DNA of 64,000 nucleotides. Source: Prolixibacteraceae bacterium. Its GTDB lineage: Bacteria > Bacteroidota > Bacteroidia > Bacteroidales > Prolixibacteraceae. Both the position numbers and the translations under genes were made by a program. The stretch is from contig CP082230.1 in the NCBI GenBank assembly GCA_019856515.1, positions 310,001 to 374,000 on the forward strand, written 5' to 3'. Below are positions 1 through 64,000 of the stretch, in pieces. Position 1 is the first letter of the stretch, and each line of letters starts with the position of its first letter. The notes under the pieces were generated by a model. That model was not told where the DNA came from, did no database searches, and saw only the letters and a list, made by a program, of their open reading frames with translations.

Positions 1-146
1 GTATTTAGTCCAACTGTTTCAATCTTTCCCTGCTAATCGTCTTGTTTTAAAGAAAACAGTCAAACTAGTTTAGAATAATTTTAATCTTATGTTAGAGCTG
101 TGTTTGTGGATTGTTGTCATTTAATATGAAGGTTTTGTGTAAAATC

Positions 147-178
147 AAGAGGAGGTACATGTAACTGTATCTCCTCTT
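147..178 (-). terminator. Likely terminator after the outer-membrane protein gene
   Basis: An 8-bp perfect inverted repeat (AAGAGGAG / CTCCTCTT) with a partly paired loop lies 22 bases past the stop of the minus-strand outer-membrane protein gene. Read on the minus strand it is followed by a short T-rich stretch. Bases 1-146 show no gene or other structure. Confidence 0.5.
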
Positions 179-199
179 GGTAGCAATTATATCAATGGT

Positions 200-847
200 C
201 TAAAATGCGAAGGCAAAACCTGTTTTAATAGACCAATATTCTTGTGAAGCCATATTATTATTCTCGATGGTGTAATTATATCTTGCACTACCATTAAAAA
301 ATAGATGACTATTTAATTTAAGCATTATACCTATTTCTGGAGCGATTCCAAATTGCCAATTATCTGCTTGGAAATCTACGCCACCCAGTGTTTTCTCGTA
401 ACTTGTATATACCCCTCCAGCTCCAATACCAATGTATGGCACTAGTTTTGACGTTGATGGATTCTTTAAGTAGTAATGAAACGTTCCCATTAAAGATGAC
501 GTATAGACCCAATTGTATGCATTTCCTGTTAAAACGATGTCTTTATATTCCATTGTTTCTTTTCCTTTCGCATCATAGAAGTTTTGAAAATCACCACTGA
601 AACCTACTGATAATTTGTTGCTAACAAATGTGCGATATTCAATAGAGGTACCTCTAAAGCTATTGGTTTGTGTGAAATCTTGAATCTCACCAGTTGCGAA
701 TCCCATATTATAGTTTACAATAAATAAACTATTGATAGATGGTTCTGTAAGTCTCGCAGGTGTTGTATTTGCATAGGTTCGTTGAGCTTGAAGAGCTGTC
801 GTGGATATTGCAAGTACAAGTAGTGTAATATATAATTTAATGTTCAT
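200..847 (-). CDS. Outer-membrane beta-barrel protein
   Basis: A 215-residue protein with a clear Sec signal peptide (MNIKLYITLLVLAISTTALQ, cleavage near AQA/QAQ). The rest alternates aromatic and polar residues in short strands and ends in F-A-F-A-F, as expected for an 8-10 strand outer-membrane barrel (OMP_b-brl type). Function is not readable beyond a structural or porin-like role in the outer membrane. It lies 15 bp downstream of the DUF4136 lipoprotein gene on the same strand, so the two are probably one envelope operon. The assignment as a barrel is by fold features only. Confidence 0.75.
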   Translation of the reverse strand: MNIKLYITLLVLAISTTALQAQRTYANTTPARLTEPSINSLFIVNYNMGFATGEIQDFTQTNSFRGTSIEYRTFVSNKLSVGFSGDFQNFYDAKGKETMEYKDIVLTGNAYNWVYTSSLMGTFHYYLKNPSTSKLVPYIGIGAGGVYTSYEKTLGGVDFQADNWQFGIAPEIGIMLKLNSHLFFNGSARYNYTIENNNMASQEYWSIKTGFAFAF

Positions 848-862
848 GACGTTCTAGTTTTA

Positions 863-1534
863 TTATTTACCTAAATAAGTAGATTGGTCAAATGCTTGAG
901 GAATATTTTTTTCAATTCTAGACTGTATGTAGCTGTCAGAACCTTGTAATAGTCCACTGATATTTGCTTCCCAAACAATCGGGAGTTTCTTGTTTTTAGT
1001 ATCTGCATTTTCCATATCTATCATTTGTATGATGACACTTCCAATTTTATAAGCATAGTAGCTGTTGTAATATGGGTACCAAGGAGAATAGCCTGGTCCA
1101 AACCATGGGTAATAGCTTCCCCATCCGTACCATCCCCAATAATCGTACCAATCATAAGATATGGCACCTACATATGTTGTTGACATTGCCGAAACAGTAA
1201 GCATAAGTTGTGGTGTCGCACCATTAGTTTCATTTGCTTCTAAATAGCCTAATGAATTTAGCTCTTCCTTTATTAGGCTAATTGTTCGATCATCGTATTT
1301 ATGAGATATAGGATCTTTAATGGAACTTTCAGGTACAATATGTACTATTGTATCAGGGATCTCGTAGTAAGTCGGTTCTGCGAATTTGAATTTAGCATCG
1401 TGAGTTGTGACAACTAAATCGTAGTCTTCTACATATTCTGGTCCTTGTTCTTCACAAGAAAAGAGTATTGGGATTAATGTAAATAACAAAGCAGTTCCCC
1501 ATACATTTTTTAGTCGTTTAATATTACACATCAT
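863..1534 (-). CDS. DUF4136-like lipoprotein
   Basis: A 223-residue lipoprotein: hydrophobic signal then a lipobox (ILFSC) near residue 27, so it should be lipidated. The body follows the DUF4136 layout: an N-terminal strand leading to a 'FAEPTYYEIPD' segment, a conserved helix with 'IKEELNSLGY', and a C-terminal 'WEANISGLL...RIEKNIPQAF' segment. The middle (about residues 128-160) is very rich in Trp, Tyr, Gly and Pro, a low-complexity insert often seen in this family. The family has no firm biochemical role. It forms a likely operon with the outer-membrane barrel gene 15 bp downstream. Start ATG at 1534; a second ATG lies one codon in. Confidence 0.75.
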   Translation of the reverse strand: MMCNIKRLKNVWGTALLFTLIPILFSCEEQGPEYVEDYDLVVTTHDAKFKFAEPTYYEIPDTIVHIVPESSIKDPISHKYDDRTISLIKEELNSLGYLEANETNGATPQLMLTVSAMSTTYVGAISYDWYDYWGWYGWGSYYPWFGPGYSPWYPYYNSYYAYKIGSVIIQMIDMENADTKNKKLPIVWEANISGLLQGSDSYIQSRIEKNIPQAFDQSTYLGK

Positions 1535-1727
1535 TGTTTTAAGTTTTAGATTCTATTTAATCTATTTCAATCTCTGTGCCATAAAATATTAGGTTGATGT
1601 AATTTAACTAATTTCGACTATTTTAACCACTGATGTAGATGCTTTTTTTAATGAGTATTGGCTTTGTGATCTGATTGATGTTTTGAATTAAATGGAGTTG
1701 TGTGTTCGTTTGATTCAAGTGGTGATA

Positions 1728-1763
1728 CAAAAAAAGAGAGGTCAACTTTCTGACCTCTCTCTT
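1728..1763 (-). terminator. Strong terminator of the 2-oxoacid oxidoreductase operon
   Basis: A 12-bp inverted repeat, AAGAGAGGTCA with its complement, and a 6-base loop lie about 30 bases past the last operon gene. On the minus strand the stem runs into a T7 tract. The stem is also flanked by A/T on the other side, so it may work in both directions. Confidence 0.8.
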
Positions 1764-1789
1764 AAAAATATGATTATCAACTTGTAGTT

Positions 1790-2341
1790 TTATGCAAGAT
1801 GAACCGTTTCAATACTATCTTGCCCAAGCTTAATTGCCTCCAAGTTTATTGGGATTAATTTATGATGTCTTTCAGGAAGAGATTTCTCTAATCCTTTCTT
1901 AACATTCTCAGGACGAACAACAGGCTTCACTTTTAAGTAACCTCCAAGAATGATCATGTTAAATGTCTTTGGATTACCCATCTCTGCTGCTTTCTTTGCT
2001 CCTTCAATCTTATAGATATTAATATCTGTTCGAGTTGGAGGGTGAATGATTCCATTGGGATCATAAATTAATGTCCCACCTGGTTTAACAGTCTTTTCAA
2101 ATTTGTCCATAGACTGTTGGTTCAGAATAACAGCGGTGTCGTATTCATGTAGGATAGGAGAGCTGATTCGATCATCACTAAGTATTACTGTAACATTTGC
2201 TGTTCCACCTCTCATTTCAGGTCCATAAGAAGGCATCCATGTTACCTCTTGATCTTGCATCACTCCCGAATAAGCAAGGATCTTACCCATTGATAAAACA
2301 CCTTGCCCCCCGAAACCTGCAATGATTATTTCTTCTGTCAT
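1790..2341 (-). CDS. korC: 2-oxoacid:ferredoxin oxidoreductase, gamma subunit
   Basis: The gamma subunit (183 residues from the ATG at 2341; an upstream TTG at 2350 is less likely). It opens with the family's G-x-G-G-Q-G motif (IAGFGGQGVLSMGK) and carries the typical 'PSYGPEMRGGTANVTVILSD' region, which contacts the TPP-bearing subunits. With the alpha, beta and ferredoxin subunits just upstream it forms the cytoplasmic enzyme that oxidatively decarboxylates 2-oxoacids to acyl-CoA with reduction of ferredoxin, or runs in reverse. Last gene of the operon, 37 bp after the beta subunit, followed by a strong terminator. The substrate (2-oxoglutarate, branched-chain or aromatic) cannot be told from this subunit. 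Confidence 0.88.
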   Translation of the reverse strand: MTEEIIIAGFGGQGVLSMGKILAYSGVMQDQEVTWMPSYGPEMRGGTANVTVILSDDRISSPILHEYDTAVILNQQSMDKFEKTVKPGGTLIYDPNGIIHPPTRTDINIYKIEGAKKAAEMGNPKTFNMIILGGYLKVKPVVRPENVKKGLEKSLPERHHKLIPINLEAIKLGQDSIETVHLA

Positions 2342-2378
2342 AATATTCAAGCGTTAGAAATGTTGTTAATTACACAAA

Positions 2379-3194
2379 TTATTTACCTACATTAGGTAGA
2401 TCTTCTGGTTTTACTTTCTCTCCATCTTTTAAAACTCCAAGTGGATAGAATGGGAACATATTATCTCTCATCCAATTGTTTGATGCCTCAGGAGTCATCT
2501 TCCATCCAGAGCTACATGTTGAAACAACTTCAACAAAAGAGGTTCCTTGTTTGTTTTTTGTGTTTTCGAAAGCTTTACGAAGAGCTTTCTTTGTCTTTCT
2601 AACTGCGGCAGGTGTTTCAACACTTTGACGAGTGACATAACATGCACCAGGCAGTTGCGCTAACATTTCTGTAATTCTTAATGGATATCCGTGAAGGTCA
2701 ATATTACGGCCATAAGGTGTTGTTGCTGTAACTTGTCCTTGCATTGTCGTTGGAGCCATTTGTCCTCCAGTCATACCATATATACCATTGTTGACAAAGA
2801 CCATAACCATATTTTCTCCACGGTTAACTGCATGCAGTGTTTCCGCGGTACCAATGGCTGCAAGGTCACCATCTCCTTGGTAGGTGAATACAATTTTCTC
2901 AGGATTAAGGCGATTGATTGCAGTTCCTAGTGCAGGAGCACGTCCGTGTGCTGCTTCTTGCCAATCGATATCGATATAGTTGTATGCAAACACTGAACAG
3001 CCTACGGGTGCAACACCAATTGTGTCCTCCTGAATTCCCATTTCGTCAATTATCTCTGCGATAATTTTGTGTATTACACCATGGCTACAGCCTGGGCAAT
3101 AATGCATTGTTTCATTAGTCAGCACAGAACTTTTTTGTGAAACAACGTTTTCTGGTCTAATAATATTTTTTAGTGCTTCTGTAATTTCTGTCAT
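2379..3194 (-). CDS. korB: 2-oxoacid:ferredoxin oxidoreductase, TPP-binding beta subunit
   Basis: A 271-residue beta subunit. It has the N-terminal H-Y-C-P-G-C-S-H motif near residue 31 and the TPP/Mg motif GDGD...NN (GDGDLAAIGTAE through VFVNNGIYGMTGGQ), then the 'TTPYGR' stretch typical of this subunit. It holds the thiamine pyrophosphate at which the 2-oxoacid is decarboxylated. It starts 3 bp after the alpha subunit stop, so the two are probably translationally coupled. Length is normal for the four-subunit KOR/VOR type rather than the fused pyruvate:ferredoxin oxidoreductase. Confidence 0.9.
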   Translation of the reverse strand: MTEITEALKNIIRPENVVSQKSSVLTNETMHYCPGCSHGVIHKIIAEIIDEMGIQEDTIGVAPVGCSVFAYNYIDIDWQEAAHGRAPALGTAINRLNPEKIVFTYQGDGDLAAIGTAETLHAVNRGENMVMVFVNNGIYGMTGGQMAPTTMQGQVTATTPYGRNIDLHGYPLRITEMLAQLPGACYVTRQSVETPAAVRKTKKALRKAFENTKNKQGTSFVEVVSTCSSGWKMTPEASNNWMRDNMFPFYPLGVLKDGEKVKPEDLPNVGK

Positions 3195-3197
3195 CTT

Positions 3198-4283
3198 TTA
3201 TCCTCCGATAACTTTTTGCTCTAATGCAGTGACTACTTCACTTGGAGAAGGAATAATTCCACCCATTCTTCCAAAATGCTCTACAGGCTTTTTACCATTT
3301 ACAGCCAAACGTACATCCTCAACCATCTGTCCAGCATTCAACTCTACAGTCAAGAATCCTTTAACTTTATCTGCCAATGCAGCAATCTGCTTTGTTGGAA
3401 AAGGAAAAAGAGTAATTGGACGTAATAGTCCTACTTTATATCCTTTATCTCTTGCTATTTGCATAGATTTTTGACAAATACGTGCAGATGATCCGAAAGC
3501 CACAAAGATATAATCTGCATCTTCACAGTCGATCTCTTCGTAACGTACTTCATTTTCTTGAATCTCTTTATATTTCGCTTGGAATTTAAGATTGTTCTGT
3601 TCCATTTGTTCAGAATCAAGCTCCAATGAAGTGACAATATTCTGTTTACGATCTTTTGACTTACCAGTTGTAGCCCATGATCCAGATATCTCTTGGATCT
3701 CTTCGTCGGTCCAACGTGGCTTCTGTGGAGCAAGATTAACTTTCTCCATCATTTGTCCAATAGCACCATCAGAAAGGATTAATGCTGGATTGCGATATTT
3801 AAATGCAAGCTCAAAACCAAGTTCGACAAAATCGTGCATCTCTTGTACTGAAGAAGGTGCCAAAACAATTAGTTTATAGTCACCATGTCCACCACCTTTA
3901 ACACATTGAAAATAGTCAGCTTGTGAAGGTTGTATTGTGCCTAAGCCTGGTCCACCTCTTTGTACATTAAGGATAAGACAAGGAAGTTCTGCACCTGCTA
4001 AATAAGAAAGACCTTCTGTCATCAAGCTAATACCCGGGCTAGATGACGATGTCATTACTTTTTTTCCAGAGCCCGCACCACCATAAAGCATGTTAATAGA
4101 TGCAGTTTCACTTTCTGCTTGAAGAACAACCATACCTGTAGTTTCCCATGGACGGCTATTCATTAGGGTTTCCATAACCTCTGATTGAGGGGTAATAGGG
4201 TATCCGAAGTATCCATCACAACCACAACGAATGGCTGCTTCAGCAATTACTTCATTTCCCTTCATTAACTTTAGTTCTCCCAT
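3198..4283 (-). CDS. vorB: 2-oxoacid:ferredoxin oxidoreductase, alpha subunit (VorB type)
   Basis: A 361-residue alpha subunit with the N-terminal 'GYPITPQSEVMETL' motif (Y-P-I-T-P) that shapes the substrate pocket. A pyrimidine-binding domain spans about 1-230 and a C-terminal transketolase-like domain about 255-350 ('GLLRPITLFPFP'). It matches the short alpha subunits usually called VorB (3-methyl-2-oxobutanoate dehydrogenase), which lack a fused gamma domain. It is 13 bp after the ferredoxin gene and 3 bp before the beta subunit. The name VorB reflects family use; branched-chain specificity is not proven by the sequence. Confidence 0.88.
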   Translation of the reverse strand: MGELKLMKGNEVIAEAAIRCGCDGYFGYPITPQSEVMETLMNSRPWETTGMVVLQAESETASINMLYGGAGSGKKVMTSSSSPGISLMTEGLSYLAGAELPCLILNVQRGGPGLGTIQPSQADYFQCVKGGGHGDYKLIVLAPSSVQEMHDFVELGFELAFKYRNPALILSDGAIGQMMEKVNLAPQKPRWTDEEIQEISGSWATTGKSKDRKQNIVTSLELDSEQMEQNNLKFQAKYKEIQENEVRYEEIDCEDADYIFVAFGSSARICQKSMQIARDKGYKVGLLRPITLFPFPTKQIAALADKVKGFLTVELNAGQMVEDVRLAVNGKKPVEHFGRMGGIIPSPSEVVTALEQKVIGG

Positions 4284-4296
4284 TATCTAAATCTTT

Positions 4297-4524
4297 TTAA
4301 GCAGTTTTTACTCGGTACACTGTAATACAACTATCTGGACATACCAACGAACAGTTGGAACATCCTATGCAACTATCTGGATTCTCCATATAGGAGAAAT
4401 TGTAGCCCTTGCCATTGACGTTGCGGTTTAGGCTTAGTGTTTGTGTCGGACAAGCTACAACACAAAGGTTACACCCTTTGCATTCTTCTCGATCCACCAC
4501 TACAGCTCCTTTTATTTTAGCCAT
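4297..4524 (-). CDS. korD: 2-oxoacid oxidoreductase ferredoxin subunit (2x 4Fe-4S)
   Basis: A 75-residue dicluster ferredoxin with two complete CxxCxxCxxxCP motifs (CKGCNLCVVACP near residue 16 and CIGCSNCSLVCP near 52). It carries electrons from the catalytic subunits to free ferredoxin or flavodoxin. It is the first gene of the four-subunit operon, 13 bp before the alpha subunit and 47 bp after the aminotransferase gene, so the aminotransferase may be co-transcribed. Confidence 0.9.
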   Translation of the reverse strand: MAKIKGAVVVDREECKGCNLCVVACPTQTLSLNRNVNGKGYNFSYMENPDSCIGCSNCSLVCPDSCITVYRVKTA

Positions 4525-4571
4525 AACTTACAGGTTTTTTTATTTATTAGTGACAATAAATATGTGAAATA

Positions 4572-5885
4572 CTATTGTCGATATTGTGATTGAAATTTTT
4601 CTATTCTTTCTCGCAACATTTCTAGTTGCTCTCTATTTACATGTGAAACACATGCTCTTAATCCCTCTTGGTTACTTCCGGTATTGTTCAGTGTAATAGC
4701 ACTGACTCCATAGTGAAGAAGAGCTTTTAGTAATGTTGCTCCGTCCATATTCGGGTAAGAAATGGTAAAATAAAACCCATCTCCAATATCTTCACCTAAA
4801 TCTTTATCATAAACAAGATTGAAACCGTTCTCCAAAAATATGCTTTTCATAACACTTGCACGATGACGATACTCATCTAAATTTTCTAAAAAGTTTATTT
4901 TTTTATCATTTACAGCTTTAAACATTGCTGCCATAGCACATTGTGCTGAATGAGAAGTTCCTGATGAAAGAGAATATAGTGCTCTATAAACAATTGCACC
5001 ACTAAAGTTTGAAATGTTCCACTTTTCTTTAAGTTGTGGATATGATTTCTTCGACAGTTTATCAGAGATCGCAATGAGGCCAATGCGTTCGCCTGCATAA
5101 GAAAAGATCTTTGAACTAGAGATAAATAGGATGTAATTGTCAGTGTAATTTGCCACTGTTGGTTGGAATGGACTGTTACCTAGATCTCCGTAATTATGTC
5201 GGAAATCCATTCCAAAATATGCCAAATCTTCTAATACAATAACATCATATTTATTCGCAAGAGTTCCAATCGTTCTTAACTCTTCTTCTGTTAAACATAT
5301 CCATGAAGGGTTATTTGGATTGGAATATATTATTGAATGAATATTTCCTTTTGAAAGATAATCTTCCAGTTTTGCTTTTAGTTTCTCTCCTCGATGCTCG
5401 TATACATCAAATGATTCATAACGATGTCCCATAACCATATGCTGTTGCTTTTGAACAGGAAAGCCTGGATCAATAAAAAGAGTAGTGTCTTTTTTTGCAT
5501 CTATCTGGTTGCATGTTAAAAAAGCCGCATAAGTTCCTTGCATTGCCCCAACTGTAGGAATACAATTTTGTGGGTTAATATTAATGTTAAGGAAGTTTTT
5601 AATAAAACGATGACTCTCATTCTTAAAGGCAGCTACTCCTTCAATCGGAGGGTATTGAGATGCAACTCCATCATTAAGAGCATTTATTTGTGCCTGAATA
5701 CCTTCATTCAATGCAGGAATTCCTGGAATTCCCATTTCCATACGAATAAATGGAACTCCACTTTCGTTTTGAATGTTGTTTGCCAATAAAACAATTTCTC
5801 TAATGGAAGCTTGATCTAAACTTTTTAGCTCTAATTTTTGAATATTGCGAGCTACTATATGGTTTTCAATAGGTGTTTGATTCAT
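4572..5885 (-). CDS. PLP-dependent class I/II aminotransferase
   Basis: A 437-residue fold-type I aminotransferase. It shows the 'YSNPNNPSW' motif that binds the substrate carboxylate, 'VLEDLAYFGMD' with the Asp that contacts the PLP nitrogen, and 'SSSKIFSYAGERIG' with the Schiff-base Lys at about residue 258 and the phosphate-binding Arg. Family members move amino groups between amino acids and 2-oxoacids. It sits 47 bp upstream of the 2-oxoacid:ferredoxin oxidoreductase operon and near prephenate dehydratase. It may therefore supply or consume the same 2-oxoacid (branched-chain or aromatic), but this is an inference from position. Substrate is not readable from the sequence. Confidence 0.82.
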   Translation of the reverse strand: MNQTPIENHIVARNIQKLELKSLDQASIREIVLLANNIQNESGVPFIRMEMGIPGIPALNEGIQAQINALNDGVASQYPPIEGVAAFKNESHRFIKNFLNININPQNCIPTVGAMQGTYAAFLTCNQIDAKKDTTLFIDPGFPVQKQQHMVMGHRYESFDVYEHRGEKLKAKLEDYLSKGNIHSIIYSNPNNPSWICLTEEELRTIGTLANKYDVIVLEDLAYFGMDFRHNYGDLGNSPFQPTVANYTDNYILFISSSKIFSYAGERIGLIAISDKLSKKSYPQLKEKWNISNFSGAIVYRALYSLSSGTSHSAQCAMAAMFKAVNDKKINFLENLDEYRHRASVMKSIFLENGFNLVYDKDLGEDIGDGFYFTISYPNMDGATLLKALLHYGVSAITLNNTGSNQEGLRACVSHVNREQLEMLRERIEKFQSQYRQ

Positions 5886-6129
5886 TGTTGTATTTATCGT
5901 CGTATGATGCGGTGAAACACTATTTGGTTATGAAGGGCGTCAACTTTCACAAGAAATAATGTGAGGTAAACATCTTAGGTTTTAAGCAATGTCAAGGTAT
6001 TTATGCGCATCCTTATAAAAAATGTGTGTAATTGCAATGATTATACACATGTTATAGGAAATAAATTTGATCTAAATATAAGAAATAGTTTTGTCTTATC
6101 CTAGATGCTTAACCTTTGAGGTAAATAAA

Positions 6130-6173
6130 AGACAAATAGTTTAAATTGAAGAATTGATTTAAACTATTTGTCT
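6130..6173 (-). terminator. Long-stem terminator after the flavodoxin gene
   Basis: A perfect 17-bp inverted repeat (AGACAAATAGTTTAAAT and its complement) with a 10-base loop lies just past the flavodoxin stop. It reads as a bidirectional terminator separating the flavodoxin/PheA pair from the aminotransferase operon. The rest of 5886-6129 shows no gene. Confidence 0.7.
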
Positions 6174-6182
6174 TTGAGCTGT

Positions 6183-6707
6183 TTACTTGTTAAATTCTGG
6201 TTGTATCAATGAAAGCCAATTTAGAACTCGTCCATTAGTCTTGTCCGATTCAAAATCTTCATCGACTGGTAGGCCTACAAACTGATTTCCATCTGTTGCT
6301 TCAGAATGAGAAAATTCATAGTCTTTAACATCCACTCTGCCGATAGTTTTTACTCCTCTATCTTCTAATATTTTAACTAATTTACCTAATCCATCCACAA
6401 AATGAGCAGAATAAGTAATGTGATCTCCAAGTCCAAAGCAAGCAATCGTCTGATGTTTTAAGTCTAAGTTAAGGAGTTCTGGAAAAAAATTAGACCAATC
6501 ATCTTTGCGGAAAGTTTGATCCCATGTATCATCTCCAATGGTTGCTGTACCACAGATTAGATTATCATATGATAACCATTTTTCTGTAGTGATCTCTTTT
6601 ACTGGGATGAGATCAATTTTATCTTTGCCAAATTTCTCAGTAATCAACTTTGCTACTTTTTCTGTTGATCCTCCAGTAGGACCATAAACTAAAGCGATTT
6701 TATTCAT
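6183..6707 (-). CDS. Flavodoxin
   Basis: A 174-residue flavodoxin. The N-terminal FMN phosphate loop reads 'YGPTGGSTEKVA', followed by 'CGTATIGDDTWD' and 'CFGLGDHITYSAHFVDGLG', the second and third flavin-contact loops. Length fits a long-chain flavodoxin. It is a soluble one-electron carrier that can replace ferredoxin when iron is low, so it is a plausible partner of the neighbouring 2-oxoacid:ferredoxin oxidoreductase. It lies 44 bp after the prephenate dehydratase gene, probably in one transcript. Confidence 0.88.
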   Translation of the reverse strand: MNKIALVYGPTGGSTEKVAKLITEKFGKDKIDLIPVKEITTEKWLSYDNLICGTATIGDDTWDQTFRKDDWSNFFPELLNLDLKHQTIACFGLGDHITYSAHFVDGLGKLVKILEDRGVKTIGRVDVKDYEFSHSEATDGNQFVGLPVDEDFESDKTNGRVLNWLSLIQPEFNK

Positions 6708-6751
6708 AATTAAAATAAAGGTGTTAGTGGTTTTTATAAGGGAGATCGATT

Positions 6752-7582
6752 CTATCTAGGCATAATTCCTTTTTTATATTCTCCCAATATTGAAAGACTA
6801 CTCACATTTTTTAATGCTTTGTGAATAGCTTTCTCATACTTATCCTGATCTAAATATTCTAGGTCGACATGAAAAGAATACTCTTCTGGTTTACCTAAAA
6901 TAGGAATAGACTGAATTTTAGTAAGATTAATTTCATATTCACTGAAGATTTTTAGAACATTTGCCAAGGATCCATGATAATGACCACATTCAAAACATAT
7001 TGATGTTTTATTATTCTCCAATGTTGTTTTCGATTGTTTTGTTAAAACTAAAAAACGTGTATAATTACGTTTGTTTGTCTCTATACCTTTCTCTTTTATT
7101 TCCAACTCATAAAGTTCAGATGTTCTCGTATTTCCGATTGTTGCAACATCTGTTCTTTTACTCTCCATAAGTGCTTTTGCGGCACCTGCAGTATCACTCT
7201 TCTCAAGAAGAATTGCCTCTTGTGCATGCTTTTCTATATACTCCATGCATTGTTTTAAAGCAATCGGGTGGGAGTGGATCTCTTTAATTTTTTGTGGATC
7301 AGCTCCTTTGTTCATTAATAAATTCATCTCGATGTGAAGATAAACTTCACCAATAATACGAAGATGATATTGTCTCATTAGAGAGTAATTACCAAGTAAA
7401 CTTCCTGCAATAGAGTTTTCTATAGCCATAACACAGAGATCAACGTGATCTTTGTCAACCATTTCTACCGCTTGTTTGAATGTTTTACATTCAACAATTT
7501 CAACCTCTTCGTTTTTAAAATACTTCAATGCAGCATCTTCGTGAAACGACCCCTTTATTCCTTGTATAGAAACTCTCTTCAT
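6752..7582 (-). CDS. pheA: Prephenate dehydratase
   Basis: A 276-residue monofunctional prephenate dehydratase, which turns prephenate into phenylpyruvate in phenylalanine synthesis. The catalytic domain spans about 1-180 and contains the 'NYTRFLVL' segment with the key Thr-Arg-Phe. A C-terminal ACT domain (about 190-270) gives feedback control by phenylalanine. The ACT motif usually written ESRP reads 'IQSIPI' here, a variant that is common in this phylum. The protein lacks a chorismate mutase domain. It is upstream of flavodoxin in a likely two-gene unit; the aminotransferase further downstream could act on its product. Confidence 0.9.
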   Translation of the reverse strand: MKRVSIQGIKGSFHEDAALKYFKNEEVEIVECKTFKQAVEMVDKDHVDLCVMAIENSIAGSLLGNYSLMRQYHLRIIGEVYLHIEMNLLMNKGADPQKIKEIHSHPIALKQCMEYIEKHAQEAILLEKSDTAGAAKALMESKRTDVATIGNTRTSELYELEIKEKGIETNKRNYTRFLVLTKQSKTTLENNKTSICFECGHYHGSLANVLKIFSEYEINLTKIQSIPILGKPEEYSFHVDLEYLDQDKYEKAIHKALKNVSSLSILGEYKKGIMPR

Positions 7583-7772
7583 CGGTCTTCTTTAATCAGT
7601 TCTGTTCTCTTTTTTGTTTATTAGAGCTTTTGTCATCACAACTCTTTAAATGAAGTGACCCAAAGGCATAAAAGTAATGTAACCAATTATCGATGCTTTG
7701 TATAAATTAATACTGTTAGTATAGTGAAAAATTAATGTTTAAATAACACTGTGACATTTCTTGATCTATCAT

Positions 7773-8924
7773 TTATGCGTGGAAAACAATTAACGGTTTT
7801 GTTGTATGAAACAATACTTTTTTTGTTTTACTTGGATTAAACAGTGATGTAATAAGGTTTCTTCGATGGGTTGTCATCGCAATCATATCACAATGATGTT
7901 TGTCGATAAAGCTATCTAAGCAAGTGGTGATATCATCCATCTCTTCGGTATAAAACTTTAGATCTATCACATCTTGAAATTCATCTTTAATCTTCATCTC
8001 GAAGCGTTGAATCTCATCATCATCATAAGGCGATTTAGACCCTTTGGAAGATGCATGAAGAACTTTTATATTTAGTTTAGGAGTGTGAGGCATAAAAATG
8101 TTGATCAATTTATGCAATGCGACAAAGTCTGATTTTTCAAAGCTTGTAACATAAACAACGGATTTCTCTCCTTCTAAATATGCTGAATCTTCAGGTACTG
8201 CAACAACTGGAACATGAGCTTTAGATATAATATGAGATGTAACACTTCCGAACCAATAGTCACTGTTACTTCGTCCTTTGTTTCCAACGATGATTAAATT
8301 ATAATCTGCCTCTTCTACGTAGTCCAATATAGTATCCTCAGCAATACCACCAATAAGATCAGTATGAATTGCTAAATGATTTAAATCATGTTCTGCAATG
8401 TAGCCTGTAAGCTGTTTAACAAAACGTTCCATACTCTCTTGTGCATTCTTTTCAATATCTGCTAGTGCTTCATTGACGGAGCTAGAGAATGAGAATGTGT
8501 TTTCATAAGTCAAAGGACTTATGATAGGGTTGAAATATGTATGGAATAGGGTTAATTCAGCTCCTTTTTTATTCGCAACATGAAGTGCATATTTTGCTGC
8601 GTTGTATGCATTTGTTGAGAAGTCAACGGGAACAAGAATCTTGTCAACTTTATAGTCTAACTTCATTCCATCAGGATTTGGGTTCTCTTTGTCATAGACA
8701 CTCCCCATTTTCTTTAGAATTTCTTTTGCTTTGTCTAGATCGTCTTCATATACCAATAGTTCAATTCCATTAGGAACATTAGTATGTATAGAGTAGTCAA
8801 GACCTTGATGAATAATGCTATTTGCTATACCCATTGAGTCTAACCAACCTTTTGCTAGATAAGCACGATGCAAATAAGTATACCTTGCAACGGCTACTAG
8901 TGGAGTTTTATTCTCATCGCTCAT
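7773..8924 (-). CDS. DUF2007-USP-USP fusion (universal stress protein)
   Basis: A 383-residue protein with three parts. Residues about 8-75 resemble the small DUF2007 (putative signal-transducing) domain ('ARYTYLHRAYLAKGWLDSMGIAN'). Two universal stress protein domains follow, at about 92-245 and 255-383. The first has the 'ILVPVDFSTNAYNAAKYAL' start and a 'VGNKGRSNSDYWFGSVTSHII' nucleotide-loop motif of the G-x2-G-x9-G(S/T) kind, so it may bind ATP. The second ends 'TTHRRNLITSLFNPSKTKKVLFHTTKPL', where the glycines are lost, so it is probably not nucleotide-binding. Tandem USPs are common in Bacteroidota; the DUF2007 head is less usual. Monocistronic by spacing. Confidence 0.82.
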   Translation of the reverse strand: MSDENKTPLVAVARYTYLHRAYLAKGWLDSMGIANSIIHQGLDYSIHTNVPNGIELLVYEDDLDKAKEILKKMGSVYDKENPNPDGMKLDYKVDKILVPVDFSTNAYNAAKYALHVANKKGAELTLFHTYFNPIISPLTYENTFSFSSSVNEALADIEKNAQESMERFVKQLTGYIAEHDLNHLAIHTDLIGGIAEDTILDYVEEADYNLIIVGNKGRSNSDYWFGSVTSHIISKAHVPVVAVPEDSAYLEGEKSVVYVTSFEKSDFVALHKLINIFMPHTPKLNIKVLHASSKGSKSPYDDDEIQRFEMKIKDEFQDVIDLKFYTEEMDDITTCLDSFIDKHHCDMIAMTTHRRNLITSLFNPSKTKKVLFHTTKPLIVFHA

Positions 8925-9097
8925 GATTATCTTTTTTTATGATTACTCGTTTCTTGTATAAACCATTAATAACTTATTTTGTTCTCGTGATATCCCAATT
9001 TAGAACTTATATATTTTCTGGTTGGATGTAAGTGTATTGTAGTCAGAGGTATTCTGTAGTTGTAAAATACGATAGTTCTATTATCGGTAGTAGTTTA

Positions 9098-11158
9098 TTA
9101 CATCATATTGCTGTGGTCATTGAGTTTCAATTGTCTGAAGATTGAAATAACATTATCCAAACTATACAATATGATTCTATCATTATTATTTGAAGTATTC
9201 TGCCTATGATTGTCTACGTTCGTATTGAGTTGATTTATTTTTATTGTCCAATCAGTCTGAGATGATGTCGTTGATTCTTCAAAGAGAATTTGATATGTTT
9301 CGTTGATTATTGGTTTTATGCTCTCGCTGTATTGTTGAAGAACTCTATTCTTAATAATAATAGCGTTTTTCAGCATGGTATGATTAAGAAAAATTTGATT
9401 AAAAATCATTGCTGTTTCTAATTCTTTTGTTGAAGGTTCTTTTATTAATTCTCTAGAAATATTCATAAGAATGGTATCTAATATCATAGCTCTGTTTCTA
9501 GTGCTGTTATTTTGGTCATGTTGTTGGTGGATGATAGAATAAAGTGATTCTTTTAAGAATCTACGATTAATAGATGAGGTCTGTTCAAGAAGTGAGATAT
9601 AGTCTTTGGATTGCCAACGGTGAAATATGAACCTTACGATTAGGAATGAAATTATTGATCCTAAAACTACGTTCATAATACGGGTTATCATGATGATGTC
9701 ATTCAACTCAGATAGAAGGCTAAAGCCAGATATTGTGAATATGTTAATGAATATAACGGCAATGTAATATCTTCTTTTCAACCATATAAAGAAGCCGTAA
9801 CTCGCTGTTGTCATTATAAAAATTTGACCAGCATATGTTGGTGCCATAAATGCTAATGCAGCTCCAGCTAATATGCCGATAATAGATCCTATGATTCTTT
9901 CAAAAATTTTCTCTGTCGTTTGATTAATCGTCGGTTGACATACAAAGAAACTTGTTAAAATAACCCAACCACCTTTAGGGAATGAGAATGCATATATTAG
10001 TATGCATACAATAAAAAAACACAAACTTAATCTTACTGCATATCTTAGTGACGAGTGGTTTAGTGTGAAGATTGAGAGTAGTTGGTCTTTTAGACTGATC
10101 GTGTAATTTCGGTAATTACTTCCATTGAGGTTTGATTGATCTTCCTTCGTGGATTCAGAAAGATTAAATGCTTCAATTATATTTCTAAATTTATGATCCT
10201 GTGGCTCTTTCTCTAATATATCGTGATAGGTAATATAGAAGGTTTGGATTATTTCGAATGTTCGTTCTAACTGGAGGTGTGTTGTCTGTTCTAGAATAGA
10301 GGTTGCTTGTTCTTTACAAAGATTCGATAAAAGGATATAGAATTGCCCTCTTATAAGTTGATTTTTTGTGTCTTCTGAACGATCCTCTTTTTTTACTTCT
10401 ATCTGTATATAGCCGAATACTGTTTCAAAAAAGTTTAGTTTATTAATAAGAAATGATTTTTCATATAGATGTCTTTTGCTTTTCTTGATAAGAATATAGC
10501 AACGTTGTGATTCATACAGTAACGTTGATTCATATTCATGTAGTTGTTGAGGGTTTGCTTCTATTGACCGAATCGAGCTTCTAATTTCTATATATTTGCT
10601 TAGGGCGAAGAATGCTTTGGAGAGATGCTCTTCTGTTTTTCTATATGGATTATAGTACGAAAAAATATATGAGATAGATCCAAAGACAAATGCTCCTATT
10701 GCGAAAAGAGTAGGTTGTTCATACCATGTGCTACTGTGTGGCAATCCCAAGAAGGCATAAATTGATATCAGAATTGCTCCTGTTGTAATCCCTTTGAATA
10801 TTTCATTAACACCACCCAAAAATGCCAATATAAAACTTAATATTACGAATGTCACAGTGAATACTATTGGGTGAGGTGAAACCAGCTCAATAATACTACC
10901 TATAATGAAGTAAGCCATCGAGTTTAAAATCGTAAAACGAATGTGATGATTGGTAGCTTCCCCTCCATCAGATATGGCTGTGCATAGAACACCCGTGGTG
11001 AGGCTTATCGCAAAAAATGCACTCTTGAACAGTGTTGCAATTGAAATTAGGATTACCATAGATATGGTAACCTTCAAAGCAAAAAACTTTGATGGGTGAT
11101 ACCAAAATGTGTTCTTTATGACCTTAAATAAATGGTTGTTTGTAAAGATCTGTTTCAT
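9098..11158 (-). CDS. FUSC/YccS-type inner-membrane protein
   Basis: A 686-residue protein from the ATG at 11158 (an in-frame TTG at 11191 is less likely). It has the architecture of YccS/YhfK and aromatic-acid efflux (AaeB/FUSC) proteins: a first block of about six membrane segments (residues ~25-160), a long hydrophilic helical region (~170-360), a second block of about six membrane segments (~375-520) including 'GGWVILTSFFVCQPTINQTTEKIFERIIGSIIGILAG', and a charged cytoplasmic tail. The second-block signature is the classic FUSC repeat. Family members are linked to export of aromatic acids or small toxic compounds with an MFP partner, which is absent here. It is 14-47 bp downstream of a second FUSC-like gene. 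Confidence 0.8.
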   Translation of the reverse strand: MKQIFTNNHLFKVIKNTFWYHPSKFFALKVTISMVILISIATLFKSAFFAISLTTGVLCTAISDGGEATNHHIRFTILNSMAYFIIGSIIELVSPHPIVFTVTFVILSFILAFLGGVNEIFKGITTGAILISIYAFLGLPHSSTWYEQPTLFAIGAFVFGSISYIFSYYNPYRKTEEHLSKAFFALSKYIEIRSSIRSIEANPQQLHEYESTLLYESQRCYILIKKSKRHLYEKSFLINKLNFFETVFGYIQIEVKKEDRSEDTKNQLIRGQFYILLSNLCKEQATSILEQTTHLQLERTFEIIQTFYITYHDILEKEPQDHKFRNIIEAFNLSESTKEDQSNLNGSNYRNYTISLKDQLLSIFTLNHSSLRYAVRLSLCFFIVCILIYAFSFPKGGWVILTSFFVCQPTINQTTEKIFERIIGSIIGILAGAALAFMAPTYAGQIFIMTTASYGFFIWLKRRYYIAVIFINIFTISGFSLLSELNDIIMITRIMNVVLGSIISFLIVRFIFHRWQSKDYISLLEQTSSINRRFLKESLYSIIHQQHDQNNSTRNRAMILDTILMNISRELIKEPSTKELETAMIFNQIFLNHTMLKNAIIIKNRVLQQYSESIKPIINETYQILFEESTTSSQTDWTIKINQLNTNVDNHRQNTSNNNDRIILYSLDNVISIFRQLKLNDHSNMM

Positions 11159-11205
11159 AATCACATCACCTTTCCTTTTTTGATTGATCAAATTTCATCT
11201 TTGGA

Positions 11206-12225
11206 TTATGATTGGGGTTTTATTCTTATCATTTTTAGGAGCATTAGATCGATTTTGGTCGCAAGATAACAGCCAATCAAAAAAATCATAATATCATTAA
11301 GCATAATGAGCAATATCTTGATGAAAGGGCTAATGGATGACATTGAATTAGGGGTGATATTGTACATGAGTGGAAACATAACTAGGGTTAACTGTAAAAT
11401 AGATCTGAGTTTTTTGTTACCCATTGACACATACATGATACAAGAATATATTATTGCAATTAATATATATTGAATTGTATTGGGAGTAGTTTCAATTAAT
11501 AAGTATTTCCATAAAAAAATGATGATAATCGAAATGATAAGGGACACTAGTACTGCTTTGATCGTGGGAAGTATTTGTGATTTAGTTGCAGTTATTCCAA
11601 GGAGTATTGTGAGAATAACACCTGCTCCTGCATGCATCGATTCTGGAGATGTTTTAATCCAAGCTGTGAATAATATATAGCAGATAATAACCCTGAAGAG
11701 ATATATTATGACTTTGTTGTCAGAATGATTTTGAATGTTAGGCTGTTCAAAGTTTGGCTTAAATATATGATCATATGTGGTAATGATGAGTGCTGTAATA
11801 ATACTTACACTTGCAACAATCAAAATACGATACATTAAGATTGAAATAAATTCAAGATTAAATCCAATATTTTTAACTCCAACTCCAAATACACCAATAG
11901 TCGCTATATATACAAAATATAGATATGAATTTCTGCTGTCTTTAATACATAGAACACCTGCTATGGCTATCGAAAGACAACATAACAGGTAGTACCATCT
12001 ACTTTCAGTAATATAGGAAAAAATGATAAGAGAAAGTGCTCCAAGTAGGGTTGCAAAGATTCTCCGTATTGCTTTACTTACAGAAAGACCTTTGGATGGC
12101 GAGAATATAACAACTATAGTCATGAGCCCCCATTCAGAATGACGAATCTCGAATGTCTCTGTTAAAAAAAGGTATATTAGTATGATTGTTCCAAAAATAA
12201 TACTAAGTCTCAATTGGTGTGTCAT
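11206..12225 (-). CDS. FUSC-like integral membrane protein
   Basis: A 339-residue, very hydrophobic protein with about ten predicted membrane segments. It carries two FUSC-type motifs: 'EWGLMTIVVIFSPSKGLSVSKAIRRIFATLLGALS' near residue 31 in the first half, and a weaker repeat around 200-230 ('AGAGVILTILLGITATKSQILPTIKAVLVS'). It resembles the DUF2955/FUSC families. It lacks the large soluble domains of the 697-residue neighbour it precedes, and the two may work together as an aromatic-compound exporter. That role is inferred from family and position only. Confidence 0.7.
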   Translation of the reverse strand: MTHQLRLSIIFGTIILIYLFLTETFEIRHSEWGLMTIVVIFSPSKGLSVSKAIRRIFATLLGALSLIIFSYITESRWYYLLCCLSIAIAGVLCIKDSRNSYLYFVYIATIGVFGVGVKNIGFNLEFISILMYRILIVASVSIITALIITTYDHIFKPNFEQPNIQNHSDNKVIIYLFRVIICYILFTAWIKTSPESMHAGAGVILTILLGITATKSQILPTIKAVLVSLIISIIIIFLWKYLLIETTPNTIQYILIAIIYSCIMYVSMGNKKLRSILQLTLVMFPLMYNITPNSMSSISPFIKILLIMLNDIMIFLIGCYLATKIDLMLLKMIRIKPQS

Positions 12226-12242
12226 CAGAAATTAAGAAGTTA

Positions 12243-12276
12243 ACACTATGCTGCATAATATAATACAACATAGTGT
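12243..12276 (-). terminator. Possible terminator after the decarboxylase gene
   Basis: An 8-bp inverted repeat (ACACTATG / CATAGTGT) with an 18-base loop starts about 12 bases past the decarboxylase stop on the minus strand. There is no strong T tract, so it is a weak candidate. Confidence 0.35.
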
Positions 12277-12287
12277 GGATGAATAAA

Positions 12288-13955
12288 TTAATGTCGTAAT
12301 TTTTCACTAAAAGCAACATTAAAAGAGGCGAGATCATTAGGATCAAGATGAATATTTACAACATTTAATCCTTTGGGTTTTTTCATTAAATTGAGAACTG
12401 TTTTCATCTCATTTTCTGTATATACCTCAAACCCTTTTGCGTTATTCTCATGTGCTCCAAATGCAATTGGCAGAAGATGATAGTTCCATACTTGAATATC
12501 ATTGTATGATCTGTAAACATCTTTATGAATCGCTCTCTCCGCAGCGTATCCTTTGTTATTAAGTACATAAAGAACAATGTTCTTGTCATGTGCAATAAGA
12601 GTTGACATCTCTTGTGCAGTCATTTGGAATCCTCCATCTCCTAGAACTCCAATTACCCTGCGATTTTTTATGTCAGCAAAAGTTGCCCCAACCAGTGTTC
12701 CAAATCCAGATCCTAATGAGGCCCAATTTCCATTTCCTTGAATGATCGTATTGGGAGGAAATCCTATTTGTGAGCAGTTGATATAGCCACCGACCTCTCC
12801 AAAAAAGACATCCCCTTTATCAAAGTAGTGTGCAAACATCAACATAAGACGATCAATAGTGATTGGATCATCAGTCGGTACGACCTTTTCACAAACGTCA
12901 TAATAAAATCGTTTCTCTTCCTTAATGAGAGGAAAGTCGTAGATATTATGCTTCTCTTGTTTAACCAACGCAGGAATAATATCTCTAAGGAATACATTTT
13001 CATAAGTTTTGTCTCCAATAATGACTTTGCTTTGAAGAAAATCGACACCGTTCTTTATGTTTCCACTAAAAATACCTGTGTCAAATTCATTATTAGTGAC
13101 TCCTATCTTTAGTGTAAGATCTGATTTTTCAACATGATTAAGACATAGTTCAGTACTCATTGCTCCCATATAAAATCCAACAGAACAATCTAACCTTTCA
13201 AATGATCCGTTTTTCCCAACAAAACTTGTTGCAACTGTTGCTCCAATCTCTTCAATAAGTGATAAAACATCTTTCTCAAGATATTCTCTTTGTACTAGGT
13301 GTCCTACGAGAGCATTCCTAGTTTTACTTTTTGTAAGCATCACCGAGAGTTGTTTAAGACAAGCAACTAAATTCAGCTTGTTTGACTGTCCTTGCATTAG
13401 ATTGATGGGATTCCCATCCCACTCTATTTCCTTGGATTGTAAATCATATGGTAATTCAATGTATACAGGTTTTTTATAGCACAATGATGTTCTAATCAAG
13501 TCATCTATCATTGTTATCGCATCTTCTGATCTCATTAATCGTTTAGACTTAATTGTTATTTGATCAAACAACCTAAGTGTAGCATCCAAATCTGTTCCTA
13601 GTACATGATGATATAATTTATCAGATGGTGTATTGAATACTTCCGTTTTAGGGCTACCTGCGATTACGATTAAAGGAATATCATCAGCGTATGCTCCTGC
13701 TACAGCATTTGTAGTGTTGAGTGCTCCTGGTCCATGAGTAACAGCGACTGCGCCAAATCCATTGATCTTCGAGTAACCATCTGCATTGTATGCACCATTT
13801 AATTCGTTGGTAACACCAATATGCTTAACACCATGGTCTCCATCAAGTAATACATCAAAGAAGGGGAGGACATAATCTCCTGGGATGCCAAATAGATAGT
13901 TTACATTCACCTCTTTAAGTCTTCTAAGGAGAAAGTCAGAAATTGATATTTTCAT
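12288..13955 (-). CDS. ipdC: TPP-dependent indole/phenylpyruvate-type decarboxylase
   Basis: A thiamine-diphosphate 2-oxoacid decarboxylase, 555 residues from the ATG at 13955; the longer frame up to 14042 adds 29 atypical residues. It has the N-terminal 'YLFGIPGDYVLPFFDVL' motif, the catalytic Glu region 'NELNGAYNADGYSK', the 'YHH' pair (KLYHHVLG) typical of decarboxylases, and the C-terminal TPP motif 'GDGGFQMTAQEMSTL...VLNN'. Such enzymes form aldehydes from pyruvate, phenylpyruvate or indolepyruvate. Length and the HH pair fit the PDC/IpdC group better than acetolactate synthase. It is divergent from a DUF169-MarR operon across a region with two palindromic operator candidates, so MarR control is likely. 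The gene symbol is by group, not proven substrate. Confidence 0.78.
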   Translation of the reverse strand: MKISISDFLLRRLKEVNVNYLFGIPGDYVLPFFDVLLDGDHGVKHIGVTNELNGAYNADGYSKINGFGAVAVTHGPGALNTTNAVAGAYADDIPLIVIAGSPKTEVFNTPSDKLYHHVLGTDLDATLRLFDQITIKSKRLMRSEDAITMIDDLIRTSLCYKKPVYIELPYDLQSKEIEWDGNPINLMQGQSNKLNLVACLKQLSVMLTKSKTRNALVGHLVQREYLEKDVLSLIEEIGATVATSFVGKNGSFERLDCSVGFYMGAMSTELCLNHVEKSDLTLKIGVTNNEFDTGIFSGNIKNGVDFLQSKVIIGDKTYENVFLRDIIPALVKQEKHNIYDFPLIKEEKRFYYDVCEKVVPTDDPITIDRLMLMFAHYFDKGDVFFGEVGGYINCSQIGFPPNTIIQGNGNWASLGSGFGTLVGATFADIKNRRVIGVLGDGGFQMTAQEMSTLIAHDKNIVLYVLNNKGYAAERAIHKDVYRSYNDIQVWNYHLLPIAFGAHENNAKGFEVYTENEMKTVLNLMKKPKGLNVVNIHLDPNDLASFNVAFSEKLRH

Positions 13956-14053
13956 TATTAAGAGTTTTAGATGTTTTATTACTAACCGATAGTACAACTC
14001 TTTTGTTTCATGATTTTCTTTAAGGTTTGATAATATTCTCAAATATGGAAATG

Positions 14054-14084
14054 TTTGTCATGACAAATAAAAGTTATATATTTG
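14054..14084 (+). promoter_or_regulatory. Bacteroidota-type promoter of the DUF169-marR operon
   Basis: TTTG at 14054-14057, a 19-base spacer, then TATATTTG at 14077-14084: an exact match to the Bacteroidota primary sigma consensus (TTTG, about 19 bases, TAnnTTTG). Transcription should start near 14090, 40 bases before the ATG at 14131. Confidence 0.75.
14055..14066. promoter_or_regulatory. Operator palindrome 1 (TTGTCATGACAA)
   Basis: A perfect 12-bp palindrome that overlaps the -33 TTTG box of the plus-strand promoter. The identical palindrome recurs 27 bp downstream. The likely binder is the MarR regulator encoded by the second gene of the operon; this is inference from position and symmetry. 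Confidence 0.75.
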
Positions 14085-14093
14085 TCATGACAA
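14082..14093. promoter_or_regulatory. Operator palindrome 2 (TTGTCATGACAA)
   Basis: The second copy of the same 12-bp palindrome. It overlaps the last three bases of the -7 box (TATATTTG) and the expected transcription start. A dimer bound here would block the promoter directly. The 27-bp centre spacing is close to, but not exactly, a whole number of helical turns (about 2.6). Confidence 0.75.
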
Positions 14094-14130
14094 GTATTTC
14101 TGTGTTGTGAATAAAAAACATTTTCGAGTT

Positions 14131-14838
14131 ATGAATAAAGAAACTTTTATTGAGAATTATAGAACAGCTTTTGGTAACTATGAATTGCCAATTGTTTTTT
14201 GGTATTCCAAAGAACCTGCTGTTCAATGCAGAAAAAGTAAAGGATGTTACTTAAAAGACCTTGATGAATGTAGACAAGGAGGGCTTTTGAGTTATGGTTT
14301 AGATGATATTAGTTGTCCTGGAGGTAAAGTCTATGCTGGGTTCTCAGAGGAACCACCTTTCTTAAGTGGGTTTGTTTCTGGAAAAGAGAAGTTTAAAAGT
14401 AGACCTGAGTTGGTTACACGTTTTATTGATGAACTTAATTTGCCAAACTTGTCTACAAAATACTTGAATTTTGCTCCTTTGTCTTACATTGAGGATCTTA
14501 AAATGGTTGAAGGACTGGTGTTTTTTGCTACTCCTGATGTGCTTTCTGGTTTAGTTTATTGGGCCCAATTTGATAGTAATAATAATGATGCAGTTAGTGT
14601 TCCTTTTGGATCGGGATGTAGCTCGTTATTATCACAAACATTAGTCGAGAATAGTCTCGGAGGTAAACGAACGTTTATTGGACTCTTCGATCCAGCAGCT
14701 AGAAGTCATTTTAATGAGAATATATTAACTTTTGCTATTCCGATGTCTCGATTTGAAGAATTGTATCATACTTTTGACCAATGCTGTCTACAAGGCACTC
14801 ATGCATGGCAAAAAATAAAAGATAGGATAGATGGATAA
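14131..14838 (+). CDS. DUF169 family protein
   Basis: A 235-residue cytosolic protein of the DUF169 family, from the ATG at 14131; an in-frame GTG at 14107 would add 8 residues. Visible family features are an N-terminal 'GNYELPIVFWYS' strand, a Cys-rich segment with Cys at about 33, 39, 47 and 61 ending in 'ISCPGGKVYAGF', a central 'YLNFAPLSYIEDL' block, and 'VPFGSGCSSLL' with further Cys. DUF169 has no established reaction; the conserved Cys hint at metal or cluster binding. It is the first gene of an operon with a MarR regulator (8-bp overlap) and divergent from the TPP decarboxylase gene. Confidence 0.8.
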   Translation: MNKETFIENYRTAFGNYELPIVFWYSKEPAVQCRKSKGCYLKDLDECRQGGLLSYGLDDISCPGGKVYAGFSEEPPFLSGFVSGKEKFKSRPELVTRFIDELNLPNLSTKYLNFAPLSYIEDLKMVEGLVFFATPDVLSGLVYWAQFDSNNNDAVSVPFGSGCSSLLSQTLVENSLGGKRTFIGLFDPAARSHFNENILTFAIPMSRFEELYHTFDQCCLQGTHAWQKIKDRIDG

Positions 14839-15265
14839 ATTTAATTTAGAGACGTCGATTAATTATAATATTGCTCGAATAGCGATGCTTTTAAAAAGGA
14901 AGGTTACACAAATTATTGCAGATTATGATCTTTCTATAACGCCTGACCAATGGGTAATATTATATTATTTATGGGAACATGAAAAAATGACTATTGGCAA
15001 CTTATCCAAAGTCACGAGAAAAGATTATGCTAACATTACCCGAATCGTTGATAAACTAGTTAATCTCGGTTATGTTAGGAAGGAGAAGTCCACAGAAGAT
15101 AATCGAATAACTTATGTTGAAGCGCTTTCAAAATCTCACGAAATAAAGAATGCCGTTGAGTCTTGTTGGATTGCATCAACTGAAATAAGTATGAGAGATA
15201 TAGGAGAGGACGAACAAAATATGATATTAGATCTTCTTAGGAGAATAGAACAAAATATTATTTAG
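14831..15265 (+). CDS. MarR family transcriptional regulator
   Basis: A 144-residue winged-helix regulator. The helix-turn-helix and wing are clear: 'LSITPDQWVILYYLWEHEKMTIGNLSKVTRKDYANITRIVDKLVNLGYVRKEKSTEDNR' starts near residue 34, with the wing DxR (EDNR) at its end. MarR proteins are dimers that bind palindromes and are released by small, often aromatic, ligands. It overlaps the DUF169 gene by 8 bp. The two identical palindromes over the operon promoter are good targets for autorepression and for control of the divergent decarboxylase. Confidence 0.88.
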   Translation: MDKFNLETSINYNIARIAMLLKRKVTQIIADYDLSITPDQWVILYYLWEHEKMTIGNLSKVTRKDYANITRIVDKLVNLGYVRKEKSTEDNRITYVEALSKSHEIKNAVESCWIASTEISMRDIGEDEQNMILDLLRRIEQNII

Positions 15266-15354
15266 CCTGTCATAGCTGCGAAGTCAGTCATATCTTGCAT
15301 ATGCAGATATTTGTTCGACTATAAATATCTTTCATCTAATTTAAAATATTAACT

Positions 15355-15804
15355 ATGAACAAACTTCGTAATGACTCTAGGTTTATTTCTTTAATACACT
15401 GGATTACATTTGTACTATTGATCTTCGTTGCAATTTCTGGAGTGAATATTTTCTTAGATGTTGATCGTATTAGTATAGGTGTTATTATCCATCTTATTAT
15501 AGGCTCACTGATTTTTTGTTTGACATTTATTCGTGTGCTATCTTTACGTAAGACCCAAATCAAAAGGATAAATAATATTTCACTATTTCATCAGAAAATA
15601 ATCAATATTGTTCATTTTTTGATATATGCTTTGTTGTTTATTATTCCCATTACTGGGGTGGCAACACTATTGAATCAAGGTCAAATTAGTGAAGTTCCAC
15701 TGCTTTTTCATCAATTACTTTTTCTTTTACTCTGTATGTTGATTGTAATTCATATTGTTGGTGTAGTGAAACAATTGCTTTCTACAAAAGCATTGTTTGA
15801 TTGA
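15355..15804 (+). CDS. Cytochrome b561-like membrane protein
   Basis: A 149-residue protein with four predicted membrane helices (about 13-32, 41-61, 83-103, 118-139). Histidines at 15, 46, 87 and 133 lie in or next to helices 1, 2, 3 and 4, which fits the two-haem-axial-ligand pattern of the cytochrome b561 / Ni-hydrogenase b-type family. It would move electrons across or within the inner membrane. It lies 89 bp after the MarR gene, so co-transcription is possible but not clear. No dehydrogenase partner is next to it, so its redox partner is unknown. Confidence 0.65.
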   Translation: MNKLRNDSRFISLIHWITFVLLIFVAISGVNIFLDVDRISIGVIIHLIIGSLIFCLTFIRVLSLRKTQIKRINNISLFHQKIINIVHFLIYALLFIIPITGVATLLNQGQISEVPLLFHQLLFLLLCMLIVIHIVGVVKQLLSTKALFD

Positions 15805-15876
15805 TAAAAGTCAGTTATAGATTTTCGTAAAAAGGTTCAATTGGCTTTTGAAAAGCTTCTTGAACCTTTAATTTTT

Positions 15877-16851
15877 TTACTTCATTATGTCTAGGTATGA
15901 TTTTGGAGACATCCCGAAAAAGTTAGTAAAACTACTAGAAAGGTGTTGAATACTACTAAACCCAAAATGGTAAGCTACTTCCGAAATTGTCATTTCCTGA
16001 GCAAGAAGCATCTCTCGTACTTTCTGCATTCTAATGGTCGTGTAGTAATTGTAGATAGTTTTACCATAATACTGTTGAAATAATGCTTGTAATTGGTTCT
16101 TGTGTATACCAACCTCTTTTGATAATTCTGTAACATTTGGGCGATGTGATAGATCTGATATAATTCGATCACGTATATCGGTTACTTTCTTCTGTTGATA
16201 ATCAGACACCTTATTGTCAATAGGAATAGGTTCTGTTTCAACCTCATTAAGATAGGTCATGGAAACCAAGAAGAGCTCTTCTAGTTTTAGACGGAAAAGT
16301 TTTGTTTGTATTTCTTTATCATAAAGAAATACATGGCCTAGAGAACTAAGAAGATGGATCAAATCTACTTTCGCATCGAAGTAATAGAAAAAGCTTTCTT
16401 TCTTTTCAAAGTACTCTTTGGCTTTGGGATTTGTTAAAAGGTTAAATGAATTATGCGAAAAGAATGCTTTGATTGTGTGAAATCGATCTCCCTTTTTGTA
16501 ATCACCTTTAATATTTATATTCGTTGTACTTGTATAAAAGCCTTGATGACGAAACTTATATAGATTGTCATTATTAAGATTCTGCACCTGAAGACTGTTA
16601 TTGAAAAATGAAGAGACGTGCGTAAAGTGATCATTCCTCTGATAAGTTATATTAAAGTGGATGTCTTCATGGAATGTGAGGTAGAATAGAATAAAGTAGG
16701 TTTGATGAATTTCATGAAAATAGATGATTCCTGAAGCAGAATTAGTATCCACTTGTAAGAAGTTTGGTGTAATCCAATCTCCATCAAAGATCTCACATAT
16801 TTTATCTTTATGTTCTTGAAAAGAGGTGATATTTATGGCAAAATTCATCAT
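15877..16851 (-). CDS. AraC family transcriptional regulator
   Basis: A 325-residue regulator from the ATG at 16851; a TTG at 16917 opens the longer frame. The C-terminal 100 residues hold two helix-turn-helix motifs of the AraC/XylS type, 'NVTELSKEVGIHKNQLQALFQQYYGKTIYNYY' and 'MTISEVAYHFGFSSIQHLSSSFTNFFGMSPKSYL'. The N-terminal ~200 residues resemble the sensing part of BtdR/PchR-like regulators but give no clear ligand clue. It is convergent with the b561-like gene and has no obvious target next to it, though an 880-bp non-coding stretch lies upstream. Confidence 0.85.
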   Translation of the reverse strand: MMNFAINITSFQEHKDKICEIFDGDWITPNFLQVDTNSASGIIYFHEIHQTYFILFYLTFHEDIHFNITYQRNDHFTHVSSFFNNSLQVQNLNNDNLYKFRHQGFYTSTTNINIKGDYKKGDRFHTIKAFFSHNSFNLLTNPKAKEYFEKKESFFYYFDAKVDLIHLLSSLGHVFLYDKEIQTKLFRLKLEELFLVSMTYLNEVETEPIPIDNKVSDYQQKKVTDIRDRIISDLSHRPNVTELSKEVGIHKNQLQALFQQYYGKTIYNYYTTIRMQKVREMLLAQEMTISEVAYHFGFSSIQHLSSSFTNFFGMSPKSYLDIMK

Positions 16852-16917
16852 GTTAAATCCTTTTATTGTACCTTGGTGTGTTACTTTACACTTTGTATAT
16901 AGATCTAAGATATACAA

Positions 16918-17708
16918 AAACGTAATGAATTAAAAGCTTCAAGGATATGATTGTAATGCATGTTTATGTGATGAATATTAACTTCAGGTTACTTGTTTTA
17001 TCTCAATCTTACTAGTTTAGATAAATGACTCTCTTGCCTGCCAAACATGACCTAAAGACTGATTGTTTGTTTGAAAATCGATAAAGCTCCTAGTTCAAAG
17101 CACTCTGATTCGACTCTCTTTCTACTCTCATTCGACTATTGTTCATATATCCCTCACATATTGGGCACATATTAGTTATGTCTTCTTCACACAATATGTG
17201 ATGTAGATCTAAACAATATATGACCAATGTACGAATAATAGTAGGAAGAGGGTCGGGACAGAGTCGAGTGAGATCGTATCCATGTCAGAAGTTGATTTGT
17301 CAAGTTGTGTTTTAATGATTTGTTATTTCGTATTGGGCATACGATTACATGTTTTTATTTTGATGAGTATATTCTTTTTTTCGTTTGTTGATATGTTTAG
17401 AGTCCAATAGAGGCTGTTGTCAAGGTGTTTTTTATTTCCTTTGATTAAGAAGGAGGTATGTGGTTCGAAGATAAAATGTTCTTAATTGATTTTAGGTGTA
17501 ACAGTAATATTATCAGGTTTATGATTTTTTTACATTTTAATTGTAACAAAATGGGGTATTCGTTTGTCTAATAATTATAGAATGGGTTTTATCGCAAAAT
17601 ACTGGGTTGTGATAGAATCTAATTTTAATTGTACAATTTCTGTTTTCATATTGATTTCGTTAATTAAAGGAGGCATTTATTCTGAAACTTTAAAAAAGTC
17701 TCCTGCTT
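16918..17708. other. Long intergenic stretch with inverted repeats
   Basis: No convincing gene in about 790 bases. It holds a 10-bp perfect inverted repeat (TCACATATTG at 17154-17163, CAATATGTGA at 17192-17201). This is flanked by repeats of TTCGACT/GTCGA-like words on the left (17109-17140) and GTCG-rich words on the right (17250-17270), giving a long imperfect hairpin-like unit. It resembles an intergenic repeat more than a promoter. A 37-codon frame at 17457 behind AAGGAGGT was judged chance. Confidence 0.45.
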
Positions 17709-17776
17709 TTTACACCAGAGCTACTCTTTAAATGCGAGAAGCTTTAGCTTCAAGAATGAGTAGTCTTTGGTGTAAA
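17709..17776 (-). terminator. Complex 68-base hairpin (terminator or repeat unit)
   Basis: TTTACACCA (17709-17717) pairs with TGGTGTAAA (17768-17776), TACTC pairs with GAGTA further in, and GAAGC-TTTA-GCTTC (17738-17751) forms the tip. It starts 22 bases past the stop of the minus-strand ClpP-like gene, so termination is the simplest role. Its size and nested symmetry are more than a usual terminator needs. Confidence 0.55.
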
Positions 17777-17798
17777 TGTTTAAGTTTAACGATACAAT

Positions 17799-18416
17799 TT
17801 ATCTCGAGAGAAAATTCTTTAGTTCTTTAGCTGTTATAATTAGTTGACTCAGTGGTTGGTTCTCTTCGATATATTCAATGAAATTGTGTTTTAATCCCAT
17901 CTTCTGATAGTAATATTCCTGTTGTTCTCTGTTTCTTTGTTCTTCAACTGTGACCGTTAACCTTTCACGACTGTTTAGTGCAGGGATTTTTATACAACAA
18001 GAGTCATGAACCATCCGATTATTTCCTGCTAAGAATAAGTTTATCCCACATCCGTAAACAATCCCATCTTTAGGAATTACTGTGTTCATATTTAAAACTC
18101 TAATCATATTGCCGAGTATAATGCTTTGATTTTGATCAAAGCTACCTGGAATGGTGTCAAGAATAAGTGTTTTTGCTTTGGGGAATTTCTTGATGGCACA
18201 TTTGAAATCCGAGACTGAATTGTAGTATATGTAACCTTTCGCTGTTAATGTGTCTCTATTTTTGCCTTTGGGTTTAAATGTTAGACCTTGGTTTAAGAGT
18301 CTACATGTAACAAATTGACCTGTTTTGGTATGAATGAAGTAGTTTGGAGATTCAGATATGGATATTAGACATATGATAATCGCTCCCCATAGATATAGAA
18401 TAATTTTTTTATTCAT
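17799..18416 (-). CDS. Membrane-anchored ClpP/crotonase-like protein lacking the serine
   Basis: A 205-residue protein with one N-terminal membrane segment or signal anchor (residues 5-21). The rest resembles small secreted ClpP-fold proteins (COG3904 type): 'AKTLILDTIPGSFDQNQSIILGNMIR' matches the strand-PGG-helix unit, and 'VIPKDGIVYGCGINLFLAGNNRMVHD' the nucleophile elbow. The catalytic Ser expected near residue 122 is Gly, although a His follows at 137. It may be an inactive binding homologue. Several Cys (39, 73, 123, 140, 141) suggest an extracytoplasmic or redox setting. The family assignment is by pattern only and tentative. No operon partner is seen. Confidence 0.5.
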   Translation of the reverse strand: MNKKIILYLWGAIIICLISISESPNYFIHTKTGQFVTCRLLNQGLTFKPKGKNRDTLTAKGYIYYNSVSDFKCAIKKFPKAKTLILDTIPGSFDQNQSIILGNMIRVLNMNTVIPKDGIVYGCGINLFLAGNNRMVHDSCCIKIPALNSRERLTVTVEEQRNREQQEYYYQKMGLKHNFIEYIEENQPLSQLIITAKELKNFLSR

Positions 18417-18575
18417 AGTACGTTTTTGATTTTACAGTATTGGTAACTTGAAGGGGAGCGATAATTACATTGGTTTATTACTTATTGTTTGATATTATGA
18501 TAATTTTAATCGGTTAAATAGTGAAAGTTGAATATGTGAAATAAACATTCTATTTTTCATTTTTATAGTTAATTC

Positions 18576-19820
18576 TTATTGTGTTACTTTATTTTTTATT
18601 CCAATTTCAAAGTCGTGTAACTCTTTTCGTATAAAGATTTGATCTGAGGAGGCGATACCGATGCAAAAATGTTCTTTGGTATATGATAGAGTGAAAATAA
18701 GTCCATAGTACTCCTGAAGTGGATAATTAAATGCACCATTACGAATAAGATCCGGATTCTGTAAGAGCTTGTCCGATTTGCCATGGTTACTAATATAACA
18801 GTGATGTTTCTTGCTTAATTTAACAAATGGAGAAAGCAGCTCTTTGTCTTTTTTATTCTTTGTCAGAATCGTTGAAAGGAGGTAAGATGCTTTAATATAG
18901 TTCGGTGATTTATATTTATGTATCGTTTGGTGAATGGTTTCCATTTTTTTTGAAAGATTCATGTGTTTATCTACTTCTATGGAAATGCTATTCACTGCAT
19001 TTCCGAAAAGATCAAGTTTTTTGTTTCTTATGTTTTGTGGAATGGAGATAATGCATTGATGTGCCGTTAAATGACCCTTCATTTCTATTAATTGCTCAGA
19101 AATAAGAGCTACTAACTTCGTATTGTTCGAGTAATCTTGAGACTCTGCTCCTAGTTTTTCCCTACGGATATAAAAGGAGTGGTAGTTTACTTTTGTAGAA
19201 GCCTTTGTATAAATCTTTTCTATAGACTTCTCTTTTTTAGAGAATTTCATGCTACGAATAAGATGTTTTGCAAGGCAGAAAGGAAAATTAACCTTCTTGA
19301 GGATTGTTTTGTGGCTAAGAGAGTCTAAGATTTCTGCATCACTCACATCATAAGGTGGTGATTCGACCTGTTTTTCGTCAATAATATTCCATAATTGTTC
19401 AGTCAGAGCTAAAGCAGAATGCCCATCATAGTAGATATGATTATGTAAAAAGAGTAATGTGCTTTGACTCTTTGTGGTAATGTGTACTAGAATTAATGGG
19501 GCTTCATTAGAGCTTGAAATATATTCATTGACCTGCATAGATAAAAAATGCTGAATACTTTCATCCATACTCTCTTTGGATGGTTTTAATTCATGATAAA
19601 ATGATGAAAACTTATGATCATTATACATATAATCATCATCTATGATCTTAAGTTTCTTGTTTAGTTTTGGGTAATGACTATATATTTGCTTAAGTGCTTC
19701 TTGTAATTTGGATCCATCAAGGTTGTTCTTGTAATGCCAGTATTGATAAAAATACTGATATGAGTCTCTCTTGTTGATTTCAAATTTGATTTTGTCTAGA
19801 AAATTGATTTTCATTTTCAT
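18576..19820 (-). CDS. Condensation-fold acyltransferase-like protein
   Basis: A 414-residue soluble protein whose layout fits the chloramphenicol-acetyltransferase/condensation superfamily. It has an HxHxxxDG active-site motif (HNHIYYDG, His126, His128, Asp132) at the end of the first lobe, and a C-terminal 'LDLFGNAVNSISIEVD' that matches the bridge segment near DFGWG in this fold. It could acylate an alcohol or amine, as do wax-ester or alcohol acetyltransferases and free-standing condensation enzymes. No peptide-synthetase or carrier-protein gene is nearby, so the acyl donor and acceptor are unknown. It is monocistronic, minus strand, with no signal peptide. Confidence 0.6.
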   Translation of the reverse strand: MKMKINFLDKIKFEINKRDSYQYFYQYWHYKNNLDGSKLQEALKQIYSHYPKLNKKLKIIDDDYMYNDHKFSSFYHELKPSKESMDESIQHFLSMQVNEYISSSNEAPLILVHITTKSQSTLLFLHNHIYYDGHSALALTEQLWNIIDEKQVESPPYDVSDAEILDSLSHKTILKKVNFPFCLAKHLIRSMKFSKKEKSIEKIYTKASTKVNYHSFYIRREKLGAESQDYSNNTKLVALISEQLIEMKGHLTAHQCIISIPQNIRNKKLDLFGNAVNSISIEVDKHMNLSKKMETIHQTIHKYKSPNYIKASYLLSTILTKNKKDKELLSPFVKLSKKHHCYISNHGKSDKLLQNPDLIRNGAFNYPLQEYYGLIFTLSYTKEHFCIGIASSDQIFIRKELHDFEIGIKNKVTQ

Positions 19821-20054
19821 TTAGTTTATATTGTTCAATTGATATAAACTAAATATCGTTAAAATATGTTTTATGGAGATGTGTTATTTATCTTAAGTTA
19901 ACTTATTGGTGTGTTATTGATGATTTATTTCGAATCTCGTTCTATTTGGGTCATAAAAAGAGTATGATATTCTTATAAAGATATAAGGATGAAGTTTAAG
20001 TCGAAGTAGAACAAGAAACTTTCGATATGTCAGTTAACTACTTTGTGCTAATAA

Positions 20055-20094
20055 AAAAGAATCAATGAAAAGATATTATTTCATTGATTCTTTT
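20055..20094. terminator. Bidirectional terminator downstream of the GH84 gene
   Basis: A perfect 16-bp inverted repeat (AAAAGAATCAATGAAA and its complement, 20079-20094) with an 8-base loop, 46 bases past the GH84 stop. A and T runs on both sides allow termination in either direction. The rest of 19821-20140 shows no gene. Confidence 0.75.
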
Positions 20095-20140
20095 CAATAT
20101 AATTTAAAGAGAAGATCGTTCTTTGCTCTAAATTATGGAT

Positions 20141-22966
20141 TTATAGTATCTCTACAATATTAATTACTCGATTCGATTGGTTTATTAATTTACATTTGAT
20201 TATTTCTTCAACTTGAGGAATTCTGTATAACTTCTCATTTATGTTATGTCGTAATATTTCTCCATTATTTCTAGTTAACTCTATTTTAAGACCATCAGTG
20301 TTGTCTTTAAATAAAATATAACCATGTTCTTTTACCCGTTTCGTAATCGTAATTTCATTTTTTGGTTTTAATGGGTATGCTGTTTGGAAATCTCTATCAT
20401 AAAGACGATTTTCAATATCTATAGCATGATTAAATACCAAATTAAATTTTAAGAGTCTTACAGGCTCGGATTTATTGGTTTTATTTTGAATAACCAATCT
20501 TTTAATTGAACGATCTATTTTAAAAGAGCCATTAATAATCCCTGTCTTTAGTACAATTTTTTTGTTGTCTTTATCTGTGACATAACACTCTAATTGATTA
20601 TACTGCTCTCCAAGATCAAGGTTCAGTTCTTTTATGTTTTCGTTTCTCAAGAAAGAGAGAATGATTTTTTGATTTGGGTTAATAGTAGTAATTTCGAGTT
20701 TTTTATTAAAACTAAGACTATTTTGATCCATATTAAATGGCATATTTCTAAATGGACGACTTGAATATATTAATGTAGCGTATGGTTCGTTACGGTTGAT
20801 AAAAATATCATGAATCTTCACCCAATTACCTTTTCCTTTTGTTGGATTATATTTCGAAACATATCTGATATAACGAGCTTGTAAAGGATGGTCATTTCCA
20901 GTAAAGTGAATAATAGGTCCAGAATATTTTTGGTTTGATAGTAACTTCCATGATTTTCCATCGTTTGAGTACTCTAGTACTCCTTCTTTGATATGATCTC
21001 TTGAGCTAGATTGATATATATCGATAGAATGTATTGGCGTTGGATTCATTAAGTCAACACCAATATAATCCCCTTCTTTTATAGGCTTTTTAAATGTATA
21101 GCTTGTGTTTATGTCTTCATCAAATACATTATTAGAATTAGCTCCAATGGTAGTATAGCCAAATAACTTTGGTTCTTTTACTTCATTGCCTGTTATTTTT
21201 GAAATGAATTCTAGCTTTTGTTTTTTATCCGTAGTTTTTAAAAATGGCTGTAGAACACTACTACCTACTTCAACACCACGACCAAGGTTTTCCGTTTGAC
21301 TTATTGAGGCTATTCGATCTTTTATTTTTGATGTCGTAAGCAAAAGTTGCCAAGCCTGTTTTAGATTTCCGTCGTTTAGATATTTTTGTTGATCTAGTAA
21401 GTTTATTCCAAGGTAACCAGCCCATTTAAACTGATGTAACCAAGGTGTAATTTCACGTTTTAGATCAGTATCATCTAGTCGAAGTAAAATATTCTCCGCT
21501 GATATAATCATTTGTTGAAATTGCTCTCTCAATGCTTCTAAGTTATGACTATCTATTAGTTTTTTAAATTCTATGGATTCTTTTCCAGTTTTCCATCCCC
21601 AAGATGCGTTCGCATCAACATTAAAGTCTGCGAAAAACTTGTATTCGTCAGCTACTTCGGGTAATAAGGTTTCAATCGATCTATTCCATGATTTAATGGG
21701 ATCGAACGCTTTTACATTCCATGCATATTCAGATGCACTGAATAACGATATTTCTGATGCCGTTGCATATTCCATTGGATTCGCAACAAAACCATTCATA
21801 CCATTTGCACCTTTACTGGTTAATCCATAGCATGGGCCGAGAAGAAGATTGTGCGTACAGTAATCACTTACAGGATAGTTCCACCATATATAAGCATTAC
21901 GATTAATTCTTTTTCGTACCCAATCAAGTGTCGATTTAGTAATATGTCCAACCACTGCATCTCCTGTCCACATTACCTGAACCGATTCATTCATGTCATC
22001 TCCTAAGATACTTAGATATCCTGTATCGCTAGGATCAGCCCACTGTTTTGTATATTCTGTAGGACACATAATTAGAGGTGTGAGATCGGCATGTTTTGAG
22101 TAGAATTTATCAATAAGATGGTTCAAAAGGGATGCCTGGTTTTTAGGATCGGTACCAATTCCTGAGATGTCATCAAAGAAGACTGCAAAACCTCTGACTC
22201 CAAGTTTATACATACTTTCGAATTTGTCAACCAATGCTTGTTGGTCTTTATTATCCCATTGAATATCTTTTCCTGGGTGAATTGCCCAGACAAAATCAAC
22301 GTGATTCTTTACGGCAATGGCAGTAAGTTTTTTAATTTCATTGGCCTGTTTTTCTGGATAAGGTTTTCTCCAGTTTGGTGAACTGTGATATGGGTCGTCT
22401 TTGGGGCCATAGATGTAAGTATTTAGACGGTGTTTTCCATAGAACTCTAATTGTCTTTTTCTGTCTTCAAAGCTCCATGGTGTTCCATAGAAACCTTCGA
22501 CCACTCCTCTGTGTTTAACATCAGGAAAATCAATAATCTCTATATTATTGCACTCCTGCTTTAAAAGTTGCTTAAGAGTTTGTAATCCATAGTGTACTCC
22601 TCTGTCATCAAAACCAATAAGACAAAGTTTGTTTGAGGTCATCTGTATTTTATATGCTCCAGATTTCTTAGGAACTTCCTTGCCATACTTCTTAAAGTGT
22701 TTTGATGAACTGAGTCCTATAATTATTTTAAGATCTGCTCTAGGGTTACTATTAGGAAATATAAGTTTAATTGAATTGGAGTGTTCTATAGATAATTTTG
22801 GATCACTCTTTATTTGGTATGAGCGATCAAAATCAAATTTCTTTCCATCCTTAATGTTTAGCTGTGTTATTTGTTGAGGAGTTGGAAAAATAGATGGTAT
22901 ATTCTGTGCGAAACTGGTGAAGTTTAGCAGCAATATCCATAGTAAAAGAGTTCTTCTTGTCTTCAT
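20141..22966 (-). CDS. GH84 beta-N-acetylglucosaminidase with F5/8-like domain
   Basis: 941 residues from the ATG at 22966 (signal MKTRRTLLLWILLLNFTSFA, cleaved near AQN; the upstream frame to 23026 is not needed). Domains in order: GH20b/GH84 N-terminal domain (~20-145), GH84 catalytic barrel (~147-440) starting 'HRGVVEGFYGTPWSFEDR', linker helices (~450-600), and an F5/8 type C-like binding domain (~620-750). A C-terminal beta region follows. The catalytic Asp pair is in 'VFFDDISG' (Asp265, Asp266); this family uses substrate-assisted catalysis on the 2-acetamido group. It removes terminal GlcNAc from glycoproteins or hyaluronan-type chains in the periplasm or outside. Close homologues are known as O-GlcNAcase-like enzymes of gut Bacteroides. 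Confidence 0.88.
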   Translation of the reverse strand: MKTRRTLLLWILLLNFTSFAQNIPSIFPTPQQITQLNIKDGKKFDFDRSYQIKSDPKLSIEHSNSIKLIFPNSNPRADLKIIIGLSSSKHFKKYGKEVPKKSGAYKIQMTSNKLCLIGFDDRGVHYGLQTLKQLLKQECNNIEIIDFPDVKHRGVVEGFYGTPWSFEDRKRQLEFYGKHRLNTYIYGPKDDPYHSSPNWRKPYPEKQANEIKKLTAIAVKNHVDFVWAIHPGKDIQWDNKDQQALVDKFESMYKLGVRGFAVFFDDISGIGTDPKNQASLLNHLIDKFYSKHADLTPLIMCPTEYTKQWADPSDTGYLSILGDDMNESVQVMWTGDAVVGHITKSTLDWVRKRINRNAYIWWNYPVSDYCTHNLLLGPCYGLTSKGANGMNGFVANPMEYATASEISLFSASEYAWNVKAFDPIKSWNRSIETLLPEVADEYKFFADFNVDANASWGWKTGKESIEFKKLIDSHNLEALREQFQQMIISAENILLRLDDTDLKREITPWLHQFKWAGYLGINLLDQQKYLNDGNLKQAWQLLLTTSKIKDRIASISQTENLGRGVEVGSSVLQPFLKTTDKKQKLEFISKITGNEVKEPKLFGYTTIGANSNNVFDEDINTSYTFKKPIKEGDYIGVDLMNPTPIHSIDIYQSSSRDHIKEGVLEYSNDGKSWKLLSNQKYSGPIIHFTGNDHPLQARYIRYVSKYNPTKGKGNWVKIHDIFINRNEPYATLIYSSRPFRNMPFNMDQNSLSFNKKLEITTINPNQKIILSFLRNENIKELNLDLGEQYNQLECYVTDKDNKKIVLKTGIINGSFKIDRSIKRLVIQNKTNKSEPVRLLKFNLVFNHAIDIENRLYDRDFQTAYPLKPKNEITITKRVKEHGYILFKDNTDGLKIELTRNNGEILRHNINEKLYRIPQVEEIIKCKLINQSNRVINIVEIL

Positions 22967-23165
22967 AATAATCACTTTTTCTATTAGTTGTATGTAATTT
23001 TCAGTGTTTTGCTTATGAAAGTACAAAAAGATTCCAAGATAGTTTGTGCGAAATTCTGGTTAGGTAATAATTTAGGTTTTTTTTATAGAATAATTTCCGT
23101 AGCAGAACTGCTTGTTTTTACTCATTGGAGATCTCAAATTTATAGGATGATCATAGTTGTTTGAA

Positions 23166-24037
23166 TTAATCATTCTGAGTTCCATGAATAATTGAAGTTG
23201 TGCTATTAATCCAAGAGTTTATCTCAATATTTTGAATATAAGCGTTGTTCTGTTGTATCATAACTTGGAAGATATAATTAGTATTGCTTGTCAAATCAAT
23301 AGGAGGAATAGGAATTTTAAATATATCTCCATTTTGATAGCTTATTGTAAGGGTACCATGTGTATACCTATTCATTGGTGGAACAAGAGCAGAAAAAGAG
23401 GTTCTATTATTTTTATTGAGGTTAATTTTGTCTTTTGTATTATTGTCGATGTATAGTTTGAAAGATGTAGATACATTGGATATTGAAACTGATTGGACCT
23501 TAGAGTTGGTCAATGATTTTTTTATATCTACAGTGACTTTATTTAAGAGTGGTTTAAAATATAATGGTATTGGAAGCTTATTGTTCCTTTTGTCAAAATC
23601 TTCAACTTTTGCATACAATACATTCTCTTGAGGCATAATATTTTGATTTAATAAGATAGAAAATGCCAATAGAGAATCATTAATTAATTTGTTTATCGGT
23701 TAGTATTCCAGTATGGTGAATATGCATATATTGTAATTATTGGTCTATGTTCTGGCCAATATGTTTTTTCTCAGGCATAAATAAGTGATGCCTATCTGAA
23801 ATGTATTTTTGATTTTTTTGAAATAAAACATTGATGGATCCTGTAAGCATTCTTCCATTGTTGGAGTAGACTCCTATTGCTGTTCCTTCATTAAAAAAAA
23901 CTCCAGAATTAGAGTTTATGTGATTGTCTTCGATATGAGTGGATATGTACAATGGTTCCTTTATCGTTGTGTAATCAGTATTAACAAGAAGACAAAATGA
24001 TAATATTTGTTAGGATTAAAGAGATCTTTATCATCAT
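23166..24037 (-). pseudogene. Frameshifted fimbrillin-type lipoprotein
   Basis: Three adjoining fragments on the minus strand make up one decayed fimbrillin-like gene. An ATG at 24037 gives a lipoprotein signal ending in L-S-S-C, then a stop directly after the Cys. One base on, the frame reads through 'GTAIGVYSNNGRM' (23737-23990). A shift near 23747 gives the family's 'WPEH...IYAYSPYWN' core, and another shift leads into 'AFSILLNQNIMPQENVLYAK' and the C-terminal half (23166-23669). The same blocks occur in order in the intact neighbour at 24106-25053 (IGIYSS, VYWPTN, FFAYHPY, SVALNQNIG, DLVYAK). At least three frame changes make it non-functional, unless the shifts are sequencing errors. Confidence 0.75.
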
Positions 24038-24064
24038 GGTTCTGTGTTGTTTCTATTAAAGAGG

Positions 24065-24096
24065 GAGTCTAAGAACAGAATTATGTTCTTAGACTC
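24065..24096. terminator. Terminator between the fimbrillin genes
   Basis: A perfect 13-bp inverted repeat (GAGTCTAAGAACA and its complement) with a 6-base loop, directly after the stop of the intact fimbrillin gene. It separates that gene from the decayed copy downstream, which may thus have had its own promoter. Confidence 0.75.
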
Positions 24097-24105
24097 TTGT
24101 AATGG

Positions 24106-25053
24106 TTAATTTGTAGATGTTGCATTGACATCTTGAGAATCTTCTGACCACCAATATCCAACAGTAACGGGTGAAACTGAAATAACTTTTTTATCCAAGA
24201 AAACATTATATTTATAACTGTAACCACCTTGAAAGGTAGTAGATGGAAGTGATGCAATAAAACTATTGCCATCATTACGATATACAGCTATTTCAACATC
24301 TGTAGCTTCATCAATCGGAGGGATGATTGATGTGAAATTTTGTCCGGCATCAAAGAGATCCAATCGAATATTAACTTTGGGTTGTGATGGTATTGTTAGA
24401 TCTCCAGAAGCTAAATTTAGCTCCACATTTTTGTAAACATTATTGATTACAACACTGTCGATTTGATTTGTAATGAGTGTCTCTGTTCCACTAAATAGTT
24501 GTACTGCTACCCTGCATAGCTTGTGTTCAAATGAAAGAGGAATATCAGCTCCAGATGTTACACCTAATGATTTTGCATATACTAAATCATAATCAAAAGC
24601 AGAATTCCCTATGTTTTGGTTTAAAGCCACAGAAAAGCTTAACGTTGTTGTTCCAGCATCTACTCCTCCTTCTTTATATGGATGATAGGCAAAGAAATTT
24701 AAAGAACTGATGTTCGTTGGCCAATAAACCGGAGTCTCTCCTTCAGATAGTGAAATATTATCACTTGCATCAGAGGTGTAACTGATATTCTCGAAATAAT
24801 TTCCTGAGGCAGCTAAGGTTGCTGTAGATGAATAGATGCCTATTTTGTCATCGTTGTTGAAACTAATACCATAAAATGCTGTTTTACGTTTCGTTACATC
24901 GATTGATTCTAGTGATTTAATAGATGTTGTAAACGTGACTTGCTTTTTATCCATTAGATTGTTACTGTCATGATTCACATCATTACTACATGATGTGAAT
25001 AGAATTATCATGAATCCTATGGTGAATATTTGAATGGTGATAGTTGTTTTCAT
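24106..25053 (-). CDS. Fimbrillin-family lipoprotein (Mfa-like)
   Basis: A 315-residue lipoprotein (lipobox LFTSC, Cys22) of the Bacteroidota fimbrillin family (PF13149 type). Family blocks are visible: 'DDKIGIYSSTATL' near 72, 'GETPVYWPTNISSLNFFAYHPY' near 105 and 'DLVYAKSLGVTSGADIPLSFEHKLCRVAVQLF' near 158, then a C-terminal donor-strand-like domain. Such proteins are exported, lipidated and either assembled into type V pili or displayed at the surface. No usher-like or anchor gene is next to it. A decayed second copy lies directly downstream. The adjacency to GH84 and sulfatase genes may be chance. Confidence 0.78.
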   Translation of the reverse strand: MKTTITIQIFTIGFMIILFTSCSNDVNHDSNNLMDKKQVTFTTSIKSLESIDVTKRKTAFYGISFNNDDKIGIYSSTATLAASGNYFENISYTSDASDNISLSEGETPVYWPTNISSLNFFAYHPYKEGGVDAGTTTLSFSVALNQNIGNSAFDYDLVYAKSLGVTSGADIPLSFEHKLCRVAVQLFSGTETLITNQIDSVVINNVYKNVELNLASGDLTIPSQPKVNIRLDLFDAGQNFTSIIPPIDEATDVEIAVYRNDGNSFIASLPSTTFQGGYSYKYNVFLDKKVISVSPVTVGYWWSEDSQDVNATSTN

Positions 25054-25714
25054 AATATCTAAGTGTTGAGGGTTTTATATTGCTTCTTAACACATTATTC
25101 GAATGAATGTTTTTGTTAATTGTTATCGCTATTAATTTCTTTGGTCATCCTCGAGTGTTATCTGGTTGGTGATATTAGAAAAATACTTAGATAGACATGA
25201 TTCTTGTGAATATCTTAGAGTCGAAAAATGTATTTGAAGATGTTTTAGAGTTTAATAATATGATTTATACCGTTTTTGTGCTCTATTAATGACTGTATTG
25301 TAACTATTATTAATTGAATCATATCATTGAAAGAAATAATGATTGAATAGTGAAAAAATGACATTGTATATTTTTTCAAGCTAGAGTTGTGATAATATTA
25401 GACTTTGTCATATTATTATCGATATTAAGTGTTTTATTATTAGGTTGTTGTTGTTTTTGTGTCATGTTTTTTTGTTGTGTTTATTCCTTAAGGACAGTGA
25501 TACAATAGTTGCAAATAATGATAGAGAATATATCATAAATGGAGATGGAGAGTGATTGATTGTTTATGGTGTTCAAATGGTTACTCCATTGTTACGAATT
25601 GTGATGTTCGTTTTATAAGCTAACCTCTAATAGCTATATTTTAGCAATCATCAATGTTGTGGTGACGTCGCCTAATTATTTATACATTGAATTTCACACT
25701 CTCAATTTTTTTTA
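25054..25714. other. Divergent intergenic region, no gene seen
   Basis: 661 AT-rich bases between the fimbrillin gene (minus) and the sulfatase gene (plus). It must hold both promoters, but no box pair could be placed with confidence. No coding frame with signal or family likeness was found, and no repeat. Confidence 0.5.
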
Positions 25715-27283
25715 ATGGATTTATTTAATAATGTACAGCGAAAATTACTTTTAGGTATGGCTTCTGTTGGGATTCTTGCTCCAACTACAGTGGTAGCCTC
25801 TGAAAGAGATGATTCGAAAACGAATTTCGTCGTTATTATGTGTGACGATGTGAGTTTCGATATGTTTGGGTGTTATGGCAACGCAAAAACGCATACTCCC
25901 AATATTGATAAATTAGCCTCTGAAGGAGTCGTGTTTAGTACTGCATGGAATTCAGCCATATGTAGCCCTGCGAGAGCGGAGATCTTGACTGGATGTTATG
26001 GTACAACAACAGGTTCTTATTATAATGCTTTTGCAATACCAGAAGGGAATAACCGGAAAAATACAAATAAGATTTTTCATAATCACCCAACTTTTTCTAA
26101 GATACTACAGGACCAAGGGTATAAGACAGCAGTCGCAGGTAAATGGCATATCGGTGGTGCGGAACATCAAGATGAAGCATGTGCTGGTTTTGATACTTAC
26201 TGTATGTGGGAAGGAGTTCAAACTTATAAAGAGATTACAAATAAGACATGGAGTGGCGGAACAGAAACTCCAGCTATGGTCACCAATTCAAAAAGTGTAA
26301 AATCAGCACGTTATTGGCATCCATGTATTATCCAAGACCATAAAGAGGTTGAGACAAATTCTACTGATTTTGGCCCCGATATTTTCTGTAAATTTATTTG
26401 TGATTTTATTGATACTTCCTCAAAGAGTAGCTCCCCGTTTTTAGCATATTATCCAATGACATTGCCTCATGGTCCCTATGTCGAAACACCTCTGAGAACG
26501 AAGAGTGGAAGTAATCATCCTAACAAAGGTTCAAAGATGCCTAATGATCAGAGATTTGAGGAGATGATTGATTATATTGATATTCTTGTTGGTCGTATTT
26601 ATGAAACTCTTGAGAGAAATAATCAAATTGATAATACAGTAATCATCTTTACTGCGGACAATGGAACTGCAGTAACTGCAAAATCGAGGGGAGTTGAACG
26701 TGCCGTTCATGTGCCGTATATTGTTTGTGGTAAGGGGATCAAGAAAAGAGGTATGACACATGAAATATGTGATGCAACTGATATTCTTCCAACCATCATT
26801 GGTTTATCAGAAAATGATTACCCTAAAAACTTTTCCTGTGATGGTGTTGATATGACCCCTTTCTTAACTGGACAGAGTGATACACATAAGGATGTGATTA
26901 TGGCATGCTCTGCTTCAACACAAATGCTTCGAACTAGAGATCACCTTTTGGAAGTTGTTGATCCAATATTGGGGGTGCCCAATGGTCGTTATTATTATTG
27001 TGGACAACATAATAATGGCAAAGGTTATGAGAGAGCGGAAGATAGAAAGGGCTCTCAAAAGACACTTCAGATGTTTAAAGATCTATTACAGAATAAATAT
27101 GTTGGACTCAAGAAGAATCATCCTTATTTAAAAACAAAAAGAGGAGATCGCTTTATGCGTCAATATGTTAAACCAAAGTCTGTTAAGAAGCATTTGTATA
27201 ATCATAGAGATTACCAATTTTATGATGAAAGTATTGTATTTGAAGAGTCCACAAAGTGGACACCTACTACGGTAGTAAATTAA
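25715..27283 (+). CDS. Secreted sulfatase (S1 family)
   Basis: A 522-residue type I sulfatase with an N-terminal signal (cleavage near AS-ERDD, residue 29). The metal-binding 'VVIMCDDVSFDMFGCYGN' (Asp44, Asp45) opens the domain. The modified-Cys motif is 'CSPARAEILTG' (Cys83, Pro85, Arg87), and 'IIFTADNGTAV' carries the C-terminal metal Asp/Asn. The Cys must be oxidised to formylglycine by an anaerobic sulfatase-maturing enzyme, which is not encoded in the window. It hydrolyses sulfate esters on glycans. It is followed 60 bp later by a GH29 fucosidase, which suggests sulfated fucose-bearing or GlcNAc-bearing glycans as targets. Sub-family cannot be fixed by eye. Confidence 0.88.
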   Translation: MDLFNNVQRKLLLGMASVGILAPTTVVASERDDSKTNFVVIMCDDVSFDMFGCYGNAKTHTPNIDKLASEGVVFSTAWNSAICSPARAEILTGCYGTTTGSYYNAFAIPEGNNRKNTNKIFHNHPTFSKILQDQGYKTAVAGKWHIGGAEHQDEACAGFDTYCMWEGVQTYKEITNKTWSGGTETPAMVTNSKSVKSARYWHPCIIQDHKEVETNSTDFGPDIFCKFICDFIDTSSKSSSPFLAYYPMTLPHGPYVETPLRTKSGSNHPNKGSKMPNDQRFEEMIDYIDILVGRIYETLERNNQIDNTVIIFTADNGTAVTAKSRGVERAVHVPYIVCGKGIKKRGMTHEICDATDILPTIIGLSENDYPKNFSCDGVDMTPFLTGQSDTHKDVIMACSASTQMLRTRDHLLEVVDPILGVPNGRYYYCGQHNNGKGYERAEDRKGSQKTLQMFKDLLQNKYVGLKKNHPYLKTKRGDRFMRQYVKPKSVKKHLYNHRDYQFYDESIVFEESTKWTPTTVVN

Positions 27284-27343
27284 TTATAGATGCGTGCAGC
27301 TTGTTTACCGATAAGCTGCACGTTTAATTTTAATAATTTTTGT

Positions 27344-29203
27344 ATGCTTAAATTTTCAAAAAAGAGGATTTGTAGATTGCTTATACTATGTATGATGCAG
27401 TCTTTTTTCATTGGTTGTAAAGAAAAACCAAAGCCTAAGAGTAATAAACCTATTCAGAATGTTACTGCAATTAAAGAGTGGCAGAAAATGAAATTTGGGC
27501 TATTTATTCATTGGGGAATATATTCTGTCCCAGCAGGGGTGTGGAAAGGAAAACAGATAGAGAAATTAGGAGAACAGATTCAACGTCATGCTCATATTCC
27601 AAATGATGAATATGAGATGTTGGCAAAGCTATTTAATCCGACGCAATTTGATCCTGATGCAATTGTAAAGATGGCAAAAGATGCAGGAATGAAATATGTG
27701 GTCTTAACTGCAAAGCATCACGATGGTTTTTGTATGTTCGAAAGTGAGCATACTACTTATGATATTGTGGATGCCTCTCCATATAAAAAAGATATTCTTA
27801 AGCAGTTAGCTGAAGCATGTAAAAAATATGATATGAAATTAGGTGTTTATTACTCGACTCCTGATTGGCATTTTAATGGACCAAATCCTGAGGTCAATCC
27901 TCATGATAAGAAGATCTCTGTTTTTAGTAAGGTCTCCAAAGAAAATGAGGATTATCAAGTTGCTCAATTGAAAGAGATTCTGTCTAATTATGGTGATATT
28001 TGTGAGTTGTTTTTTGACATGGGAGAACCAACAAAGGAGCAAAGTGTTCGTTTCGCAAATACTGTACATAATTTACAACCTCACTGTATGATTAATGGGC
28101 GAGTAATGAATAATCAAGGTGATTTTATCACTATGCCTGATAATCATGTGCCTGATATCCCTGTCGATACTCTAGCATGGGAAACACCTGGTACATTCTA
28201 TCACACTTGGGGTTACAAATCTTGGGTAAAAGGAGATACACTTCCTGTGCAAATAAAGACACAGGTTCGGAAACTAGTTCAGGTTGCAGCTAGAGGAGGA
28301 AACTTTTTGTTAAATATTGGACCTAAATCTGATGGAACTGTTTTGCAGTATGAAAAAGATGTATTAAAAGGTATTGGTTCTTGGATGAAGAATCATAAAG
28401 AGGGAATTTGGGGCGTAGAGACCAATCCATTTAAGAAATTATCATGGGGAGAGTGTACTGTGAAAGGCAACGATCTTTATTTCTTTGTGTATAATTGGCC
28501 TGAGTCTGATCAGTTAAGAATTCCAGGATTAAGTAGCCCTGTTGTCTCAATAAACTCGATGAATGAACCAACAAAGAAAGTTGCATTTCATAAAGAAGGA
28601 AATGATATTATTGTTGACTTGTCGAATATGAATGAAGATGAATATCTTACAGGTATAAAAGTCCATTTGTCTAATGCTCTCGTTATTAAAGATCCGATCG
28701 TTGAGCCACTGGATAATAATGTAATTTTACTTGAAGGGAGTGATGCTATCTGTTATGGTAAATATGGAAAAGAGAGTTATCGATCTATATTAAAAGATTT
28801 TTCAAGGAGTTGGGATATTGATGTAAAGAAACCTGGTTCTTATCGAATTGAGATCACTTATAAGATGAAGTTTCAAAATAAGAAATTTTTGTTTGCTGTT
28901 GGTGAAGAGAAATATCCTTTTATGCTTTTTGGTAGTGGGAAAGGTAAAGCAAAGCTTGATATGATTGATGGAAATGAAGAGGTCAAATCTAAGAGTAAAG
29001 GGCATAAACAAAGTAAAGGGTTTAAAACCCAGAGTATTGGAACGATAAAACTTAGAGCAAAAGGTCGTAATACTTTATATTTGAATCAAGGGGAAGATTT
29101 TCCTTTTGTGACAACTATTGTGGAATTCAAGAAACAGAATCCAAAATATAAAACAATGAATATTGATATAAAGACGATCAAATTGATACCCGTTGATGCA
29201 TAA
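27344..29203 (+). CDS. GH29 alpha-L-fucosidase lipoprotein
   Basis: 619 residues from the ATG at 27344 (MLKFSKKR); the frame's extra 18 residues upstream do not look like a signal. The lipobox FFIGC puts the lipid on Cys25, so it should sit on the inner or outer membrane facing out. GH29 catalytic barrel: 'MKFGLFIHWGIYSVPAGVW' at 49-67, 'YVVLTAKHHDGFCMF' at 118-132, and nucleophile Asp225 in 'ELFFDMGEP'. A C-terminal beta domain follows ('LLEGSDAICYGK' near 485). It removes alpha-linked fucose. It lies 60 bp after the sulfatase gene, in one likely transcript, and is followed by a terminator and then an IS element. Confidence 0.88.
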   Translation: MLKFSKKRICRLLILCMMQSFFIGCKEKPKPKSNKPIQNVTAIKEWQKMKFGLFIHWGIYSVPAGVWKGKQIEKLGEQIQRHAHIPNDEYEMLAKLFNPTQFDPDAIVKMAKDAGMKYVVLTAKHHDGFCMFESEHTTYDIVDASPYKKDILKQLAEACKKYDMKLGVYYSTPDWHFNGPNPEVNPHDKKISVFSKVSKENEDYQVAQLKEILSNYGDICELFFDMGEPTKEQSVRFANTVHNLQPHCMINGRVMNNQGDFITMPDNHVPDIPVDTLAWETPGTFYHTWGYKSWVKGDTLPVQIKTQVRKLVQVAARGGNFLLNIGPKSDGTVLQYEKDVLKGIGSWMKNHKEGIWGVETNPFKKLSWGECTVKGNDLYFFVYNWPESDQLRIPGLSSPVVSINSMNEPTKKVAFHKEGNDIIVDLSNMNEDEYLTGIKVHLSNALVIKDPIVEPLDNNVILLEGSDAICYGKYGKESYRSILKDFSRSWDIDVKKPGSYRIEITYKMKFQNKKFLFAVGEEKYPFMLFGSGKGKAKLDMIDGNEEVKSKSKGHKQSKGFKTQSIGTIKLRAKGRNTLYLNQGEDFPFVTTIVEFKKQNPKYKTMNIDIKTIKLIPVDA

Positions 29204-29255
29204 TTATTATATGCCTTGTGTCAGAAATATTTAATTGATTTGATGATTGGTAAAT

Positions 29256-29288
29256 GAGTCGTTCTAATACATTTAGAGCGACTTTTTT
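29256..29288 (+). terminator. Terminator after the fucosidase gene
   Basis: The stem GAGTCGTTCTAA pairs with TTTAGAGCGACTT (one mismatch) around a 4-base loop and is followed by a T6 tract. It ends a few bases before the left inverted repeat of the IS element at 29295. Confidence 0.7.
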
Positions 29289-29294
29289 AAATAT

Positions 29295-30928
29295 ATAGGG
29301 GTTGCTCAGAGAGTGTATATTGTTTATTATCAAATAAATACGGGTTTTATAGTAGCTTTTAGTAATCATTTTTTATCTTCAATGAATCAAAAAGCTTGCA
29401 GATTATGATCCGATATATTAGTACACAACAGTCCCTATTTGAAGGTTTTAAACATCCATTTGATCAAGAACTCGATGAAAAGAATCGATGGGTTATTTTG
29501 GCAAATGCTATACCATGGGACACCTTTGCATCTTATTATTACAGTGTAATGAGTCGAGACCACGGAGCTCCCTGTAAAGATGCACGTATAGTTCTAGGAG
29601 CATTAATCATAAAACATGAGCAGAATTTATCCGATAGAGACACCCTTAAAATGATCCAAGAGAATATCTATCTGCAATATTTTGTTGGATTACCTTCCTT
29701 CAGTAAACACCCCGTTTTTAGTGCAGCGTTATTTGTGGATATCCGGAAAAGAGTAGGAAAAGATATATTAGAGAGAATGATTCAAGCGATGATTATATCA
29801 GACGAATCCTTTGTAAAAAAAGGACAACTAAAAGTGACAAATGTAACGGAACTAGATTATGAAGAAGAGACCAATCATGGAGACTTAAAGATTGATGCAT
29901 CTGTGGCAGATGCAGATATCCGTTTTCCTTTGGATCTTAATTTATTGAATAAGACAAGAGAAGAAAGTGAGAGGATGATTGATTCATTATGGAGTAAATC
30001 TGGGAAGGGATCTATTAAACCACGGACTTATCGTAGAAAGGCAAGAAAAGACTACCTTGCATTTGCCATGAATAAAAAAGGTCGCAATAATAAGAATGGA
30101 TGTAAGAAACAATTACGTTACTTGCGTCGTAATATTACTACCGTTAGCATTCTATTTCAGGAGTTTAATTCAGAAAGTCCTTTTATGAAGAGACTTGTAG
30201 ATAAATACTTTTTCATCAAAGAGATTTATGAACAACAGTTTAAAATCGCTGAAGGCAAAAAAGTAAAAGATCGTATTGTAAGCTTTCACATGCCTTTTGT
30301 TCGACCTATTGTGAGAGGCAAACTGGCTCGTAAAACTGAATTCGGTGCAAAGATTAATGTAAGCATCTCTAATGGTTTTGCACAGATCGATCAATTAAAA
30401 TGGAATGCTTATAATGAAGGTGTATATTTAAAAGAACAGGTGGAAGCCTACTATACCTTACATGGTTATTATCCAGCAAGAATTTATGCAGATAAGATCT
30501 ATCTAAACAGAGAAAACAGAGGCTATTTGAAGGATTTAAATATACAGATTATAGGAAAACCGTTGGGAAGAAAGGCTCAAAGTAAAGAAGGAAAAGAGAG
30601 GAGTAAAATACTCCAAAAAGAGATGGGAAAGAGGAATGAAGTTGAAGGTTTCTTTGAAACATGTAAGAGAAAATATGGTTTAAACAATATAAAAGCACGA
30701 AGACAAGATACAAGTGAAAGCTGGATTGCTTCAATATGTCTTGTGTATAATTTAATGAAACTTCAAAGAAAACTTATACAGAAGTTTTCTTGTGCCTATC
30801 TGAAATTAAACTGCATTTTAGTGATCCTAAGGGACTTTCTTTCTGAAAATATAGATTACCATCAGTGGAGTAGAAATAGAGGCGCTGAGCCAATTTTATT
30901 TTTCTGAAACTTTCTGAGCAACCCCTAT
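29295..30928 (+). mobile_element. IS5/IS1182-type insertion sequence
   Basis: A 1634-bp element bounded by inverted repeats: ATAGGGGTTGCTCAGAGAGT on the left (29295-29314) and the same word with one change on the right (30909-30928, read in complement). It holds one transposase gene. No clear target duplication was found: the flanking 4 bases are atat and ctaa. It separates the sulfatase-fucosidase pair from the SSS symporter gene. Confidence 0.8.
29405..30907 (+). CDS. DDE transposase, IS5/IS1182 type
   Basis: A 500-residue transposase from the ATG at 29405. The N-terminal 'RDHGAPCKDARIVLGALIIKHEQNLSDRDTLKMIQEN' region matches the IS5/IS1182 transposase domain (PF05598 type). The catalytic part includes 'LKIDASVADADIRFPLDLNLLN' (first Asp), 'ARIYADKIYLNRENRGYLK' (second Asp) and 'KRNEVEGFFETCKRKYGLNNI' (Glu with the YREK-like tail). 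The frame is complete and lies inside intact ends, so the element may be active. The choice between IS5 and IS1182 is not certain by eye. Confidence 0.82.
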   Translation: MIRYISTQQSLFEGFKHPFDQELDEKNRWVILANAIPWDTFASYYYSVMSRDHGAPCKDARIVLGALIIKHEQNLSDRDTLKMIQENIYLQYFVGLPSFSKHPVFSAALFVDIRKRVGKDILERMIQAMIISDESFVKKGQLKVTNVTELDYEEETNHGDLKIDASVADADIRFPLDLNLLNKTREESERMIDSLWSKSGKGSIKPRTYRRKARKDYLAFAMNKKGRNNKNGCKKQLRYLRRNITTVSILFQEFNSESPFMKRLVDKYFFIKEIYEQQFKIAEGKKVKDRIVSFHMPFVRPIVRGKLARKTEFGAKINVSISNGFAQIDQLKWNAYNEGVYLKEQVEAYYTLHGYYPARIYADKIYLNRENRGYLKDLNIQIIGKPLGRKAQSKEGKERSKILQKEMGKRNEVEGFFETCKRKYGLNNIKARRQDTSESWIASICLVYNLMKLQRKLIQKFSCAYLKLNCILVILRDFLSENIDYHQWSRNRGAEPILFF

Positions 30929-31364
30929 CTAAGCAATGGATTATAATAGTGACGTGCGTCTAAAATGTACAATGCATCTTGGATCTCTATAGGTTTCCTT
31001 CGTAGTTTGTTGATACTTCAAGGATACTTTGTTGATACTTGGTTCATCTAAAATGTTAAATAGATGAATGTTCTATGGCGATAAGATTGTAAAATTATTT
31101 TTTATTTTACCGTCAATTTATTAGAGAATATACATTTATATTCTATTCTCTAAGGTTGTTTGGGAGCGAGATCTCCAAATAACCTAGTTCAATTGATACT
31201 TTAATTCAAATAAGTGCTTCTTTCTTTGATTACAATATATGTGTCACCAAGTACTACTCATTGGCAAAAGATTAAAATTAGGTGTTTTTTATGTAAATGG
31301 TAATTGTCTGTTATGGTAGTCCTTTTTTTCATGTTATCTTTGTTTAGACTAAAAACAATGTATA
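30929..31364. other. Intergenic region, no gene seen
   Basis: 436 bases between the IS element and the symporter gene. A GTTGATACTT word is repeated twice near 31008-31043, and a hairpin-like A/T-rich tract lies near 31105-31190. It ends in the symporter promoter. No coding frame was supported. Confidence 0.45.
31335..31342 (+). promoter_or_regulatory. -7 box of the symporter promoter
   Basis: TATCTTTG fits TAnnTTTG and lies 22 bases before the symporter ATG, so the leader would be about 16 bases. No good TTTG is at the usual -33 distance. Confidence 0.4.
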
Positions 31365-32840
31365 ATGATTTCGACAACATCACTCTCTATAATATTTTTA
31401 TCGGTATATACCATTCTAATTATTTCTGTAGGTTTATATAATCGAAAAAGTGAAAATAGTGAGGACTATTTTCTTGCTTCGAGAAGGTTACCTTCATGGC
31501 TTCTGGCGATTACTTTTATTGCATCATGGTGGGGTGGTGGTTCAGCCATAGATCTGGTTGATCATGCCTTTAGGAATGGAATTAACTCATTCTGGATCTA
31601 TGGTGTTCCTGTATTATTATCAACTTTTTTGATGTTTCTTTTCGCGAAGGCAATAAGGAAGGTTGGGACTGTCTCACAACCTCAATTGATGGAGCAAAGA
31701 TATAATCGTTGGGCTGGACTATTACTTACTGTTTTTATTATTGTTTTTATGGTTTTGACAGCTTCTGTTCAGGCTATCGTGATTGGGAAATTCTTTCATT
31801 CATTTTTTGGAATAAGTTATAATTCAGGGATTTTAATTGGAACAGGTATTGTTCTGAGCTACTCTTTTTTTGGTGGGTTTAAGGGAGTTGTACTGACTGA
31901 TTTTATTCAATTTGTATTTTTCCTTTTTACTGCGATCTATTTATTCTATGTTGCATATGATACGTCGGGAGGACTAGAGAATGTCTCACGTTTAGCAGAA
32001 AAAAAAGGTCAAATAGGATATACCTCTTTGTTTCATAATGTTTCAGATCAATTAGCTTACGTGATTACTTTTGGGGCATCTTGGATGATTCAAGCAAATA
32101 TATGGCAAAGAATTTCTGCAGCAAAAAATGCTACTTCAGCAAAGAAGATGATGTTGATTAGTTTTTTTGCATTTATACCACTTTACTTGATGGTGACCTT
32201 TACAGGCATGTTTAGTCTAGTGTCTTACTCATCTATTCCAACTGGTGGTATTGTTCCAGATATGGTTCGTAATATTAGTAATCCATTGTTAAGTTCTATT
32301 ATATTTGTTGGACTTTGTTCTGCGATAATGTCGACAATGGACTCCTTGCTTAATACAGGTGCGATGTCATTAACAATAGATGTATTTAAACGATATATTT
32401 CACCTTCGGTATCTCCACAAAAGAATGTGATGGTCGGAAGAGTATCAACTCTTATTATGGGAGGTTTGGCAGCTTTGATAGCCATGAGGGTTGATTCTGT
32501 ATTAAAGATCTCTTGGATTGGATCAGATTTTCTCACTACAGGTGCTTTTATTCCTTTAGTGTTAGGGTTTATTTGGAAAAGAGGAAGTGCTACTGGTGCA
32601 ATCTTGTCGATGTTGTTTGGGCTATTGTTCTCTTCATATAATCTTCTAGTAGCTATGGGGCTATCTCTTCCTGTGTGCTGGGAAATAGCATCTTCGACAC
32701 AGGCTATTGTTGGAGTTCTTATAAGCTTATTGATCTTTATCTCGACAAGTTTACTCTTTCCTGACAAGAATGATAAAGCAGATCTGTTTGTAAACAAAGC
32801 AGGGATGACAGTTATTGGTAAATCAATAGAGTTAAAGTAG
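31365..32840 (+). CDS. Sodium:solute symporter (SSS family)
   Basis: A 491-residue inner-membrane transporter with about 13 membrane helices. It has the SSS features: 'NSEDYFLASRRLPSWLLAITFIASWWGGGSAI' across helix 1, 'SYSFFGGFKGVVLTDFIQFVFF' with the conserved Gly-Gly-x-x-(G)-Val-x-x-Thr-Asp, and 'CSAIMSTMDSLLNTGAMSLTIDVFKRYI' (the S-T-x-D-S Na+-site helix 8). The family imports sugars, sialic acids, amino acids or vitamins with sodium. Beside the fucosidase and sulfatase genes it may import the released sugar, but the IS element between them breaks any former operon. Substrate not determined. Confidence 0.85.
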   Translation: MISTTSLSIIFLSVYTILIISVGLYNRKSENSEDYFLASRRLPSWLLAITFIASWWGGGSAIDLVDHAFRNGINSFWIYGVPVLLSTFLMFLFAKAIRKVGTVSQPQLMEQRYNRWAGLLLTVFIIVFMVLTASVQAIVIGKFFHSFFGISYNSGILIGTGIVLSYSFFGGFKGVVLTDFIQFVFFLFTAIYLFYVAYDTSGGLENVSRLAEKKGQIGYTSLFHNVSDQLAYVITFGASWMIQANIWQRISAAKNATSAKKMMLISFFAFIPLYLMVTFTGMFSLVSYSSIPTGGIVPDMVRNISNPLLSSIIFVGLCSAIMSTMDSLLNTGAMSLTIDVFKRYISPSVSPQKNVMVGRVSTLIMGGLAALIAMRVDSVLKISWIGSDFLTTGAFIPLVLGFIWKRGSATGAILSMLFGLLFSSYNLLVAMGLSLPVCWEIASSTQAIVGVLISLLIFISTSLLFPDKNDKADLFVNKAGMTVIGKSIELK

Positions 32841-32879
32841 TTAACTTTCATCGAGTCTGTTGTTTATGTGTATCTAGAT

Positions 32880-32921
32880 AATAATGGGTTGTTCTTAGCT
32901 AAGTGCAACCCATTATTATTT
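32880..32921. terminator. Bidirectional terminator between convergent genes
   Basis: A perfect 12-bp inverted repeat (AATAATGGGTTG and its complement) with a 14-base loop lies between the convergent symporter and DUF4251 genes. It serves both by position. Confidence 0.75.
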
Positions 32922-32940
32922 TGGTGTGTTACAGTATACT

Positions 32941-33525
32941 CTAGAAGTCCATTCCACTTTTATAATATGTGCTTTCTGCAATATCGAATAAGTTTCCAGA
33001 GAATCTTAATCTTGTGCCACGAGTGATTGCTTCGACAGTTGCATCAGCATAATTACCTCCTGTTGTTAGGTTTACAGTAATGTCTACAGTTAAGGCATTT
33101 CCGATAACAGACATTCTAAGTGTAACGTTTCCATGTTTGTCTGTATTTAACTCTTTCTTTGTTTGTCTCCCTTTTAAAGTTATCCCACCGATACCATTAG
33201 GCCCTCCTACAAAATTGGTGAAAGCTAGCTGTACATATACATCTTCTCCTTGTACTGTAACAAAGTTTGTATTTGATGTTACCTGAAGTGATTGACCTCG
33301 TTTGTTATAAACAGTGTTTGCTTCGAGAACCCACCTGTCATTTTTTAATGCATTAGATGCTTTGTCAAACTGAAGTTTCTCACTCTCTTCTCTCTGTTTT
33401 TTCTTTAGAGCTTTTTTCTCTTTTCTAGTCATTTCTTTCTCGGGTTCTTGTGCTTGTAGCATGGAAATGGAGAAGAATAATGAACATAATAGTGTGATGG
33501 CTATAACTTGAAATCTACCTTTCAT
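32941..33525 (-). CDS. DUF4251 domain protein
   Basis: A 194-residue exported protein: signal peptide to about residue 26 (MLQAQ), a very Lys/Glu-rich linker (about 27-55), then a DUF4251 domain (about 60-190). The domain shows the family features 'DRWVLEANTVYNKRGQSLQVTSNTNFVTVQGEDVYVQLAF' and a C-terminal 'RLRFSGNLFDIAESTYYKSGMDF'. The domain occurs almost only in Bacteroidota, is periplasmic by signal, and has no known function. Transcribed alone and convergent with the symporter gene. Confidence 0.85.
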   Translation of the reverse strand: MKGRFQVIAITLLCSLFFSISMLQAQEPEKEMTRKEKKALKKKQREESEKLQFDKASNALKNDRWVLEANTVYNKRGQSLQVTSNTNFVTVQGEDVYVQLAFTNFVGGPNGIGGITLKGRQTKKELNTDKHGNVTLRMSVIGNALTVDITVNLTTGGNYADATVEAITRGTRLRFSGNLFDIAESTYYKSGMDF

Positions 33526-33783
33526 AGTGTGTGATTTAAAAAATGCATAATATTCTATAAAACAAGATTTAGGCTAATAATGTTCATAGTCAATTGTTTA
33601 ACTGTTACACAAAGTCTGTGCCATGAACTAAATTCAAAAAAAAGATTGATTTTCATTAACAAATGGATGTGTCGTTTGTTTTTCTATTGATAACAGTTAA
33701 CAGTATTTTGTGTTAGTTAACCTAAAATAGGTTTGTTAATATGAAATATTTTGTTTTTGATGTTCAATCTAAATCTTCAATTT

Positions 33784-36700
33784 ATGAAAAAGATCTTTAT
33801 CGTAGCAAGTCTATTTATGATGATCAGTTTTTCTCTTCGAGGTCAAACTAAAATCATAACCGGAGTTGTTTCGGATGCAGCGAATGGGCAAACCGTTCCA
33901 GGCGTTTCTGTTACAGTTCCTAATTCTTCAGTTGGTACCGTAACAAATATTGATGGATTCTATTCGTTAAAAATTCCTATTGGAACTAAAGTGCTGAAAT
34001 TTAGTTATGTTGGAATGAAAGAAGTGCTTGTCGAAATAAAAGGGAGCACTGTAAATGTTAAGATGGAGTCTAAGATGATCGGTGTGGATGAAGTGGTTGT
34101 AACTGCATTAGGAATATCTCGAGATAAGAAAGCATTGGGGTATGCAGTCCAAAATGTAGGCGGTGATGAGTTGAATAAAACCAAACAAGACAATGTAATT
34201 GCAGCATTGTCTGGTAAGGTTTCAGGTGTTCAAGTCTCTGGAGCTTCTGGTTCGATGGGTGGTTCTAGCCGAATTTTGATTCGCGGTGCTAGTTCTGTAA
34301 CAGGAAATAATCAACCACTTTTTGTCGTGGATGGTATTCCTATTGATAACTCTAATTTTAATTCCACGGATGCATCTCGAGGTGCAGGTGGTTATGATTA
34401 TGGTAGTATGGCCCAGGATATTAATCCAGAGGATATTGAGAAAATGACTGTTTTGAAGGGGCCTTCTGCTGCTGCACTTTACGGTTCTAGAGCAGCGAAT
34501 GGTGTTATTATGATCACTACAAAAAAAGGAAGCAAAAAAGGTGGAGCTAAGTCATTTGGTGTTTCTGTAAATATGGGTATTGGTTTTGAATCTGTTAATC
34601 GCTTACCTGATTATCAAAATTCTTATGGTGGAGGTAGTTCCGGTAAGTTTGATGTGGTAACGATAGATGGTGTTCAGTATGATGCTGTAGAATATAATGA
34701 AGATACTAGTTGGGGACCGAAATATGACTCATCTCATAAAGTTTTACATTGGGATGCATATGATGAGTATGATTCTGCTAATTATTTAAATCCAAGGGCT
34801 TGGCAAGCCTCACAAAACGATGTTAAGGATTTCTTCGAAACTGGCGTTACATATAATAATTCTGTTGCCTTTTCTGGAGCCGATGATAAAGGATCGTTCC
34901 GCATGTCTATTTCAGGTGTGAATACTAACGGGTATATGCCTCACTCTAATTTGGATAAATATACTGTTAGTTTTAATGGTACTAGATATTTAAACGAGAA
35001 ACTTATGATTCAGGCTGGGGTCTCGTATATAAATACTAAAGCTAAAGGACGACCAGAGACTGGATATGGTGATGGTAATGTTATGGTGAAATTTACTCAG
35101 TGGGGTCAACGTCAATTAGATATGGATCATTTAAGTTTCTATAAAGCTCCTGATGGTAGTCAACGATCTTGGAATAGAACGGCATACGATGATGCTACGC
35201 CTGCTTATTCAAATAACCCTTATTGGATTCGTTATGAGAATTATACTGAGGATCAAAGGAATCGATATATTGGGAATATTGGATTGACATATGATATTTT
35301 AGATGGTTTGAAAGGTAGTTTAAAAGCATATCATGATTCATACACATTTCGAATTAATCAGCGTATTGCACTTGGATCACAAGAAACTTCATCTTATTAT
35401 GAAATGGTTCGTCAATCAATTGAAAACAATTATGAAATGATGTTCAATTATAATAAGCAGTTGACTGATGATTTTAATTTAAGTGCACTAGCTGGTGCCA
35501 ATATTAGAACGAATAATTATTATTCTAATTCAGCGACTACAGCTGGAGGTTTAGTGCTTCCTGACTTATATACAACTACTAACTCAAAAGATCCAGCAAC
35601 TGTTACTGATTTTGAGGAAGAGAAAATGGTTGTAAGTGCTTATGGAAGTTTTAGTTTAGGGTATAAAAATACTTATTACTTGGATGGAACTTTCCGTAAT
35701 GATTGGTCATCTTCTTTGCCAAAAGAGAATCGATCATTTTTTTATCCTTCATTTACTGCAAGTGTCGTGCTATCTTCTCTTGAATTTATGAAAGAGTATG
35801 AGTGGCTTTCATTTGGTAAGATTCGTGCTGGTTGGGCAATGGTTGGTAATGATACTGATCCATACTCTTTGAAAGAGACTTATACAAACTATCAGCCGAA
35901 TTTTGGTGGAGTTCCACGTTATAGTACACCCAATACCTTGCCAAATTCGGAACTTAAACCTGAGACAACTTATTCATGGGAAATTGGTGCAGAATTAAAG
36001 TTCCTTAAAGATCGTTTAGGTATTGATTTTACTTATTATTCTAATAAGACTAAAGATTTGATTACACAGGTGGCAATTTCGGGCTCTACAGGTTATCTCT
36101 ACAAGACAATGAATGCGGGTGAGATGTCTAACAAAGGAGTTGAGTTAATGTTTTCAGCAACACCTATTTTGACAAATGATTTCTCTTGGGATCTTTCTCT
36201 TAATTTTGCAAAAAACACCAACGAGCTTGTTTCTCTCTCGGATGGTATTACCAACTATCAAATGGCAAATGCTCCTTTTAGAGTTACTGTGAATGCTTCA
36301 GTAGGTGAGTCATATGGTGCAATAATGGGGACTAACTATGTTTATGACCAGAATGGTAATAAAGTAATTTCGACTAGTGGACGTTTTCTTGCATCTCAAG
36401 GTCCTGAGGTGTTGGGAACAGTCCTTCCTGATTATAATATTGGCTTAACCAATTCATTCAAGTATAAGAATTTTACATTAACAGCTTTGATTGATATGCA
36501 ACATGGAGGAAGTTATTTTTCTACTTCAAATATGTGGGGAATGTATTCTGGAATGTTAGAAGGTTCTGTATATCAGAATGGTGTTGATATTCGTGAAAAA
36601 GGGGTTGTTTTAGATGGAGTCTATGGTAAATTTGACTCGAAAGGTGAGTTAGTCTATACTGATAAGAATGGAAATGTAAGTTCAACTCCAGTTAAAAATA

Positions 36701-37011
36701 CTTCGAATATTTCTGGTCGACGTTATTCTTCTGACCATTATGCATTGGTGGATGCACAGAATATTTTCGATGCATCATATATTAAGTTGAGAGAAGTGAC
36801 TTTCGGATATACTTTCCCTAATAAAATGACCGGATTAGTAAAAAATCTTCATGTCGGGCTTTATGGGCGAAATTTGATTACTTGGGGATTGGATAATAGA
36901 GATTTTGATCCTGAAGCATCAGTTACTTCTTCTGGAAATGTGCAAGGTATCGAAGGGGGAGCACTTCCATCAACTGCAACCTATGGTTTGAATATTAAGT
37001 TTGGATTCTAG
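33784..37011 (+). CDS. SusC/RagA TonB-linked outer-membrane protein
   Basis: 1075 residues from the ATG at 33784 (MKKIFIVASL signal); the upstream frame adds 11 residues without a signal. Order: a carboxypeptidase-like regulatory domain (~28-100, 'GVVSDAANGQTVPGVSVTVPNSSVGTVTN'), a TonB-box-like 'DEVVVTALG', a plug domain (~110-230, ending 'AALYGSRAANGVIMITTKKG') and a 22-strand barrel to an aromatic C-terminus (GLNIKFGF). It imports glycan or peptide fragments across the outer membrane with the SusD-like lid encoded 49 bp downstream. No sigma/anti-sigma pair and no glycosidase follow directly, so its substrate is unclear. Confidence 0.93.
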   Translation: MKKIFIVASLFMMISFSLRGQTKIITGVVSDAANGQTVPGVSVTVPNSSVGTVTNIDGFYSLKIPIGTKVLKFSYVGMKEVLVEIKGSTVNVKMESKMIGVDEVVVTALGISRDKKALGYAVQNVGGDELNKTKQDNVIAALSGKVSGVQVSGASGSMGGSSRILIRGASSVTGNNQPLFVVDGIPIDNSNFNSTDASRGAGGYDYGSMAQDINPEDIEKMTVLKGPSAAALYGSRAANGVIMITTKKGSKKGGAKSFGVSVNMGIGFESVNRLPDYQNSYGGGSSGKFDVVTIDGVQYDAVEYNEDTSWGPKYDSSHKVLHWDAYDEYDSANYLNPRAWQASQNDVKDFFETGVTYNNSVAFSGADDKGSFRMSISGVNTNGYMPHSNLDKYTVSFNGTRYLNEKLMIQAGVSYINTKAKGRPETGYGDGNVMVKFTQWGQRQLDMDHLSFYKAPDGSQRSWNRTAYDDATPAYSNNPYWIRYENYTEDQRNRYIGNIGLTYDILDGLKGSLKAYHDSYTFRINQRIALGSQETSSYYEMVRQSIENNYEMMFNYNKQLTDDFNLSALAGANIRTNNYYSNSATTAGGLVLPDLYTTTNSKDPATVTDFEEEKMVVSAYGSFSLGYKNTYYLDGTFRNDWSSSLPKENRSFFYPSFTASVVLSSLEFMKEYEWLSFGKIRAGWAMVGNDTDPYSLKETYTNYQPNFGGVPRYSTPNTLPNSELKPETTYSWEIGAELKFLKDRLGIDFTYYSNKTKDLITQVAISGSTGYLYKTMNAGEMSNKGVELMFSATPILTNDFSWDLSLNFAKNTNELVSLSDGITNYQMANAPFRVTVNASVGESYGAIMGTNYVYDQNGNKVISTSGRFLASQGPEVLGTVLPDYNIGLTNSFKYKNFTLTALIDMQHGGSYFSTSNMWGMYSGMLEGSVYQNGVDIREKGVVLDGVYGKFDSKGELVYTDKNGNVSSTPVKNTSNISGRRYSSDHYALVDAQNIFDASYIKLREVTFGYTFPNKMTGLVKNLHVGLYGRNLITWGLDNRDFDPEASVTSSGNVQGIEGGALPSTATYGLNIKFGF

Positions 37012-37060
37012 TTTGAATGTGTCAAATGGAATGAATAGTAATTTAAATTTCGTAATGATT

Positions 37061-38707
37061 ATGAAAAACATTAAATACATAACCTTTGTCCTATTGTTCG
37101 TTTTATTAGGATGTTCTAATGAACTTACGGAAAGGAATCAGAACCCGAATTCACCGGAAACAGTTCCTACTCCAACTTTACTTGTCAATGCGCAGTATCG
37201 ATTGGTTCAAGATATTCGGGATGAATGGTTTTCAGGTCGTATGGCTCTATTATGGGTTGAATATTGGACCCAATCAAACTATACCGATGAAGATAGATAT
37301 CTTTATAGAGAGAATTCTAATTCAAATGCTTGGAAGTTGATATATTCAGATCTTATGGATTTGAAAACTATTATTGACCTGAATGTTAGTGAAGATACAA
37401 AAGGTGCTATGTCTGCTTATGGTAAAAATGACAACCAAATTGCTGTAGCTCGTATCTTAAAGTCGTGGACATTTTTGTTGTTAACTGAGACATATGGCCC
37501 CATCCCTTATGAATCTTATGGAAATAAAGACGAGACCTTCCAAGCTCTGCAAGCTAAAGAGAATGTTATAACTCCACTTTATGCAGATCCTAAAATAGTA
37601 TATTTTGATATTATAAATGAGTTAAGTGCTTCTGCTAAAATGATTGATGAATCAGCAGTTGCATTTACTCAAGGAGACAATATTTTCAATGGAGATGCTT
37701 CTAAATGGAAAAAGTTCGCCAATTCACTTGTTTTACGTGCTGCAATGAGAATTCGTGCCAAAGAGCCTGATTTTGCAAACAAGGCTATTGAGGAGGCAAT
37801 AAAAAGTGGCGTTATGAAAAGTGTTGATGATAATGCATTGTTTAGAAGTGAAGATAATGCTAAGAATGGTTCCCCATTTTATAAAGCATTTGCAGTGGGA
37901 AATAGGACTGACTTTGTAATGGCAAAACCGTTGATTGATTTATTAAAAGGAGAGTCTGGACCTTTTAATATTGTAGATCCTCGCCTTTACTATTATGCTG
38001 CACCTAAAGGTGCGAAGGTTACAGGTAAATCAGGTGCGAAGTCAATTTCTAAAGGAGAGTATCTTCCTAAGGAAGGTGATGAGTTGGGTGTTGGTGATTA
38101 TCAGGTATCTAATTATGATGGAATGCCTTATGGTTTAACTAGTGATGAAACTGGGGCCGTTGGTTTAGAGAATGTTTCATTACCAAATTCTCCAATGCAG
38201 TCTACATTTGGGAATCCATTTATGGATTATGCAGAGGTCTGTTTACTGTTATCAGAATATAAGGGTTGGGATCAAACAGAATATGAAAACGGTGTGAGGG
38301 CCTCTATGTTGAGGTGGGGTGTTGATGAGAAGTATATCAAAGAATATATTGATCTAATGCCAGCGGCATCAATGGAAACTGTGTTAACCCAGAAATATAT
38401 TGCACTTTATATGCAACCTTATAATACTTGGGCTGAGTATCGTCGTACTGGATATCCAACGATATTAGTAAAACCCAATGAGGTAACTTTTGTTGATACC
38501 GAAGGAGTAATTGATGAAGATGAAAAAGGGAAAGAGTACTATTTTATCTCTCTTGTTAGTGATGTTCAGAGTGATCTTCCTAATCGAGTGAAGTATTCTA
38601 ACTTGGAGCCTTTATTGAATTCCGTAGGGTATAATGCTGGACTACAGGCTTTAGGAGGTTCTGGTTCTGACCGCATGAGCACAAAGTTGTGGTGGGAAAA
38701 AGATTAA
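37061..38707 (+). CDS. SusD/RagB-like substrate-binding lipoprotein
   Basis: 548 residues from the ATG at 37061 (MKNIKYITFVLLFVLLGC, lipid Cys18); the longer frame overlaps SusC by 11 bp and lacks a signal. It has the all-helical TPR-bearing fold of the SusD-like-2 group (PF12771 type), with 'NPNSPETVPTPTLLVNAQYRL' after the lipid anchor and a conserved C-terminal 'LTQKYIALYMQPYNTWAEYRRTGYP'. It sits on the cell surface as the lid of the SusC-like importer. The pair is followed by a terminator hairpin and then mobile-element debris. Confidence 0.92.
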   Translation: MKNIKYITFVLLFVLLGCSNELTERNQNPNSPETVPTPTLLVNAQYRLVQDIRDEWFSGRMALLWVEYWTQSNYTDEDRYLYRENSNSNAWKLIYSDLMDLKTIIDLNVSEDTKGAMSAYGKNDNQIAVARILKSWTFLLLTETYGPIPYESYGNKDETFQALQAKENVITPLYADPKIVYFDIINELSASAKMIDESAVAFTQGDNIFNGDASKWKKFANSLVLRAAMRIRAKEPDFANKAIEEAIKSGVMKSVDDNALFRSEDNAKNGSPFYKAFAVGNRTDFVMAKPLIDLLKGESGPFNIVDPRLYYYAAPKGAKVTGKSGAKSISKGEYLPKEGDELGVGDYQVSNYDGMPYGLTSDETGAVGLENVSLPNSPMQSTFGNPFMDYAEVCLLLSEYKGWDQTEYENGVRASMLRWGVDEKYIKEYIDLMPAASMETVLTQKYIALYMQPYNTWAEYRRTGYPTILVKPNEVTFVDTEGVIDEDEKGKEYYFISLVSDVQSDLPNRVKYSNLEPLLNSVGYNAGLQALGGSGSDRMSTKLWWEKD

Positions 38708-38775
38708 AACCAGCTTGGTGTTTTATAATATAAAGTAGGTGTTATTTTTTGAACACTAACACGAATAATCATATT

Positions 38776-38826
38776 AGAAGCAGTAAATGAAAGAATCACG
38801 ATTCTTTGGCTTGCTGCTTCTTTTAC
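38776..38826 (+). terminator. Terminator after susC/susD
   Basis: AGAAGCAG ... CTGCTTCT with an inner AAAGAATC/GATTCTTT stem forms a two-part hairpin, followed by TTTTACTGTTT. It lies about 70 bases after the SusD stop. Confidence 0.6.
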
Positions 38827-38879
38827 TGTTTAGGTAATCAGAATCAATGAATATAAAGAGGTGATTTAAACTTTTGGGT

Positions 38880-39283
38880 TCATCCATGAATTGCGTATAT
38901 ATCCTGATGCATTCCTTTTATTCTTAGCATAAAATAATCTAAGTCTCGATAGCCCTGAGCATGTCTTTTTATTGTTCTTATCTTGTTGTTTACCCCCTTC
39001 TAAAGGTCCTGTTGATATTCCACATTTATACTAGTTTAATATTCCTGTTTTATGTTCTTCCACTAAGTCAGCAACCTTCTGTAGCTGTGGTGTTTTAGCC
39101 TCATTTACATCTTTTCCCCATTGATCTAATAATTTAAGTTGTATCATACATATTCTTTTGATTCCATAACTCTCTTAGTTCCTCCTTCAAATAATATGCA
39201 TAAAACAAAGAGGGATTTAGATCTAGTACTTTTTCCAGCTTAATATCTTCTTTGGCTATTTCCGAGATTTGATGGGTAGCCAT
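38880..39283 (-). pseudogene. ISL3-type transposase, C-terminal remnant
   Basis: On the minus strand, frames with stops and shifts read in order 'LNPSLFYAYYLKEELRELWNQ', 'QLKLLDQWGKDVNEAKTPQ', 'LVEEHKTGILN' and 'EGVNNKIRTIKRHAQGYRDL', then 'DYFMLRIKGMH'. This is the order of the C-terminal third of ISL3 (IS204/IS1001/IS1096/IS1165) transposases, including the EGxNNKIK signature. At least two frameshifts and one stop are present, and the catalytic N-terminal two thirds are missing. The IS3 remnant begins just beyond its broken end. Confidence 0.7.
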
Positions 39284-39324
39284 ATTAAATAGCACAATGT
39301 TTATTCATCTTTCTAAAATCTAAT

Positions 39325-40369
39325 TTGCCCGTAACCAAGTATAGCATTGTGGATGTGCTACACTTGAATGGCAATCCTGTTCGGACTGTAGAACAAGAAG
39401 AAATCGCAAAACTAAAAGCAGAGCTACGCCAGACACAAATAGAACGTGATATATTAAAAAAGGCAGTGAGCATATTCTCCAAGAGCGACAATACAAATTT
39501 AAGTTTATAAAAAAGTATAGGACTGAATTTACTGTCGAGGATATGTGTGGTATTTTAAAAGTAAGCTGAAGTGGTTTTTGTAGCTGGTTATCACGGGATG
39601 ATAGCCCAATAACTGTTGCTTTAAAAGAGGATACGATTCGTATACGTAAAATATATACTGAATCAAAGGCTCGCTATGGTAGTCACATGATTGCGACGGA
39701 ATTAAAAGCCCTAGGTGTCGTTACTTCTAGAAATAGAGTAGCGCGAATAATGAAGATGGAGTCTATCAAAAGCATTGTAAATAAGAGATATAAAGTCCAA
39801 ACGACAGATTCAAATCATTCCAATTCGATATCCGAGAACCATCTGAATAGAGCTTTTAACCCCATTAGACCATCGGAAGTTTGGGTTTCTGATATTACCT
39901 ATATACCAACTGATCAAGGATGGCTTTATTTGACTACTGTTATTGATCTTTTTGATCGTAAAGTAATAGGTTGGTCTCTGTCCAGTAATATGACTACAGA
40001 ATGCACCATTATTAAAGCTTGGCAAATGGCTAACACAAATCGTGAAAGTAGGCCAGGTATGATATTTCACTCTGATAGAGGCGTACAATATACAGCGAAG
40101 GAGTTTAGAGAAAAGTTAGTTAAGAATGGAATAATTCAAAGCATGAGCCGTAAAGGTAATTGCTGGGATAATGCGGTAGCTGAAAGTTTCTTTAAAATAA
40201 CCAGATCCTGGAATGATAGATCATAAATACTATTACTCACATTTTCAGGCAAAAGTGGACATTGTGGAATTTATTGAAGTGTGGTGTAATAGACCAAGAA
40301 GACATGCAACACTGGGGTATCTGACGCCTATTGAATTCGGAAAAATAAACTATTTAAACGTAGCTTAAT
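39325..40369 (+). pseudogene. IS3-family element remnant (OrfA tail plus broken OrfB)
   Basis: The OrfA tail (39325-39510) is a leucine-zipper piece ('[24 protein letters not shown]') without its helix-turn-helix. OrfB follows in the -1 frame with the usual overlap. It begins near 39492 ('[11 protein letters not shown]'), meets a TGA near 39568 where the family has Arg (VS-stop-SGF), and continues at 39687-40226 with the rve integrase core: Asp in 'WVSDITYIPT', Asp in 'FHSDRGVQYT' and Glu in 'NAVAESFF'. It then shifts frame and ends as 'HATLGYLTPIEFGKINYLNVA' (40216-40369). The catalytic triad survives but the gene cannot give a full protein. Confidence 0.8.
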
Positions 40370-40864
40370 TAAATGTCCTATATTTTGTTACATGTCTATT
40401 TGTCATGTACTTAGAATATTTTGATTCTCTAACCCCATATCATCTACTACATATTTGACAGTTTTTCTACTTAAACAAATGTTGACCGACTACCTTATTT
40501 TTGTCGTAAAGATAAATGCTTAACAAAAAGCCTGATAAAGATAGTAATTCGACATTGTTACGATTTTGTATTTTTACATAGTTAAGACGAATACATAATT
40601 TAGGAACTTATCGTCATACGTGAATTTGTATCAAAGATGTATGGAAGTATTTTATATGCTTTAGCTACTTGTTGAAATTATTATTTTTATTAAATTAACA
40701 TATGGATCTGTGTATCTTTATTTGTTAGTTACATGTCTTATTATAAGTGTTATGTGTTCTTAATTATGAAGCCTAGTTTTATTAAATATGATCATGTTTA
40801 TATCGTTTTATGGAATTATTATCGACTTAATATATGATATGGTCGAGTATTTGAAAAAACTGTA
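40370..40864. other. Intergenic region, no gene seen
   Basis: About 495 AT-rich bases between the IS3 remnant and the exporter promoter. The word GTTACATGTCT recurs at about 40388 and 40730, perhaps flanking old element ends. No coding frame was supported. Confidence 0.45.
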
Positions 40865-40872
40865 TATATTTG
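40865..40872 (+). promoter_or_regulatory. -7 box of the exporter operon
   Basis: TATATTTG matches TAnnTTTG exactly, 53 bases before the TolC start codon. A TTTG lies 11 bases upstream, which is too close for a standard -33 box, so only the -7 is firm. Confidence 0.45.
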
Positions 40873-40925
40873 TGACATAATTTTATTATTACAGCAAGAA
40901 TATTTAAGAACTATATAATTTTCAA

Positions 40926-42428
40926 ATGAAAAATCGAATGAAGATAAGAATGCGACATTCTTATTTGGTTGTATTTTTTTTGTTCATAGCACCATTAATA
41001 TGTGCTGCGGGACAAACAGAAAAAAAAGATCAGACTGTTGCTATGTCGTTTGAGGAAGCCATTGCAGTTTTGCGGGAACACAACTACAGTATTAGAGCTA
41101 CAGAAAAAGAACATGAGAGTGTAAAGTACGAGACGAAGGCAATAAAAGGACTTTATATGCCTAAGCTGTCTGTTACAGGGACCTATACTGTATTGAGTGA
41201 TGATATTGAAATGCATGTGGATTTAACGGATGCAAAGAAGGTGGGTGCCAAAATGTTAAATGGGATGAAAGACTATATGGGAGCAGTTGTAGGACAGTTA
41301 CCGCCTTCAATGCAAGCAGCAATAGGAGGAGCGATGTCAAAAGTGCCAGCTCCATCTTTCAAAGGTCTTCCAAATTCATTGAGCTTAAAGATACAAGACC
41401 AACAGCTAGGGCTTATTACAGGAAACTTAGTTCAGCCGATCTATATGGGAGGTAAGATTAATGCGGCTAATAGAGCTGCTAAGGCTAAGTATAAAGTGTC
41501 GGATTTAGAGTTGATTAATGTGACCAATCAACAGATCACAGAATTGGCAGCACGCTATTATGGATTGCAATTGGCCACAAAGTTAGTTAAAGTCAGAAGA
41601 GAGGTCGTGGATGGTTTTAAGAAGCATCTAGAGGATTCGAAACATCTTGAAAAACAGGGAATGATTTCGAAAGCGGAAAGACTTCATGCGAATGTTGCAT
41701 ATATGGATGCTGTTCAAAAGCATAAAGCAGCGGTAAAAGATATGGAGCTAGTTCAGATTGGATTGCAGAATACTCTTGGAATAGGTTATTGGGTAGAGCC
41801 AACAACCGAATTGGGAATTATGGGGTCATTGAATGATGTGGCTTATTATCAGGAATACGCTCAAAAGAATAATCCTAAGTTGCTTCAAGTTGATCAAAAA
41901 CAGATAATGGTTGAACAACTTGTGAAAAAAGAGAGGTCAGAATATTTACCAGAGATAGCACTTATTGGTTCTGGAAATATCTATGAATATCAGGTAACTG
42001 ATTTGGTTCCAAATTGGTTCGTGGGAATTGGTGTTAAGATCAATATTTTTGATGGTTTTGCTCGTGAAAATAAAATAAAGGCTGCGAAGGCTAAAAGATC
42101 TCAGGTTGCTGTATATAAAGATAAAGCTTCACATGACATTAACACAGTGGTGTTAAAAACATATCATGAAATTGAAAAAGCATCTGAATCTGCGACCACT
42201 TTAGATAGTACAATGGAGTTTGCAGAAGAATATTATAGGGTAAGAAATAAAGCTTTTAAAGAAGGTTTTGCAACATCGACACAAGTGGTGGATGCCCAAA
42301 TGAATTTGTCAAAGACAAAAATTGAGAGACTTCAGTCAATGTATCAATATGATATGGCATTTGCAAAATTACTGGAGTGGTGTGGTATGAGTGAGAGTTT
42401 TGTTTCCTATACAGTGAATAAAAAATAG
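40926..42428 (+). CDS. TolC-family outer-membrane efflux protein
   Basis: A 500-residue protein with a signal peptide (cleaved near CAAGQ, residue 28). Two repeats of the outer-membrane efflux family (PF02321) follow at about 45-270 and 300-490, rich in long amphipathic helices ('TNQQITELAARYYGLQLATKLVKVRREVVDGFKK'). It forms the trimeric outer-membrane channel of a type I-like exporter. It has no lipobox, unlike the NodT-like TolC at 50217-51569. First gene of a four-gene operon with HlyD and two ABC-2 permeases, spacing 26 bp to the next gene. Confidence 0.88.
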   Translation: MKNRMKIRMRHSYLVVFFLFIAPLICAAGQTEKKDQTVAMSFEEAIAVLREHNYSIRATEKEHESVKYETKAIKGLYMPKLSVTGTYTVLSDDIEMHVDLTDAKKVGAKMLNGMKDYMGAVVGQLPPSMQAAIGGAMSKVPAPSFKGLPNSLSLKIQDQQLGLITGNLVQPIYMGGKINAANRAAKAKYKVSDLELINVTNQQITELAARYYGLQLATKLVKVRREVVDGFKKHLEDSKHLEKQGMISKAERLHANVAYMDAVQKHKAAVKDMELVQIGLQNTLGIGYWVEPTTELGIMGSLNDVAYYQEYAQKNNPKLLQVDQKQIMVEQLVKKERSEYLPEIALIGSGNIYEYQVTDLVPNWFVGIGVKINIFDGFARENKIKAAKAKRSQVAVYKDKASHDINTVVLKTYHEIEKASESATTLDSTMEFAEEYYRVRNKAFKEGFATSTQVVDAQMNLSKTKIERLQSMYQYDMAFAKLLEWCGMSESFVSYTVNKK

Positions 42429-42454
42429 TGGAAAATCGAAAATATTATATATAG

Positions 42455-43438
42455 ATGAAAAATAGAAGTTTTGGTATCGGAGTTGTAGTCTTAATCATTC
42501 TTTCTGTATTAACTATTGGTGGATCGATAATGTTGAAGCCTAAAAAGGTTATTCTTCAAGGTGAAGTCGAAGCGACAGAAATTAAGGTTGCAACGAAACT
42601 TGTTGGAAGAATTGATTCATTAACTGTGCGTGAAGGAGATGAAGTAAAACAAGGAACTTTATTGCTTACGCTTGAAAGTCCTGAGGTGTCTGCAAAGATG
42701 GAACAAGCTGAGGCTGCAAAGATGGCTGCTGTTGCTCAAAGTCATAAAGCTCAGAATGGTGCAAGAAAAGAGCAAATACGTGCTGCCCACAACCTATATT
42801 TGAAAGCAAAATCTGCTGCAGACTTAATGCAAACAACTTATGTTAGAGTTGATAATTTGTATAAGGAAGGTGTCGTTCCTCAGCAGAAACTTGATGAGGC
42901 AAAGACTCGTTATCAGGCAGCTAAGTTGACTGCAGATGCAGCGTTATCTCAGTATGAGATGGCGAAGAAGGGAGCTCGTTATGAAGATAAGCAAGCTGCA
43001 AAAGCACTTGTTGCACGAGCTAATGGTGCGGTAAATGAGGTTGCATCTTATATGTCAGAAAAGAAGCTTGTTGCGCCAATGGATGGCGAAATTTCAAGTA
43101 TTATTGCTAAGCGAGGAGAGTTGATAACTCCTGGATATCCAGTGGTCACAATAACAGACCTTTCTGATGTTTGGTTTACGTTTAATGTGAAAGAGGATTT
43201 ATTAAGTAAGTTTAAAAAAGGAACTGAAATTGATGTTTTGCTTCCTGCGATGGATATGAAGAAGGTCCGAGTGAAAGTTACTTATATCAAAGCCGAAGGA
43301 GCATATGCAACATATAGAGCTACTCAGACTATGGGTGGATTTGATATGAAGACATTTGAGGTGAGAGCAGTACCTGTTGTGAAAGTTGAAGGTTTGCGTC
43401 CTGGTATGACAGCATTACTAGATTGGAATAATATTTAA
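42455..43438 (+). CDS. HlyD-type membrane fusion protein
   Basis: A 327-residue periplasmic adaptor with one N-terminal membrane anchor (residues 8-26). Order: first lipoyl half-motif ('ATKLVGRIDSLTVREGDEVKQGTLLLTLESPEV', ~46-78), alpha-helical hairpin (~80-190), second lipoyl half ('LVAPMDGEISSIIAKRGELITPGYPVVTI', ~205-235) and a beta-barrel domain. It links the inner-membrane permeases to the TolC channel. Only 2 bp separate it from the first permease gene, so the operon is tightly coupled. It resembles YhiI/YbhG adaptors. Confidence 0.88.
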   Translation: MKNRSFGIGVVVLIILSVLTIGGSIMLKPKKVILQGEVEATEIKVATKLVGRIDSLTVREGDEVKQGTLLLTLESPEVSAKMEQAEAAKMAAVAQSHKAQNGARKEQIRAAHNLYLKAKSAADLMQTTYVRVDNLYKEGVVPQQKLDEAKTRYQAAKLTADAALSQYEMAKKGARYEDKQAAKALVARANGAVNEVASYMSEKKLVAPMDGEISSIIAKRGELITPGYPVVTITDLSDVWFTFNVKEDLLSKFKKGTEIDVLLPAMDMKKVRVKVTYIKAEGAYATYRATQTMGGFDMKTFEVRAVPVVKVEGLRPGMTALLDWNNI

Positions 43439-43440
43439 CT

Positions 43441-44628
43441 ATGAAGAATAATAATCCAATAAAAAAAGGCTTTTGGGGAATTGTTCTTAGAGAAATTGAC
43501 ATGATTCGCCAAAAGAATTTATTGTTGTGGCTTTCTGTATTTCTACCATTAATCTCTTTCTTTTTCTTTGCGACTCTTTTTTATCAAGGAGTTGCAACGG
43601 AATTACCTGTTGTTGTTGTCGATAGAGATGGTTCAACTTTATCTAGGAAAATGATGAAAATGGTTGATCAGACACAAAGCATGCATGTTGCCTATAGAGA
43701 GACGACATTACTTGATGCAAAAAAACATTTATATGAGGGTAATGCTTATGGTATTTTATATGTTGATGAGACCTTCTCTAAGGATATTTATCAAGGTGTT
43801 GCTCCAAAAGTAGTAGCTTACTATAACAACTCTTTTTTATTACCGGGAGGATTGGTAAATAAAGGTTTTGCGACAGTTGTAAAAACATTTGCTGCGGGTT
43901 TATCTATTCAGAGTAAAATGAAAAAGGGAATGTCAGAAGATCAGGCTCTTGTTGCAACAGTACCACTATCTTTAGATACCCATATTTTAGTGAATCCTAC
44001 AACGAATTACTTTTATTATTTGGTTACTGCTTTGTTACCTGTGATGTTGCAAATTTTTGTAGTGATGTGTTCTGTTTATGCTATAGGTACAGAATTTCGT
44101 GATAGAACATCTGTGGCTTGGTTAGAACAAGCAGATGGTAATATGTTTGTGGCATTAATGGGAAAGTTGACACCATATATTGTGGTGTTTACAGTGATTG
44201 GTCTTTTTATGAATAGCTTATTGTTTAATTATTTCAAGGTTCCAGTTGCGGGTTCTTTAATGGTATTAAATATCGGGTTATTTGTAATGATTTTGGCAGG
44301 TCTATCTATGGGGGTTTTGTTTTTATGTTTAAACCCAAGTTTAAGAATGGCTATGAGTTTTAGCTCCTTCTATGGTGCCGTTGCATTTAGTTTTTCGGGA
44401 TTGACATTTCCTTTTCATAGTATGCCAATTTTAGCGAGTTATATGTCAAAATTGTGGCCATTTACTTCTTATTTAGATTTGCTAATGGGGCAAGTGTTTC
44501 GAGGTTTACCACTTTATAGTACATGTTTGCCAATAGGTCTGATGTTACTTTTTCTATTCATCCCTCTTTTGATGCAAAAACGATTGAAAACAATCTGTTT
44601 AAACGAGAAGTTTTGGGGGAGATTATAA
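43441..44628 (+). CDS. ABC-2 type permease 1 (YhhJ-like)
   Basis: A 395-residue ABC-2 permease: one N-terminal membrane helix (~25-48), a large periplasmic domain (~50-180, 'VVVVDRDGSTLSRKMMKMVDQT'), and five to six C-terminal helices (~180-385) including the usual 'FSFSGLTFPFHSMP' re-entrant turn and 'LWPFTSYLDLLMGQVFRG'. It should pair with the next permease to form the membrane part of an exporter for drugs, lipids or peptides. No nucleotide-binding subunit is in the operon. Confidence 0.85.
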   Translation: MKNNNPIKKGFWGIVLREIDMIRQKNLLLWLSVFLPLISFFFFATLFYQGVATELPVVVVDRDGSTLSRKMMKMVDQTQSMHVAYRETTLLDAKKHLYEGNAYGILYVDETFSKDIYQGVAPKVVAYYNNSFLLPGGLVNKGFATVVKTFAAGLSIQSKMKKGMSEDQALVATVPLSLDTHILVNPTTNYFYYLVTALLPVMLQIFVVMCSVYAIGTEFRDRTSVAWLEQADGNMFVALMGKLTPYIVVFTVIGLFMNSLLFNYFKVPVAGSLMVLNIGLFVMILAGLSMGVLFLCLNPSLRMAMSFSSFYGAVAFSFSGLTFPFHSMPILASYMSKLWPFTSYLDLLMGQVFRGLPLYSTCLPIGLMLLFLFIPLLMQKRLKTICLNEKFWGRL

Positions 44629-44634
44629 ATCAAA

Positions 44635-45813
44635 ATGATCATGAAAGCACAGAGAGAAACATTGTATAGTGTATTTAAGGAACAATTGACACAAATATTT
44701 TCAGATGTTGGTGTTCTGTTTATCATTATCGGTGCAAGTGTTGTTTATCCTATTCTTTATGGATGGGTGTACAAAAAAGAGGTTGTTAATGATGTTCCGA
44801 TAGCTATTGTCGATCAGGATGGAAGTTCGTTGAGTAGACAGTTGTGCCGTTATTTTGATGCGACCCAACAAATATCTAATGAACGAGTGTGTGTGGATTT
44901 TGCTCAAGCTAAGTCGTTCTTGATGGATGGTGAAGTTAAAGGTATAATCGTTATACCTAAAGGGGTTGAACGTAAGATCCTTCGAAGTGAACATGTTGAT
45001 ATCTCGGTTTTTGCAGATGCTAGTTTTTTTATGTACTACAAGCAGGTGTTAACTGGGGCAAATTACGTGGTGGGAACTATGAATGCTGGTATTCGAATAA
45101 AGAAACAGTTGCTAAAAGGAAAGATGATGAATGATGCTGTAGATAAAGCATTAAATATTAAATTGGATTCTCGTCCACTTTTTAATCCATCAGGAGGCTA
45201 TGCTAGTTATTTGATGCCAGGAGTTCTCATATTAATTCTACATCAAACGCTTCTAATGGGTATGGGGCTATTTGCGGGGACTGCATATGCTGAGAAAACA
45301 AGTTGGTTTTTAAAAGAGGGGCTAGATGTTAAGTCAATATTGATACAGTTGATTGGAAGAGGTTCAGCATTTTTTGTTTTGTATATTCCTATTGCTATTC
45401 ATTTGTTGATAAATAGTTTCTGGTTCTTAGGATACCCAGCTTGGGCAAGTGTAACTGACTTATTATTGTTCGCGTTTCCATTCTTAGTGGCAACAATAAG
45501 CTTAGCTCTTTTGTTAAGTACTTTCTTCAAAGAAAGAACGAGTTCTATGATATTTTTGCTTTTTACATCTATACCTTTGCTTTTTTTGTCAGGTATATCG
45601 TGGCCATATCAAAATATGCCTGGATTTTGGAAGTCAATAGGCTCATTTATCCCAAGTACACAGGCTATAATCGGGATTTATAAGATGCAATTGATGCATT
45701 CTGGTCTTGAGGTATGTCAAGACCAATGGTTTAAATTATGGGAATTAGCAGTACTGTTTTTCTGTATTACACTCTTAAGAGTGATTCAACTTAGGAGGAA
45801 GTTTAATTTATAA
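44635..45813 (+). CDS. ABC-2 type permease 2
   Basis: A 392-residue ABC-2 permease with the same layout as its neighbour: one N-terminal helix, a periplasmic domain with 'IAIVDQDGSSLSRQLCRYFDATQQI' and a C-terminal helix bundle including 'FLSGISWPYQNMPGFWKSIGSFIPSTQAI'. The two permeases are clearly paralogous and probably form a heterodimer. The gene starts 6 bp after the first permease; ATG at 44635 or 44641. The operon ends at a terminator about 75 bp downstream, so no ATPase gene follows. Confidence 0.85.
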   Translation: MIMKAQRETLYSVFKEQLTQIFSDVGVLFIIIGASVVYPILYGWVYKKEVVNDVPIAIVDQDGSSLSRQLCRYFDATQQISNERVCVDFAQAKSFLMDGEVKGIIVIPKGVERKILRSEHVDISVFADASFFMYYKQVLTGANYVVGTMNAGIRIKKQLLKGKMMNDAVDKALNIKLDSRPLFNPSGGYASYLMPGVLILILHQTLLMGMGLFAGTAYAEKTSWFLKEGLDVKSILIQLIGRGSAFFVLYIPIAIHLLINSFWFLGYPAWASVTDLLLFAFPFLVATISLALLLSTFFKERTSSMIFLLFTSIPLLFLSGISWPYQNMPGFWKSIGSFIPSTQAIIGIYKMQLMHSGLEVCQDQWFKLWELAVLFFCITLLRVIQLRRKFNL

Positions 45814-45887
45814 TCCTGTCTTAAATACAAGTCTATTAGTACCAAAATGATTGCTGATTATTATTAGTAATTTAAAGTCTTAAGAAC

Positions 45888-45928
45888 AAGGTTGTAGTTC
45901 AATTGTTTTATTGATCTACAACCTTTTT
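45888..45928 (+). terminator. Terminator of the exporter operon
   Basis: AAGGTTGTAG (45888-45897) pairs with CTACAACCTT (45916-45925), and ATTG-type bases pair further in. A T5 tract follows. It closes the TolC-HlyD-permease operon. Confidence 0.75.
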
Positions 45929-45941
45929 CGGATCAGGTAAT

Positions 45942-46733
45942 ATATTAGGGGTTGTGTTGTTCTTGGTTGTAATATTATTTCTCGTTTTATCCTATAGGAC
46001 AAAAAAGAAGTGATCTTGCCATAGCCATGGGAGTCAAGTTGATAATATTCTGAAAGTTGTCAGATAGATACCAGTAGGTGCATAACAAGGTTACTTTAGA
46101 TCTGACTGGTGTAACGGAAAAGGTTGTAAGCAAGTGTTTTCCTCAAGCGAGCAAAGTTATGGGTCATTTTCATGTCCAAAAACTTGCTTATGATGCATTA
46201 CAATAGGTGAGGATTAAACATCGCTGGACAGCGGTTGACAATGAAAATAAAGCACTCCAATTTTCCAACGAGAAAGGGGGAAATATCCTTCAAAACTCCT
46301 AACCAATGGAGATACACCAAAACCACTTCCTGCAAGAAGTGGTTACCTTTTATTTCAATCAAGGGATCAATGGAAAGAGAAGCAGAAGCAAAGAGCTTCT
46401 ATCCTGTTTGAATTATATCCTGATCTAGAGAAGACATATAACTTAACCCATAAATTGAGTATGACCTTCTCTCATACAGAAGACACGAAAGTTGCCTACA
46501 CGAAACTAGCAAGATGGTTTAATGATTGTTTTGATAATTTTAGTAAAATATCAAACATCATTTTCAGCCACTATTCAGATATATTAAACTTCTTTGAGAA
46601 TAAAAGTACAATTGCTTTGCAAGAGAATCATTTAATGTCAAAGTAAAGGCTTTTAGAGCTACACGAAGAGTGAGCTGATATACAATTCGTCCTCTTGTCG
46701 TTAAACTAAGATATATGCATAGCCCCCTAATAT
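45942..46733 (+). pseudogene. ISAon1-like (ISL3 superfamily) transposase remnant
   Basis: About 790 bases between short inverted ends (ATATTAGGGG at 45942-45951, and its complement at 46724-46733). Broken frames read 'VTLDLTGVTEKVVSKCFPQA', 'HFHVQKLAYDALQ', stop, 'VRIKHRWTAVDNENKALQ', later 'FDNFSKISNIIFSHYSDILN', 'FFENKST', 'FNVKVKAFRATRRVS' and 'TKIYA'. This is the order of an ISAon1-type DDE transposase. Several stops and shifts make it inert, but both ends still seem present. Confidence 0.7.
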
Positions 46734-47088
46734 AATACTTGATATAAGGATTGTTAAATAAGTGTAGTATATATTTCTGATTTTAAAAAGAAAGCCTGAA
46801 GCTGTTTAATATAAATATTAGTAATCTAAGATGAATACCATTGGTGTTATTGTAATGTGTTAAAATAAACACAGGTAATATTCATTCTTTGATTATTGGA
46901 GTTGAACTAATCAATTTAATAATTAGTCCAATTTTTTGTTGTGTATAGATGAGATATTATTGATAATCTCTTTCTGTCTTTGATGTTAAAATAATATCAA
47001 AAGCAATTGATATATGTACTTATGTCTCATAAATAGAACTTATTATGTCGTATAACGTAATTTCTATTTATTGTTTAAATCGTGATAT
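46734..47088. other. Intergenic region, no gene seen
   Basis: 355 AT-rich bases between the ISAon1-like remnant and the convergent MraY/WecA-type gene. No coding frame, clear hairpin or promoter was supported. Confidence 0.4.
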
Positions 47089-48291
47089 TTAGATCAGTTC
47101 TTCATGAGATTTATTTGAAGCTTGTGTATTATTTGCTCTTATATTGCTTTCAGGGAGTATCTTGTTTTCTGAAATCCCTGTTTTTCTAAAGAAGCGAGGA
47201 ATAAAAACTTTTTGATAAGGATCATTTTTACAAATAAGCTCTTGTCTTGCAATGATAATTGAAGGGATTGTTGATATGCTACCAAAAGCAATTAATATAT
47301 ATGCAAATAAAAGGTCATTACCGACTGATTGAAGTAAAATGACAGACACTACAAATACAAAGTTAAATCCAATAATAATCATTGTAGAATAATGATGTGA
47401 CAAACCTAATGCAAGCATTCTATGATGGATATGGTTTTTATCTGGACTCATTGGAGATTTTTTCTGTAAAATACGAATTGTAAATACTCTTAAAACATCA
47501 TATAGCGGATAGATAAGTAAACCAAATGATACAGCAGGAGCAGAATCTATTGGGAAATTTAGGGTGTTTGGGTGTAGATTTAATTCGTTGAAATTGACGA
47601 CAAAAATATACATTAATGTTCCAATTAACATCGAACCTGTATCTCCCATAAATATCTTGTTTTTACCTCCTTTAAAGTTGTAGTAGAAAAAACCGGCTAA
47701 TCCACTTGATAAGCAAAAGCAGTAGATTGAAAATTCTGGATTATTGTTAATAGAAAACCAAATCCCAAAAAATGTAGAGATGAGAATAGATAGTCCTGAT
47801 GCTAATCCATCAATTCCATCAATAAGATTGAATGCATTAATAATAACGATGCAAGCAAAGACAGAGATGATGTAACTTATGAAATATGGAATCGACTCAA
47901 TTCCAAAACAACCATGTAGTGATGTGAATCTAAAGTCTCCTGCAACTACCAGTAATGAAGCGACAAACAATTGAATGACCAATTTCTTTTTTGGTGATAG
48001 AACGAGAATATCATCCTTTAATCCCAAAAAAAGCATAATTGTTAAGCATCCCATTATTAAAGATAGATTTGGGAGAATTAGCCATGAATGTACCATTGTC
48101 AAACTTGTGATAAAGCCAAGATACACTGCTAATCCACCTAAAGTCGGAACTATTATTTTGGTAGCAGAACGTCCATTGGGTTCATCAAATAACTTTTTTT
48201 CTTTAGATACATGTACTAGTGTAGGAACACAAGCCATTGTGACAAATAAAGATGTTACTATGGCAATAATATTAATTAACACAACACTCAT
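47089..48291 (-). CDS. Undecaprenyl-phosphate sugar-1-phosphate transferase (WecA/TagO/MraY family)
   Basis: A 400-residue polytopic membrane enzyme (about 10-11 helices). Family motifs: 'DEPNGRSATKIIVPTLGG' near 37, the DDx motif 'FLGLKDDILVLSPKKKLVIQ' near 88, 'NAFNLIDGIDGLASGLS' near 152, 'FMGDTGSMLIG' near 215 and the His motif 'NHIHHRML' near 285. It moves GlcNAc-1-P or a similar sugar phosphate from a UDP-sugar to undecaprenyl phosphate, the first step of surface polysaccharide synthesis. The 'HIHH' motif favours WecA/TagO over MraY. No other polysaccharide genes are near. Confidence 0.87.
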   Translation of the reverse strand: MSVVLINIIAIVTSLFVTMACVPTLVHVSKEKKLFDEPNGRSATKIIVPTLGGLAVYLGFITSLTMVHSWLILPNLSLIMGCLTIMLFLGLKDDILVLSPKKKLVIQLFVASLLVVAGDFRFTSLHGCFGIESIPYFISYIISVFACIVIINAFNLIDGIDGLASGLSILISTFFGIWFSINNNPEFSIYCFCLSSGLAGFFYYNFKGGKNKIFMGDTGSMLIGTLMYIFVVNFNELNLHPNTLNFPIDSAPAVSFGLLIYPLYDVLRVFTIRILQKKSPMSPDKNHIHHRMLALGLSHHYSTMIIIGFNFVFVVSVILLQSVGNDLLFAYILIAFGSISTIPSIIIARQELICKNDPYQKVFIPRFFRKTGISENKILPESNIRANNTQASNKSHEELI

Positions 48292-48522
48292 AGATATAGA
48301 TTATATTAAACTTCATACTTTCATAATATACTACCATAAAAATACGATTTCGGCGGTAAAAGTATAAAAATTATGCTAATATTGAAGAGACTATTACCAT
48401 TAGATTCATAAAAAGACTAGATTTAGTAACATTTAGACCTTAGTTGAATCAATAAATCAATTGGGTTTTATATATCTTTATAAAGATAAATTATCAATAG
48501 TTTGTATTCAATGAAATAGTCG

Positions 48523-48909
48523 ATGGTGTTTAAAGAGGATTTGTCAATATATTTACAAGTATGTGAATTAATTGAAGTGAAAATATTAAAGGGAGAGTGG
48601 TTAGAGGAAGATAAAATTCCTTCGATAAGAAGTTTATCACTTGAGTTAGAGCTGAATCCCAATACAATTAAAAAAGCAATTAATGAATTAATATTACGCA
48701 AAATCATATACAAGAGTAACAATGGTGGGTTCAGTGTTTCTTATGATGCATTAAAAATCATCACAGAAAAGATTAAGTATGACTTCTTTACATCGAAGCT
48801 TCCTGATATCTTTGAATGTTTATATTTATGTGAGATTCCTTTTGATGAAGTTGAAAAGAGATATCAGATATTTAAAATGAAAAAAGAGAATCAACGAATG
48901 ATTATATGA
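48523..48909 (+). CDS. GntR family regulator, YtrA type
   Basis: A 128-residue short GntR regulator. The winged helix is clear: 'GEWLEEDKIPSIRSLSLELELNPNTIKKAINELILRKIIYKSNNGGFSV' at about 26-74, followed by a short helical tail as in YtrA-type members that lack a large effector domain. Such regulators usually sit before ABC transporter genes. Here a terminator and a decayed group II intron follow instead, so the expected partner genes may have been lost or displaced. Confidence 0.85.
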   Translation: MVFKEDLSIYLQVCELIEVKILKGEWLEEDKIPSIRSLSLELELNPNTIKKAINELILRKIIYKSNNGGFSVSYDALKIITEKIKYDFFTSKLPDIFECLYLCEIPFDEVEKRYQIFKMKKENQRMII

Positions 48910-48982
48910 GTTCTAAAGGTCTAAATTCAGAGATGTTATTCTGGTTATTTGAAAATTGCTTTTTATAGGTGATCAAAATGGC

Positions 48983-49018
48983 AGAGGCGATCAATTTATG
49001 ATAGCCTCTTTTTTTTAG
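48983..49018 (+). terminator. Terminator after the GntR gene
   Basis: AGAGGC-GATCA pairs with TGATA-GCCTCT (one mismatch) around a 5-base loop, followed by a T8 tract. It is a textbook intrinsic terminator about 75 bases past the stop. Confidence 0.8.
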
Positions 49019-49063
49019 TATGTCGGGCATATTAATAAGCTCGTATAGAACAAGCCTCTATAT

Positions 49064-50166
49064 GTGCCGAGTTGATAGGTAACATTAGCTATTGGCAAAG
49101 GTGTTGGAGGTGACTCCAAATCTGAAGGAAGCCATTCGCAAACTTGAGGTATTGACCTACAGAAACCTGATATAAGGCTGATTTGTATCGGGAACGCCCA
49201 AAAATCAACCGTAACTCCATACAGTAAATCAAGTGATACGCAAGGAAAGTTTATTATCTTATCCCGAGAGATCTCTCCATCTGTTACAACCTCGACAAAC
49301 TGATTGTAGGTATTTATAAGAGTGAGAAGTCCGTAGAACGTTTATTTTTTGGAGCATCAGCAAGAGATAGCGTACCAATTAGATCTGTTAATAGAACAGC
49401 GGTTGGATTCTATACACCAATGTGGAAGTCATGAACACGTAGTGGGAGCGAATTCATCATTGGTGAAGCAAGTAAAAAGAGCGAATCAAAGAATTAGAAT
49501 CCAAAGGTCATTGTTTTGTAAGGTATACCTACGATTTCAGCATTTTTATTCGCAGCCAGCGAGAGTGTAAAGGAATCGATAAGCCACTTTCTCACTGCTC
49601 AACTTAAACTAAAAGTCAATGAAGGAAAGAGTGTCTGTTGCGAGAGTTATAGAACGCAACTATTAGGGTACACTATCCTTAACAATGGCATGCTTACCAT
49701 TGGAGAATCTCGAATCGCAGGTGAGAATGGTTACCCAACGTAAACGAGGTTGCAGTTTGAATCAAGTTGTTGAAGAACTTAATCCTATTTTACACGGATG
49801 GTTTCATTACTTTAGAAGGGCGAATTGCAAACGTCTCTTGCGAGAACTTGACGCATGGATTCGAAGAAAGTTAAGGTGTTATCGTTTGAAGCAATGAAAG
49901 AAAACGATCGCAGTAAAACGTTTTCTGAAGCATCTAGGGGTTCCCTCATGGCAGAGTTGGATTCTAGTACTATCGAGAAGGAGTTGGTGGCGCAAGTCAA
50001 GTTATCCTTAAGCTCATCAAGCAATGAATTTGCAATGGTTCGACGAATTGGGGATATACAATATGTCGATAACTACGAAACGTTTAAAGTTAATTGAAAC
50101 TGCAGTATACGAGTGTACGTACGGTGGTGTGAGAGGTAGGTGGAGTAATCCCCCCTACCTACTCGA
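49064..50166 (+). mobile_element. Group II intron fossil
   Basis: The 5' part (49064 on) starts GTGCCGAGTTGATAGGTAAC and continues 'CCATTCGCAAACTTGAGGTA' (49130s), matching domain I of bacterial group II introns (5' GTGCG-like end). Broken reverse-transcriptase frames follow. 'FVRYTYDFSIF' (about 49520) replaces the YADD active site with YTYD; 'LTAQLKLKVNEGKS' comes next; a maturase domain 'LNPILHGWFHYFRRAN' runs at 49685-49897, and its C-terminus is shifted after 'RCYRLKQ' ('FLKHLGVPSWQSWILVL', 'NLQWFDELGIYN'). Domain V/VI-like sequence closes it near 50166 (...CTACTCGAT). About two thirds of the RT gene is missing, so it cannot move by itself. Confidence 0.78.
50098..50166 (+). ncRNA. Group II intron domains V and VI
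   Basis: The bases 'GTATACGAGTGTACGTACGG' followed by TGGTGTGAGAGG match the domain V form seen in one class of bacterial group II introns. GGTAGGTGG...CCCCCCTACC then forms the domain VI stem, and the intron ends CTACTCGAT. Domain V is much better preserved than the RT gene, so it could still be spliced in trans if a related maturase exists elsewhere. That is inference. Confidence 0.65.
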
Positions 50167-50216
50167 TTGATGTAATTAGTGATTATTGTGCCATATTTAA
50201 TGACAAATAAATCATG

Positions 50217-51569
50217 TTATTTATATCCACCTAATGATTTAAAGAGATTAATTTTTCCTTGTAGCGCTTCAAACCATTCTGAGCTATTCTCAATTTTTGC
50301 TCTTAAGTATGAGTCTTGAGCTGTCAGAACTTCGAGGTATGTATTTTTACCTCCTATCATTAATAATTCAGTTTCAGACACCGCTTTTTTTAGAGCTTTT
50401 ATTTGTTCATCTCTGATTTTTAGTTTTCGAACTGCTGTGTCATAGATGATAAGTGCATCATTAACTTCATTTCCTGCCTTTAATAATGTTTGCTGATAGT
50501 TCAATCGTGCTTGATCATAAGATGCTTTTGCAACTTTAAGGTTCGCTCGGTTGCGTCCTTGCATAAATATTGGCTGTGCAATAGATCCAACCGTGCTGAT
50601 TAGAAGATCAGCAGGATTACTCGTAATAGAACCATTCCATGACCAACCGATGCTACCTTTTAAAGTTATAGATGGGTAGAAAGCTCCTCTTGCTATATTG
50701 GTATCGTAATACAGTTTTGCAAGTTCTAATTCATTAAAGCGAACATCAGGCCTATTGGAAAGGTTCAGAAAACAGATTCCATTCTCGATGTTTTTAAGTT
50801 CTATTTGACCTTTTTCTGTACTTCTTTCAATTATCCCTGGTGTACGAAAAAGTAGGATAGATAATGCATGTTCTGTTTGTAATATTTGTTTTTCAAGGTC
50901 TTTAATCGATATTTCTATTCGATGAAAGTTTGATATCGCTTGTTGAACTGCTGCATCTGTTTGTAAACCCGCTTGTTTTAAACTTTTCATTACCCGGATA
51001 TTGCTCTTTAAATTTATTGCAGAAGCTCTTGATGACTCTAATTGCATATCAAACATCTTAATCGTGAAATAATTATTAGCAATCATTGCAATTAAGTCTG
51101 TCTTGACTTTTTGTACGTATATCTCGGTTTGTTCTAATGATGCTTTTGCTTTAAGCTTGTTATTTCTGACCTTTCCTGTAACTCCGACTTCCCAACTTGC
51201 AGTTAAAGGAAGTTGGTAAGATTGACTTGCTTTGTTTCCTCCAATACTTGAAATGGTTGCATTCGGTGAAAGTATGAATGAGGGTAATACCGAAAGCTTA
51301 GCATTTGTTAATAGAGCTTTATTCTTTTCAATATTCAATTCTGCAACTTTAAGGTCTACATTATTAGACAATCCTTCTTCGATTAGTTTAATAAGTTCTT
51401 GATCTTCAAAAAAATCATCCCATGAAGGCATTATGAAGCCTTTATTTATAGAGACAATATCTTGATTTAACCACTGCTCTTTATCAAGATGTGGTGTTTG
51501 ATATTTTGTGTATAACCCACAGCTGCTGAATAAAATAACAGCTGTGATAATTAGTGTGAATTTTTGCAT
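50217..51569 (-). CDS. NodT-type outer-membrane efflux lipoprotein
   Basis: A 450-residue lipoprotein (lipobox LFSSC, Cys17) of the TolC superfamily, NodT/OprM group. It has two outer-membrane efflux repeats (~45-240, ~250-445) with 'MPSWDDFFEDQELIKLIEEGLSNNVDLKVAELNIEKNK' at the head. It is the outer-membrane exit of an RND tripartite pump. It is the last gene of the MFP-RND-TolC operon, 12 bp after the RND stop. As the upstream RND gene is split by an IS element, its transcription may be reduced or now depend on the element. Confidence 0.88.
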   Translation of the reverse strand: MQKFTLIITAVILFSSCGLYTKYQTPHLDKEQWLNQDIVSINKGFIMPSWDDFFEDQELIKLIEEGLSNNVDLKVAELNIEKNKALLTNAKLSVLPSFILSPNATISSIGGNKASQSYQLPLTASWEVGVTGKVRNNKLKAKASLEQTEIYVQKVKTDLIAMIANNYFTIKMFDMQLESSRASAINLKSNIRVMKSLKQAGLQTDAAVQQAISNFHRIEISIKDLEKQILQTEHALSILLFRTPGIIERSTEKGQIELKNIENGICFLNLSNRPDVRFNELELAKLYYDTNIARGAFYPSITLKGSIGWSWNGSITSNPADLLISTVGSIAQPIFMQGRNRANLKVAKASYDQARLNYQQTLLKAGNEVNDALIIYDTAVRKLKIRDEQIKALKKAVSETELLMIGGKNTYLEVLTAQDSYLRAKIENSSEWFEALQGKINLFKSLGGYK

Positions 51570-51581
51570 TAATATTTTGTA

Positions 51582-51996
51582 TTAAGATTCAACATCCTCT
51601 AGTTTGTCAATCGAATTGCTTGGTCTTAATGCCTTGAAATATTCTTCGATTTTTTTGAATAGGATAAAGAAAACAGGAACCATAAATAGAAGTCCTATAA
51701 TTCCAATTGACATTCCTCCAACAATACCTAACCCTAAAGATTTATTTCCATTTGAACCTACACCTGTTGCAAGTGCGAGAGGTATCATTCCAATAACCAT
51801 GGTCATAGAGGTCATAAGAATTGGACGAAGACGTTCTTTCGCTGCTTCATATGCAGCTTCTGATATGGATTTTCCCTCATTGTCTCTTTTCGAACTTGCA
51901 AGTTCTGTAATTAAGATGGCCGTTTTAATAAGTAGTCCCATCAGCATTATTAATCCTGTTTGTAGGTAGATATTATTGTCGACATGGAATATCTTA
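51582..51996 (-). pseudogene. RND pump gene, 3' fragment
   Basis: The C-terminal ~137 codons of an AcrB/HAE1-type RND pump, cut off from the rest by an IS630-type element. In frame it runs 'KIFHVDNNIYLQTGLIMLMG' then 'KTAILITELASSKRDNEG' and 'RLRPILMTSMTMVIGMIPLALATG', the standard TM10-TM12 end of the family. A separate protein could start at the ATG at 51947 (121 residues), but it would be only the last two helices. Joined to the upstream fragment across the TA target the frame is continuous. Confidence 0.88.
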
Positions 51997-53103
51997 TTAA
52001 CCCGACGGTATTATATCGATAATATTTACTATCTTTATTCCATGGAAAAAATAGACTATCGAACGCTACCTGAATCGGAACGCCTCATTCAAAGAAAGAA
52101 TGCGATTCGTTTAATAAAAATGGGTAAAAAGAAGCAAGATGTAGCAAAACTTCTTGGAGTTCGAGCCACTACAATATCTTCTTGGGTAAAGAAAAACAAA
52201 GCTAATGGTCTTTCAGGATTACAATCAAAGAAGAAAGGTGTAAAATCAGAAGATTTAAAGTTGCTTACCCTAGAACAAGAAAAACTAATACAGAGTCTAA
52301 TTCTTGATAAGATGCCCGACCAGTTAAAGCTAAACTTTGCTTTATGGACAAGAAAGGCTGTACAGGAACTTATTCTAGATCAATTTGGTATAGTTATAGC
52401 AATAACTACTACTGGCGACTATCTACGTCGTTGGGGATTTACCCCACAAAAGCCAAAAAAGAGAGCTTATGAGCAAAACTCTGTAGCTGTTCAAAAGTGG
52501 CTAGATGAAGACTATCCCTCTATCGCAAGAAAAGCAAAAGCTGAAAATGCCGAAATACATTGGGGAGATGAAACGGGGGTCAAAAACAACTGCAACCATG
52601 GACGTAGTTATTCCCTAAAAGGGAGAACTCCTGTAAAAAAGAGTATGTCTAAAAAATTCTCTATTAACCTGATTTCTACAGTAACAAATCAAGGTAAAGT
52701 TCAATTTATGATCTACTCTGGTTCGATGAATTCAGACCGATTAATTGAATTTATGACACAACTTATAAAGACTTCTAAAAAGAAAATATTTTTGATATTA
52801 GACAATCTTAAAGTACACCATAGTAAGATCGTAAAAGAATGGGTATCTGACAATAAGAATAAAATAGAACTCTTTTTCTTACCATCATACTCTCCTGATA
52901 GAAATCCAGATGAATTTCTGAATTGCGATTTGAAACAAGGTTTATCTATGAAGCCCTCACCTAGAACACAAGAGAAGTTAACCCAAAATGTCAAAGATCA
53001 TATGACTATGCTTAAAGAATCACCTTATAGAGTGAAAAAATACTTTAAAGCTGATAGCATTAAATACGCAGCTTAAAATAACGTTAAATTACCGTCGGGT
53101 TAA
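51997..53103 (+). mobile_element. IS630-type insertion sequence inside the RND gene
   Basis: An element of 1107 bp with perfect 14-bp inverted ends (TTAACCCGACGGTA at 51997-52010, its complement at 53090-53103). It is flanked by a TA duplication (51995-51996 and 53104-53105), the standard target of the IS630/Tc1/mariner group. It holds one complete transposase gene and lies against the direction of the pump gene. Confidence 0.92.
52042..53076 (+). CDS. IS630-family transposase
   Basis: 344 residues from the ATG at 52042 (MEKIDYR); the frame upstream, to 51976, lies partly outside the element and is not used. The N-terminal helix-turn-helix is 'KMGKKKQDVAKLLGVRATTISSWVKK', then a second winged region 'LILDQFGIVIAITTTGDYLRRWGF'. 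The catalytic DDE domain has Asp in 'IHWGDETGVKNN', Asp in 'IFLILDNLKVHHSK' and Glu in 'SPDRNPDEFLN'. The gene is whole and between perfect ends, so the element is likely still mobile. Confidence 0.9.
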   Translation: MEKIDYRTLPESERLIQRKNAIRLIKMGKKKQDVAKLLGVRATTISSWVKKNKANGLSGLQSKKKGVKSEDLKLLTLEQEKLIQSLILDKMPDQLKLNFALWTRKAVQELILDQFGIVIAITTTGDYLRRWGFTPQKPKKRAYEQNSVAVQKWLDEDYPSIARKAKAENAEIHWGDETGVKNNCNHGRSYSLKGRTPVKKSMSKKFSINLISTVTNQGKVQFMIYSGSMNSDRLIEFMTQLIKTSKKKIFLILDNLKVHHSKIVKEWVSDNKNKIELFFLPSYSPDRNPDEFLNCDLKQGLSMKPSPRTQEKLTQNVKDHMTMLKESPYRVKKYFKADSIKYAA

Positions 53104-55831
53104 TAGCAAAGATAAAACTGCCGAGTATGCCAAATGGAACAGAAAACATTACAGCTAATGGAATAAAAAAACTTTCGTATAGTCCCGCAAGGATTAAATA
53201 AACAAACAATGCAGATATTCCGAATACTATCCATATAGCATTTGATTGATTACTCTCCTCTCTAGTCATTCCGCCAAACTCATATCCGTATCCTTTAGGT
53301 AGTTTCTCATCAGCAAGCTCCTTTATTTTTGCAATAGCATCACCGGAACTGTATCCTTCTGCCGTCATGGCATTCACCGAAATAGAGGGGAATAAGTTGA
53401 AATGAGATAGCATCGTAGGTCCATATATTTTCTTTAACGAAATGAATTGACTGATAGGAGCCATCTCTCCTTTTATTGAAATGAAAATGTTTTCTAAAGA
53501 CTTAGAGTTTAATCGGTATTTGTTTTCTGCTTGTACCATAACTCTGTACACTTTTGAATATCGATTAATATTTGAAGCATAAATTCCTCCATAATATCCA
53601 CTCAGAACAGATAAGACATCTCTAGGTTGTATCCCTTTTTGTTGACAAAGGGCTACATCTACATCTACAAGATATTGTGCCGAGTTAATCTTATATCCTG
53701 AGAATGCTTCACCAATTTCTTTATGTTGATTTAAAGCTGCTACAAAATCTTGAGTTACACTATATAGTGAGTTTATATCTGCGCCACTTTTATTTTGAAT
53801 ATGTAATTCTATACTATTGTTCATTCCATAACCTGGAACAACAGGGTCTCCGAAACAAACTATAGATGCATCTGTAATATCAGATGTCATTCCGTATATT
53901 TTATTTATTACACTGTTGATGTCAGAGCTATCTCCACTTCTTTGATCCCAATGTTTTAGTTTGACAGGAATAAAAGCATTATTCGAACCTGTTCCTCCAG
54001 CAAAACTAAAGCCTATAACCCGTGTATAATTTTCAACCTCTGGGATTGTTTTAAGTCGATCAATAACCCTCTCAGTAATTTCTTTTGTTTGGTGAATTGT
54101 ATTGCCTTCTGCTGTTGACATATTGACATATACAACGCCCATGTCTTCATTTGGGACAAAACCAGTATTGGTGTTTTTGATAAGTACAACTGTTCCAACA
54201 ATTGTTAATGCAAAGATACTCCAACCGAGCCATTGTCTCTTAATCAACTTCGATATTGCATTTTGATATCTACCATAGATTGCATTAAAGGTCGCATTGT
54301 AAGCTTTTTTTATTGCAATATTGGCTTTGTAAGTCGTATTGGGATTGTAGGGACGTAATATAAGAGCACTTAATGCTGGACTTAAAGTCAATGAATTTAT
54401 TAATGATATTCCAACAGCAACAGCCATCGTTATCCCGAATTGTTTATAAAAGACCCCATTGGTTCCTAAAACAAATGAAATTGGAATAAAAACTGCCATA
54501 AAGATTAGTGTACTAACACTAAGAACTGTTGTAAGACCTTTCATGGACTTAATTGTCGCTAGATAAGAGTTGCTCTCTCCTTTTTGGAAGTTTGCCATAA
54601 CTGCTTCTACTACCACGATAGCATCATCTACTACCGTACCAATGGCCAGAACTAATGCAAAAAGTGTAAGTAAGTTTAGAGTAAACCCAAGCATATATAT
54701 AATGGCGAATGTTCCAATAATTGATACAAAAATAGAAAGTGTCGGAATTAATGTAGCTCTTATGTCTTGAAGAAAAAAGTACACAACAAGTATTACAAGG
54801 ATAATTGCTTCAATTAAGGTTTTCAAAACTTTCTTAATCGAACTTTGAAGGAAATCATTTGAATTTGTGAATGTTGTGATTTCTACATCCTTTGGAAGTG
54901 TCTTTCTTAATTCACCAATAAGTTGATCAATTTGGTTATTAACCTCTAGTGCATTTGATCCTGCTGCTTGATAGATAGCACCATAGACTCCGTAACCATC
55001 TCCGTCGAAGTTGTAGTCTGATTTGCCAAGTTCGATTTGGGCAACATCTTTAAGGTGAAGTTGTTCTCCTGTTTCACTTGTTTGTATAATAATATTCTCA
55101 AATTTATCAATGGAATTAAGTCGACCTTTATATCTAACAGTATACTGAAACGTATTGGTAGATTGGCCTCCAAAATCACCAAGTGCAATCTCTATATTTT
55201 GATTGTCAAGCGCATTTTGTATGTCAGATGGTTGGAGCCTATATTGAGACATTTTAAGTGGATCTAGCCAAATTCTCAATGCATAATCAGGACTGTATGA
55301 CTGAACTTTTCCAACCCCTTTAATACGTAATATCTGAGGTTTTAAATTGATCGAGAAGTAGTTGCCTAAGAATGATCCATCATAAGTACCATTGGGACTA
55401 GATAATGTGATTGAACGTAAAATACTATTTTGTTGCTTTTGAGTTGTCACCCCAATCTTTGTAACTTCTGCTGGAAGTAATCCTGTAACTGTTGCTACTC
55501 TATTTTGAACATTGACAGTAGCCATGTCTGGATCTGTTCCTTGTTTAAAGTATACTGTGACAAAAACGGTTCCATTATTAGATGATTCGGATGTCATGTA
55601 TATCATGTTCTCTACACCATTGATGGCATTCTCCAATTGGGTAGCAACAGTCTTCTCTAATACGGAAGCACTAGCTCCTGGATATGAGGTTTCAACGAAT
55701 ACTGTTGGAGGGGCGATGTCTGGAAATTGTTCAACAGACATACTTTTCAGTCCAATGATACCCGCAAGTAAAATAAGTAGTGATATTACGACAGATAATA
55801 TCGGACGGTTTATAAATGTATTTGTTTTCAT
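53084..55831 (-). pseudogene. RND efflux pump gene, 5' fragment (IS-interrupted)
   Basis: 915 codons of an AcrB/HAE1-type inner-membrane drug exporter. The first 909 residues are native, through 'LGSFIFA' at 53106; the last six (INPTVI) come from the inserted IS end. Features: TM1, the porter domains, 'VLAIGTVVDDAIVVVEAVMANF' with the proton-relay Asp pair of TM4, and 'RVIGFSFAGGTGSNNAFIPVKL' in the second porter. It lacks TM10-TM12, so it is very likely inactive. The gene follows the MFP by 3 bp. Restoring the TA target joins it to the 3' fragment as a 1046-residue protein of normal family length. Confidence 0.92.
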
Positions 55832-55834
55832 TCT

Positions 55835-56935
55835 TTACAATGTTTGAACAGGAGTGTCTTCTCTTACGAGACTTGCTCCTTTAGCAATGATTTTCTCTCC
55901 GACTTTTAATCCTTTAGTAACAATGTACTTTCTACCATCATTGATGGATGAAACTTCAACTATGGTTGATTTTGTTACTCCATCGATTACACGGTATACA
56001 TATGTCTTATTTTGGATTTCATAAGTGGCACTTTGAGGTATTATAATCATGTTTTCAAAATGGTGATTCATTAATACCCTACCATTACTTCCACTCAATA
56101 ATACTCTTTGTGAATTTGGGAAGCTAGCTCTTACTGAAACGGCCCCCGTTCTTTTATCTACGATACCACTAATCGTTTTGATTATTCCTTTCTCATTATA
56201 CAATTTACCATTGGATAGTCGCAGAGAAACTTTGGGCAGAGAATTAATCGTTTGTTCAAGGTCTCCATATTTTGATATTAAACCTACAACCTCAGACTGG
56301 GGTAATGAAAAATATGCAAACATCTCATTTGTACTTGCAACTTCTGTGATTGCTTGTGTCATCGTAGGACTAACCAAATTCCCTTCACGAACAGTAATCT
56401 TACCAACAACACCATCACATGGACTTCTTAACTCCGTAAAAGAACGGTTTGTTTTCACTCGATCCATTTCGGCTTTCGAGGATGTAAGTTGTGCTTTTGC
56501 ACTTGATAGTGTTGCTTTACTTAATTTAAACTCTACTTCTGATATGATCTTTTGATCATAAAGAGTTTTTTTACTCTCGTAGGTTATTTGTGCTGTTTCA
56601 ACATTAGCCTTTGCAACTTCTACATTGGCTCTGGATGTTTTATAAGCTGCCATGAATGGTGCTTGTTGAATTATAAAGAGAATTTGACCTTTCTTTACAA
56701 AACTTCCTTCATCTATAAATATTTTTTGTAGATATCCTGAAATTTGTGGAAAGATCTTAATCTCTTGTTTCCCTCTAATAGAAGTCGTATAACTACTTTC
56801 AATATCTTTTGATTGATTCTTTAGTGTAATTACTTCATAGGGCACTGGGCCTTGTTGCATTTGTTGAGATCGTTTCGAATCACAACTTGCTAGTACCATA
56901 AGACTAATTACAATTACAAAAAAATAACGATTCAT
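55835..56935 (-). CDS. RND-type membrane fusion lipoprotein (AcrA-like)
   Basis: A 366-residue periplasmic adaptor with a lipobox (VLASC, Cys18). Order: lipoyl half ('FPQISGYLQKIFIDEGSFVKKGQILFII', ~62-90), helical hairpin (~95-165), lipoyl half ('ELRSPCDGVVGKITVREGNLVSP', ~170-193), beta-barrel (~200-285) and membrane-proximal domain (~290-360). It links the RND pump to the NodT-type channel. It is the first gene of the operon. The next gene is the disrupted pump 3 bp on, so the adaptor may now have no partner. A LytTR two-component system lies 136 bp upstream on the same strand. Confidence 0.9.
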   Translation of the reverse strand: MNRYFFVIVISLMVLASCDSKRSQQMQQGPVPYEVITLKNQSKDIESSYTTSIRGKQEIKIFPQISGYLQKIFIDEGSFVKKGQILFIIQQAPFMAAYKTSRANVEVAKANVETAQITYESKKTLYDQKIISEVEFKLSKATLSSAKAQLTSSKAEMDRVKTNRSFTELRSPCDGVVGKITVREGNLVSPTMTQAITEVASTNEMFAYFSLPQSEVVGLISKYGDLEQTINSLPKVSLRLSNGKLYNEKGIIKTISGIVDKRTGAVSVRASFPNSQRVLLSGSNGRVLMNHHFENMIIIPQSATYEIQNKTYVYRVIDGVTKSTIVEVSSINDGRKYIVTKGLKVGEKIIAKGASLVREDTPVQTL

Positions 56936-57071
56936 ATTCTTATTCGATGGTTTAAAATTAACACTAAGTGTAATGTATTCGATAAATATATTGTGATATC
57001 AAATACGTAAATCAAATAAGTTACTGAAGCGTCATAAATATACCCCCGAACTTCGGAATGTTATGTCGAAA

Positions 57072-57827
57072 TTATTGGTCTAGCCAGTCTTTGAATACCC
57101 TAGATTTATCTTTACTAATAATAATTTCAGTTTTTTCAATGTCGGTTAATATTATTTTTAGTTTTCCATTATAGTAATTAGCTATATGCTTAATACTGTC
57201 GATATGAATAATGTATTGCCGATTAGCCCTAAAAAAATACTGTGGGTTGAGCTGTTCTTCAAGCTCTTCGATTGAATAAGTTATGATATAATTTTTTTGA
57301 TCTTTTAAGCATAAATTCGTAATCTTGTTTTCAATATGGATGTGATGTATATCTCTAGTATTGATTGTCCTAAAACCATCTTTGTAGGGGAGTAGAAACC
57401 TGTTTCTGTAGTTCTTTTGAGTCTGATTAAAATGGTGTAATAATGCTTGAATTTCACTTGATGCAGATTGTCTTTCTTTCTGTTTTACTTTATTAACGGC
57501 ATTGGCTAGATCATCCTTTTTAATTGGCTTTAATAGATAATCAACACTATTGAAATTAAATGCTTGTATGGCATATTCGTCGAATGCTGTTGTGAATATA
57601 ATCGGGATATCCGTTTTAACAATATTAAATATTTCGAAGCTTAAACCATCAGATAAGCATATGTCTGCTATTATAAGATCAATTGCTACATTTGTATTTA
57701 GGAATTCGATAGATTCTTCAACACTTGGGGTTACACCTACGATGGTATTGTTATGATTGATTTCTTTTAGAAGACGGATGATTCTGTTTTGGTTGTGTTT
57801 TTCATACTCTATCACAAGTATGTTCAT
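57072..57827 (-). CDS. LytTR response regulator
   Basis: 251 residues from the ATG at 57827 (a TTG at 57845 opens the longer frame). The receiver domain (1-115) has the phosphoacceptor Asp55 ('LIIADICLSDG') and the conserved Lys in 'VDYLLKPIKKDD'. A C-terminal LytTR DNA-binding domain (~150-250) reads 'NTRDIHHIHIENKITNLCLKDQKNYII...YFFRANRQYIIHIDSI'. It pairs with the LytS-type kinase encoded 10 bp upstream. It probably controls the RND operon 136 bp downstream, though this is inferred from position. Confidence 0.9.
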   Translation of the reverse strand: MNILVIEYEKHNQNRIIRLLKEINHNNTIVGVTPSVEESIEFLNTNVAIDLIIADICLSDGLSFEIFNIVKTDIPIIFTTAFDEYAIQAFNFNSVDYLLKPIKKDDLANAVNKVKQKERQSASSEIQALLHHFNQTQKNYRNRFLLPYKDGFRTINTRDIHHIHIENKITNLCLKDQKNYIITYSIEELEEQLNPQYFFRANRQYIIHIDSIKHIANYYNGKLKIILTDIEKTEIIISKDKSRVFKDWLDQ

Positions 57828-57837
57828 AGTTCTAGTT

Positions 57838-58899
57838 TTATACAATAGGAAGTTTGACAGTGTAAGAGGTCTTGCTTTTTATTATTTGAGGTTTAATACG
57901 GATATTCAGTAGCTCATATCTTCTAAAGATATTCTTCTGCCCAACTTTAGTTGAATTATAATTACTCTTTCGAATGTTCAAATTGTTCTGTACAATAAGA
58001 AGTTGATCTTCAACCCATATTTTGATCGTTAGTGGATGTTTGAGAGAAGCTACATTATGCTTTATTGCGTTTTCGACTAATAACTGTAATACAACTGGAG
58101 GGATTTCGCCTTCAATTTCTTCAACGGTATTACTAATTTCAATATTAATACGCTCCTCATATCTTATCTTTATGAGAAAAAGGTACGCTTTCAGAAAAGC
58201 AATTTCCTCTTCAATACGTATGAAATTATGAGAATAGTTTTGAATTATATACCTGTAGACATCAGAGAGCTTCTCAAGGAAATCTGAAGCAAGACATGTT
58301 CTTGTTTCAATCAGTTCTGTTAAAATGCTAAAATTGTTAAACATGAAGTGAGGATCGATCTGTAACTTTAGTGCTGTAAGTTCTGCATTGTTGGCAATTT
58401 CTCTGTCTTTTAGAGACTTGATCATCACCTCATCGTTCTCCTTCTCCAATTTAAGCTGTTGCTCTAAGTAAAAAATATTGTGATAGATTGAAGTAATAAA
58501 CGTAATGATCACCATCTGTGAGTACATAATCGATAGAAAATGATATTCAGATATTTCTTTAGGTTCACATAGTGGTTTAAATAGTAGAATAACAATAAAA
58601 GTTGTAATTACATTAAATAAGAGAAGAATTAATGATTTAAATAACAGTTCCAACTGTTTGTTGTTACCTAAAAAATTGAATCGACTGATGATTTTTATGT
58701 AAAAGATGGAGACTTCTACTTGTATATAGTTAAGCAAAAGGCTTACTAATGATTCGATGAAAGAATTGTCTGATTCGAAGTGATTTATGAATTCTTCAAA
58801 AGTTTTAAATTCATTAATGCTAAATGTAAGAAAGCCTAGAATGAAAACAATAATGGTAATGGTTGCTTTACCCTTTATAGAGTTTAAGGAAAAATTCAT
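57838..58899 (-). CDS. LytS-type sensor histidine kinase
   Basis: 353 residues from the ATG at 58899 (a TTG at 58926 opens the longer frame). The N-terminal half has four predicted membrane helices, with a short coiled coil (~160-185) after them. The His_kinase domain (PF06580) follows, with the phosphoacceptor His in 'LKLQIDPHFMFNNFSIL', then an ATPase region with 'PPVVLQLLVENAIKHN' as N-box. The final G-box is weak, 'KVGQKNIFRRYELL', where the family has GxGLxNxxxRL. It is likely bicistronic with the LytTR regulator. No extracytoplasmic sensing domain is visible, so the signal is likely in or at the membrane. Confidence 0.88.
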   Translation of the reverse strand: MNFSLNSIKGKATITIIVFILGFLTFSINEFKTFEEFINHFESDNSFIESLVSLLLNYIQVEVSIFYIKIISRFNFLGNNKQLELLFKSLILLLFNVITTFIVILLFKPLCEPKEISEYHFLSIMYSQMVIITFITSIYHNIFYLEQQLKLEKENDEVMIKSLKDREIANNAELTALKLQIDPHFMFNNFSILTELIETRTCLASDFLEKLSDVYRYIIQNYSHNFIRIEEEIAFLKAYLFLIKIRYEERINIEISNTVEEIEGEIPPVVLQLLVENAIKHNVASLKHPLTIKIWVEDQLLIVQNNLNIRKSNYNSTKVGQKNIFRRYELLNIRIKPQIIKSKTSYTVKLPIV

Positions 58900-59032
58900 T
58901 GTCAAAAATTTTATACAAAAATACAATGAATCTTATTCTTATATGACTTTTTTTGACTGAAATGTCTAAGCTTTTCTCTTAAACGACATATTTAAGCGCT
59001 AAAATACTAAATGGAGATGTTTGAGATGTATT

Positions 59033-59067
59033 TAAAAAGGAGGTGCTTCATGATTAAACACCTCCTT
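59033..59067 (-). terminator. Terminator after the S9 peptidase gene
   Basis: AAGGAGGTG pairs with CACCTCCTT around a 13-base loop, and the minus strand then reads a short T run (TTTTTAAA). It is 50 bases past the peptidase stop. Confidence 0.75.
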
Positions 59068-59117
59068 CTCTTCAGAAATAATCTATAAGGTTTTTTCAAT
59101 ATAAATTCTATTGCAAC

Positions 59118-61130
59118 CTAGTTCTTAAGATGTTCAGCGAAGAATCCGATCATGCATTTATATAATTCAATTCGATTCTCTTCGTGACCAAAGCCATGGC
59201 CTTCATTATATTTTACCATGTATGGAATCTTTTCTCCTTTACTTCTAAGAGTTTTTACAATTTGGTCTGATTCATTGATATTTACTCTTGGGTCATTTGC
59301 TCCTTGAACAACAAAAAGAGGTTTCGTGATCTTATTTGCATTGAGTGCTGGAGATACTTCTTTCATTATCTCTTTCTCTTTAGGATTTTCAGGATCATAC
59401 CACTGTTGGTAGAACTGTTTCATAAAAGGTTTCCAGTAGGCAGGGAAGGAGTCAACAAATGTAAATAGATTTGATACACCAACATAATCTATACCACAAC
59501 GATAAAGATCAGGTGTCTTAATTAAGCTCCCTAAGGTTGCCAATCCACCATAACTAGCACCATAAATAGCAACTCGACCTTTATCTATCCATCCTTTATC
59601 TATCACATAAGCAACTCCATCTTCTAAATCATTTAACATGTTTCTTCCAATTTGTTTGCTCCCAGCAAGGTAGAATTCTTTACCATAGCCCCCTGAACCA
59701 CGATAGTTAACTTGAAGAGTTGCGTATCCTCGGCTAGCAAAGAGTTGTGTCTCTGGATTAAATCCCCAAGAATCTCTGATACCATAAGGACCTCCATGTG
59801 GATTAACAATTAATGGAACTTTTTGTCCATCTTCTGCAACTTTGGGTAGAGTAATGAAGCCGTGTACTGTAAAGCCATCTCTTGATTTGAAGGTTATTGG
59901 GTGCATGGTAGCCATATCCTTAGGATCTAATTGAGGCATAAGATCTAATAATTTTTCGAACTTATCTTCTTTTGCATCATATGAATAATAAACACCATAT
60001 AATTTATCACTTCCAGTAACGATTAACATTTTCGTCTCATCATCTGTTTTATCTACAATGTTGAACTCTTGACCTTTGAACTTCTTGTTGAATTTTTTAT
60101 ACAACTTCTTAAATGTTTTACTTTGAGGTGATACTTCAGATTTTTCACCATTGTAATAGAAGAAGTCTATTTCATAATTACGTAACCTCGATCGACTCAT
60201 TCCACCTACGTCATAAGTGTCATTGGTGTATAGTAATTCCACTTCTTTACATGCATCTAAGTCATAAAGTACAATTGCACTTTTGTCCCTCTCAAGATTG
60301 CTTTTAACGTATGCTAAGTTTGAGTCTTTAGTGCTATAATCAAAACCAAGAATACCAAATTCTTGCTTCCAATCTGTTTTAATAACTAGTTTAAAGTCAT
60401 CTTCAGGAGTTGATCTATAAAGAAGTTCATAGTCTGTTCCATCTACTTGACGTGTGATTGCTCTCAATACTCCATCTTTATCGAAGTCATATCCCATTAC
60501 TGGACGCTGTGTGTCGTTGTTCTCGTATAATTTCACCATTTCACCTGTCACCACATCTAGCTTATATGGTTCAAAAACTTGTGGGTTATCTTTGTTCATT
60601 TGAACGATGATATGGTTTGGTTGCTCTTTTAGGCTATTCAAGATACTAACACGAACATTTTCAAATGGGGTAAGTGCTTTTTTGTTCTTACCATCAAGAT
60701 CAACTGCAAAAATCTGGTAATTTTCATCTCCTCCTTGATCTTGAACATAAATGATACGTTGATCATTGATCCAGCCATAGCCTCTAATTAGCTCTTTTCC
60801 TTCTTCAAGGACTTTTGTGACTTTATCCGTGGATAGATCCTTTACAAAAACATGGCTTTTACCATCTTGGTCTTTTTCTCGATAGGAGAAATACTTTCCA
60901 TTAGGAGAGAATTTAAGGCTACTTACTTTCGGTTTCGCAAAATAGTCCGTAACGCTATAAGAATAGTTTCCCTTTTCATAATCCATTAACTTTTCCAATT
61001 CAGATTTACTAGATGGAAGAGAAGGATCTCCAGGTGATTTTTTTTCTTGAGCATTTGTCATTGCAGGTGTTATTAGTAAGAAAATTAGAACCAACAGACT
61101 GCTCAGCTTCAATATTCGACAAGTCTTCAT
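59118..61130 (-). CDS. S9 family prolyl oligopeptidase-type peptidase
   Basis: A 670-residue exported serine peptidase with a signal peptide (cleaved near TNAQE, residue 28). A seven-bladed beta-propeller (~50-400) is followed by the alpha/beta hydrolase domain (~415-670). The catalytic triad is Ser526 in 'YGASYGGLATLG', Asp613 in 'GANDPRVN' and His645 in 'EGHGFGH'. The Ser motif GxSxGG fits acylaminoacyl-peptidase or DPP-IV-like S9 members. It cleaves short peptides in the periplasm. Transcribed alone, with terminators on both sides. Confidence 0.92.
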   Translation of the reverse strand: MKTCRILKLSSLLVLIFLLITPAMTNAQEKKSPGDPSLPSSKSELEKLMDYEKGNYSYSVTDYFAKPKVSSLKFSPNGKYFSYREKDQDGKSHVFVKDLSTDKVTKVLEEGKELIRGYGWINDQRIIYVQDQGGDENYQIFAVDLDGKNKKALTPFENVRVSILNSLKEQPNHIIVQMNKDNPQVFEPYKLDVVTGEMVKLYENNDTQRPVMGYDFDKDGVLRAITRQVDGTDYELLYRSTPEDDFKLVIKTDWKQEFGILGFDYSTKDSNLAYVKSNLERDKSAIVLYDLDACKEVELLYTNDTYDVGGMSRSRLRNYEIDFFYYNGEKSEVSPQSKTFKKLYKKFNKKFKGQEFNIVDKTDDETKMLIVTGSDKLYGVYYSYDAKEDKFEKLLDLMPQLDPKDMATMHPITFKSRDGFTVHGFITLPKVAEDGQKVPLIVNPHGGPYGIRDSWGFNPETQLFASRGYATLQVNYRGSGGYGKEFYLAGSKQIGRNMLNDLEDGVAYVIDKGWIDKGRVAIYGASYGGLATLGSLIKTPDLYRCGIDYVGVSNLFTFVDSFPAYWKPFMKQFYQQWYDPENPKEKEIMKEVSPALNANKITKPLFVVQGANDPRVNINESDQIVKTLRSKGEKIPYMVKYNEGHGFGHEENRIELYKCMIGFFAEHLKN

Positions 61131-61295
61131 GTAATGGGCTATTTGTTAAGTTAAACTTGCAATGAAAAACTTATTCCAAAGCTTTTCACTATTAATAAGA
61201 CGTTTAATAGTGAAAATAGTTACAATAAACCATTAAAAAATGAACAGAAATATGGTGTTTTTGTTCTTTAGTACAAATATTATAGATGTATGTTC

Positions 61296-61333
61296 ATAAA
61301 AAAAGCGACTAAGTTATTAATCGCTCTTTTTTT
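61296..61333 (-). terminator. Terminator of the Bat operon
   Basis: AAAAAAAGCGACTAA pairs with TTAATCGCTCTTTTTTT (partial) just past the TPR/SH3 gene stop. A and T runs on both sides make it bidirectional. Confidence 0.7.
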
Positions 61334-61341
61334 ATATGATT

Positions 61342-62103
61342 TTAGATTCTTTCCATCGATTTATTGGGGACCCATCCAGTGTTTCCGTCAGGAATCTTCA
61401 CCTCTTTCCATCCTTCAATACTATCCGTTATCTGTACCTTAATTCCTTCATGAATAATAAAAAGTTCCGTACCAGTTTCACTTGGAGCACCTTTTACCGT
61501 AACACTAGGTTTTGTGATTATTGCACCAAGATGACGGGTTTCATGTAGATATTGATCTCTTGCAATAACAATACTCGTTATACATAAAATTAGACTAAAA
61601 ATAGCAATCGTAAGTCCTAATTTTTTTGTCTTGACACTCTCTCCATATATCAGCAATAAAGATAAACCCAATAAGAATATAAGAAATAATAGAATCGATA
61701 GATAACTCCATTCTGTTGAGTTAAGCAACTGTTTGATGTTATTCTTAATTTTCACGACCAATACCGTCGGAAGTGGTTCAACCTTATCAACAATATACTG
61801 ATTTGCCATCTTTAGATTATAAGATATATTCTTATTTGATGGATCAAGCATTAGTGCTTTCTCATAATATAGAATAGCATGTGTGAAATCCGAAAGCTTA
61901 TAATATGAGTTTCCTATATTGAAAAATAGATCAGGCTGCTGATAGCCTTCATTTTTAATTCTTTGATATTCAACAAGTGCCTCTTTAAAGTCTCCTTTTT
62001 TATATAAAACGTTGGCATTCTCAAATTGCACCTCTAGAGTTTCTGCTGAAAGCGATAGTGAGAATAGGATCGCTAATGTCAATACGATTAATTTTTTCAT
62101 CAT
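61342..62103 (-). CDS. batE: TPR and SH3-like protein (BatE)
   Basis: A 253-residue protein: signal peptide (to about 20), two or three TPR units (~22-105, 'ANVLYKKGDFKEALVEYQRIKNEG' and 'HAILYYEKALMLDPSNKNISYNL'), two membrane helices (~135-180) and a bacterial SH3 domain (~195-250, ending 'GWVPNKSMERI'). This is the BatE layout of the Bacteroidota 'aerotolerance' operon. It sits 4 bp after BatD and is the last gene of the operon. Its role is thought to be in periplasmic complex assembly or stress survival; no reaction is known. Confidence 0.85.
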   Translation of the reverse strand: MMKKLIVLTLAILFSLSLSAETLEVQFENANVLYKKGDFKEALVEYQRIKNEGYQQPDLFFNIGNSYYKLSDFTHAILYYEKALMLDPSNKNISYNLKMANQYIVDKVEPLPTVLVVKIKNNIKQLLNSTEWSYLSILLFLIFLLGLSLLLIYGESVKTKKLGLTIAIFSLILCITSIVIARDQYLHETRHLGAIITKPSVTVKGAPSETGTELFIIHEGIKVQITDSIEGWKEVKIPDGNTGWVPNKSMERI

Positions 62104-62107
62104 CTAT

Positions 62108-63895
62108 CTATTTTTTAATTTTCTTTTCCACTAAACTTAATACCTCAATCGCTTTTTTGTATAATTCCTCTTGAGCACTATGATCTTGAGATGGAGCATA
62201 TCTTGCAAACTCACATGTATCTATAAGTGATAATAATGCATCAATTGAAACATTGTCCATCCTTTTTTCTGCCAATTTAGTCTTAATCGTCTCTTTAGTT
62301 AATTCGGATTTCGGAAGTGTTAGTTTGTCTTCTAAATAACCCATTAATGCTTCTAAAACAGCCTCATAAAACAGTTCGTTTTCATCATTTTTAAGATGCT
62401 GAGATGCTTTCTTTAATCTCTTTAGTGCAAGACTGTTTGCTTTCTTATTTTTAGTCCCCCAAATATCTTCTCGTTCTTTAATCTTCTTCAAGTTCATCAG
62501 ATAAATAACGATAAAGATAAAGAACCCTCCAATAAATAACATATAGAAAGTCACAGTACCATATAAGCGGTGGTGCTTTTTGAAAGTTATCTTGTCTGTC
62601 GAAATAAATCGAATGTCTTTACCAACGGTCTTGACATCTTCTTTACTGAAACTACTTACCTGTGCTGAAGTTGCATTTTTACCTTCGCCTGGTGTAACAT
62701 GAATATTAAACGGCGTAGTTTGTTGCGTAACATATCTATCTTTTAATGGATCATAATAGGCAAATGAAACTGATGGGATTGTATAATCACCAGCAAATCT
62801 AGGTTGAATAAGGTATTCTAAGGTTTTACTACCTTGTTCACCACTTTCAGTCACCTTTATATTATTCTTGCTTTGAGGATCATATGTTTCGAAATCCTGT
62901 GGGAAATCTAATTTAGGCGCTGTAACTAGCGATAGATTCCCTTTTCCTTTTATGGTTAGACGAAGCGTAATTGCATCATTGGCTTTAACTTTTGTTTCTG
63001 ATATAGATGCTTTAATATTAAAGCGTCCTACAGCTCCGGAATAACTATCAGGTGGACTAGGCAATGCGTTTACACGTACTGTACGAGGTGCACTTGCAAC
63101 ATCTACACTTACTGTTCTTGTCGAGTTGAAAAAATCATCAAAGAATGCTTGAGAATTCTGTATGCGCTGTCTTACCTGTACGGTAATTTTAGCAGGATCA
63201 ATTCTTAACGTTCCATCTTTTTGTGGAAAAAGCAATGTTTTGTTAAGAATAGCTGTATTATAGATATCTCCATCGTAAGCCTCTTGGTTCAACGACAGAC
63301 GCCTAATTTCACCTACTGATTTGGTGTAAAAATTCGTAAAACTAGGAATCTCGATATTGGATACTCCTGAGATTGGAAGTCTTGTATATAATTTCGTCGT
63401 CGCCAGAATTGCTTCTCCTTCTTTCACATTTGTACGAGAAAGCAATACCTTAACGAACATATCTTTCTTTGATATTTCAGCTCCAGAAGATGTCGTATTT
63501 GTATTCGCATTTCCTTTTACAATCTGAATTTTCTTCTGCTTTGTTTTATAATGTCTACCATCAATGACAACATCAATAGCTGGAAAAACAAATGTTCCAG
63601 AATTGAGCGGTTTCAAAATATATGTGTAAGAATACGAATTAGAACGAGACGATTTTCCATTAATTATCTGTACTGAGCTACTGGAAGAAGTCATTGGTCC
63701 CATCATGACTTCAAAATTACTCATAGATGGAAGATTAACTTTCTCTGCTTGTTCATTTGATTCTATTGCTAGACGTATTTGCTGACCTACTCGTGCAACA
63801 TTGGGTGTAGATAGTTTTACATTAACTCTATCTGCAAAAACGTTCCATGAAGTAAATATCAATAGAAGAAAAAACGATATCTTTTTTGCAATCAT
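62108..63895 (-). CDS. batD: BatD family protein
   Basis: A 595-residue membrane protein: a signal peptide, then tandem Ig-like/BatD beta domains (~22-400, 'VNVKLSTPNVARVGQQIRLAIESNEQ' and 'GRFNIKASISETKVKANDAITLRLTIKGKGN'), one membrane helix (~440-465), and a helical cytoplasmic tail (~475-595). It belongs to the BatA-E operon whose A-C genes would lie past the window end. Its tail could face MoxR and DUF58 partners. The partial frame at 63951-64000 fits the BatC gene just upstream, 55 bp away. Confidence 0.88.
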   Translation of the reverse strand: MIAKKISFFLLLIFTSWNVFADRVNVKLSTPNVARVGQQIRLAIESNEQAEKVNLPSMSNFEVMMGPMTSSSSSVQIINGKSSRSNSYSYTYILKPLNSGTFVFPAIDVVIDGRHYKTKQKKIQIVKGNANTNTTSSGAEISKKDMFVKVLLSRTNVKEGEAILATTKLYTRLPISGVSNIEIPSFTNFYTKSVGEIRRLSLNQEAYDGDIYNTAILNKTLLFPQKDGTLRIDPAKITVQVRQRIQNSQAFFDDFFNSTRTVSVDVASAPRTVRVNALPSPPDSYSGAVGRFNIKASISETKVKANDAITLRLTIKGKGNLSLVTAPKLDFPQDFETYDPQSKNNIKVTESGEQGSKTLEYLIQPRFAGDYTIPSVSFAYYDPLKDRYVTQQTTPFNIHVTPGEGKNATSAQVSSFSKEDVKTVGKDIRFISTDKITFKKHHRLYGTVTFYMLFIGGFFIFIVIYLMNLKKIKEREDIWGTKNKKANSLALKRLKKASQHLKNDENELFYEAVLEALMGYLEDKLTLPKSELTKETIKTKLAEKRMDNVSIDALLSLIDTCEFARYAPSQDHSAQEELYKKAIEVLSLVEKKIKK

Positions 63896-63950
63896 ATTAT
63901 AATTCTTAATATTATCAACTACGAAAATAAGTATAAGTTTTTGAAAGTCC

Positions 63951-64000
63951 TTACCATTTCTTTTCTATGCTTTGGGCTTTTGCTTTTTCTTGTTTAACCT
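63951..64000 (-). CDS. Partial CDS, likely BatC C-terminus
   Basis: The last 15 codons of a minus-strand gene that runs off the window: Lys/Glu/Gln-rich 'VKQEKAKAQSIEKKW' then stop at 63951-63953. BatC proteins (TPR) typically end in such a charged tail, and the gene order BatC-BatD-BatE supports this. The piece is too short to be certain. Confidence 0.45.
   Translation of the reverse strand, partial: VKQEKAKAQSIEKKW

Follow-up and report, generated by a model that had tools for sequence, protein, structure and literature searches.

Twin palindromes over a Bacteroidota promoter as predicted operators of a MarR-family regulator encoded with a DUF169 protein

Introduction

Two identical 12-bp palindromes, TTGTCATGACAA, lie at positions 14055-14066 and 14082-14093 of the window (the whole 64-kb stretch of DNA analysed here), between a decarboxylase gene on the minus strand and a DUF169-MarR operon on the plus strand. 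This arrangement raises the question of whether the palindromes serve the MarR protein encoded beside them, and which of the flanking genes would then be under its control. MarR and OhrR repress via palindromic operators over their own promoters. The locus was considered together with related loci from public genomes.

Material and methods

Public genomes were scanned with a MarR alignment and the best 80 of 167 loci were kept, comprising 18 close loci (L042-L059, 35-51% identity) and 62 distant loci (≤30%). The close set used for counting (n = 20) consisted of the window's own locus, L011 and L042-L059; five of the 20 are also numbered L004, L010, L038, L039 and L040. The close loci are partly non-independent, L053 and L054 being near-copies and L052 and L055 closely related. 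Palindromes were searched from -300 to +60 of the MarR or operon start. The promoter consensus was that of sigma-ABfr, the Bacteroidota primary sigma factor, as given in an excerpt of PMC7366714.

Results

Palindromes and forward promoter. Putative operator 1 (14054..14067, TTTGTCATGACAAA) is a perfect 14-bp palindrome and putative operator 2 (14081..14094, TTTGTCATGACAAG) has a perfect core of 12 bp; neither was assigned a strand. The -33 box of the DUF169-marR promoter, TTTG (14054..14057, plus strand), lies inside operator 1, and the TTTG of the -7 box, TATATTTG (14077..14084, plus strand), forms the first bases of operator 2. The two boxes are separated by exactly 19 bases, in agreement with the sigma-ABfr pattern (TTTG and TAnnTTTG, about 19 apart), and the perfect form TTTG-N19-TAnnTTTG occurs once per strand across the 64-kb window. 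Both palindromes, both boxes and the spacer are present as an earlier note on this DNA had described them, and its distance of 27 bp is correct when read from start to start.

Rarity of the site. Rather than being scattered over the genome, an outcome that the earlier note had named as evidence against its proposal, exact TTGTCATGACAA was found only at the two window sites in the whole 5.19-Mb genome. Near matches were at background level: the 14-mer with up to two mismatches gave 55 sites in the same genome against 50 for a reversed control pattern, and the 12-mer with up to two mismatches gave seven matches in the window against a chance mean of 5.98. What sets the window sites apart is thus their exactness and their pairing. 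Among 395 genomes sampled across the phylum, the exact pair was found in one, the window's own. A looser pair pattern was found in two of 393 genomes of the order (the own genome and G020), both times at a DUF169-MarR operon, and its control pattern in none of the 393.

Conservation at MarR loci. The palindrome was present with at most two mismatches in 12 at 19 of the 20 close MarR loci, the best match per locus being exact in 12, with one mismatch in five, two in two and three in one (L056). At 15 of the 20, two sites with at most two mismatches each stood 25-28 bp from one another, and the promoter boxes were separated by spacers of 17-20; the five loci with no such pair near the start were L011, L044, L052, L058 and L056. 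None of 61 distant MarR loci was better than three mismatches (one of the 62 was dropped for too little upstream sequence), and among 1000 shuffles 2.5% reached two mismatches and none reached one or zero. A similar paired palindrome was found at none of the 62 distant MarR loci; of the 20 close loci, 12 were put through the same paired-palindrome search, and eight passed its stricter rule. The consensus of 32 sites, picked at two mismatches or fewer, a choice that favours the consensus, is TTTGTC[AG][TC]GACAAA with TTG and CAA invariant. Conservation of the sites is inflated, because the promoter by itself already calls for the TTTG in each of them.

L056 was at first taken as a locus lacking the site, a reading dropped when TTGTTGCGACAA and TTGTCATGACAA were found 28 bp apart about 4.1 kb upstream of its MarR gene, on TTTG-N20-TATATTTG. 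The pair stands at the head of a co-directional cluster whose last gene is the MarR gene. Internal gaps of about 295 and 156 bases leave a joint operon unproven, and the locus is still counted as a miss.

DUF169 relatives occur in 42 of 295 genomes of the order, the own genome included. Among 15 DUF169 loci other than that of the window (about 1.5 kb of flank), a MarR gene adjoins DUF169 at L004, L010 and L011, each of which has the 12-mer upstream without a mismatch, L004 in two copies with the 27-bp spacing of the window. The 12 DUF169 loci with no adjoining MarR gene had no palindrome at zero or one mismatch; two of them, L013 and L016, had a two-mismatch match at the start codon. The comparison strongly supports a tie between the predicted operators and this MarR group. 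At one further locus (L019, in G105) the DUF169 relative is split over two frames, by a frameshift or an assembly error.

Partner genes. The neighbourhood conservation on which the earlier note had staked its proposal holds in part, as the DUF169-MarR-operator unit recurs but no relative of the decarboxylase was found at the 18 related MarR loci (search at E ≤ 1e-5, flanks of up to 6 kb, shorter at contig ends). DUF169 beside MarR is intact in 11 of the 20 close loci, broken in one (L046, the same as L038) and absent in eight. Some of these eight have other partners: PNPOx-domain proteins (identified by Pfam in L044 and L045 and by similarity of sequence in L050), an MFS transporter (L044), an SDR with an FAD enzyme (L056), or small membrane proteins with a weak likeness to DUF2269, which in L056 and L057 stays below the Pfam cut-off. 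On the MarR tree, which has many weak branches, the DUF169 label needs two changes, so that the site outlives changes of partner. The regulator and its site are kept while the cargo changes, which may point to one shared signal for otherwise unexplained proteins such as DUF169, and from the mix of partners the compound responded to may be small and perhaps aromatic or reactive. The cargo as a whole spans DUF169, PNPOx-like and membrane proteins and, in the window, the decarboxylase-FUSC genes.

At L038/L046 a broken DUF169 gene (1938-2360 in L038) stands beside an intact MarR gene, and the two sites are still 27 bp apart, each having drifted to two mismatches. The divergent DUF169/MarR units L052-L055 closely resemble one another although they come from Parabacteroides, Bacteroides pyogenes, a Bacteroidaceae MAG and a Prevotella MAG, and in L010 the unit lies near an ORF that, judged by eye, resembles a mobilisation protein; together these are a hint of horizontal transfer.

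The MarR and DUF169 proteins. The proposed repressor, a MarR-family regulator (14831..15265, plus strand), is encoded by a gene overlapping the DUF169 gene by 8 bases. Its winged-helix domain matched PF01047 with 51.5 bits (cut-off 24.6). The structure model (pLDDT 95) matched MarR structures in Foldseek, including DNA complexes of MarR, OhrR and HpaR, and matched PcaV with its natural ligand at a TM score of 0.91. By sequence and comparison, a palindromic site lies in the promoter of the protein's own operon. The protein stayed below the cut-off of all 16 listed NCBIfam MarR models; the best match was BilQ (NF045593), rejected at 45 bits against a cut-off of 125, and HpaR (TIGR02337) was likewise rejected at 31.2 against 121.2 bits. 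A small-molecule ligand is plausible. Cys112 is kept in 43 of 45 chosen relatives, and may possibly be a redox or thiol sensor.

The DUF169 gene (14131..14838, plus strand) probably begins at ATG 14131, which is favoured by the alignment, with GTG 14107 as the alternative start. The protein is a PF02596 member (87.4 bits, gathering cut-off 27). It had been described as Cys-rich, a description that reduces to three Cys residues conserved in 50 of 50 chosen relatives. No function is stated in the excerpts of PMC5322559, PMC4001038 and PMC12828279 or in those of the COG2043 literature; according to an excerpt of PMC4001038, the DUF169 gene Dde_0597 is among those that, when interrupted, led to high fitness with nitrate. 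A cytochrome b561-like protein (PF01292, 149 aa) is encoded at 15355-15804 on the plus strand, 89 bases after the MarR gene.

The decarboxylase and its neighbours. The divergent gene, a possible second target, encodes a ThDP-dependent 2-oxoacid decarboxylase (12288..13955, minus strand). ATG 13955 is most likely its start, which places it 98 bases from operator 1. PF02776, PF00205 (31.1 against 30.4 bits) and PF02775 were all above their cut-offs, which assigns the protein to the ThDP-decarboxylase superfamily, and its nearest PDB neighbour by sequence is a branched-chain 2-oxoacid decarboxylase. The label ipdC used in the earlier note could not be established, as the cut-offs for indolepyruvate decarboxylase (TIGR03393, 267.1 against 946 bits) and indole/phenylpyruvate decarboxylase (TIGR03394, 178.7 against 554.5 bits) were both missed.

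Homologues at E ≤ 1e-60 were found in six of 295 genomes of the order, including the own genome. A paralogue in the own genome, 57% identical (L143, G000:C1:19811-21478), lies near an enolase-like gene, and the exact palindrome is absent at that locus. In the one genome of the same genus that was compared (G335), the nearest match to the decarboxylase was 25% identical. With this and its absence from the related MarR loci, a conserved decarboxylase-DUF169-MarR unit is not supported.

Two genes for FUSC-family (fusaric-acid-resistance-like) membrane proteins share the strand of the decarboxylase gene. The nearer (11206..12225, minus strand) follows it after 62 bases, possibly in the same operon, and the second (9098..11191, minus strand; TTG start as listed) lies 14 bases further on. 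These gaps suggest a decarboxylase-exporter operon.

Promoter boxes on the reverse strand. Towards the decarboxylase, the window holds a weaker candidate promoter, CTTG-N19-TTTATTTG (14064..14094, minus strand), with one mismatch per box, and an alternative candidate, TTTA-N20-CATATTTG (14040..14071, minus strand), with operator 1 in its spacer. Since the palindrome begins with TTTG, a pair of sites places TTTG correctly on both strands. At the 15 loci with a site pair, not all of them independent, a neighbour test made after the fact (mechanical ORFs of at least 110 aa, about 490 and 580 bases away in L043 and L046) found the nearest neighbour on the other side divergent in 11 and not divergent in four. 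Of the 11 loci, nine had perfect reverse boxes, TTTG and TATATTTG; of the four, none did. In six of these nine (L045, L047, L051, L053, L054 and L055) the divergent gene, for DUF169 or an epimerase-like protein, is within 31 bases. Imperfect reverse boxes despite a divergent neighbour were found in L043 and in the window itself; with the window an exception of this kind, co-control of its decarboxylase is no more than possible.

Discussion

Very probably the palindromes serve as twin operators for MarR, the product of the operon's second gene, and cover the promoter so that DUF169-marR would be autorepressed. A MarR dimer on each site would cover the -33 box and the -7 box with the start, RNA polymerase would be blocked from the covered promoter, and the operon would be repressed; MarR would come off the DNA on binding a ligand or when its almost invariant Cys112 is modified. 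The spacing of about 27 bp would follow from the left arm of each operator, TTTGTC, which contains the TTTG needed by each box. Being palindromes, the two sites can provide promoter boxes on either strand, and with TTTG common to the -33 and -7 boxes of the Bacteroidota promoter, one repressor could switch two divergent genes. Where a relative has a divergent gene, this one pair of sites could thus switch both genes, and in the window, where the reverse boxes are imperfect, the switch may extend to the decarboxylase and the FUSC genes. Autorepression, as the earlier note had it, is well supported by comparison, the predicted site tracking the MarR group; from sequence and comparison we infer the binding of MarR, and with it repression, ligand release and divergent control. 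A wider reading, in which paired MarR sites form both a two-strand promoter and its lock, with the cargo swapped and the signal shared, is offered tentatively, at somewhat under even chances.

How far the control reaches is the more balanced question. MarR may control DUF169-marR only, with the decarboxylase an unrelated neighbour under its own promoter, and we regard the chances of this as about even: the decarboxylase was not found beside MarR in the 18 related loci (flanks of up to 6 kb), MarR partners vary among loci, and the window's reverse boxes are imperfect. Yet operator 1, which each of the two candidate reverse promoters overlaps, stands 98 bases away from the ATG of the decarboxylase, and perfect reverse boxes are frequent in divergent relatives. 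The co-control suggested in the earlier note therefore keeps its argument from proximity, but a reverse promoter with two mismatches and the lack of the pairing in related loci weigh against it, and control of the decarboxylase through the same sites is put forward as a possibility.

The identity and the mode of action of the bound protein are less evenly contested. Some MarR-family proteins activate, and the regulator could be an activator, or a repressor on one site and an activator on the other; this is improbable, as both sites fall directly on the promoter boxes, and a protein occupying those positions should be in competition with RNA polymerase. Binding of the palindromes by another regulator, with the MarR gene a mere member of its regulon, would suit the distance of about 4.1 kb between the pair and the MarR gene in L056, and is nevertheless rated lower still: the site follows the MarR group through changes of partner gene, DUF169 loci with no adjoining MarR gene lack it at zero or one mismatch, and it occupies a single locus in its own genome, unlike the sites of a global regulator. 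That the repeat arose by chance in an A+T-rich promoter hardly deserves credence, even though the promoter's own TTTG supplies part of each site and near matches are no commoner than background, because exact sites occur nowhere else in the genome and the palindrome co-occurs with one MarR group. An origin by chance or from a global regulator was rejected on these grounds. Autorepression by MarR through the twin operators is thus the preferred reading.

Comparison alone here assigns a precise likely binding site to a Bacteroidales MarR group, in a phylum with its own promoter code. The predicted site offers a direct route to the signal controlling DUF169, and palindromes beginning with TTTG about 27 bp apart provide a search rule for locked, possibly two-way, Bacteroidota promoters. 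In open-licence PMC papers TTGTCATGACAA matched only what is, by its title, a medulloblastoma paper, and the arrangement is not described in the titles and abstract beginnings of the listed open-licence PMC papers on MarR, palindromes and Bacteroidota promoters.

The predicted design is, with high likelihood, a conserved version of a familiar type of switch, MarR operators over their own promoter. With the autorepressors of the MarR family (E. coli MarR, OhrR and HpaR) it shares the winged-helix MarR fold and palindromic sites in the promoter of the regulator's own operon; it differs in having two sites that are nearly identical, spaced by about 27 bp and each furnished with the TTTG of a Bacteroidota box, in a site pair usable on both strands, and in DUF169 as the partner gene. 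BilQ, a MarR regulator that NCBIfam links to bilirubin utilization, is the best NCBIfam match, but its cut-off is not reached and the neighbours in the window are DUF169, decarboxylase and FUSC genes. Like other sigma-ABfr promoters, that of the window has exact boxes and a spacer of 19; unlike them, both of its boxes lie within or overlap putative palindromic operators.
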